Assembly: GCA_903813345.2 (NCBI GenBank)
Contig: CAIIXF020000011.1
Location: 20,071,754 to 20,135,753, forward strand
Reading direction: 5' to 3'
DNA from: Owenia fusiformis
Taxonomy: Eukaryota > Annelida > Polychaeta > Sabellida > Oweniidae
DNA: 64,000 bases
The translations under genes and the position numbers were made by a program. Below the pieces are notes generated by a model, which was not told where the DNA came from, ran no database searches, and worked only from the letters and a program-made list of their open reading frames with translations. Position 1 is the first letter of the stretch, and each line of letters begins with the position of its first letter. Shown here in pieces: positions 1 to 64,000 of the stretch.

Positions 1-285
1 AGTTGTACACCATACATTGCTAGTACAAATATGAATACTATCCTAAAGTTATGGGTTGATACCCTTATTGGTCTCAGAAAAATACAAAAAACAGGAAAAA
101 GATACGCAATTTTTGTCTTGCCAATTTTATATTTGTAGCTTCAAGCACAATATGACAGCTTTAACAGCTCATAGTAGTATTCTAAAAACATTTCTAAGCT
201 ATGTGTGGTATTGTAATACATCTATTTTAGTTATGAAGTACTATTTTGTAATTTTAATATGACTTTATAGTGCCCTACCCCTAGA
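1..285. repeat. Left arm of a long diverged inverted repeat
   Basis: This segment is the diverged reverse complement of about 3315-3612. The match runs from the TAGTGCCCTACCCCT end (near 270-285) to the window edge, and the outer end of this arm may lie outside the window. No coding potential is visible. It could be one terminal repeat of a 3.6-kb DNA transposon, or two copies of a dispersed repeat in opposite orientation. Confidence 0.75.
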
Positions 286-612
286 AAATTGAAGAAAGTG
301 GATGTGGTGAATTTTATCATTTTGCAGCATTAAGTTAGAAACATGTATTGTTAGACACCAAATCAATAAATTCATACCATCATCAAATGTTAGGTGACAT
401 TCTAATTCATTTATTACTAGAATATAGGACTTAAGATATTTTATATGTAAGTTTTCAATTAAGTACATGTATCATAATGAAATCTAGTGTAATCACATAC
501 TAGAGAGGTTGGCATACAGTCTGGACATTGACATAAAGTCTAAACATTATAATCATCAATTGATCTCATTTGAGCAACTAGACTATGGTGGTCATCATGC
601 ACAAGTAATGTA
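286..612. other. No gene seen
   Basis: AT-rich sequence between the left inverted-repeat arm and the TA-flanked MITE. The only open frames are short and have no recognisable protein features. Confidence 0.5.
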
Positions 613-1452
613 CAGTAGAACCTGTTAAGTGGAACACATCTGTAAGTGGAACACCTCCCAAGTGGAACGCCTTTTCAAAGTCCCGTTTTAAAAACCCATT
701 GACTTAATGTTAATTGAACCTCTGTAAGTGGAACACCTCCAAACTTGAACAGTGAACACCCCATATTGAAAAATTAACCTGCTAAGTGGAATAGTCAATT
801 TCCATAGATTTCAATATTGATATATGTAAACAGAATTAATCTCCTTCAATGATATCTGGGTATGAAAACAGGTAATACTGTGATAATTGGCAAATTAGGA
901 TTTTAATGGATTTTAATGGATTAGCCTCCTGTAGAGGTCAACATGTGATGCAACCAATAATTAATTTGATAATCAGCAAATGAGGATTTCATAATATTTT
1001 CATTCAGAAAATTGGATTAACCTCCTGTAGAACTGGACACGTGATGCTACCACTAATTAATATCCCTTGCTGTTTGTTTCAAACTTAATAAGTAAGATTA
1101 AAAATGTCATTTAAAAACAATTGAATTATTAACAGTAGGAGCAAGTCTTTAAAACTTAATTGCCTAATCCTTGTACCTGAGACTGGCACAATTAGGAGGA
1201 TTAAGAATGTCAGAAAACATTTTTGGCAGAATAAGGAGGATTAAGAATGTCAGATACCTTTTTGAGTTAAATAAATGGATTATTAATGGTATATACCTGC
1301 CCTGTAATGAAGGGAGAATCATATTTCCAATGATACATATAAATCCTATATTTGATCTTGTATGTTCCCTGCGAACCCAAAACCTCCGTAAGTGGAACAT
1401 CTTCTAAGTGGAATGCAGAACGGAGAGTGTTCCACTTACACAGGTTCTACTG
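613..1452. mobile_element. 840-bp TA-flanked MITE (mariner/pogo-like)
   Basis: The element begins CAGTAGAACCTGTTAAGTGG and ends with the inverted counterpart CACAGGTTCTACTG. It is flanked by TA on both sides (611-612 and 1453-1454), the target duplication of the Tc1/mariner/pogo superfamily. Variants of AAGTGGAACACCTC recur near both ends. Inside are two direct-repeat pairs: AGGAGGATTAAGAATGTCAG near 1195 and 1234, and a CTCCTGTAGA block near 926 and 1022. No transposase frame remains, so it is non-autonomous. Confidence 0.8.
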
Positions 1453-1454
1453 TA

Positions 1455-3312
1455 TTTACATAATAATTTTATAAAGGAGCATGTAGGTTATCGCAAACAA
1501 CTTCAGACAATTATAACTTGAATTATGATATTTTCTGACCATGAACATGGGTATATCTTTTAGATCTATTCATTATCTTCAAGAAAAGTAAATATAATGA
1601 TTAATCAGACCTAAGTGATATTAAAGGGAATGGCTCAATCAACATACTTTCATACTTTTTACTAAATATGTTGACCTAATTTTTACCAAAGATGCAACCT
1701 TTAATTATATTGTTGAATGCATAATTAGAATATGCTTTGAGACATGTTCTATTTCCTAAGAGGAAAAGTGGATTGCTCCAGGGACTTTAAAGACACTGAA
1801 TTTGGATGACCAAAATGAACTGAAACCAATGGATAGCATGAATCTTTTCAAAGGGGAAATAACATGGGGAACACTAATCTTATGGGAATTCAGTTTTCTT
1901 TTCAAGAGCTATTTGATACATTAAAATAAAGAATAGTAATGCATTAAACATTGTTAAAATGATTGCATTTTTGGTGAAAATGAGGTCAACAACTTTGAAA
2001 AAATATATTGATGGGTTGATTGCTAGTGAAATATCTCCGAGTCCGATTGACTTTATTATCCCTGTATACCCGTCTTCATGGTCAGAAAATAGTCATAATC
2101 AAAGATATAACTGTCTGAAATTGTTTGTGATAACTTACCTGAACCTTTCCAGGTCAAATCAGGAGTGACAAAATTATTTCAACCAAATTTTTGACATGTC
2201 TTCAAATACGATAATATTTTCTTCATAAGATAGAGTGTCACTTGTGAAATTCATTGATTGACCTGAGATCGTACCATATCTTTATGACAGAGAAGCGAAA
2301 TAGCCATATTGAACTTTAATGATGTTTGTTTAATTGTTGTTTGCCACTTTTCGACAATTGTCATTTGGGGGTTTTGGGGGAGGGGTACAATAAGGTTAAA
2401 AAATTCACCTGATTCAGACTATCCTTAAATGAGCACTGATTCACCCGAGAGCATAACTTTTTCAAAACATGTAAGTGTTATTTTGGACCACTCACATTAA
2501 TGTTTCGTCTAATTTTCCCTTAGAGTTTCATCATCATTGTCCAAATCTTTGTTGAGATATTTGAGATATATGAATGTTCATTATTAAAATCTTGCCTTCC
2601 TTTGCAGTTGGAAAAGATTCGGCATTAGGTGTTATAAGTCCCAGAGCACGATAAATAAATATAAAATAACAACAAAATGACATAAAACTGATAGACGTTT
2701 TTCTCCTGTGCGTGTCAGCCTTGGTCTACCAAATTGCTATTCAGTAGGAAGAAACTCATTTTTCAGTTTCTATTTTAATTTCCTGACAAATAGAGCGTAG
2801 CAACTTCTGTTTTAGAGAACAATAGAACAATAGAAAAGATTACTTTACCATCATTTTAATCATCCCACATTGTAGACATAAGAATATGAAGAGAATGATA
2901 AAACCTCTTAAAACACATTTCCTAGGAAACAAATAGTGTCGTATTCTTGTTACTATGGCAACAGAGTTTTTTCTTTTTGTCATTTTTGTCATACAGATTA
3001 CCTATCATACCAGGACCAAATCCTGAAAATTTGAATTCAGTATCTTCATTATTTAGTATCTTAGATATATAGGTTTCTTATAGTGTCCCCTGCAGATTTT
3101 ATCGGATTATATAAGGAAAATGCTCTGAAGAGGGTTGCCCAAGGATGCCACTTAACAGTTGGTATTTTTGAGGTCCCAACCCTCTATTCATGGGAATAGT
3201 TAACCATTGTAAAGCTTCTCATGGTTAACTGACAGAATTGATTGTATCTTCAACTAAGAAGACAATAAAATGTTAAAACCAGAAGAAAACCACACCAACT
3301 TTCTTCTATTTA
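1455..3312. other. No gene seen
   Basis: About 1.9 kb of AT-rich sequence between the MITE and the right arm of the long inverted repeat. I found no convincing frame, RNA gene or repeat. If the flanking arms are terminal repeats, this is the interior of that element, and no transposase can be read in it. Confidence 0.5.
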
Positions 3313-3612
3313 CCAGGGGTAGGGCACTATAAAGTCATATTAAAATTACAAAATAGTACTTCATCATTATAATAATAGATGTATTACAATATCACACATA
3401 GCTTGGGAATGTTGTTAGAATACTACTTTGAGCTGTTTAAGTTATCATATTTTGCTTGAAGCTACAAATATAAAATAAGCAAGAAAAAATGACAAATATT
3501 GCATATTTTTTTCTAATTAATTGTATTTTTCCGAAACCAACAAAGATATCAACCTATAACTTTAGGGTAGTATTCATCTCTGTACTAACAATGTATGCTG
3601 TAGAACTCAGAA
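3313..3612. repeat. Right arm of the long inverted repeat
   Basis: Inverted partner of 1-285. It starts at AGGGGTAGGGCACTATAAAG and runs to about GTACTAACAATGTATGCTG. Substitutions and small indels are scattered throughout, so the pair is old. Confidence 0.75.
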
Positions 3613-4300
3613 CAATAGTTTATATATCCTTTGAGTTATGAACTTATATTATAGTACCCCCTAAAATAATTCCCTAGGGGGGTAAAAACGCTAAAATTCA
3701 GTGTCGTGACCACCCCGTTGAGCTGTCATCTTTTAATATCTTTATCAGCATGAAAAACTGATCCAGAAAAAATAGGTCTGTTGCTTTTTCTAAAAAATGC
3801 CTCAAAAACCCTTTCCCTTGAGATATTCTGAAATTGGAACCTGTCTATTTGGGGAAAACTAGAAATAAAACTTTAAAAAAAATCAAAGTTGATGAACACT
3901 TTTCGAAACCATATTTCAAGATATATTTAATGACCTTAATAACGATATTTTCTACTCGCGTCTAGTCTATTGGCATCGACTCTTTTGGTGTGCTATATCT
4001 CCCTATTCTATCAAATTCTCATTTGACTCAAAGTTCTTTGTAAATATCAAATTTTCATTCGATGCAGTCATCTGTAAAGGTTAAATCTTCATTCGATACA
4101 GGCATATGTATATGTTAAACGTTCATGCATTCTATACAACTGTGTACGATATAACCATCGTGTAATAATAAATGGGCGTGGCAGACAACAGCAAAAGTGG
4201 AATTATTAGCAGCAGAAAACTTGTATGAGATCTCTTTATCACACGATTGTTTTTCTTTAACCTGCACACAAATAACGTCATCGACTGTGTACCATGTATT
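3613..4300. other. No gene seen
   Basis: Intergenic AT-rich sequence. A small imperfect hairpin of C and G runs lies near 3656-3683 (ACCCCCT against AGGGGGGT). Nothing else is supported. Confidence 0.45.
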
Positions 4301-4585
4301 TGGGCAAATTTGCCACCAATTTATGAAGGCACTAATAAACTATACAAAAGTATTTTCGAATCAGGACAAAATTGCACCCTATTCATGAAAGCGCTTATAA
4401 ACCGTGTAAAGCATTCAAGCATTTGGACAAAATTGCACCCTATTCATGAAAGCGTTTGTAAACCGTGCAGAGAGCGCATTCAAGCATTTCGATAAAATCG
4501 CACCTATTCATGAAAGCGCTTATAAACCGTGTAAAGCATTCAAGCATTTGGACAAAATTGCACCCTATTCACGAAAACACTATTC
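4300..4585 (+). repeat. Tandem repeat of about 60-65 bp, four units
   Basis: The phrase GACAAAATTGCACCCTATTC followed by ATGAAAGCGCTTATAAACC recurs at about 4364, 4425, 4490 and 4549. Unit spacing varies from about 59 to 65 bp. The array creates short open frames in two phases. Unequal unit length breaks the frame between units, so I read it as a minisatellite and not a protein repeat. Confidence 0.8.
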
Positions 4586-7411
4586 GATCAACGTGTTACA
4601 CTTATTCCAAATCACCGTTTTATTCATCTGGCTGACATTCCATTTTCTGTCTAGTAATGAATAAAACATTAAGGTAAGTAACACCTTTCTTTTAATCTAG
4701 TTTGCTCAATTAGTAACGAATGAGTTTTGGTTAAATAAAAGGAATGCTACTCTACCTTAATTACAATTAAACCATAATGGTATGCAATTACTGTCAGAGA
4801 GATGTGAAGTATAGGGGAAATAACGCGTGTGACAACTACATATAAAGCCTAATATATAACCAATCACACCGTGAGAGGGCTAAAGCAACTACCCCATAAC
4901 TCAGTGAAGCGGGACATGACATTACCGTCTGAGCTTCGCTATGGTAAAAGCTACTTAATTTCCCTAATTTGTCATGAGTCGATCTTAAAGGCTGTATCCA
5001 GCTGCGTGTTGTATAAGAATAAGGATTTCTTTGAGAGATGTTATCATCAAGCACCATCTTAGGTAAAGTAGAATTTCGAGAAAAGTTTCAAGATTAATGA
5101 GGCGAGACAAAATAGGAGCTTGTTTACACGTCTTGTGATAAATCAAAATAATCCAAGTCTGACAGGTTCAATCTCAGTAATATATATCTAATTTGACTGC
5201 CTTGAAAACATTAGCCGTTTTCATCCATTTAATTATATATTAGTGTGTGTTTATCACATTACAACCTTAAAACCGTATGTCGTTGAACACACTAAACGCA
5301 TCATAATTATAAAAATATATAATGTCACGTTTGTCAGATTTGCTATTTTACAGTTAAAGGAAGTAGAGACCATAACTCTAGAGGAGTTGCGAAATAACTG
5401 TCAATAATAATAATATCGCTGACATCACTCCTTGACACGCCTGTTCTCTAAAAGCCTCAGATACGACGTCAGATACTACATACATTACGGCATTTTACTG
5501 CATTTTACATGCGTACTTACCTTTAAAACCGCGATATCTCGACAGCAAAATCATATTTTTCTACAATCTTTCGTCATGAGTTGAACATATATGTCCATAA
5601 AATATTTTGCCTATCAGAATTCATGTTATTCATTTATGTGACTTTCTATGCTAAAACCGGGTGTGAACAGTAACATTTTGAAGAAAAATGATTTTAATTT
5701 TAAACGGAAATGAGGATAACTTTTTCATTTTTAAACAAATCTTTCTCAAATTTTCACAATATTTGAATTCAACATTCTGCGTGATGACGTCATAATATAA
5801 CAATGGTAACTTAACGCTTATATTTATGCCCAAAAAGTGTGGACAGGCAGAATTTCGTATGAATAAGATATATCTTTTGATCAATTAAACATTAAATCGT
5901 TTGAAAGGTGAATTATTCTTTTTTGATTCTTTAAAGGCATATCATATTCTACATTTTTGTCAAAAAAATATATCATTTCGGTTAAAATTAAAACTGTAAG
6001 AAGTATAAATTGAAAGAAATATGAAGTGAAGCCATGTGAAAAATTCACAAAATTACGTTTCACTTTTTGAGTTCAAATATCTCTAATTGAGTGATGACTA
6101 TTCAAAACGTTCCAATGTTTCAACATGTTCTTTTAATAAAAAACCCTTACTATATACAATTAATTTTATTTAATTTGAACAAGTATATATTGAGATAGAC
6201 ATCACTTTATCACCGCAACTAAAGGTGAAGCCTTTACAAAATAAGACGTTGTGCCGTTTGCGTAGTATATGTTCTCCTTTATTATTCATTGCTTCAACTA
6301 AATAAAACTAAATACTCGAGTTAAAATAAATTACAAATAATAGATTAAACAATCCTTAATATTTTCCCCGTCTGTGTATATCAGTTGAGTTTGACAAGGG
6401 GCTCTGTGAAAAAGTCTAGAAAGACGGTGCGACAACGAGAGCGCAGGGCCGAAAGCGCGACAAAAAAAGAAAACATGTAGTGTTTGAAATGTCAACTTTC
6501 TGGTGATTCTAATTCTGCATATCGTGACATAACATTTTTGACTATAAAATTGTATTGTAGAGCACATTAATCTGAACAAAACTTGAATTTTTTAAGATGA
6601 TTCCACGAATATTAAAACTACTGCAAAAACTTAAAAGAGCATTGCGCGTATTTATCGCGTAAATCTTCGCATTTTTCTCGGTAAAATCAACAATTACAAT
6701 GTATTTCTATAATTAAATAAAATGATTTTTGTGTATAGTGTCAAATATTTAGAACATAAAAAACAATTGTGTTTTGTGGAGAATGAACTATAGAATACAT
6801 ATTGATGACGTCGGAGCTGTTGTATGTATGTATGCATAATTTATTTACCTCTTAAATAAAAGAGAGTTACATTCATGTTAAGAAAATTAAGTAATCAAGA
6901 AATTCTTAACACTTTTTCTTTCATTAAGATCACAAAAGATACAGATTTCTAATAAATTTGTGTCACCCTCACGGCGTCTACTGTTGAAATATGTCGAGGT
7001 TAATAATTTGACCATCATTTTACAGAGGTATAATTCATTGGGGTTTTATTTTGCGATCACCCACCATACATTCGGTTTTAAGATAGACATCGATCCTGTC
7101 ACCACGTTTAGATTTTTATACATAATGTTGATAGAACAGTACAATAATTGTGAAAACTCTTGACACGTCCGTAGACTACAGGTCTAAATTCTTGTTTTGA
7201 AGGAATTTCTGTATTAAAAATCATGTTCTTAACATAGTCTATGAGGTTGTACTGCACAACAGTATCTCACATTTGAGATAATGGAGATTTCAGACCTTGA
7301 GATGGTGATTTTAAATGCATCATCCGTATTAACCGTTCTAAACAAATGACCTTATATACATGTATACAGCTTACAGGTAGCCTTAACTTAACAACATATT
7401 GTACAGGAACA
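4586..7411. other. No gene seen
   Basis: About 2.8 kb without a supportable gene. It holds a short GTAT run near 6822-6838 and several AT-rich frames of 60-82 codons that show no domain, no signal peptide and no splice structure. I regard these frames as chance. Confidence 0.5.
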
Positions 7412-8790
7412 TCAATCTATCACAGTCCATCCGAGCAGACTAGTGGCGACATGGTCTGACGTATTCTTTGGTAATGTCTGAATGCGTTTTCCGACCTCTT
7501 TGTGCAGTCCTTCCATTAGATTAATGTCATTGTAGTGTAAGGTATTACTGCACAACCATAAGTCAGAGTTGGATAGGAGAATGACCAGTACAGCTTTGAT
7601 CCAAGCAAGGGATGTATACCACCGCACCCATTGCCTAGACCTAACAGTGGACAAAATTGTCTCCTTGCACAAGATATTGCATTTTTAACATGTACAGGTA
7701 CATTTGTTCTACCTAGTGGTATTCCAACATGCTGAGCAGAGTTAACAATTTTAAGGGAACTTTTACCAAGTTTAAAATCTTGGGCAGCCCTTTTCTCTGG
7801 GCCAAAATACATAATGACATATTTGTCTGGGTGGAATTCAAATCTCTAGCGAAGACTGTAATCATAAGCTAACTGAAGTAAAATATTCATTTGATCATGA
7901 CCAGTAGTCATAAGAGCAAGATCATCAGCGTAGGCCGGGCAAGCTACAGGGTTATCGCCAATTTTAGCAACTGCCTGACTGTTAACCAACTCGTGTTATA
8001 AATCAGCCAAGTAAAACTGATACAAGACCATACTACAAACCCCACCTTGGTGGACTCCACGGTGAACATTGAAAGATTCTTGGTTTAAAATTCCACTTAC
8101 AAAAACTTTACATTTGTATTTACAGTACAAAATTCGCCACGCTAGACCATTTACACCGTTTTGATATAGATTCCAGAACAGACCGTCAATCCAAGTACCG
8201 TTAAAGGCTTTCTTAATGTCCATTAACGCCAATATGACACCATCCTTAGTATTATGGGCTATGGTTTCCTGTAGTAACAATGATGTTTGAAGAGATGAGC
8301 AATTTTCAATAGAGGCCTCCTGGAGCTGGGGAATTTTGCTCCTAAGCCGGGGTAGCATTCTTTTCCTTAAAATACTCATGAGTGTTATTCCCCGATGATG
8401 ATCCTTGTTGTGACAGTCTTTATTCCCAGATTTAAGTAATGGAATGAGAATGCCAGTGCAAAAATTTTCTGGGATGAAATCGCTGATCCGAATAACATTA
8501 AAAAGTGAGGTTAATAACTATGTCATACAGTCATCACCATATTTGATATGCTCAGCATTGAATCTGAAATCATGCCCGGTAGCCTTATTGTTATTAAGTT
8601 TCATTACACAATCATTCACTTCTTTAACTGTAAACTCTGAGTCAAGAATACCATCATTATTTAATAGAGATTCCACTTTCATGTTTTTCACATCAGATTT
8701 AACAGTTTGTTCAAAATGTTGGTTAAAAATGTCCCTGTGATCATATGATGCCAGTTTGCTGAAATATGATGTTGTGTACATCACCGGTAA
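7412..8790 (-). pseudogene. Decayed non-LTR retrotransposon reverse transcriptase
   Basis: Read on the minus strand, three blocks give an ordered reverse transcriptase: 8784-8518 (linker and fingers, with an NNNKATGHD motif), 8379-7996 (DIKKAFNGTW in the first catalytic block, then HRGVHQGGVCSM) and about 7985-7425. The last block includes CPAYADDLALM, the YADD catalytic box, near 7950-7920, followed by the thumb region. Stops or small shifts at about 7995 and 7845 separate the blocks. The product would be the polymerase of a LINE; I cannot fix the clade. No endonuclease domain or 3' tail is visible, so the copy is truncated as well as broken. Family assignment rests on these motifs and their order. 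Confidence 0.85.
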
Positions 8791-9530
8791 TTAACAGATG
8801 ACAGGTAAACGACGAAATGCAATTTGATCTAGATAGCCAGGGGTCGAACAGAGGCTAGTAGAACAATTTATTAGATTGATAAATCCTTCAAAACAACATG
8901 TTTAATAGCTAAAGAGATTTTGCCATTATTTCGAATAACCCTCTAATGAGAATTCTCTTATCATAAATCTTCGAGACGAGGAACACAATACGGCGCGCTG
9001 ATATAGAATAGCTTCAAATATAGAAATTGTATCATTCTATTACATTTATTACTCCGAGTAGTATTGTTTCAGTTTTGCCTAATTGTCATTGGATATGCGT
9101 CGGTAAAGTAATGACACGCGAATTAAATAGAAAAACAAATGATACTTCGAGCTCTGATTTCACGGGGATAAAGGTAATTGCGTCAGGAGATGGGATATCA
9201 TATATCCTGGACAATTCTCAATGATCCTTATTTGATGTATGCCGATTTCCTCTGCGACTTCCTTTTTGTCTACTCTACAAGCATCACCCAAGCATGAAGA
9301 GACCATCTAACGTCATCACCTTTGTTTTATATCGTAAATCATTATATTTGATTGATGGACTCATTTGATTTATTTCTCATTGGTTTTAAGGAACACTTAT
9401 TAGAAATATGGACAGATGCAGTACATGTAGTTGATTGATGTAGTTGATTATTGCCAATCTGACAAAATCGATATATGAAAAATTGTAAAACCTCAGATCG
9501 AGCTCGGTAAAATAAGACACTTTCGTTGCT
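8791..9530. other. No gene seen
   Basis: Intergenic. This may include the truncated upstream end of the minus-strand LINE, but I see no recognisable protein here. Confidence 0.4.
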
Positions 9531-9716
9531 TAGCTTGTATTAGCGAATGCATTTTCGGCTGTCGACAACCGGATTAACTATCTACTTTATTGGCAACTCA
9601 TTTAAATAATAAATAGTATCTGTCACTATTCCATTCATATTCAAATGTGTTGGTAATAAACTAGTCGGGTAATCCGGTAGCCTACAGCCGAAAGTTGCAT
9701 TCGCGAATACAAGCTT
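9531..9716. repeat. Short foldback with arms of about 45 bp
   Basis: The left arm (about 9531-9577, starting AGCTTGTATT) is the imperfect reverse complement of the right arm (about 9669-9716, ending GCGAATACAAGCT). Matching blocks include GCGAATGCA, TTTCGGCTGT and CCGGATTA. The spacer is about 90 bp. A MITE is likely, but the target duplication is unclear. Confidence 0.75.
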
Positions 9717-10980
9717 GCTATTAGAATGCAGCTTTTAAGTATTAGCGCTAAATATACTCCCGGGTAATCATTCGAAATATTTTTTCTATGCGAGGTCATC
9801 TTTTTATTTTTACTTCGAAACTTGTAGAATCGGATGAGAAACTAATCAAAGTGATTCTCCTCAAGAGTAAACAAACAATAGCTATGTTGAGGAGAACCGT
9901 GATCCCCTTGGTTGACATTATCGCAGTAAAACGTTCAGGACCTGATACAGACAGTTTAAATGAATGAAGTAGGTGTTGATCGTGTTAAATAAAACCAGTA
10001 ATAATAGATATCCCTAGATTTTATTTACTCAAGAACGATATGCATCAAAAACACCAAATGGCAATTTAAATAAGCCCACGTTTACATGACTCTATCACTT
10101 AATACGTCACTCAAGTAGATGTCATGCCTTTGTCCCTGATTAAGAAAGATTATTGGACGATCGAAGACCACATACGCTGACGGACATTCACTTCAATGGA
10201 ATATGAACAACGCCCTTGTGCTATTATATTAATTAATGAGAATTCCTGTCTCCAAATTGAAGTACAAAGGCACTGTATCAGAAGCCCCGTCGTTTTTAAA
10301 AAGGAAAAGAGGGTTCCAAATAGCATTTCGCTTCGCTCGCTGTTATTCGAATCAGTACTTTTTAAGTCTTATAGTTAATTGATTGTATTGTATTTTGTTT
10401 ACCACCAAGGAAGGTGAGCATTCTAATCTATGTTATGACTCCGGAATATGGGGAATCGGTAGCACACTATAGCGTAGGAACATTTGAACCAATATTTAAT
10501 TATAAGGAGTTGTATAAATGTATGTCTTGATTTTTTGTAAATACAAGTTGGAGAAAAGCCTCACTGATTTCGGGTCGAAATATACCTGCCATCACAAGGG
10601 GTCAAAACACGTAAACATTTTCATGCTAAATTTTTTTATTCATGATAGGCTATGGGATACACATCGTAAATCTAAACATATATACGATCAATAAGATTAT
10701 CAATATGTGAAATTGATTTTGAAAAGTATGTGAAATATTTAAGCTAATTCATGAGTACTAGCATATCACTTTTTAATACTTAAAACATTATATTCACAAA
10801 TTTGATCTCTGTCATCGCCAATGGGCGAGCGACAAATGTACATTTTCTTTAACATATGATACTAACGCACGTTTCTGGTAAAATGTCGCTGGAATCCTGC
10901 CTACAGCGCGTGAAATGAGGAAAAAGAAAAATGATACTTTCGAGATTCCGACATTTTGTTCGCAAATAGATCGTAGCCAG
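9717..10980. other. No gene seen
   Basis: Intergenic AT-rich sequence. The short open frames, for example 10196-10378, show nothing recognisable. Confidence 0.45.
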
Positions 10981-10984
10981 TTGC

Positions 10985-11450
10985 AGCTACGTTCATTCCG
11001 TTCGCACATAGTTTAAAACCAGTTCGGCGACGCTTTAAAGAACGCAGTGGCAACTCGTTTGGTGTGATAGCTATATTTTTGCTAACTCGTTCATAAGCAT
11101 TCTTTAATAAGTGCCGCGGTGAGAGCGAATAACACACGGCATTCGAACGAAGCGCTGTCGCGCAGCGCACGCGATAACCACAAAGAGCACACATCACGTT
11201 AGCATGGCATGATGTAAGGTTTGTAAATCCGTGTGGTGTACGTTGTCACTCGTTCTAATTGCACCACCAGACGATTTTGAGCATGCTCTAAGTTTTGGAG
11301 CACCTACGACCCGTTCGATTACGTCCATGGAGTCTGTCTATAGACCCCTACCGATTCTAAATACTTCCAATTCGTTCGTACACAGTTAAAGCCCTTTTTC
11401 AAGAACATAATAGTGAGAACTTGTTTGGTGTGATAGTATGGTAAAACATA
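10985..11450. repeat. Two copies of a GTTTGGTGTGATAG repeat
   Basis: Around 10990-11070 and 11368-11443 the sequence repeats a pattern: a GTTCGNACA word, then AGTTTAAA or AGTTAAAGC, then AAGAACNNAGTG, ending in CTNGTTTGGTGTGATAG. The related end word returns at about 11510, inverted at about 11590, and in degraded form near 12350. Together these mark a dispersed family. Confidence 0.6.
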
Positions 11451-11465
11451 TTTCTCTATTACAGC

Positions 11466-11655
11466 CCGTTTTTACGACTTTTTGTAGGACTTGAAAGAAT
11501 GGTTGAGAACTAGATTGGTGTGATAGGGGGCCGGGGTTACCTACACCTTCACACTTATGTTTATAAACACATTGTACTTTTAACTCACCACCTATCACAC
11601 CAAACTTGTTCTCAATTGTTCTTTCTAGTCCTACAAAAAAGTCGTAAAACAGGCT
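11466..11655. repeat. 190-bp foldback of the GTTTGGTGTGATAG family
   Basis: The arm 11466-11527 (from AGCCCGTTTTTACGAC to TTGGTGTGATAG) is a close reverse complement of 11589-11655 (from CTATCACACCAAAC to GTCGTAAAACAGGCT). The loop is about 61 bp. This is a miniature inverted-repeat element or two head-to-head copies of the dispersed family. Confidence 0.8.
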
Positions 11656-14600
11656 AAATCTGGCTATGGTCGGGAAATAAGTCTAAAACAATAGCAAATG
11701 CGTTCATAAACAGTTACTGGAGAGGTTAAGCTTTGCATATATAATCGAAACTGAACCTGTACGTATCACTCGACCATATACAAATTCATGTAGCCTTCTC
11801 ATATAAATAGCCGTTCAAATCCAGTGTTTGTTTAGACTACACCATAGCGTGTAATGATTCTATAGTATGTCATTGATGCGGTTTTATAGCTGGTTTTCTA
11901 ATACATATTTTAAACGAGCTCGTTTCGTAAGATTTTTGGCGCTAAATCATGCATGACATACATCATCGTGTTCAGCAAGAATTCAACTGTGCATCGAAAT
12001 CAAAATTGACAGCATAGTGTTCAATAGACACGAGTAAAATGGTTCCCGTTGACCCAACGTCAAATATTCAAATCTCCCGTTCTAAACCCGAAACTCTGAA
12101 GCTGAAAGAGTATCTGAAGTAGACTAAGCGCGCATAAAACTATGAGCGCTCGATACATTCCTTTGTTAATTTTTGTACTTTGCGTTCACGGTTACGTTGT
12201 GAAAAACATCGTTAGCTTAACCTCTCCAATGTCCGATTGCACAACGTCGTTAACGCGTCTCTAGTAGGGTCGAAGTACGGCAATTACGTTCCTCGTCTAG
12301 TAGGTCATCTCGTTTGAAGTACGTTGTCAACCCGTTTTCGAGAACGTAGTTAGAACTAGTTTGATGTAATAGCAAGGACTTATTTAATATCCGGGCGTTA
12401 GTATGTGAACGAAACGAAACGACACGACACGATATCCGGGGCTTTGTATGCCCTCATTACAAAGTAGTGGTTAAAGAGTTAGCTTTCTCAGACCAATGCA
12501 CCTTTTCCAGCACCGTTTTGCGGTATTTTTACTCTATTTCATTGCAACCGTTCACGTGGTAATCTACATAATTGATTAACTAAATGTATGATATGTAAAT
12601 AAGGGCTAATACGAACAGAAAAAAGGGAAATGTACTTAAAGTGGCGATTGCGCTTCCTGCTTATCAGTGTTACCCTGCTCCATAACGCGATATAAGGTGA
12701 CCTGATTATACAGATGAGAATTGAGACCCCGTTGGCTTCCCGGCAGAACAATCAGAACAGACGCGAACAATCTTCGTTTCAACTCTTGTTTCTTAACGTT
12801 TGTGACCAAAATTCACTAAACTATAGAAATTATGTTACGTTATAAGGATTGGTTGTTTTTACTTACCAATCACCAACCCGTGCTCACATATTGAGCTTTC
12901 GACTTCATGTCCAAAGGGGGGTAACACACACTGCTGTCCGAAAAAAATTGACACACAACCAAACGTGTAAATACGAATAGATGGTATTTTAAAAGCAAGA
13001 ATATCGTCCAGTTATTGTAATTTTGTAATTACACCAACATTTCAAGCGGTTTGAATGAAAAGGTGTATGTATGGCTCAACTCTAACACATGATTTGATAT
13101 GATTAAGGAGCATTTAAAAATGTTGTCCCTCCATCTGTCAAAATCAGAATGACAATTTTGACATTTTTTTTATAGATGGCGTATTCAACAGGTGAGATCT
13201 TTTGATTTTAGTGGGGAGTTTTGATTCAAACTTTTTTTACTGACAGAGGACATACTTGGGTATGATGTAATGGTAGAAAAACACGGCCACAAATCTAAAA
13301 ATCTAAAAGATGGATCATTTGTACTCAGGAAAACGCATGTTATAGCATTTGGTTGTGTTATCCCTATGATTCATTGGCTGATATAAAACTATACGGTAAA
13401 GGGCCGAACGGCGAACTTGAAATTGCGAACGAGGCACGTTCTGAGTATTACGTTCGCCGTGGGTGATAGTAGTGGGTTATCGCATGATTCCCAATAGCAC
13501 AGGCTCTAAAACCTAGTGAGCTTGGGGTTTTTATTTATCGAATCTTTTCCTGATTGAAAAATGGGTATCCTTTGACCACATATGCTCTGAGCACACAGTT
13601 TTATTGGAATGACGATCTTCAAATTCATCTAATGTATTGTAAAACAATTAAGGAAACTATCAAGGGAAAATAAGAGGTGCGAATGAAGTCAATTTATATA
13701 TCCAACCTTACAATTTCTCATTAAACATAAAAGGCTTTAGCTTATCCATAGCGTTAAATTAGAATTGCAAAAACTGACGTAATGACTATTGAATTTTTAT
13801 TTCCTCTTCTAAAATGTCGTTGACAGAGAGCCAATATCTTTGAAATTCGGATGTTTTCTCGTTTTGATTCTTGCAATTGGTCCTTAGATCTCTAGATGAT
13901 CTATGTATAAGGGCATGACAGGTTGGTGTCATGAATAAATGTTAGTATCCAAGGATCCTCTTTAATACTGTCATTCAATGCGTCCAAAACAAGCTAATTA
14001 CATTCTCTATTCTTTGGATACGTTTATTGTTCGGGAATAACCTTTAGAGATCAATTTGAACAATATAATCATGCCCATGGCAAGTAATCGGCTAATCTCT
14101 TTTGGATTATTTGCTCCGCTGATACCTTTTAATCAATTATAGCTAACTATGAAATATAAATATAATTAAATTGATGACACTGACAGAATATAAAGGGCCT
14201 TGAACAATTCTCATTTATACTATTTTCACTGCTTTTCATGTCAACCTAAGTTAGAAGAACAGGAATACTGACCAATGCATATGCTAGTTAACTTAATTGA
14301 ATACTCAGAAAGCAGTATTAGAGTGCTGATATTCTCGTCTCGAAGGGGTGACGAAGCTGGGCCATATGGATCATATGGGGCATATTAAATATTGGGGTTA
14401 TTCGCAGGCCTGGAGCCATCGTACCACCCCCCGCCCCTGATATCTCCTAACATGTATAGACCTAAGCTTACCTTTTTTGTAAAAGAAAAAATGTAGTAGT
14501 TAGAGCCACCATTAGCTTTTCAATGAGCTTTCAGCCTTAATTTTAAAAATATGAACCTCAAAATTACCACACAAGCGCGCCAAATTTTTCGATTTTTCCA

Positions 14601-15150
14601 CCCCCTCGTCACTGAACAATTTTAGGTTTTGTAAATACACGCGTACTACTTTATAATTATATTTCGTGGTTGCTATGGTAACCAAGACGATGACGTTTTG
14701 AATCATACCATTATTGTAAAAAAACAAACAAGATTTCCTTCAACAGTATTTTTTAAATCCAATCATTCGCCATGTGAAAATGATGAAACCTCCTCTTTTG
14801 AGATGCTTAGTGCAAAACCTTTTGAACGACCCTAATATATACGTTTTTGCCTTGTCGTCCTTGTTGAATGAGCCTATGGGAAGCCTGTCTGTCTAGAGAC
14901 AATCATATGATATTTTCAATAATCCCGTGCCATTCATTTTCATTGTCATTAACAATTATTTATTCTTTCTAATACTTCGCTTCAATTATACTAATTAGCA
15001 TTATTATCTTCGGATTAATACGAAATGCGAAAGGGGGATTATTGGGGTGAGTGCGAGTTGATGCTCGGTCACATTTGCCGCGCCGGGCATGGGGATTAAA
15101 ATATCTACGGCACATAGCAATTATGAGACAGGGGATTCCCACGATCACAT
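11656..15150. other. No gene seen
   Basis: About 3.5 kb with no supportable coding region. It holds a degraded member of the GTTTGGTGTGATAG family near 12330-12375, a short GAACGAAACGAAACGACACG run near 12407-12432, and a small perfect-ended inverted repeat (ACGGCGAAC / GTTCGCCGT) near 13408-13460. Remaining frames look like chance. Confidence 0.45.
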
Positions 15151-15154
15151 GCTG

Positions 15155-16075
15155 TTGCAGTCGCATAATAACACGCCTAACCATCGACAACGTACAGTGA
15201 CAGAACAATCCAGTATTACTAATTCAACTTCGGATTGAACTATATTGAACCTCTGCACTTTCCGGATATAGCATAAACTGGATTTCGAAAGTCATCTTCG
15301 ATTAGCTAGTATAGATCTCTCCATGAACTCCTTAAGATTATTAAAATCCATAAAAGTGAAACATAACGTAACGTACCGACGTCGTATGATCAAAGAAGTT
15401 GCAAGATAACACCCCATGGTCAAATATTAATCACCATATCAACACTTTCATAGAATAAAATAGCATTCAACAAGAGGTAAAAAATCGCTTTTACTTGTTT
15501 ATCTGTACCAGGGATACATGAACGTGTTCGTTGAATATCACTTGTTACTCATAAAACCCTTAATGCGTTTTGATATTAAATCATTGCATTGTTTACATTT
15601 CAATTACAGGGACAACGTACATCAGAGATGACAACGTACATTTTTGATTTTTTAAATTATACCAAATACATGAATATTTATAAAACCTTCTACCGTCTTA
15701 AATTGTGTAGTTTAGAGAAACATATTCTCGTAAAAATATTCGGCACTCTTAGACGACACGGGAGAAAATGATCAGAGGAAATGTGTAAAAACACATTTTC
15801 CAACCGACCAATTGCATTGGTAGATTAACAACGAAAAATCGAAAATCTTTTAACGTAATTAGAAAGGTAAATGTCTTCCAAATCGAATACACACGAAACC
15901 AAACATTAAATCCTTGTACTCCTCAAATTAATTTTTAAAAAACAACAATCAAACCTTCATCATAGTTTTCGCTTCAAATCAGTTAATAGTGACACCGTAC
16001 ACCTAAAGTGTCAGACGGTATATCTTGTCACTGTACGTTCTCGATGGTTAGGCGTGAATAAGCGCAGCAGCAGGG
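15155..16075. mobile_element. Candidate MITE with inverted termini of about 50 bp
   Basis: About 15155-15205 is the reverse complement of about 16027-16075, with an almost exact core (ACGCCTAACCATCGA followed by AACGTACAGTGACA). Between them lie 0.8 kb of AT-rich sequence containing more ACAACGTACAT words near 15612 and 15630. No transposase is readable. Element ends and target duplication are not resolved. Confidence 0.65.
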
Positions 16076-16527
16076 CGTATTGTTAGTTTATATGGAAAAC
16101 CTGGAACTGCTGAACGGCCTTTGAAGTGATGACGCACATCTCGCCTAAGGTCGTCCCAGGGCAAGGCGACCATAGGGGACACCATGGCGACCCTGTGGCC
16201 TGTCAGACGTTATCGATGTGTCACCGTTTACCCTGAACTCAACCAGCATTTCAAAATGAACGGTATTGCTCTCCAGTCTTGAGGAGAGGTTCACTAACTT
16301 TTTGGCATATGCGAAATAGCAGACCAGAAAAAAGCGAACCTGACGCATGCAGATTGCTCCATCTCCCTCATGAGGAAGCACATACGCTACCGTACGCTCG
16401 ACGAAGGGTCGCCATCAAACCACTCCACGGCATGGCTACGGACGTGCCTAATTGCTACGGAAATAAAGGTTATAAGTCAGCGCTATAGATACAAGGATAC
16501 GCCCTAGGGCGACTTTGGTGCCATCAG
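16076..16527. other. GC-richer stretch, unassigned
   Basis: This segment is visibly richer in G and C than its surroundings and is open for 60-80 codons on both strands (for example 16145-16381 minus and 16279-16488 plus). I do not recognise either protein and see no splice structure. It may be part of an unknown repeat. Confidence 0.3.
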
Positions 16528-16536
16528 ACGTAAACT

Positions 16537-16618
16537 ACCCTGCGTGCAGAGTCTAGTTAAACTACAAGAAGACGAAGCTCTCTTTTAAGAAGTGAAGTCA
16601 AACGAATGCAAAGGGTAG
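16537..16618. mobile_element. 82-bp miniature element with 9-bp target duplication
   Basis: The element starts TACCCTGCGTGCAGAG and ends TGCAAAGGGTA, giving TACCCT/AGGGTA termini. It is flanked by perfect 9-bp direct repeats, GACGTAAAC, at 16528-16536 and 16619-16627. A near-identical 81-bp copy lies at 39723-39803 and a shortened relative at 20951-21011. It has no coding capacity. 9-bp duplications are typical of Mutator-like transposases, which is my guess at the mobiliser. Confidence 0.85.
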
Positions 16619-16627
16619 ACGTAAACA

Positions 16628-19460
16628 GGCTTTCATTGGCTATCCACTAATAGAGAGAATCCAGGTTGCTGAACTTTGGAAGTAGAGTTTATCTACCTAC
16701 CGCCCACCTGTTAAGGAATCAGCACCCCTTTGACAAAAGAGATTAATACGATGAGTTTGCAAGACTATGCAAGCAATACTTACATGTACACAGAGGTAGT
16801 CATTATTGTCAGGTTAAAAATATGATATTGCATCGATGTGGAATGTGATTACATCAGTTTATATGATTTATTATACGTTTGTTGTTCAATAATTTCACAG
16901 TTTGTGTTTTCTATTTCCTCATACAAACCAATCATTACGAAACATCATGAAAATGTGATTTTGTAAGAATCGAGAAAAGAATTCAGGTTTTAGTTATGGC
17001 TACATGCGACAAAAAATCAAACGGCTATTTAAAAAAAAGCACGACTACACTGTAACCCTAGTGTCCATTCTAAACTTTCCTTATTATCTAAAATCAGCAA
17101 TTGCAATTAAAGTTGAGTCGGCACTGAGGCAATTGTTAGAACGACCTTTGCTAGCATTGGTCAATGTTAATATTACAGATCAATGAGCAACTGTTGATTT
17201 GCCTTTCGAGGTGATGCCTATAAACCACAGTTTATCCGTTTTCTGAAGTTTAATTCATTTTATATGCAATTGATACACCACAGGAAATACTGAATTTGGA
17301 AAACATATCACCTACTAAAAACAAAAACCTGCAGAACGAATTCACTGAAAAGTACTAGGATGTGAAAAAATGCAACCCATGATCATGATAAACTTGATGA
17401 CTAGACTCATTTTATTATCATTCTAAATAATGTAAATAGAACTTTAAGAACCAATGTGCAAGGCTATGTATCGAGTTATCAAGGTCAAAATTATTTTTCA
17501 GAAAACATGTCTCGTTGAAAAGACACAAAAGGCGAAGTAACAGTTCTAAGATCGACTTTAGGGTCTGTGATTGTTTAATTTCCGGAGCAATATAAACTTC
17601 GCCCTGAAAAACAAGCACAATTCGATTTTCCCACATGAAGCTATACTTCCTAATGAACATTCTGAAAGCTAATTTCCCAGCTCGTTGAATATATATACTC
17701 ATTTTGATTCTTCTTTTGAAATAGTTTAAATCGAATTATTAAGAATTTTGAAAATGTTGTAATATCAATATATACACACGTGATTTTACACGTCCATGTC
17801 TGTATGATCACGGCCGGTAATCGAACAAAATGAGTAGGGTAGAGAACTACATTTACTCCTCCGCCCTACTCACTACCTTTGTCATGAATTATTATTATAA
17901 CTCATTTTAAAATGCGACATCGACATACACTTTGTGATATGAAAATGATCTATATATATTTATTACAGGGCGTAGACCAGAGTTGATTGATCTATAGGAA
18001 AAACTTGACTTTTACACAGTGGTGACGTTGCGCCTTTTCAAATAGATCTCATACCTTAGAAGCAAATCACTTCAAAAAATCATAAAATGCTTTACAGATT
18101 TTGCCATACCGTGCGTTTAATCATTTCGCGATTTATTGGTAAACTTTCTCATGAAAAAATCTTGCAGTTTCATTGAATTTTTTGGCAAAAATCGGCTCCT
18201 CCACCATTCTACTTATTTTGTTAGAGGTCGTGTTGATATTTTAACATTTAATACAAACCCGTTTATAACAGCTGTGAAAAATGTTTTTATTAAAGGATTA
18301 TATTACCTTATGGGATTGCATTACCTTATAAGGTCTTGAAAATATGTTTTAGCTCTGCAAATATCAAGCATTGAATGAAAATTGTTTTTCCAGGTATACA
18401 GTTAATAAATATATTTCCAACGGTCGCCTACTACAAGTTCAATTTATGAAAATGACCAAAACATTTGATGAAAAATGTTGTAAATTACAAAGGTATTTAG
18501 CTCATATTTACTGGTAAATCCATTTGCGTCCTTTTGAAAAAGCTTCATAATTCAATAGTGATGAGCATTGAAATAATCATTATTAATAACAAATGACAAA
18601 TATTCCATAAGTGTGGGCAACAGCGTATGCATCGTAAGTAAATTAATCCATTCGCATTTCGCATGTATTGTTATTACTAGAATTTAATTGATTTTCCATG
18701 CCAGGAACTCTCATTCTAATTTGTAATTATAGCGACTTAATGACAATTCATAAATGACTTATTGTTTGTGTTATCAGATTAATGCAAGAGACCCTTTAAA
18801 TACATGTAAGTATCTAGAAGACGAGCCTTTAAATAGCTCATATAATCGGTTCGAAAAAAAGATGTGTTATTAATTTTGAATAAAATATTTACTTTTCTGG
18901 AGAAATGTTCCTAACTCCTCAGCGTCTCGATAACTCCGTGTTGTTATTATTGTATTGTTCCCTTTTACTCTCTGATCGGCGAAATGCTTCCCTTTTAGCT
19001 GTTCTTGTCTCTCGCAATAGAAATTAAAACATAGCCTACAACCAGTATCTCGTTTAATATCAATTCTATATTGCGCTACCTTAAAAGTCTCTTGCAGTGT
19101 CTCATATATCTGACAAAGATGTGTTATGCTCTCTCCTTGATTTAGTACTTATATTGGAAGGACAATAGAGCCGTATAACATTGATCCAGTTGACATCTAT
19201 CGGCGCATACTTTCTATATTCAACCTAAAGTATACGAAGAAATGTTGGGCCATCCCAATATGGACACGGGAACGGACGAGATTAAACCGTACGTTACAAA
19301 AATGACGATGTTGGACCAGGGTGAGTTTATTTCTGGAAGTGATACGCTTTATTGACATCAAATCCACGTGTCGTACTATACAAATGCGGCGTGCATTAAT
19401 TGTGGTAATGATAATATTCTTAATTGAGTTGCATCACCATTTCCCGTCCGTTACACATGC
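16628..19460. other. No gene seen
   Basis: About 2.8 kb of AT-rich sequence. A small hairpin (GAGTAGGG / CCCTACTC) lies near 17831-17870. Open frames of 60-94 codons (for example 17418-17702 minus) show no recognisable domain. Confidence 0.45.
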
Positions 19461-19467
19461 AAATTAC

Positions 19468-19675
19468 ATCGGGCCCCGTACGAGCTCGTACGAGCCTCGA
19501 TAATAACGAGTCATTACGGGCAAAAAAGAGCACAATCCTCGTACGGAGCTCATTTTCGAGGCCCGTTCGAGCTCGTACGATGCTCGTAATTGTTGTTTTC
19601 GAGGCCCGTATGAGCATTTACGAGGCTCTTTATTTCGAGGCCCGTACGAGCTCGTACGAGGCCCGTTATCGGACT
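19468..19675. repeat. Cluster of GC-rich palindromes
   Basis: The 16-bp perfect palindrome CGTACGAGCTCGTACG occurs at 19477-19492 and 19643-19658, with a one-base variant near 19564. The flanking word CGAGGCCCGT is repeated several times between them. The block stands out sharply from AT-rich surroundings. It opens frames on both strands only because it is palindromic and stop-poor. Confidence 0.8.
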
Positions 19676-20099
19676 CTTTTAGAGCACATAACAAATAAAT
19701 TAAAGTCATGCTACATCTTCGTTTATTGACTAGCTTTACTTTATTTCTGCTATAAATCTGTACTTTGTGCGCATGCCTGTGGTTGAGGACATATCTCAAA
19801 ATCAAAGTGAAATTACCTTATCCTGTTTCAGGACTAATACGGTTTTTCCTTCTGCTTAGTTCACCGTCAATATTCGCGCATCCGCAAAGCGATATTCCAT
19901 AAAGGTCGAGGTGCTAGTGAAATATCGTCTTGTGAAAGTGCTAGGGAGTCACAGAAAAGAGTGAAATATGTGTTGTATTATTTAACTGCCAACAAGCAAT
20001 CGTCCTCAATATTTAATTTTTTGTGTTCCCATTTATCTTGATTTTCCATTATCTGGCAAACAAACAACCACCCAGTCTTCAAATACTTTAATAGACAGC

Positions 20100-20165
20100 T
20101 ATTAGCCTTCGCCGTAACAAGATTAAGGTTATGAGTTCGAGACGCGTTCTAGACCTCCTTTCCTT
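20100..20165 (+). repeat. tRNA-like SINE fragment
   Basis: CGCCGTAACAAGATTAAGG, TTATGAGTTCGAGACGCG closely resembles a minus-strand segment at 39297-39345. AGTTCGAGAC fits an RNA polymerase III B box. No full tRNA fold is visible, so I call it a SINE fragment and not a tRNA gene. Confidence 0.5.
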
Positions 20166-20334
20166 TTATTCATAAGAGAATGTAATGTTTATATTACAGT
20201 ATTGTTTTGTGCACATTTTCCATTAATTCAGATGTTTCTCGGTCTGAAATACTTTTCCACTTGTTTTGTATTTTTGCAATTAATGTTGACGCACATTAAA
20301 CAAAAAAGATCTTTGTTAATTCTCTCGATCAGTG

Positions 20335-20470
20335 AATACGTTTACGAGGGGTCGTGGGTTCGATTCCTAGTTGAGTAGACTCGCACCAGTCCTTAGGCTA
20401 GCGCAGAATCCCATTTTGTGTTTTCATTGACCTTGGATTGATGTTAAATCAACAAATTAACTGCGTAATA
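20335..20470 (+). repeat. Second SINE-like unit with B box
   Basis: GGTTCGATTCC at about 20358-20368 matches the Pol III B-box consensus. It is followed by a non-tRNA body ending near GATTGATGTTAAATCAAC. The A box is not clear. A tRNA-derived SINE is the simplest reading. Confidence 0.45.
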
Positions 20471-20950
20471 ACCTCTTTGGAACAAAATGAAATATACACA
20501 ACGTTTTTAGGTCTCTCGATGAGATAATTGCATTTTGTTAATGAAATAAAAGGTATGCTTTGATTTTTATCTATTTTGTTTTTTTTTATTTATTTTTTGG
20601 ATACTTTTTTTTTAATGAACCAAACGTTCCTTTGTATAACCGATATTGCGAGATCTAAGAAAATGTTGCATATGCTATTTTGTTCCATTAAGGTTCGGAT
20701 AGATATTTTATTTCACTTTCAAGAATTGGTAGAAAAGAAGAAAAAACAATTGCACTCAAAAACAAAACATTTTCACAAAAAGCAATTAGTCAAAAATATA
20801 TGTAAATGGTTTTCTCATTAAATTGTCAATCAGTGACCATTTCATAAAGGATCGTGTATTTACAGAATGTTTTCAATAATCGGTTTAAGAGAAAACGATG
20901 TTGAATTGTATACTTTTATGTTCCAATGCTTTAATAAACAATAATATCCC

Positions 20951-21011
20951 TACCAATCTTTCGAAGAAGAAGCTCTCTTTTAAGAAGCGAAGTCAAAGAA
21001 TGCAAATGGTA
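20951..21011. mobile_element. Shortened relative of the 82-bp TACCCT element
   Basis: It begins TACCAATC and ends AATGGTA and keeps the internal GAAGCTCTCTTTTAAGAAG and GAAGTCAAA blocks of the copies at 16537 and 39723. It lacks the TGCGTGCAGAGTC part. No clear flanking duplication is visible. Confidence 0.6.
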
Positions 21012-21454
21012 TTAAAACAAAACAAAATGTTTATATGACGAAAATACATCGAAAATTCGTAAATCTCAACATTTTGTTTTGTTTTAACACGTATATATTA
21101 AGCTTATCAGGAATAGTCAATAATACAATAACAATAATACAACTACCTTCACATATTATAAAGCATTATTCACACTATATTGAATTCATTTTATAGTATT
21201 ACATACCTAGCGAAGCATCTGTATGGTGGTCACTGGAGCTGAAGGTCGGTTACAAAATCATGTCGCAAGCTCGGGCTTCATTGACGACAGACATCAGGCA
21301 TATTCAATGATAGGGACATAATGGCAAATTATTGTTGCTTTTCACAACTTTTTCCATATTTAATTATCACACTTATGTAAGTAATTTCATTCGTAACTGT
21401 TTAGTTAGATTGAAATCAAGATGAAATGGTATTGTAATAACAATAACAAGGCAT

Positions 21455-21745
21455 TAACATGACAAAATGTCACCATCTAGTTGAAGCAAGATAAAAGACC
21501 TTTTTGACCTTGAGGAGGTCATTAAAGGTCAAATCTATAGTCAGATTTGAAATGTTGAGAACTTGTAGATGATTTTGAAAATAAATTGGTCATTTTGAAG
21601 CAAGTTGAAAAATACCTTTTTGACCTTTTTTGACCTTGTAAAGGTCATTGAACACCAAGAATTTGTTATAGACGCCGATCGCCAACCGCCGTCAAAGAAA
21701 CGGAGACCATAACAATATGTCACCAATTATTGGTGGTGACATAAA
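21455..21745 (-). repeat. Dispersed repeat bounded by TGTCACC, minus copy
   Basis: This is an inverted, shorter copy of the repeat in the kinase intron at 32202-33005. It shares the GATCGCCAACCGCCGTCAA head region, the GAAGCAAGTTGAAAAA and GATGATTTTGAAAATAA phrases, and runs of AGGTCA/TGACCT. Its edge at 21716-21743 is a near-perfect palindrome (TGTCACCA against TGGTGACA). Confidence 0.75.
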
Positions 21746-22031
21746 TAACAATCAATTTCTATAACAAAACGATGCAAAAACAACAGGCATAGCAAAAACC
21801 AAATATATATCAAAATGTTCTCACAAATAACACAAATTACATCAATGATGTATATTGTTCAAAAACACCATAGTTAATACTTTCAAATATCCGTAATTAC
21901 ACACAATTTATATCTAACTCAACGCAGAAATGGTTTGGGTTTGGATCCGAAGCTTGACGAAGCAAGAGTGTTAGAGAGGGCACTTTAGAGAGTGCGTGAA
22001 TGGATCCAGTTTTCGATTTGAATTCATATCG

Positions 22032-25000
22032 TTAGTAACCCCAGTTGTATTTTGAATTGTGTGTAAGATCAGACAAGTGCTTATTAAAGGGTCGATAGAA
22101 ATCCTGTAGCATTTTTCGTGTACTGTTCCACATATCAGGGACCTTTCTGTGCCTCACTCGTCTCATCTTATCTATGTCCTCTGTCATAGATCCCCGAAGT
22201 GAGACTTTATCGAATCTACCTGGAACAACGGAAATGAAGGGATATTGGAAAAGAACTGAAGTGGATCTGAGAACCAAAAATAACGTTCTACGCAATATTA
22301 TGTAGATGTACAAAAATTGACCTCTCGGTGTAGGACGGCAAATTGCCTTAACCCATCAGATTTATGGCGTGTACTTCCGCGAGTGACTATATTTTTTTTT
22401 AAAAAGGTACGATATTGTCGTCAGCTTGGCTTGGCTGCCATCTTGGACTCTGGCAGCCATCTTGGAAGTTTTTGTTTGTTGGTCTGTTTGTTTCGTTGTT
22501 CTTTTTTAATTTTTTTAATTCGTTTCGTCTAGTTTTCCCAGTCCATTTGGCTATACCTATATGCTTTGTTCAATTATTTATTCAGCTTGGTCGTTTGTCT
22601 TTGCATATCCTGCATAACTATTTGTTGCTCGTTCTGCCTGTTGGCTTGTCTCTTTGTTCGCAATGTCCGGTTGTCTAAACATCCACCATTCTCTCATTAA
22701 TTATGTCTAAAGTTGTTTTGCCCACTTACTAAATATAAATCACAGACTGACACATTCAAACGACGCCAGTTTTCTAAGAATACTTACGTATGCCTAAATG
22801 TATCAATACACGTTTCATTGTATCCTCCATTGTCGGAGGCATGTCTTCCATCCGTAGCACTAGTATAGCTTCATGGGAAAACACTTTCACCCAGTCTTCT
22901 ATGAGCACGGAGTACATTCCATCCGTGACACTCATCTAGAAAAATATAAGAATGGATCAAATCGCAAAGGAGCGTCTCAAACAATACTCAGTGAATCTTT
23001 TTTACTAATATCTACAATGTTTTCTGCCTAAACCTGTCTGTATACTGTTATACGCATTTTGTCATATATTTGACAGATCTGATCGAGGAGAACAATATAG
23101 ATGAGTAGGTGTGTTGGGTACAACAAATACCTATACTTACCCTTGCAATGTTATCTTCGACGCCATCTTGTTGTCCAAATCTGTGGTACACACAGGGGCG
23201 TATGCTTCCATAAGTAGAAGTGCATTTCGTGAATGCATCAACGCGGGCCTTCACGCGTTTGTGGAATAATTCTGGTGATTTATATTCGTATTGATGGAAG
23301 AACAAATATGCCGAATACAATCTGAAGATATAATACGATCAATTAATATACCATTTAAAGTTAAGATTTATTTCACTTTGCAATATTATTGGTTTTTTAC
23401 AACATATATTTGCTATTCCCTGTCAGTTGCAGCAATGCTTATTTCATGAAGATAGCGTTCACGATGGAAAACAATTTATCAAGTTTCTTCATCCTAGAGT
23501 TACAATTTAATTGACAATTAGCAAGGAGTAATGCCCTGGTCACATTTGCTCCGATTTTCGCTACGGCGCCCGGCCGATTGAGTATTTTGTTCAAAATTTT
23601 GTACAAATCATTCAATCGGCCGGGCGCCGGCCTCTGACCCAGGCATAAACAAATACCCGATTCATCTAGTTATCAATATCGAGGTTAAGATACACGTTTT
23701 TTAACTTGCACGTGAACGTGTAGAATTATGGTCCTCGGTGGATTACGTAGTTCTCCCATTACTAGTGTTTACTTGGCCGATTGAGTATAAAGGATATACA
23801 GAAAATAATTGTAATAAGGTCCCTGGAAAGTGAATTGAGAGCAGCGGGACAGTAATCCCTGAAGGTCAAGATATCACACGCTCACATACAGGTTCTCTAG
23901 AAAACGTGTAACTTAACCTCCCTTATAATTAATTGTAAAAACGTGGTTGGTTGAATTAAATATCTATTTCAGTATAAATGAAATATCCCTTGGTGTTCTG
24001 GTCATGGATTGTGATAATTGGCTTTCGATTTGGAGGGAGAAGCAAGGGGGAAGAGGGGTGTTGTTAGTCATTATTTCGGTTCACGCTAGATTATAGTTTG
24101 GGATGTCTAGTTTTCTTTCTTATGACAGGTTTACACTTAGATTTTGCTTTTAAATTTCTTGCTAGGTTTCTTTACAGTTTTGGTCCTCTCCCTTTGGCAC
24201 TTTTGATTAGATATTCATACACGGTCTTTAACTTTTGTGGTGAGCCTCTTATTATCGGACGAACCAATGTCTTATTTTTCTTAAGGTAAATAAAAGCAAA
24301 ACTCAACTCATTTAGGTATACAATTATACATAAGAAATTCCACTAGTGATAACATATCTGGGAGGGGTAGATATAATTTCATGATCATTTTATTCGCGTA
24401 AATCAGAATGTGTGCCACCACTTAATGTGAAAATAGATTCGTTTTGGAACTGGACAAACCTCTCTACCGGATCCCTCACTATGTAAATGATTCTCGCCTG
24501 TGGTGTCACATGATATATGAAATCTGCATTGATCAGTTCTGGGCCCATTGGACTGCTAGATTCAGTTGTAATGTGTGTGGCTGTACTTGGACTGCCATCG
24601 CCTACAAAATACAAGGACGGAAGGCGAACCAAAGGTTGACAACATTTTCAAAATCTCATAAGATCAGAGATAAGATAAGAGCAGTTTATTATAATCGGCT
24701 ATTTTCAAAAATTAATTACTGATATTACATTTCTACATTGGGTAGTTTGACATTGGGTAGTAACATGTACATTTTGTTTTTCATGTCGATTTAAACTATC
24801 CAAAAAGAGCACTTGAATGTTTGACAAATTATCCATAATTGTGCAATTATTACTATAATTGTAGATATTAATAGCTGGTATTATCTTCAAATAATCATAA
24901 TCATATTTCACCAAAAATTATTTTAACAAATTGTGTCACATACTGCATTGTTTTACGTAAATCATCCATACTAAACTGACGTTTACAAATCGGGGTTATA

Positions 25001-27201
25001 GATCTAGAACTTAACCCCATTTATTTATGCTACGGATAAGATTATTTTGATATACCATTATATTGAAAAATGTATTATTTTGTTGTTTGTCATAAATCTA
25101 GTAACAATCAATACTGCAATGCACCTCGTCCTTCTTGTGAAACGGTTTCAATTTATGACTCTGTCAATAACATCTTGCGCTTCGACTAGGCACGACAGAG
25201 GCCTGGAATGCCATCGCGTGTATATCTGTATTTTAATAACTACTTATAACCCGATACGTACTTCATTATTTTCTGCTAAAGTTGAATAAGGAATATAGAA
25301 TCCATGACAGGGTAAAATGATCCATCATTTACTCATTTTAGTCTCAAATGACCATCTTTAATACCTCGTGTCCCAATACCCTTTTATGAATATACAATCT
25401 AACGTTATCCATTATAGCTACTTCCAAAAATTGTAAATTGTTAAGATACTAAAAATCTGATGTATCTAATTTGTAATTTCAAGAAGAAAAATAAAGGTTG
25501 TCCGACCTTAATTAGCTTAAATGATTTTTGTGAGCGAGAAATACATGATTCTAGTTCATAAGTCTGATTTATCATACAGTTTAGATTTTACTATAATATG
25601 TAGGTCTCTCCAGAATTAGTTAATTACACGTCGTTGGTTTTATGCCGTGTTTTATCTTGAATGTGTTCCAAAACACCATCTTATTGGCTATATTACATTT
25701 TCATGTACTTTTAAGATATAAGATGATCCAAGCATGTATATTATTATGATAAACACAAACCTCATGAAACATCCAATTTAGCACAAAACGTAATACGCCT
25801 GATCAAACCACAGTTTAGAAAACACGCGTTAAAGTAATCTACGAGACACGTGAGGTTTCATTTTTTCTTCTTTTTGATAAAATAAAACAATGGACAAAAA
25901 GATAGCTGCATTTTCGGAAGATCTAGGTTTCTACTAGGGATGTAATAGTCAAGCTTACCTATGATAAGATGCAGCGCAGAGGAATTCCTGATATCTTCAG
26001 CTGGAACATCAAAGGCGTTCACGTAGACGCTCATCGGAACGGGGAGTCCAGAATCTCCGCCATGTTTCTCCCGAACCAGTTCACCTAGAAAAGCACCGTG
26101 CTATAATTGATAATAGTTAAAACAAAAGAAGTGTCGAAGGTAGGGTAATAGTATATGGTTGGGAGTAAATTGGTTCTAATTACTACAACTTGAGAAAAAT
26201 ATACTGATTTATCATTGGAAAGCTGCAATCATTTCTTTGCCTTGCATTAATTTAGTTGTCATTGTTCTCAGATGTTGTTTCACCAAGAGCTATTCTAGAG
26301 CGGTTGTTTTACCATCAGGTGGCCTCAGATATGACCACCAATGATATTCCTTCCTAAGGACTTCAGCAACATCCGGATGACTACATATTCGGTGAAACAG
26401 ATCAGTCGTGCCAGATTTTACAACACCAACAATGTAAAAGTACGGAAGACATCGTAGCCGAAATCGAACACCATCATCATGCGATTCCTGCCAGTAACGC
26501 ATAACGATATCATTCTCTCTACCACGGCTCCAGACATATTCTGGGGGATGGCTTGATAATCGGCTAATCCAGCAAGGTGATCTATAGTCCGACAAAAATG
26601 GAATAGGACTCTGGAAAGCAATGGATTAAAAGCTGAAGAGAATTGCAAAATATATTTGGTCTGTATTCTGGTGAAATTTGGCGTAGTGCAGTAGCTATAG
26701 AGTTTGCAACCTAAAATGGTTGAAAGTCGACGCATAATTATTATCAAAGTGAAAATTGTTGACAGAAGGTACTAGAGACAACACATTAATCATATTTTGC
26801 TAGGTTTCTCAGAAATCTCAAGTTTAAGATACTAACACTCATACCAGGTCCAATATGCTTATATTTGTTTCCAAAATAGCTTCTTCCCACTCAGCCCATT
26901 TCTCCAAATACGCAGGTAATAATTCTATATCAGTTGGATCTTTTAGTTTAAAACGTTTAACAATTGCTTCCATTTGTATTCGAGTAAAATCTGTAAGCTT
27001 GCGATCTGAGTCAGGCTCGCTGCAAGTTTGAAAAGGAGTTTCGCGTGCGTCTGTTTCTTCACCTGTACTTTTGGCCACCATTGCTATCCAACTGCACACT
27101 ATCGAGCACAATCCAAATGCTAGAATTCTAAACTTCCAGCCACTGTAACACTGTCTGTCCTCTGAGATGGTATCCATTGAGTTCTCTAGTGCATTATACA
27201 T
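22032..27201 (-). CDS. CHST15-like: CHST15-like carbohydrate sulfotransferase
   Basis: Seven exons, in transcript order: 27201-26845, 26610-26313, 26084-25959, 24601-24460, 23321-23141, 22935-22788, 22219-22032 (stop TAA). All introns are GT..AG and all phases agree, giving 479 aa. Residues 24-43 form a signal anchor, so the protein should be a type II Golgi enzyme that moves sulfate from PAPS to a sugar, as CHST15 does on chondroitin/dermatan sulfate. The 5'-phosphosulfate loop is VGVVKSGTTDL (180-190). The 3'-phosphate site is R303 with S311, within VRDPVER followed by LYS and split across exons 4/5. The C-terminus has the family's WNST..QDFYRPFN pattern. The start is the first Met before the anchor. 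Intron 4 carries a GC-rich hairpin. The exact acceptor sugar cannot be read from sequence. The gene lies head to head with the glycosyltransferase-like gene. Confidence 0.92.
23531..23645. repeat. Short MITE with an 18-bp perfect GC stem, in an intron
   Basis: Outer inverted words ATGCCCTGGTCA and TGACCCAGGCAT frame a perfect 18-bp inverted repeat (23564-23581 against 23612-23629, CGGCGCCCGGCCGATTGA). The spacer between the stems is 30 bp. It lies inside intron 4 of the sulfotransferase gene. Confidence 0.75.
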
Positions 27202-27635
27202 GTTTATTTGTTCAATCAGAAATCCTTTAAGATCCTTAACAGATCTTTTCCGTGAAAGAAGGTGTCCGCATATTTTTCATATTTCCTATGAGCAGAAATC
27301 AGGGGAGTAAGAAGGTTACGTTTAAAACGTGTGTCCTGATAATGTCAATATGGAGGCTAGCTTTACAAACCATTGTGACCTTTTCAAGAATATCAATACT
27401 TGTAAACATGAAAATCTAAAACCTGTTGTATTAATTAATTTCCAAATGTCAATTTCGGAGTTTTGGTTATGCCGGCTATCAATAACGTATCCAGAAACAT
27501 ATCATTACGTATTTATGAACAGTTGGTAGTTGTTAGGGTTCAGATTCGGGAATATGGATCCATTGTCAGATTGATTCAGTATAATCGACTACAAAAGTTT
27601 GTTAAACAGTAGCTTTGGCATTAAGGATATAGAAT
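27202..27635. promoter_or_regulatory. Candidate bidirectional promoter region
   Basis: These 434 bp separate the start codons of the divergent sulfotransferase and glycosyltransferase-like genes, so both promoters and 5' UTRs would fit here unless untranslated exons lie elsewhere. No clear TATA box or GC-rich island is visible. The call rests on geometry only. Confidence 0.45.
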
Positions 27636-30600
27636 ATGAGAGTGAACGATAACCGGCTGTTGATATACGTGACCGTACCCTTGTGCGTCTTCATCTTGAT
27701 CTTTATCCATGACGTCATCATCACGCGGGAGGAGGCTGCTCGTTTAGCGGAAATGGTAAATGGACGCTACGCTGTAATCATCAACACGGAGGTCTTCATG
27801 AATCAACCCGCTGAATTTAACGGTGGTAATATACAGCATGGTTTCATAAAATCAAAAGTGGAGATCGACAAACCTAAAGAACCAAGAGTGGGAATCGATT
27901 CCAGGGAAACGCCAGATTTTAACGTAGCTTTACGAAATTCGAGTAACTGCAACTCTAGCCTGTTTTTGTCCCTCGGAAATCTCGCGAGAACTCGACTATA
28001 TTGGCAAATGAAGCTTTATATCACAAGTAACGGCTACAAGAAAGTTAACGTTATAATGTTGACAGAGGAGTACTTAGAAGCCGCTCTTAATTGGATGGTG
28101 ACATTCCAGCTATTCCAGAATAAACGATTTCAACAGATCCTATTCATCACCCCAGATCTCTCGATTCTAAACTATCTCACCGAGCGTAATTTAGATTGCA
28201 TCTATGCCGATGTCCATGATATCATGTACCCTGGATACAGGATTGACATCAAATCAATCTGGTTCCTGAGACTAGCAGTCTGGAGATTGATCAATCACTT
28301 TGGCTGTGATGCGTATAACTATGACGCAGATGCTCTACCGCTAAAGGACCCAAATACAGTGTATGATAATTATCTGAATGAGACCATAGTCGGTACAATG
28401 TCTGGGTATACACCACTTGAACTACAGCGACTTTGGGGATTCACGCTGAACATGGGTACCATCATTTTCAGGAAGACAGCTGTTAAAAGTATGTAGAACA
28501 TCTGTGTATGAGAAGTAATGTTTGATATTAAGATTTAACCTTTTACATAAAAGCTATTCAAATCTGTGTGCGTGCTAAATGATAGATATATCAATTAATC
28601 TAAACTGACACTTCCCCATCGTACCATAAATTAATTGCACAGACCATGTCCAATATCTATATTTCTATAAATGAAGGTCATCTAAGATTCATTCTGCGAT
28701 ATTATTCTGCAATAATGCTTTGGTTTCAAGGGCTTAGTTATAATTTTTGAAAATGTGGACAACATTATTTTTTTGTTTTTCCAATTTAGGTCATTTCTGC
28801 ATCGTATCCCAAAAAACGTCTTCATTGGATTTATTATTTGTAGACCTGTTTTGACGTGCGCAAACCATGTGTTAATACGAACGTATATCTATAAATGCTC
28901 AAGAATGTCTCAAAAAGATGTTTAATGTCACTTACATATTACCTATAATTCGGGAGAAAAACATCATGATCTCCTTTTTCATTGTTTTTTGAGCTGGGCA
29001 AACGTACCATTGCATTGTCCGTTTTACCATAGAAACTAATGATATACAGGGTGTCCAATAAATAAGGTGAAAGATTGTAACTTTCTTAATATTGCACCAA
29101 TCTTGATGAAATTTTCAGAGTTTATAGCCCAAACCTTTTTACCTTTATTCTATGAATTTAAAGCGTCTTCTATTTGATTGGCCAGAGTTGTGGTTGCTAT
29201 AGCAACCGAAACAACAAAAAGGCGGGGCAAGTTTGTTTACGTCACATCTTTCCAAAACATATTTATTCTTCCTGATAGCTTTATTCATACTCCCAGGTCT
29301 ATTACTACCACAAATACAATATTAAAACAGTTCCTAAAGTCCCATTGTTATGAAAATAAGCTATTCAACATAATGTCCATCTCTAGCTATACACTTCTTA
29401 TGCTTGTTCACCCACTCTCAAAACACACATTCAAACCCGTTCTTGCCCATTTCCTGAAGTCTTGCTAAGACATGTGATCTGAGTTCACACACAGCTATGC
29501 TCACTATTGAAACTAATTATTTAGACTTAGTAATTGGTATGCATATGGTCTACGCCGTGCTACGAATTTTAAATTTTATTTTTTAAACATGGGCCGCCGT
29601 GAGAAATATGTGAGTTTATCAATAAAGGTCATCTGCATATCCGCTTCATTAATCTTCGTCTGCGCTCACCTGGGAAGTTTAGTACCTTTCATCGAAGTTC
29701 GATTAATCTTCATGAATGTAACAAATTCGCAATCCTTCATTGCTCGCATGGTGGGCTATTGTAATCACCAACTTCTCCGCCGTTTGTCTGTATGTCCGTC
29801 TGTTTGTCAACACATCTGTAGCCAATCCGTAGTCTCCCATGACAATTCAAATGTTTCTTTATATAAAGCATTCATTTATTTCACGAGTGGAGCCTCAAAC
29901 CCTCGTCTCGTTTTAAAATGGCGGCCATTTTGATTGCTTAAAAATCATGCTATTGGTACTTTGCACTTTCATCATGTGAGCCAAGTAGCAATACTTTAAC
30001 ATTCAAATGTAAAAATTAGACATATGTAATAAATAAGACATTTCTTTGAGGCACAGAGTGTAATAATCAGGAAGAAAATACCCCAGAATTCATAGTTGAA
30101 ATTATAGCACTATGTATACATATGTAAAGCTGAACCTATAGAGCTTCATTTTATGTGGAGATAGATTCATCTATGAATCTGAGGAATTACCCTCATGAAA
30201 CTACATTATTGTAAAAGGGTATAACCACAGAACTAATGACTTCATTACTGTTATATATTTCATAGGTCCATTTTGGGATTTCGCGCATACACTGATGGCT
30301 GAAGCGACTGGGCGTGGTCCACAAAGTGATCAGTATGTCGTCAACATGGTTCTCGCTAAGATGAACATAAAATGGTCGAGACATATTCCACCTGATTGTG
30401 AACCTGATGAATGTAAAAATACACCTGTGTATGGGCGTACAGATTACGACCTTAGAGTTGCTACCATACCCGTACAATTCTTTTGTAGACGGGCCTGTCG
30501 AACCAGAGACATACATAACTACACAATATGGCACCCACCAGCCAGACTAACAAAAAAAAGATTGTGGTTTTTAAAGAATAATTGGAAATCAGTCGATAAC

Positions 30601-30699
30601 CAATACCATTTTCTTTCGACGTCTGAATGGCTTAAGCGACTAGCTAATCATACGGCCTTCAATAATTTTAATAGATATGGTCTACAGAGTATACTGTAG
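27636..30699 (+). CDS. Type II membrane glycosyltransferase-like protein
   Basis: Two exons, 27636-28488 and 30266-30699, joined at phase 1 (AAAA|GTATGT to CATAG|GT), encode 428 aa. Residues about 8-27 are a signal anchor behind a short basic N-terminus, as in Golgi transferases. Positions 230-232 read DAD within YNYDADALPLKDP, matching the metal-binding DxD region of nucleotide-diphospho-sugar transferases (PF03407-like). It is followed by GxMSGY and a conserved LNMGTIIFRK block. The second exon has QSDQYVVN and a late WHPP motif, both consistent with this fold. Several N-x-S/T sequons are present. Donor and acceptor sugars are unknown. The intron holds a mariner-type transposase remnant. 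The family call is by motif and needs a profile search. Confidence 0.8.
29047..29500 (-). pseudogene. Mariner-type transposase remnant with one end
   Basis: On the minus strand, about 29485-29365 reads ELRSHVLARLQEMGKNGFEC, a stop, then EWVNKHKKCIARDGHYVE and a stop. This is the W..KCI..G.Y.E signature at the C-terminus of IS630/Tc1/mariner transposases. About 300 bp further along that strand, near 29047, lies CAGGGTGTCCAATAAATAAG, a plausible element terminus. The rest of the transposase is missing. It sits in the intron of the glycosyltransferase-like gene. Confidence 0.5.
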
Positions 30700-32044
30700 A
30701 TACCTTTAGTTCTGAGAGCCATGAATATAATATACTAGTAAAATGTTTAAAATGTCGTACAGTGTACTTAGCTGTTTATATGTATTGTATTGTATCTCTA
30801 GAAATGATTTAACTACCTACATTTGTAGCTAGAGTAGTCCCGATTTCAAAATCTCGATTGCATGCACATAACTGAACTAATATAAGTACTCCTAAATTGT
30901 ACCTGTATCCGTGGCTTACCAGAAATCTCAAATATCTCTTGTTTCAACAGTTCATTGAGAATCGTTACGAAGTAGAAATTGTTTTTATATCATTATCATC
31001 ATATAAAAACGGGTCGTTCAAAAAGTTCTACACGAATAGCTTCTCAAGATTAGATTATATACATGAAACCTTTACAAGGTAAGTAAATAACGTGGGGATA
31101 CAAACTTACCAACTAGCTATTGACCAGATTGGTTCATCATTATCATAGTTCGACACATTTATGCAAAACCTTTTGACTTCTAATTAATTTTTAATTGACT
31201 TTTCGGAGATTCCAAATTGATATCATTACAATTAACCGATTCAAATGACGGAAGGCGATTTGCCTCATTATATTCAATGTTCAATTGTTTTAAACCTATT
31301 GATTAAAAACTACATTATAGTTTGCACATATTAGATAGACATGACTCCAGTTGAAAAATATAAATGAAAGATGGACATAGCACAGGAAATTAGATTTTCA
31401 AACATTTAACTTTTTGTACTGCTGTCCCAGGCCTCAGCTTGACTCGAATGTTATATCGAGATTCTCGACTCCACACATTTCAAATTAAAATAGTATTTAA
31501 TAGTTGGCGTTTATGATTCTCGGAATAATCACATAAATCTGTAAGACTATAAAAAGTATTTTATTGTTTTATATAATATTTTGAAAAACAGTATTCCTTT
31601 ACTTTTATTATGTGTGAAACATGTGGAAAAATATCTGTACAATGTTAGTACACAGAAGTGGATTTGTGTTTTGGTGTGCCCCTATGGTTGGCATTTAAAC
31701 TCATTCTGTCTCATTCAGAATGAATTATACCTGAATAAATAGCAATTCTGAATCAATAAGAATCGCAATGTCAAGTTAACACGATGGGGTATATTTTGTC
31801 AGTATTAACGATTCGGTGTGGGTTTTTTATACAATTTACTTCCTTGTTAAACAATTTGGGATTCTTACGTATATTTTATAACATTGTTGGTGATGTTTAT
31901 GTAATCCAAGCTCATAATGCGCTCAAAGTTCAATATCAGTTGATTTATTAATTGATTCTGAGTAAAGTTGGGATGTAATATCACGCATTAAAGAGGAAAT
32001 CAAACAGTTTTTGACAAACGGAGCACAAAAAGTGTTATGTAACA
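30700..32044. other. Intergenic, no gene seen
   Basis: This segment separates the glycosyltransferase stop from the kinase start. It must hold the 3' UTR of one gene and the promoter of the other. No convincing poly(A) signal, TATA box or further exon is identified. Confidence 0.5.
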
Positions 32045-44248
<12,204 letters not shown>

Positions 44249-46577
44249 AAATCTAGAAATCTTACCCAAATTAAATTATGACTATTCAAAAGAAGACATT
44301 CAAATCTATATTATGTAAAAAATCAAATTTGTCCGAAGCAGGGATAATGCTCATTTAGATTGATGGACTTCGTTCTCCAAACCGAGAATCGTCCATTGAA
44401 ATAACATATGTTTTCCTCAGTAATAAGACTATCCCGTGTATTTTAAAAGCGTGTAAAAATTATAGAATTAAAGTTTTATAATGGAAATGGATCTTTTCGA
44501 GTACTAAATACTGTAGGACGTCTGCGCCCTTTTCAATAATTTCTTATTTGCTCCGGACTAGCTTCCAACAAAATTCCTGCAAAAGTATGATTGATTTATA
44601 CATTGGCTGATCTATGTTGTCCGAGATAAAGCAGCTTTAAATACTGTAAATTCCGAAATAAGTGATATTTCTTATTAAAAATCATGCTTGGGGGTCACAA
44701 AATTAGACGATCCCACCACTTGTTAGCTCCCCATTGGACTGTGTGACTGTTAAAGTCTCCTTGTAATTGAACTTTTACTTATATAATTTGCAATGGAAAT
44801 GCTTTTGATAGGGTTGGAGGCGTACCTTGACTTTATTCCCCATATCTGATTTTCCCTAAATTTCTGAATATTGATAACGGATGAATATATTGAAAATCGT
44901 CGTTCCCATGTAAACCAATGTAAAATACTTGGTTCGGAGCAAATCAGATTTCGGAATATCTATTCAGTGAAATATTCACAAAAAAATTAGGTATAGAATT
45001 ATTAATTAACTTTGTTGAACGTAATAAAGAGAGATATCGATTTTTTAAAATAAAGTTCAAATTCAATATCCAAATTCAGTATTTTTTCGACAAAAAAATG
45101 GTACATACTGTAGATCTATTTTTACAGAATTTGCAAAGAACACATACATGTACTCCAATTGGGGAGTTGGGTTTGTAAAACGAGTGTAAATTGTATGTAT
45201 AATACGTACAAAAATGCTTAGGTGAGAAACCCTAATGTTGGGTCAGGACGTGGGATTTGTGAATAACAGAAAAATAGAACCCCCAGTCACCAAATCCTGT
45301 CTACGCCATTGTTTTGCCTCATTATATATTTGATATCAGTATCAGTTTGTTGAGGTCATTAATAAAAATAAATATTTTCAGTATAGAATCTTATGTTTAG
45401 TTATAACAACTATTGAACGAAGGTATACAGAAATGGAAAACGAGAAATTAGGATGCATCTTGTTATTTGCATAGTGATTTGGGGTTGCGTGAAAAAATTT
45501 CTTTGTACCTATAAGGATGACACTTTTCGTGTGACCGAGTCCCTATCTAAGACTAATGGACTCGCCAAATGAGACGATTCTGAATAAGACTAATGGACTC
45601 GTCAAATGGGACGATTCCGAATATTGGAATCTTAGATCATTAAAAAGGTAAATGATTGATGACCTACGGACAGCTCATCCGCCTGGCTAGATATTTCAAC
45701 CCCTATTCAACACCTACTCAACTCATCCTCTGGACCCCTTCTAGCCAACTCAACCCTGGAAAACTTGTCCTTTGGCATTTGCGCAGATTTTAATGTTATA
45801 TCATCAATTCATATTTGATTTTAAAATGTGTTTTTTTTTGCTTTGAATATAATCATAGGTTTTAACTTTGTATAACTCTTAGCAGATATTACCTGAGCAT
45901 TAGGCTTACATGGACTTTTTGGGGACACTATGTCTACAGGGTGTTCCAATATGAAAGAAGAATTTTTATATAGACTATTTGATAAATCAATACTAATAGT
46001 CCCCATCGAGAATTTTTTATAGTGACTATGTATTTGAAACGTCTCCACAGATTACATTGGCGTCGGAAAGGGGAGGGCGTTGGGGCCCAACCCCCCCCCC
46101 CCCCCTTTCCCAGATTTTTTTACATTTGAAACCGTGCGTAGATTTAAAAGCTCTAAAACTAATTAAAGTGAAAGTGTAATAATGACAGAAATGAAACTAT
46201 GTCAGTATCTAGTCTACAGTACATCAAGCTAGAAGATCGCATTTCTCATATTATATTTAATTCTATACTATGTATAGTTTCTCAGGAACCCATACATTAT
46301 GTAAATACTTTGAAGGATAAGTGCAAAATGTATATTTTAGTAAAAGTCAAACTTTTTTGTCAAAGTCGAGTTAACAACATTCTTTTCTTATTTTTATCAT
46401 TGGGAATATGTTGTGCTGAGATATGTTCAAAATGCATCAGAGAGGGTCTAAATTTGACATTTTCTGGGGCATGCCCCACACCCCAAGATCCCCCTAGATT
46501 GCGCCGCAGGCTTCACGCACGACCCATCCATACCCAAAAGTCCCTTGGCAAATCCTTCTTCTTAAAAATGCATGGTG
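44249..46577. other. Intergenic downstream of the kinase gene
   Basis: Holds the kinase 3' UTR (ATTAAA at 44270 and 44467 and AATAAA at about 45023 are possible poly(A) signals). It also has a two-copy 46-bp tandem repeat at 45549-45640 (AAGACTAATGGACTCG), an isolated ACAGGGTGTTCCAATATGAA near 45937 that may be a transposon end, and a run of 15 C at 46091-46105. An open frame at 46199-46717 has no recognisable domain and runs into the foldback element. Confidence 0.5.
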
Positions 46578-46585
46578 ATCGGGGT

Positions 46586-47331
46586 TTATCCCGTTCCAGG
46601 ACTATAGTCCTGTACGGAGCCCATACATTTGCCTGTACGATTACAACTTGGGAGAATTATCTACGCCCCTTCCACTTAAGAAACCTACCTCAATGCATTC
46701 TAGAACTCAAAATGTAACTTCTAATATATTGGAACCGCCGATTGTCTGGGTTAGTTGGCAGAACGAGGTCTTTTTGTTTCTTATGGCTCTTTTGGTCGAA
46801 GTTCGATTAAGATGGCGGTTATAACGGAATTTCCCGAACTCTTCCGTAATAGCACGAACTTGGTTTTTCGTTACTTCACTTCCATGTAAAATGGATTTGT
46901 TTCCGGTAAGAAACATTGTTTAACCATTCGGTATACAGTTAAGAGCATAGGATGTCGACATGGCAGTAAATATTGAAAATATTGTCCGAAATTTTCGAAA
47001 TTCCCTCTTACCCGAAACAAATCCATTTTACGCGGAAGTGACGTAACGAAAAACCAAGTTCGTGCTATTACGGAAGAGTTCGGGAAATTCCGTTATAACC
47101 GCCATCTTAATCGAACTTCGACCAAAAGAGCCATAAGAAACAAAAAGACCTCGTTCTGCCAACTAACCCAGACAATCGGCGGTTCCAATATATTAGAAGT
47201 TACATTTTGAGTTCTAGAATGCATTGAGGTAGGTTTCTTAAGTGGAAGGGGCGTAGATAATTCTCCCAAGTTGTAATCGTACAGGCAAATGTATTGGCTC
47301 CGTACAGGACTATAGTCCTGGAACGGGATAA
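46586..47331. mobile_element. 746-bp hairpin element with 8-bp target duplication
   Basis: The arms 46586-46910 and 47007-47331 are near-perfect reverse complements of about 325 bp around a 96-bp loop. The termini are TTATCCCGTTCCAGGACTAT and its inverse. ATCGGGGT flanks the element at 46578-46585 and 47332-47339, a perfect 8-bp target duplication. There is no transposase. An 8-bp duplication with long arms fits a Mutator-like or hAT-mobilised foldback element; I cannot choose between them. Confidence 0.93.
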
Positions 47332-47339
47332 ATCGGGGT

Positions 47340-48028
47340 AATTTTAAATCAAGTTGACCAATAAATTACGTGAATTTTTACGTGATTTTGAAGTTCACCC
47401 CTTTTCCCAGGATTGTTTTTAGGGATTATCATGTGGTAAAAGATGATTTGTCCAGGGGATGAGTCGTCTAGTATAGGAGTTGTCTATGAATTAAGTTGTC
47501 CGATTTTACCTGTAAACTACTGAACCGCTAGCCTATGTCTTAACCCATTTAATTACAGATTGGGGACATTTTTAGAAAAAATATTGAAAAAAATTCTGTA
47601 TGAAGGGAAATATGTAAAACTATTCAAACATCAAGAAATATTTTGATTTGCTATGCTTTTGGAAATGGAAAGTGGAAATAAGGACGCAAAGTTCAAAAAC
47701 AAATCATCGCAACTACGACTTTGAAATAGCCGCCATAAAATCCATCCAATCAACGCTCATGTAACGATAACCTTTGGTAAAACTATTGACCAATGAAATG
47801 AGAGCTTATAAAGATTTTTGGCATGTAATTGAAAATCTGAATATTTGTAAATTATCTCACAGAGAGCTTGAATAACATTGTAAATACCAGGATTCAAAAG
47901 GAACATATCAAATAGAAGATACAAATGTGTATGACTATTAAATTGAAAGACATTACAGGGAAAACGTTGAGCAAATAAGGTAAATATACATCATATTTGC
48001 ACAGTTGTACATTTTTTTCAAAGTCTTT
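47340..48028. other. No gene seen
   Basis: Intergenic AT-rich sequence between two inverted-repeat elements. No supportable feature was found. Confidence 0.45.
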
Positions 48029-50608
48029 GACTACAGTCGGTTTCATGGTAAAAATAGCAAGAACTTAACTTCGACATATAAGTGTTACCTGGTGAATGGG
48101 ACCCTCACGTGCCTTCCCAATGGTAGTAAACGAACCCTAGTGTAACTACATCAGCTTATCTTTCCGTCCGATCAACAATAAGTACAGTTATACAAGAAAT
48201 GTAAACGAAGTGAAAATATTCCCCAAAATTTTCCGAAAGGCATTCATTTCCGGAAGTTATGATACGTTATGGTGTCACTACGGTAAATTAATGAAAAAAT
48301 CACAAAATTCAAGTTCTGGTGTGAGGTTCCATATCCATCCGCCAAAAGGTATGACTATATAGTCCATTTAAAAATGTGTGGTTTTGTTCTAAATAACGCC
48401 ATAGTTGGCTTCTTGGGTACCTAGTATGCCACTATTTGGTATCAAAATAAAGAGGATGAGTTCTACTTTCATTTGAATTACGAAAATAGCGATGTAGGTC
48501 AAAATAGTTCCGGCGCGAGCATGTTTACTACGCGTATGCCCGTCATCTCAGAATTGAGGAAATGGTAGCAAACGCGAGTTACAATAAATGGACGCTGATA
48601 TCTCAAAAAGTAACCTGACTCCCTATAATTTAATGTATATCAATCGAAGTCCTATATGAACAGGTACATTTTGGTATATAACACCATGGGGGGTAAGCGT
48701 TTTATAGCTGATCACGAACGCCATTTGTGCAAAGTATTGTTCTGAATTTTCGAATTTGGTGCTGGATTACGGTACTCACACCTCTGGGGTACATATCGCC
48801 ATTTTGAATGAATTAGCCCATACAATGACTATATTTCTGCAATCCCCTATACATAACCTTCATCTTGACACTATATTAATGATGCCCCAGACAAGATAAG
48901 AAACTCAATCAAAATTTTCGCAGATGACACCAAACTCTATGGGGAATGTGTCAGTGCCGAACAGCGAGAGAGCCTTCACCAAGATATTGACACTCTAGTT
49001 AACTGGTCAAATGATTGGCAATTAAAGTTCAATCAAAAAAAAGTGTAAAGTTTTACACTAAGTTGGTAAAAACGTAAACCAACAATACAACCTAGATGGT
49101 ACCATGATAGAGTCAGTGACAGAACAGAAAGACCTAGGATTCACCATAGACAAAGAACTAAAATTCAAACAACACATCAGTCAAACTGCAAAAAAAGCAA
49201 ATAGTAAATTAGGAATTATCAAGAGAAGTTTTAGTCACACCAAGGAGATCATAGTGCCACTCTACAAATCTATGATTAGACCTATATTACACTATGGCAA
49301 CATTATATGGCACCCAAGACTCTTAGAAGAGGAGTGAAAATAGAACAGATACAGAGAAGAGCTACCAAATAATACCAGATTTGAAGAGTAAGCCATATCA
49401 AACGAGGCTTAAAGAGCTAAAGCTCCATTCCCTCTACTACAGACGTAGACGAGGAGACAGGTTTATAAAATTATTAATGGAATTTACACTAAAGAGCATA
49501 GCTCATTTTTTACCAAGGCCACCACAACCACTAGAGGGCACTCCCTGAAAATGTACAAACACCACTGTAACACCACCCTTCGACAGGACACCTTTAGCAA
49601 CTGAATTATAGAAGACTGGAACAGCCACTCAGAGAAGGTAGTGACCGCCCATAGTGTAGATCAGTTTAAAGGGAGACTAGACAAACTTTGGCTAAATTAT
49701 CACTATGATATAGTTTAATATCTATTGCATACATTTAAATTAAGATCTGAGCAACTACAGGACTTTTCAAGACCAATCAGCTCAGAATTTGATGATAATG
49801 ATGATGTGTCTCGTGGTGAAGAAAAGCTATCAAACATTGTCTAAAGAGCAGATTTATCTCCGTAATTCAACTTTTAGCATGGCGACCTTGACCTTGAAAA
49901 ATATAGCCATTTTGGCGATAATAGGTGATTCAAAAGTAAAAATTATTGCCTTTTCGTAGTTTTACTTTGACCAAGCCTAGAAAAAAATTGAAGTGGTAAA
50001 CCTACCCCCATTTTTTAACATTTTTGTTGTCTAGAAGTGTTCCAGATGATATCAAAGTTTAAGAAAATTTGTATATCTAGAAATATTTTCGAAATTAGTG
50101 CCATTATGGTTGGTTTGGGTGCTTTTTTGACCTCATTTTTAGCCCATTTCTATGGTTGCCATGGCAACTATTAGGCTTGGGTAACTATGTCAACTTGATT
50201 TTTCAAGGACATCTGCCTGATAGTAGTTGGGCCAAGTTTCATGGGAAACGGGCCTTATTTGATATGCTGGCAGTGAGGTTGATTGTGGCAAGTAGTAAAA
50301 CGACAAAACAATGGTGGAGTCATACCCGATGCTTGGATGTTCACATTTCACGCATGTTCGGTAATATAACGTATCATAACTTACGGAGATGACATGCCTT
50401 TAGGAAATCTTTTTGGAATATTTTCACTTCGTTTACATTTCTTGTAAAACTGTACTTATTGTTGATCGGACGGAAAGATAAGCTGATGTAGTTACACTAG
50501 GGTTCGTTAGCTACCATTGGGAAGGCACGTGAGGGTCCCATTCATCAGGTAACACTTATATGTCGAAGTTAAGTTCTTGCTATTTTTACCATGAAACCGA
50601 CTGTAGAC
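48029..50608. mobile_element. Inverted-repeat element A, arms about 250 bp
   Basis: About 48039-48285 is the reverse complement of about 50355-50598 (for example ACATATAAGTGTTACCTG near the outer end and AAGTTATGATACGTTAT near the inner end). The outer edges are GACTACAGTC at 48029 and GACTGTAGAC at 50599. It contains the LINE fragment at 48865-49720. It abuts element B directly. Confidence 0.8.
48865..49720 (+). pseudogene. 5'-truncated CR1/Jockey-like LINE reverse transcriptase
   Basis: The copy begins inside the polymerase at FADDTKLY (about 48930), the catalytic box. It continues through LVNWSNDWQLKFN, KDLGFTIDKELKFKQHI, PLYKSMIRPILHYGNIIWHP and a C-terminal block with RGHSLKMYKHHC, IEDWNSH and LDKLW. 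Stops and shifts near 49048, 49336 and 49400 break it. Motif order matches the CR1/Jockey group. It ends near 49720 within element A. Confidence 0.85.
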
Positions 50609-50611
50609 TAT

Positions 50612-53519
50612 GAATCAGTTCATATGGTTAAATTAACGAAAGAATGTGATGTAACCACGTGTCTACTTACCAACTTGTTCTATGTCATCCATCGGACTAG
50701 GTTACATTGTGGAACGCAGCCAAACAGAACACTGAAGGCAACAGGCCAGGTGTTAATGTATGCCCTGATACTTTACTGTTGCTATAAACTACCAGATAAC
50801 CCCAGAGGAGAGTGAAAAACGAGAAAAAGTTGAAATAGAAAGAGCACAGGAAAAAGACTGCATACAAACCGGAAGAATCGAGGAACAGATACTTTCACAA
50901 GCGGTTTAAGTCCACGTCAAACTTAAGTCATTATAAGTCCCTTAAAGCCGCTGTCCAGAAGAAAACAAGAGCAGCCTACTGGACCTACATCGAGAATGTT
51001 ATCTCTGAGCCATCACCTGAATCAACAACTCCAGGGGCTCGAATGACTAAACCTAAGAGGCTATTCTCGTACATCAAAAGTCTGAGGAAAACAGCTGACT
51101 CTGTGGCTCCTTTAAAAAAGGATGGCGTATTGACTTGCGATAACATCGGCAAGGACAATATACTCAATGAACAGTTTCAGTCTGTTTTCTCAAAGGACCC
51201 TAACACCCCCTTGCCAGACAAAGGACATAGCCCTCACCCAACCATGCCGGACATCAACATCACCCAAGAAGGAGTCCGGAAGATGCTTGAAGGCCTGAAC
51301 CCCAACAAGGCTAGTGGCCCAGACTCAATACCATCTCGAGTCTTGAAGGAGCTGGCATCTGACATCGCCATGCCGCTCACACTAATCTTCCAGCAGTCAC
51401 TAGATCAAGGCAAAATACCAGCTGACTGGAAGAAAGCCAAAATATGCCCCGTCTACAAGACCAGTGTCCCTTACCTGCATATGTTGCAAGCTTGCTGAAC
51501 ATCTTCTAGTTAGCAACATGATGCAGTTTCTTGAGACCAATGGGATCCTTTATGACTTGCAACATGGTTTCAGGAGTAAGAGGTCATGTGAAACACAACT
51601 TAATTGTCACCTTTTTCCATGCCCTTGTACTGGCGAATGACACTAATCACCAGACTGATGTCATAGTGATGGACTTTGCAAAGGCATTTGACAAGGTATC
51701 ACATCGCCACCTGCTTTACAAACTCCAATACTACGGTATCAGAGATCAGGCCAACTGCTGGATCAAAGACTTCCTGCAAGCAAGAACCGAAAGAGTTAGT
51801 GTAGATGGAGTGACATCGGATGAGGCAGCTGTAACATCAGGAGTCCCCCAGGGGACTGTCCTCGGTCCGATTCTCTTCCTCATTTACATTAACGACTTAC
51901 CTGATGTCCTGCAACATAGTACCTTGAGGCTTTTTGCAGATGACAGCATCATTTACAGACAAGTTGATTCACCACTCGATGCAGCATTACTACAAGAAGA
52001 CCTTAATGCTGCAGTAGCCTGGGAAAATCAATAGCTGATGCAATTCCACCCAGGAAAGTGTACTGTGCTGTCGGCAACTGGAAGATGGACACCTGCTGTC
52101 TCCATCTACAACATGCAGGGACATGCCCTTAAACAGGTACCGTCAGCAGAATATCTAGGTGTTACAGTGCAGGCAGACCTTAAGTGGAACCAGCATATTG
52201 CTAAATCCATAACCAAGAGTAATCAGCTCCTTGGCATGCTGAGACGTCATTTATAGAAAGCTCCTCAACATACTAAGCAGACTGCATATTTCACCCTGAT
52301 TAGACCAAGACTTGAATATGCAGGCTGTGTCTGGGACCCTTACACATCAACCCAAAAACAAGCTCTGGAGATGACCCAGCAAAGAGCAGCACGGTATGTC
52401 ATGAATGACTTCAACCATGTTAGCTCTGTCGGTGTTATGCTGTCCAAGCTATAATGGGAGTCTCTGGAGCAGAGAAGACAACAACGGCTCACCATGCTCT
52501 ATAAAATCAACAATAGCCTAGTTGGAATTCCCAAGGACCAATATCTTGAACCCCCCTCCCACAATAGACCCAGACGATTACAAGTAACTAACAGCCAAGC
52601 CTTTGTCCGCCACAGATACAACAAAGATGTCACTTTGCAGTCTTTCTTCCAAAATACAATCAGGGAATGGAACTCACTTCCAGAATCAATAGTGACAGCG
52701 GGAACATTAGAAGGCTGGGTTCTTACTACCAAAACCCCATTCCTTAACTCTTACTGTTGTGTAACTGTTTTTAAACCGATTTTAACTTTACCTTTTACTT
52801 TAACACTGTTTTTATCTTTTACTATGCATACTAACCCGCGATGAAGTAATCAGTAAATGATTGAATCAGCATATCGATCTTGATCTTAGCCAAATTTTGG
52901 GAAATTTAGATCGTCCATTTTGCAAACTCACATGACTGACCCGTGACACGTGTCTGATCACGTGACTAGTTACTGTATTGATCATGTGACTTAATGACGT
53001 GTCATCCAACCATGTCTTCAAGGAAAACGGAAGTAAATATTTTGGAAAATGTTTTCCGAGCATTTGCTACTGATTATAGAAGGCCCAATTAGGCAACGAA
53101 TGAAACTGCTATAAATTGTATTTCGTGCCTAACAGGCGCAGTACGCAATGAAAGAAACTGCAAAATTGTATTTTTAGTCTGCTTATTGATCTGTTGATTC
53201 ATAAAGACCTGAAATGATGCATTCAAATAAGACCACCTCCTAAATGAAAACACTACACATTAGGTGGTGAAAAACAACGAATTAAAGTTGAAAGATCGCA
53301 ACGTTCGCAACTTTGTTCAATTCCGGAAATCTCCAAGGGGCTGCAAATGGGAAATTATTTAGATTTAGATTTTATAACCTCAGAATACTGCCTTCAGTGT
53401 CGTGTTTGGCTGAGTTCCACAATGTAACCTAGTCCGATGGATGACATAGAACAAGCTGGTAAGTAGACACGTGGTTACATCACATTCTTTCGTTATTTTA
53501 ACCATATGAACTGGTTCAC
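50612..53519. mobile_element. Inverted-repeat element B, arms about 140 bp
   Basis: About 50612-50752 pairs with 53378-53519 (for example CAGTTCATATGGTTAAA, GTAACCACGTGTCTACTTAC and GCCAAACA..ACACTGAAGG). A GACTGTAGTC word just outside, at 53534, mirrors GACTACAGTC at 48029, so A and B may form one compound unit. The interior is a decayed LINE. Confidence 0.75.
50800..52850 (+). pseudogene. CR1/Jockey-like LINE with near-complete reverse transcriptase
   Basis: From about 50880 the linker reads AYWTYIENVI then KRLFSYIKSLRK. The polymerase follows with NPNKASGPDSIPSRVLKEL (about 51298), IPADWKKAKICPVYK, a frameshift at about 51470-51530, LQHGFRSKRSCETQL, IVMDFAKAFDKVSH (about 51664), SGVPQGTVLGPILFLIYIND (about 51838) and LFADDSIIY (about 51930). 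The thumb and C-terminal parts extend to about 52735. Stops at 52032, 52254 and 52452 and the frameshift inactivate it. It is better preserved than the copies at 7.4 and 48.9 kb. No endonuclease domain is visible upstream. Confidence 0.9.
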
Positions 53520-53558
53520 AGAATAAAAAAAATGACTGTAGTCTAGATCTAATAGGGT

Positions 53559-53791
53559 AAGAGGGGGAGAAACCCCAGAGTTCAAAGATGACATACGCTT
53601 ATAATGTAAATCTATATTGAGATGACATCGTCACTGATTGGTTTAGCGAGTCGATCGTTGATTGGTTTAAAACTAGGTCAATTTGAAAACTTTGAAAACC
53701 AAGATGGAGGGGAATCAAATATACGTAAAGAAGGTGCGCGAAGGAGGAAATCGTATGTCATCAATTGAATCATGGGGTTTTTCCTCCTCTT
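53559..53791. mobile_element. 233-bp MITE with 9-bp target duplication
   Basis: Starts AAGAGGGGGAGAAACCCC and ends with the inverted form GGGGTTTTTCCTCCTCTT; the arms continue through GATGACATACG / CGTATGTCATC. TAATAGGGT is repeated exactly at 53550-53558 and 53792-53800. It carries no coding frame. The duplication length again fits Mutator-like mobilisation. Confidence 0.9.
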
Positions 53792-53800
53792 TAATAGGGT

Positions 53801-54465
53801 CAAGATTGCAGTAAAAAATCCCATTGACGACCATTATACGGTGACCACACCGTTTTTGAGATAACTGAATCTGGAGAGAGCTACCACTGTAAAGCTACCT
53901 GTTTCAGAAAATTATTCTGCTCTACATAGTCTCAAAAATCACTCTGCCATCTCTAAAAATTCTGTTTCTAACCAAACTTGTAAATGTTTCCTAATAGATT
54001 AGTTATCGAGAATAGACCTTGATTCATTTATCAAACACTTGATGGCGCTGCGACGGGACAGAAAAGGAGAAAAAGCTTTTTTATACAGAAAACCAAATAA
54101 CCAACGGTAACCGCTAGTATCCCTACTCTGGACTATATTCAAAGATGAAAGAAAGTGAAGTCTTCTTTTACTAGGCTAGATCTAAAGCACAAGCTTATTT
54201 TTCAAGTTTTCGGTCGTCTATTACTCTCCTTACTTTTTCCCATTGGCTGTGGGAAGTTCTACCAAAAGCTGATCATATACTGTACTAGATATTGAAAATA
54301 AAATTACATTCCATATCTTCATGGCTGTTATCTGATTGGTCAAGTCGCGAAAATAAGGCTTATCGCATTTACACTTTTAGATCTATACTAATGTTCTGAG
54401 ATTGAGGACACCCAGAGAACCCCACAGAGGACTTAATACAACTTCTTGTGCAAGTTGTGGTTTAT
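53801..54465. other. No gene seen
   Basis: Intergenic sequence between the 233-bp MITE and the large nested foldback. No supportable feature. Confidence 0.45.
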
Positions 54466-54610
54466 TGTGAGGTTATTCTGTCTCTTTCAAAGTCTGACTG
54501 ATCTCATTAAACAGCCTTTGCTCCCCCCTTATTAGCTGCTAGAGGATCGTTACAGCTTGAACTGAAATCAGCTGATTATTTTTATATCTCCAAATGTTCT
54601 CTACGTAACT

Positions 54611-54825
54611 CAGGCCCGTAGCCAGGATTTGCCAAGGGGGGTTCAGTTTTAAAAAATTTCCAGGGGGGTTCACATTTGACAATTTTGGTCCAAATATGGC
54701 TAAAATCACTTGAGAAATGCTCAAAATGGTGAAAAACTGCATGATTTTGAAAGAATTTTTGGCCAGGGTGGGGGGTTTGCCCGAACTCTTCGAACCCCCC
54801 CCCCGACCCTCTGGCTACGGGCCTG
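54611..54825. mobile_element. 215-bp MITE with CAGGCCCGTAGCCAG termini
   Basis: Perfect 15-bp inverted termini CAGGCCCGTAGCCAG and CTGGCTACGGGCCTG are flanked by TAACT at 54606-54610 and 54826-54830. The opposite arm of the host foldback, near 55110-55140, shows the uninterrupted site, which confirms the 5-bp duplication. The interior is rich in G and C runs. Confidence 0.9.
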
Positions 54826-56401
54826 TAACTGTCCTTGGTTTGCGAAAGTTTGTAAGTTATCAGCTGCTTTTGTCGATCTGGACTTGTCTTTATCGCTGAG
54901 TGGATATTTTCTACCAAGAAATCGAAATGGTGGATTTGAAAGAAATTTAAAGGAAGCAGTGTTCAAAATCCGAATGTTTTCTGAATGAACTTTAGAAATT
55001 GCTGAACTTCATTAGGAAATCACCTTACGCTAACTTAGCGAATTCCGTAAAAACTAACATTTTGATTTGACAAGTCCTGATCGACACAGAAGCAGCTGAT
55101 AACTTACAGTCTTTCGCAATCAGAACACTGTTATGTAGAGAACATTTGCACTGGGGAGTATCGTGATGCAACAACACCGTGTTGTTGCATCAAGATGGCC
55201 AGACTTCCGGTGATAGATTTTCGTACGATATTTTGTTTCCCCAATTAAACCCATTTCTAGGACGAGTTGCTCAATAACCATACACGTGCAGTTAGCGCAC
55301 GGTCTATATTTAAAGAAACTGTCATTAGTATACATGTACCATCACCAAGAAGCAATAAGTTCACGGTTTTAGTTCCTCACTATTGATGCAACAACACCAA
55401 ACCGAAGATGCAACAACACTCCTCTAGATTTGAGCAATGATGCAGCAACACCAATTAATAGTGTACTTTCAGAAGACCATAAATCTCGAGAGGAACAGAT
55501 TTTTAAATGCTACTATTGCAACACCGTTACCCATTACCCATATTTGCGTTCTTCTCAAGGCATTCAAGATCCTCTATATGTATTTTCAAAAATTTATACT
55601 TTTAAATATTTTAATGTACTGGACGTTGTTCTATAACATAGTTCAATCGCCTTTAACATGGCAAGCTTTAGTTTATTTTCATAAACCACTGTTCCATAGA
55701 TTGATGACCCTGACTCCAGTTAGTATCATTCAAAATGGTGGACAAACATCTTTCGTTCTCGGTAAACATGATGAGCTATTGGAAATTATCTGTCACCCAT
55801 CTGTGGAACAGTGATAAACTAGTAGATGTACGTTACCACTGTTTATCAAATTATAATTAAAACAGTTTAACTGTGACATTCGTGAGCTTATGTTGATGGG
55901 ATGATTGCTTCATCTATGATATAATATGATATGATTCTTTATTTCCTCCAATTTGGAGAGCCAACGTGTAAAAACGTCTAATTGACTTTATTAGAGAGGC
56001 CGTTTAGTTACACGTTTAATGGAAATCTTGCACGACGCACGTGTAGAATCATTGCTCTCTTTGGATTCCTTCTCTCCGACAGAGTAAAAAGGTAAACAAA
56101 AGTGATAAGATTAAGGGCCCAAAAAGGTAAATTGATAGGGGTACAGTTATCCCAGATATCCCGGGCCCTCGGGAAATGTCATATTGTCTCTCGGAATAAA
56201 ACCAATATTGAATCCCTCTCAGTAAATAACCTTTATATAATAGCATTGTATAACTGCAATATCATTAAACCAACACTCATCCTATACAACTCTTGAGAAC
56301 GATGTACAACTCCTGGATAGCGTAAACTCCTGAGCAGCGTATACAACTCTTCAACTTGATATATGACATCATACTTTGGGTGGGATAACAAAGGATATAC
56401 A

Positions 56402-57163
56402 ATATACAATTGTCGACCTCTCTTGAGGTCAACTGGCAAAATTGTATACAGATACTGTAATCCTTGAAAGTTCGGAGGTCGAGGTCAACAGAACTCTCAG
56501 GGTTTACTGTTGAGGAATACACTTTGGCCAGTTGACCGAATAGAGAGGTTCTTCTTCGGACAACAATTGTTTGTTAGTCCGAAGAATATAATAATTTGAA
56601 GGATATAATATACAATTGTAGACCTCTCTTAAGGTCAACTGGCAAAATTGTATACCGATACTGTAAACCTTGAAAGTACTGTTGATCAAGACCAGAGGTC
56701 GAGGACACTTTTGCCAGTTGACCGAAAAGAGAGGTTAACAATTGTTCTGTTAGTCCAAATAATATAATAATTGGACGAATATATAATCGAATATCACGTG
56801 AACATATTTGATAAGTAAAGGTATCATATTTTAGCAAAAAATCCCCAAACCGTCGAATACTTGTAATTTTTTACACAACTTATTTTTTCAAAATTAAAAA
56901 AATTTCAACATTAAAAAAACAATTTTTCAAAAATAGGGGTCAACAGTACCTAGTAGTGGTCAACAGTTTACAATTGTTGACCTCCCCAGAGGTCAACCGG
57001 CAAAATTGTATACCGAGACTGTAAACCGAAAAACTACTGTTGACAGAGACCGAAGGTCGAGGTCAACAGTAGTTTCAAGGTTTACATTCGAGGTATATAA
57101 TTTTGACGGTTGATCGAATGGAGAGGTCTACAATTGTTTTGTTAGTCCGAGTAAACTAATAAT
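56402..57163. repeat. Three tandem hairpin units of about 165-200 bp
   Basis: Units at about 56402-56592, 56605-56770 and 56965-57163 each open with CAATTGTNGACCTC, then GAGGTCAACTGGCAAAATTG, and close with CCAGTTGACCGAA (or a variant), GAGAGGT and CAATTGTT. Each unit is therefore self-complementary. All lie inside the CACTGGGG element. Confidence 0.85.
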
Positions 57164-57403
57164 ACACATATAGACGACAATCATGGATTCATTTCACAAC
57201 CTTTTAGAAAATTTGGAGACAGTGCAAGTAGCTTAACTCTGTATTTGGCACATCACAGCGTACTCGTTAGTGAATTAATGTTAATTTTAAGTTTCTATTT
57301 GTATTTTTGCTATACTTGTCGCCTACTAAAGTCATTTTCATCAACGTTTACAAAATGTCCGTCTTCCATGTTTTTTTGTTACGTCATGAAACTTTTTTTC
57401 AGA

Positions 57404-57600
57404 AGTAGCGGTCAACAGTACCAAGTAGCGGTCAACAGTACCTAGTAGCGGTCAACAGTACATAATTTTGACTCATAATCACCCAATCAGAATCGAGTAT
57501 TTCAGTTGAGGTACTAACAATACATTTTGTTGACCGCTCATCAACCAATCAGAATTGAGTATTTCAATTGAGGTACTAACAACACAAAATGACTGATATC
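57404..57600 (+). repeat. 18-bp tandem triplet and 62-bp direct repeat
   Basis: AGTAGCGGTCAACAGTAC occurs three times in a row at 57404-57460. It is followed by two copies, about 61 bp apart, of CCAATCAGAATNGAGTATTT with GAGGTACTAACAA. The word GTCAACAGTA also occurs in and around the hairpin units upstream. Confidence 0.8.
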
Positions 57601-58234
57601 TGTTGTCTTTCCAAAATTATATTAGTTATTTGTAAGCAATTTCCATACGGTAAATCAAGGGCATTTAATTTAGAAAATGTATAATCTCTATTTTTCAGAT
57701 ACAATATCAATGAGATTGCCTCCCGGGGATTCTGTACTTTATTTAGTTTGCCTTGTATATCCTTTTAACTTTGATATAGACAAAGAAACCAAACAAAATA
57801 CGTTTCTTTCATGGACCACTGACCAACGCGTTTTATTCATGTCTCGACACACCTGTAAACAGAACATAAAACAGTTTCTCTTGTTGTTCAATGATATGTT
57901 CAATTATAGGCGTTTTTGCATCAGCACATTGGTGTTGTTGCATCATCGATAAGAAACAGAGTGGTGTTAGTTGCATCAATAGTGAGGAATTAAAACCACG
58001 AATTTATCGCTTCTTGATGATGCTACATGTATACCAATGATAGTTTTTTAAAATATAGATCATGCGCTAACTGCATGTGTATGATTATTGAGCAACTCGT
58101 CCTAGAAATGGGTGTAAATTGGGAAAACAAAACATCGTACGAAAATCTATCACCGGAAGTCTGGCCATCTTGATGCAACAACACGGTGTTGTTGCATCAC
58201 GATACCCCCCAGTGATTTGGAGATATAAATTTAA

Positions 58235-58836
58235 AGGGGTATTCCTTGCCAGACCATCTCTCTCCTAATATGGTAGCTATAACCATATACATACTTTGCA
58301 AGTTTATTAAAAAACAGAAAAATGTTTTGAAATGGTCAATATTGATCACTTAAAAATGTAGTGCTCAATTCCAGTAGGCTGCCATCTTTTAAAATTTCAC
58401 TCAGGAAGTGATGTCATCGACTCTCAACTTTGCATATAACATTATGTAAGGAGCTATTAGAATTACTAAACCAGCTGAATATTTTTTTCAATTTGGTCTA
58501 TGATTAAAATCCTTTTGATGATCTCTTCTTTAGTTCTAAGTTGACAACTCAATGAAAATATTTTTACACAGAAGATAAGGGCTTCTTGTTTAGAAGTGAT
58601 TTTGTACTTCTTTCCTATTCTGTAATAGACAAGGTTATAACAGGTGAGAGTCGATGACATCACTTCCTGAAAGAAATCTGAAAAGATGGCAGCTTACTGG
58701 GAATGAGTACTACATTTTTAAATGATCAATATTGACCATATGAAAACATTTTCCCGTGTTTTGCTAAATATGTAAAGTATATATATGATTGTAGCTACCA
58801 TATCAGGAGAGAAATAGTCTGGCAAGGAATGTTCCT
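58235..58836. mobile_element. 602-bp MITE inserted at TTAA
   Basis: Arms of about 190 bp (58235-58428 and 58644-58836) begin AGGGGTATTCCTTGCCAGAC and pair through GAAGTGATGTCATCGACTC. TTAA flanks both sides (58231-58234 and 58837-58840). The partner arm of the host foldback (near 54570-54580) lacks the insertion. TTAA targeting is the hallmark of piggyBac and Kolobok transposases. Confidence 0.9.
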
Positions 58837-59122
58837 TTAAGCAGTGATTTTAGTTAAAGTCGTAACGATTCTCTATTGGTTAAGAGGGGTGAGCAAAGGC
58901 TGTTCTATCAGATTAGTCAGCCTTTGAAAGAGGTAATTGAATGAATAAAGAAAAGTAGCCTTTAGGACAAGAGGGTAGACAAATTGAATATACTAGTTAT
59001 CCATAAATTGTTAAGAATATCAACAAGTTAATAATCTAGTTTGCATATTATGTGCAAAAGTGAAAGATTTAGACCATGTGTGGAATGATTAATGTTTATC
59101 TGAAAATGAAAATAGTATGCCA

Positions 59123-59575
59123 TTAGCTGTCTAATTTTAGAAACTTGTTCTCTTTTTCCTCAGTTTCTTTCGTAACTGTCACATGATAAATTAAAGTACT
59201 CCCACTTACCAGTGATTGACAATTCTCATCCATTTGACCTGGGAATATCATTATATGCATTGTGCATTTTAACACAGACTTTTCAATATTCACTGTTAAG
59301 TTCACTGCAATTGCATGCACAATCAAAGTGGGTGGTTCCGCATCCATTTTATTACACATCAATGCCACTTGGAAGTGAGTGAGTTCTCTAAATAATGTAG
59401 TTAATTCACATACATGCATTGACATTGTTTCAGTTTGGTAAGATGATTTTAACTTTACCTTTTCTTTTATCCAATGAATTATTTTGGGAAAGTTTTCAGC
59501 ACAAGGCCTAGTTCGAAAGAAAATATTCTGTAAATATTGTATCGCTTTTCTGATTCGGGCCTTGTAAAATTCCAA
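59123..59575 (-). CDS. Unidentified open frame, possible terminal exon
   Basis: A minus-strand frame of 150 codons that looks protein-like: mixed hydrophobic and charged residues, several Cys, and a segment around FRELTHFQVALMCNKMDAEP. I do not recognise the family. AG acceptors with pyrimidine tracts exist upstream on that strand (for example TTTACAG near 59530), so it could be the last exon of a gene whose other exons lie at higher coordinates. A second minus frame at 59769-60029 could belong with it. Chance openness remains possible. Confidence 0.3.
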   Translation of the reverse strand: MEFYKARIRKAIQYLQNIFFRTRPCAENFPKIIHWIKEKVKLKSSYQTETMSMHVCELTTLFRELTHFQVALMCNKMDAEPPTLIVHAIAVNLTVNIEKSVLKCTMHIMIFPGQMDENCQSLVSGSTLIYHVTVTKETEEKENKFLKLDS

Positions 59576-59830
59576 ATGTCCGCCTAACGTGGGAATTCAC
59601 ATTTATTTTCTGATCTCTCAAAAGTATGGCTATATTATACTCAAATTGAAGGAATTTCAGAGTAGATCACAATTATATTATTGTTTTTCTGATTTGTGCC
59701 TCAGAAAATTCAAAATGGCTGCCTAGAGCAGAAATTCGCCATTACTTATGGTTATCTTGAAAGTATGGTTACATAATACTACAATAATCTGAAATATTTA
59801 TTGAAGGGAAGAGTAGATGATAAATATTAC
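59545..59830. repeat. Two-copy direct repeat of about 141 bp
   Basis: TTTTCTGATTNGNGCCT, then AAAATTCNAAATG, then AAAGTATGG recur with about 141-bp spacing at about 59545 and 59686. The copies are diverged. The first overlaps the start of the unidentified minus-strand frame. Confidence 0.65.
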
Positions 59831-60329
59831 ATTGTGACTGTTCAGATTCAGGATTATTATATTGTTCATTGGGATTTGCTACTCCGTCGAGTTGCCGTTT
59901 TCTAGTTCTTGATATAGAGGATCTGGTATGCCTATGGTTATCATATTGCTTTGTAGAGAGCAGACAAATGTTCATTACCCAGTCATCAAAAAAGGAGGAT
60001 AAGAAGGGGATGCACATTCTGTGATTCAATTAAGTCTGAGTTACAAACAATTCTGTTTTAGTATTTTCAGTGCAAAGGAATATCTTAATGGTCAACAGCA
60101 ATTTGGATTGCAGTTCAAAATAAATGTAATCTATGGTTGTCCCTGAACAAATGAGTCGTGAGCTAGAGAATATTACTTCAAATGGCTACCTCAATTCTCA
60201 TTTATAAACTTAATTGAATATTGTTTAAACAATATGACTTGTATAAATAAAGATGATTTTGTACAATTAAAGAATCAACCTGAGTTATCAAAGAAGAAAT
60301 CAAGAAATCGTTTGATCAAGACAATATTG

Positions 60330-62225
60330 CTACCAATGATGTAGCCTTGCCTGCTTGGGTCAGCCATAATGAAAGAAGAATTAGATGAAACTGGTGGTAA
60401 TACAGAGGTTCACTGTATATAAAACTCGACGGGGGTCCTAGGCTGAAGCCTCAAATATCAATATGTTCCCATACCAATCTGTCAAATTTCAATATGTTCC
60501 CATACCAACCAAAATAACGCCCAAAGGCCAAGGACCAATGCCATACCAAATGCCCAATTATGGGACCAATGCCATACAAAATCTCAAAATGTAGGACCAA
60601 TGCCATACCAAATGTCCAAATATGGGACCAATGCCATACCTTAATTCAAAGTAAATGAAATATAGGATCAATGTCATACAAATGTGCAAATACAGGACCA
60701 ATCGCCATACCTCAAATCAAGGACAAATGCCATACTGTAGTTGGGGTCATAAATGACCAATAACACGACTCACACTTTTACTCATAGCGATACATCACAT
60801 AAAATGTTCGGATTCAGTTAAATATATTTTATTTTTAACAACTTACTCTTATCTTTGGCCCAATTTCTAGTCAATACATCAGTCTCAGAATGCATGATAC
60901 TATAGATAATAAAAATGAGATTCAACCTTAGATAGTTGACTAGACTTACTGTACTGCTTTAATTTGGCAAATTGGGCAAATTTTGAAATATTGGCTACTA
61001 TTTAATTTGATGGATTGATACATCAGTAAAATATGGATATTAAACAATGTTAAAGGGTTAGCTAAGGGTAAGTCACATTCGAACGAGCGTCCATTTTTCT
61101 TGGCGGCAAGTTTTGTATTGAAATCACGAAAAATCTCGCGAGACTTCATCAAAGCCTATGATTGGTCCTCATTTCCCGGGAAAAGGGCTAAAATTCAAAA
61201 GTTGAAGAAGGCCCTGGAAAAGAAGATACTTCGGGAAACGATCCAAAACAACTTCAAATTTGCAACTACTGGACTAATGCCATACCACGAATGTTAGGTA
61301 ACGTATCTACAACGACCATTCTCATACCAGAAGAGCAAAAGTCCGACCATTGCCATACCTCAGAAGTCAGAAATTTGTCCGGGCATTCCCATACCAAATC
61401 CTAAAATATGGGTCCATTGCCATACCAAACATTGAAAAAGGTACCCCACATGCGCCGAGGATCCCCGTCAAGGTTTATATATAGTGAACCCCCCGGGTTA
61501 ACAGACTACAATAGACTTGATAATATCAAAGAAGAGTGGTACTATACAGGTTATAATGCAGATGTTGAAAGAAGAAAGAAGTAAAAACAATACTCCAGCA
61601 TAATTGAAAATGAAGCTTGTGATATCAAACCCAAGCTTGGATGTTTAGTTGGTGCCAATGTATATGCTGGCAGTAATCACACTGGGGTTGACAAATGGAC
61701 AAATTATATTCGAACTCATGCTGGAGAGAAACCATTCGAATGTGAATATTGTGAGAAGTGTTTCATTTGACAATACAATTTGACATATATACAAACTCAT
61801 ACTGGAGGGAAACCATTCAAATGTGAATATTGTGAAAAATGTTGTACTCAACAAAAGTACTTATATACCAGGATTCATACGGGAGCGAAACCATTCAAGT
61901 GTGATCATTGTGAGAAGAGTTTCACTCAACAAAGTGTGAACATTGTGGGGTGTGCTTTTCACATCAAAGCAGTTTAAAATATCATATAAGGATTCATACT
62001 GTAGAGAAACCATTTAAATGTGATCATTGTGAGAAGTGTTTCACACAACAACACCATTTGATAGAACACATTAGGATTCATACTCCAGAAAAAAAACATT
62101 CAAATGCGAACATTGTGTGAAATGTTTTGCAATAAAAGAAGTCTAAAACAACATATTAAGACTCACAAAGGAAACCATTCAGCAGGAATATTGTGAGAAA
62201 TATTTCACACCAAGAGTAAATAAAG
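60330..62225 (+). pseudogene. Decayed C2H2 zinc-finger gene, split by an insertion
   Basis: An N-terminal piece (ATG at about 60369, MKEELDETGGNT) is followed by the element at about 60405-61492. Then come KEEWYYTGYNADVERRKK, a stop near 61582, a linker and a row of fingers from about 61690. At least five fingers with CxxC and HTGxKPF linkers can be read: [32 protein letters not shown] and a frame-shifted fifth. The TGA at 61768 and later shifts near 61945 and 62095 inactivate it. Intact relatives would be nuclear DNA-binding proteins. The stop codons show that it is not functional. Confidence 0.85.
60405..61492. mobile_element. 1.09-kb element with inverted termini and a minisatellite
   Basis: GAGGTTCACTGTATATAAA at 60405 is the inverse of the TATATATAGTGAACCCC end near 61492; the arms continue through CGACGGGG / CCCCGTC. 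The interior is a 25-35-bp minisatellite of GACCAATGCCATACCAAAT at 60455-60735. It resumes in degraded form at 61262-61445 on the other side of a unique middle part. ACAG may be the target duplication, but this is uncertain. Confidence 0.8.
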
Positions 62226-62236
62226 AACACTCACTT

Positions 62237-62280
62237 GTCCGTCTGTCTGTCTGTCCCTTCGTCTGTCTGTCCGTCCGTCA
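62237..62280 (+). repeat. GTCT/GTCC microsatellite
   Basis: A run of GTCTGTCC-type tetranucleotides just before the first satellite unit. It is slightly degenerate. Confidence 0.8.
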
Positions 62281-63370
62281 ACAATAGTGGCATGTTTTAA
62301 AACCTCTGTCGATAGGATTCCTGTTTTAAGTTATTTCTGTTCAACATCAATACAGAAAACTCCCCTATGACTCCTGGTTCAAAAGCTCGCCTATTTTCAA
62401 AATGGCCGTCACTTTTGTCTTGCGAAATTCACTTTTGACCCATTTCCTAGCTTTACAAATAATTTCAGGTGTCCTACATTGTAAAAATCCATGTCAATGT
62501 AAAGGGTAGATATATGAAATAATTTTGTTACAAAAAATCAGCAGAAAATTATATCCATTTTTTTTATATTCAGCCATTTTAGTTAGCATTGATTTGTCTA
62601 TCTGACTCGCGAAATCCACTTTCCGTCAATAACAGTGGCACATTTTAAAACCTCTGTCGATAGGATTCCTGTTTTAAGTTATTTCTGTTCAACATCAATA
62701 CAGAAAACTCCCCTATGACTCTTGGTTCAAAAGTTCGCCTATTTTCAAAATGGCTGCCATTTTTGTCTTGCGAAATTCACTTTTGACCCATTTCCTAGCT
62801 TTACAAATAATTTCAAGTGTCCTACATTGTAAAAATCCATGTCTATGTAAAGAGTAGATGTATGAAATAATTTTGTTATGAAAAATCAGCGAAAAATTAT
62901 ATCCATTTTTTTTTTCAGCCATTATAGTTAACATTGATTTGTCCATCTGTCTCGCAAAATTCACTTTTGGACCATTTACCTTAAACCCTCTGTCGATAGG
63001 ATTCCAGTTTCAAGTTATTTTTGTTCAACATCAATAAAAAAAACTCCCCTATGACTCTTGGTTCAAAAGCTTGCCTGATTTCAAAATGGTCGCCATTTTT
63101 GTCTCGCGAAATTCAATTTTGGCCCATTTCCTAGCTTTACAAATAATTTCAGGTGTCTTGCATTGCAAAAAGCCATGTCACTTAAGAGTAGTTGTATGAT
63201 ATAATTTTGTTACAAATAATTGGCAAAAGATTATATCCGTTTTTTTCAGCCATTTTTTAACATCGATTTGTCCATCTGTCTCTCAGTCAGTCCAAAATAG
63301 TGGCAAGTGGCTTGAAATAATTTTGTTACAAAAATCAGCAAAAAATTATATCTGTTTTTTTTCTGTCACC
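62281..63370. repeat. Satellite-like tandem repeat, about 340 bp, three-plus units
   Basis: CCTCTGTCGATAGGATTCC recurs at 62303, 62651 and 62987, each followed by CTCCCCTATGACTC, TTCAAAATGG and TTTCCTAGCTTTACAAATAA. A partial fourth unit follows from about 63290. Period is about 336-348 bp. Open frames inside, for example 62713-62964, are by-products. Confidence 0.9.
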
Positions 63371-64000
63371 ATGTGAGCCCAGTACCCACGGTACTAATTT
63401 ATTTTTTCTCATACATGTCATAAGGCCCAAGGTGAATTGTTCATCTAATTTAAACCCCAAAACTCACTCTTATGAAAGTTAATGGCTATTCAATTGGCCA
63501 ATCTGGAAAATTTCCACATGAATGCTGTTATATATCTAGGTTCCTTCAAACTGTCCATAAGAGATTGGGAATTCTGTAATTTTGAAAGTGGTGTAGACAA
63601 AAGTCATTTCTCAGCACTCAGCTCAAAAGCATTTCAACTTTTTTCATATGATTTTAGTGACATCTTAAGCTGTCAGTGATCTCCCTAGCATTAAAGCAAG
63701 TGGGCGCACCACCCACCTGAGATTTTGAAAACAGGCTTGCACCCACTTGAAAATCAGAAAAATTGGCATATTTTGACCAATTTTGGTCTTAATTGTAAAA
63801 ATGTGAATTTTTTAATTAATGTGGGCAGGTAATATTAACATTAACTGCTTAACTCTGATAAGGCAGTTGCAGAAAATCTGTGAGAAATATTGTATCTGAT
63901 CCAATGTTCACAAGAGACGGGATAATTCAATTAAATTTGATTTTATGTTCACAGTATGTAGGTGTTCACTATAGGATTGTACTTTAACATGGGAATCAAT
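63371..64000. other. No gene seen
   Basis: AT-rich sequence to the window edge. A short inverted pair, CAAGTGGGCGCAC and GCACCCACTTG, near 63698-63750 could form a hairpin. The frame at 63482-63679 is unrecognised. Confidence 0.45.

Follow-up and report, generated by a model that had tools for sequence, protein, structure and literature searches.

How do separate pieces of DNA, spread over 54482-58932 of a 64-kb window of the Owenia fusiformis genome (the whole stretch that we analysed), come to pair with one another in inverted orientation across long intervals? Repeat finding returned these pieces as 54482-54529 with 58885-58932, 54576-54595 with 58215-58234, 54591-54609 with 55130-55148, 54826-54873 with 55086-55133, and 54871-54888 with 55069-55086. 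The original prediction was that they are parts of a single foldback element that was later interrupted by three transposons, each of whose insertion sites is preserved in the opposite arm. One has thus to ask whether the pieces form one repeat, what interrupts it, what the repeat is, and in which order the parts arrived.

Anatomy of the interrupted repeat

When the three inserts and one copy of each of their duplications are removed from 54482-58932, a 554-bp inverted repeat is left. Its arms are 187 nt each and align with 158 identities, 25 mismatches and 8 gap columns (158 of the 183 ungapped columns are identical), and they enclose 180 unpaired nucleotides (54889-55068). The continuous inverted repeat that had been predicted is therefore present: aligned to its own reverse complement, a procedure that counts both halves, the remainder scores 372. 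The score did not exceed 44 in any of 200 single-base shuffles, which, like the other single-base controls used here, preserve base but not dinucleotide content. Its arms fall a little short of the 200 bp or more that had been expected.

On the forward strand, the outer part of the left arm (54482-54610) ends with the first copy of TAACT and pairs with 58932-58841, 58234-58220 and 55148-55130. The second copy of TAACT and the inner part of the same arm (54826-54888) pair with 55069-55127. The right arm, on the same strand, lies in three parts: an inner part (55069-55148), which takes part in the arm pairing and ends with the first copy of ATTTG; a short piece (58215-58234), made of the second copy of ATTTG, 11 nt of arm and the first copy of TTAA, which pairs with 54576-54595; and an outer part (58837-58932), which begins with the second copy of TTAA and continues the pairing as far as 54482 in the left arm.

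We rejected a single palindrome running through all 554 bp, because the centre pairs no better than shuffles: its palindrome is not significant, with 86-101 of 500 shuffles scoring as well over five cut points, and it aligns only weakly with itself. No tandem repeats were found in the arms. Near the outer arm ends, two stretches of 33 nt (54488-54520 and 58894-58926) also match in direct orientation (73%), which makes either arm end a rough palindrome in itself.

Boundaries of the inserts

The boundaries were also recovered by an alignment that was blind to their position. The arm regions were picked by us and the gap positions left free: 54440-54890, with insert 1 present, was aligned to the reverse complement of 55060-58980, with inserts 2 and 3 present. 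The same three large gaps, and no other large ones, were obtained at every gap-opening cost. Scores were 159.6, 139.6, 119.6 and 101.6 at costs of 16, 20, 24 and 28, respectively; when the left stretch was shuffled by single bases, 100 times at each cost, the maxima were 33.8, 32, 32 and 32. For insert 2 the gap is exactly 55149-58219, and for inserts 1 and 3 it is displaced from the duplications by 1 nt and about 5 nt. When gaps were made cheap, the alignment broke into many short pieces that did not locate the inserts, though its score of 243 was above that of all 60 block shuffles, which reached 142 at most.

We then scored, with insert 3 already removed, all deletions whose ends lie at most 25 nt from the annotated ends of insert 2. 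The top score was tied in exactly six placements, from 55144-58214 to 55149-58219, the registers that duplication of the 5-bp ATTTG necessarily produces. The scan of insert 1 gave three tied placements, none of which coincides with the annotated ends; this is also the join that carries the 2-nt indel. That of insert 3 was loose, with the best placement at 58235-58837 and the next one a single point lower.

The insertion sites had been said to be intact in the partner arm. They are uninterrupted at all three places, but letter-exact at ATTTG only: the partner of TTAA is ATAA, a difference of 1 nt, and the partner of TAACT is TAACAGT, with the 2-nt indel at the join. Such changes are expected, because the arms differ at 25 of their 183 ungapped positions. 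Gaps at the joins had been named as evidence against the model. Join 1 does have a gap of 2 nt, which is small relative to the 8 gap columns of the arms as a whole, and joins 2 and 3 are gapless, the nearest gap to join 3 being one of 1 nt at a distance of 4 nt.

The three inserts

All three inserts and their duplications were found where they had been predicted. Insert 1 (54611-54825) is a MITE-like element of 215 bp with inverted ends, flanked by TAACT at 54606-54610 and 54826-54830, and the blind alignment recovered it within 1 nt. Its terminal 15 bases, CAGGCCCGTAGCCAG, are identical at both ends in inverted orientation. We take these ends to be hAT-like. The 5 bp of TAACT do not fit the 8-bp duplications of hAT elements, and we assign insert 1 to no superfamily. 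Among prokaryotic genome contigs, one 20-mer match to an end of insert 1 was found in a Comamonadaceae metagenome-assembled genome, inside an open reading frame in DNA of 64% G+C. No second inverted end accompanies it at up to 3 mismatches, nor does anything else there resemble the window at E 1e-3; we regard it as a chance 20-mer.

Insert 2 (55149-58214) is an element of 3,066 bp with inverted repeats, ends CACTGGGG, and copies of ATTTG at 55144-55148 and 58215-58219. The repeats, of 271 and 283 nt, align with 249 identities, 22 mismatches and 12 gap columns. A motif, GATGCAACAACAC, occurs near the ends in both orientations; the element contains seven exact copies of it and two inexact ones, with 1 and 2 mismatches respectively, and the remainder of the window contains one copy with 2 mismatches. 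Repeat finding showed three direct copies of a hairpin-forming unit of about 185-217 bp in the interior (56391-57163). Two of these copies are adjacent, and the units are perhaps tandem repeats carried by the transposon. A 20-bp unit is also present three times in the core, at 57403-57461.

We assign insert 2 to no superfamily either. EnSpm/CACTA elements have a CACTA terminus and duplicate 2-3 bp, and we set them aside, as insert 2 has a CACTG terminus and a 5-bp duplication. Our literature search found no description of a 5-bp hAT/CACTG group. Transib and ProtoRAG elements are closer, since they share with insert 2 the 5-bp duplication and a terminal CAC (PMC8289069). They differ in their termini, CACTATG and CACAGTG in the same source, where insert 2 has CACTGGG at both ends, and also in that insert 2 has 271/283-nt inverted repeats and no transposase domain that we could find. 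The source further describes their 5-bp duplications as GC-biased (PMC8289069); ATTTG is not GC-rich, and a single copy cannot show a bias. It would be tempting to see in insert 2 an undescribed group of DNA transposons, defined by a 5-bp duplication, CACTGGGG ends, repeats of about 280 nt with GATGCAACAACAC in both directions and a core of repeated hairpins, and possibly moved by a Transib/RAG-like transposase. We consider this very doubtful.

Insert 3 (58235-58836) is an element of 602 bp, Kolobok/T2-MITE-like, with TTAA on both flanks (58231-58234 and 58837-58840). Its inverted repeats, 203 and 200 nt long, start at the 7th base and align with 172 identities, 28 mismatches and 3 gap columns. 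T2-MITEs, which have been linked to Kolobok, are described in a study on Xenopus by a TTAA duplication and terminal AGGRR (PMC6004289). Insert 3 has the TTAA duplication, AGGRR at both ends (AGGGG and AGGAA), inverted repeats and no transposase domain found, and its ends fit those of Kolobok/T2-MITE elements by this end rule. We rejected piggyBac, whose ends carry a CC[C/T]T motif (PMC2872659), since insert 3 ends in AGGGG and AGGAA.

Searches for domains and further copies

We searched Pfam with 22 translated stretches from inserts 2 and 3 (the three longest per frame, over 35 amino acids) and found no transposase domain among them. Six matches had E values up to 1, all of them below the curated cut-offs, and the 4 stretches of insert 3 had no match, neither to a Kolobok (THAP-DDE) transposase nor to any other domain. 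Rfam gave no match in the 64-kb window.

No second copy of the foldback or of inserts 1-3 was found in the window at E 1e-3. Searches for the end sequences elsewhere in the window, with up to 4 mismatches, gave four weak scattered matches for insert 1, two for the foldback and none for inserts 2 and 3. Parts of the three inserts and of a foldback arm had no exact-pattern match in viral contigs, which carries little weight given that the set was viral. In the literature, the letters of the element ends matched only works titled on primer design, ADAR binding, insect esterases and tomato loci.

Nature of the foldback

The locus is probably best explained by a 554-bp transposon of foldback or MITE type that was present first, and into which three unrelated non-autonomous DNA transposons then inserted. 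Under this explanation, the inverted-repeat element, with 187-nt arms and a 180-nt loop, would itself be non-autonomous. One of the later elements would have entered its left arm and two its right arm. Each presumably relied on a transposase supplied from elsewhere, and the staggered cut of that enzyme would have led to the duplications of 5, 5 and 4 bp. Both the action of transposases in trans and the status of the foldback as a transposon are inferred.

The outer unit has what characterizes foldback elements, i.e., long inverted arms (187 nt) around a loop (180 nt). In this it resembles the Mutator-Foldback elements, such as Tm1 (PMC3169594). The same paper reports a Tm1 element that carries a nested inverted-repeat element of 936 bp with a 7-bp duplication (PMC3169594), and gives 8-10 bp for the target-site duplication of Tm1 itself (PMC3169594). 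For our foldback we found no sound target-site duplication of this kind: the best candidate, GAGGTTATT/GAGGTAATT, has 9 nt with 1 mismatch and lies partly inside the right arm, and 23 of 500 random placements gave a match of the same length or longer.

This last result can also be read in favor of another origin, in which the palindrome arose by inverted duplication of local DNA and was later hit by the same three inserts. Such an origin would leave the nesting order unchanged. It fits the observation that a target-site duplication has not been established for the palindrome and that the window has no other copy of it. The dimensions of the palindrome argue against it, since MITEs and foldback elements are shaped like these arms of 187 nt around a loop of 180 nt, even if the resemblance is only a general one. 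We regard a local inverted duplication as rather unlikely and a foldback or MITE-type transposon as the more probable account.

Order of insertion

The anatomy, the duplications and the uninterrupted partner arm can be read directly from the locus, and they place the foldback before the inserts. This is the simplest account, because each interruption has its own inverted ends, a direct duplication and an uninterrupted counterpart in the partner arm. We hold this nesting order, taken alone, to be almost certain. The original prediction held the order to be clear, which is right for the foldback relative to all three inserts; the order among the inserts is not given by nesting.

Divergence between the arms of each element adds some information. 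Jukes-Cantor distances were 0.151 (SE 0.031) for the foldback, 0.155 (SE 0.030) for insert 3 and 0.086 (SE 0.019) for insert 2; the ends of insert 1 are too short for an estimate. The arms of the foldback are no more diverged than those of insert 3, and divergence hence provides no independent support for the order of these two. On the assumption that each element started with identical arms, insert 2 is probably younger than both the foldback and insert 3.

The opposite order would require that the inserts are older than the palindrome, i.e., that an arm carrying them was copied in inverted orientation, after which precise excision removed them from the copies. Loss of a TTAA element in this manner is conceivable in principle, as piggyBac transposases usually excise precisely at TTAA (PMC2872659). 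Yet, three independent losses distributed over both arms would be needed, two of them at 5-bp duplications, and there is no footprint at the partner of ATTTG. We consider this course of events highly improbable. Finally, pairing by chance or composition in AT-rich DNA, which could be invoked given the 35.7% G+C of the window and the weak self-alignment of the foldback centre, is refuted for the arms by observed scores above all 200 shuffles and all 100 at each of the four gap costs, and as an account of the arms has next to no probability, while it holds for the 180-nt centre.

Surrounding window

Several other features of the window were recorded. Two inverted repeats adjoin each other: one pairs 48031-48270 with 50366-50606 at 95.0% identity, the other 50608-50740 with 53389-53521 at 94.7%. 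By eye we saw no target duplication at either. The second one (50608-53521) encloses broken reverse-transcriptase frames (RVT_1, E 9e-18, 51522-52034). An inverted repeat of about 310 nt (1-308 with 3289-3607, 84%) begins at the window edge, and 1-3607 is possibly another large element with terminal inverted repeats. Within this span, at 1473-2148, an inverted repeat of 84 nt (84.5%) surrounds 509 nt, possibly another nested case.

The window also matches fibronectin type III, at 33091-33519 (E 2.4e-6), with similar stretches seen by eye further along. Kinase-like stretches were noted, by eye only, at 41574-42937; Pfam found nothing in 41574-42341. The span 33091-42937 is perhaps an intron-split gene for an animal receptor kinase. 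The stretch 41655-41867 is repeated at 41877-42083 (94%), and a tandem array of three copies of a 348-bp unit lies at 62274-63285.

Discussion

Having a foldback first and the inserts later, the locus is a neat but unexceptional example of transposon nesting, good for teaching, and it changes no biological picture. Reading relative age from one element inserted in another is standard practice and is what TinT does (PMC3014933), and the insertions into the foldback give relative ages in the same manner. The difference is that the empty-site reference is here the foldback's own other arm.

The opposite arm of the foldback is thus its own empty-site control, and a single locus suffices to establish the ends and duplications of the inserts, with no need for another genome. 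That a partner arm serves as internal control for three different inserts helps the annotation of poorly studied genomes.
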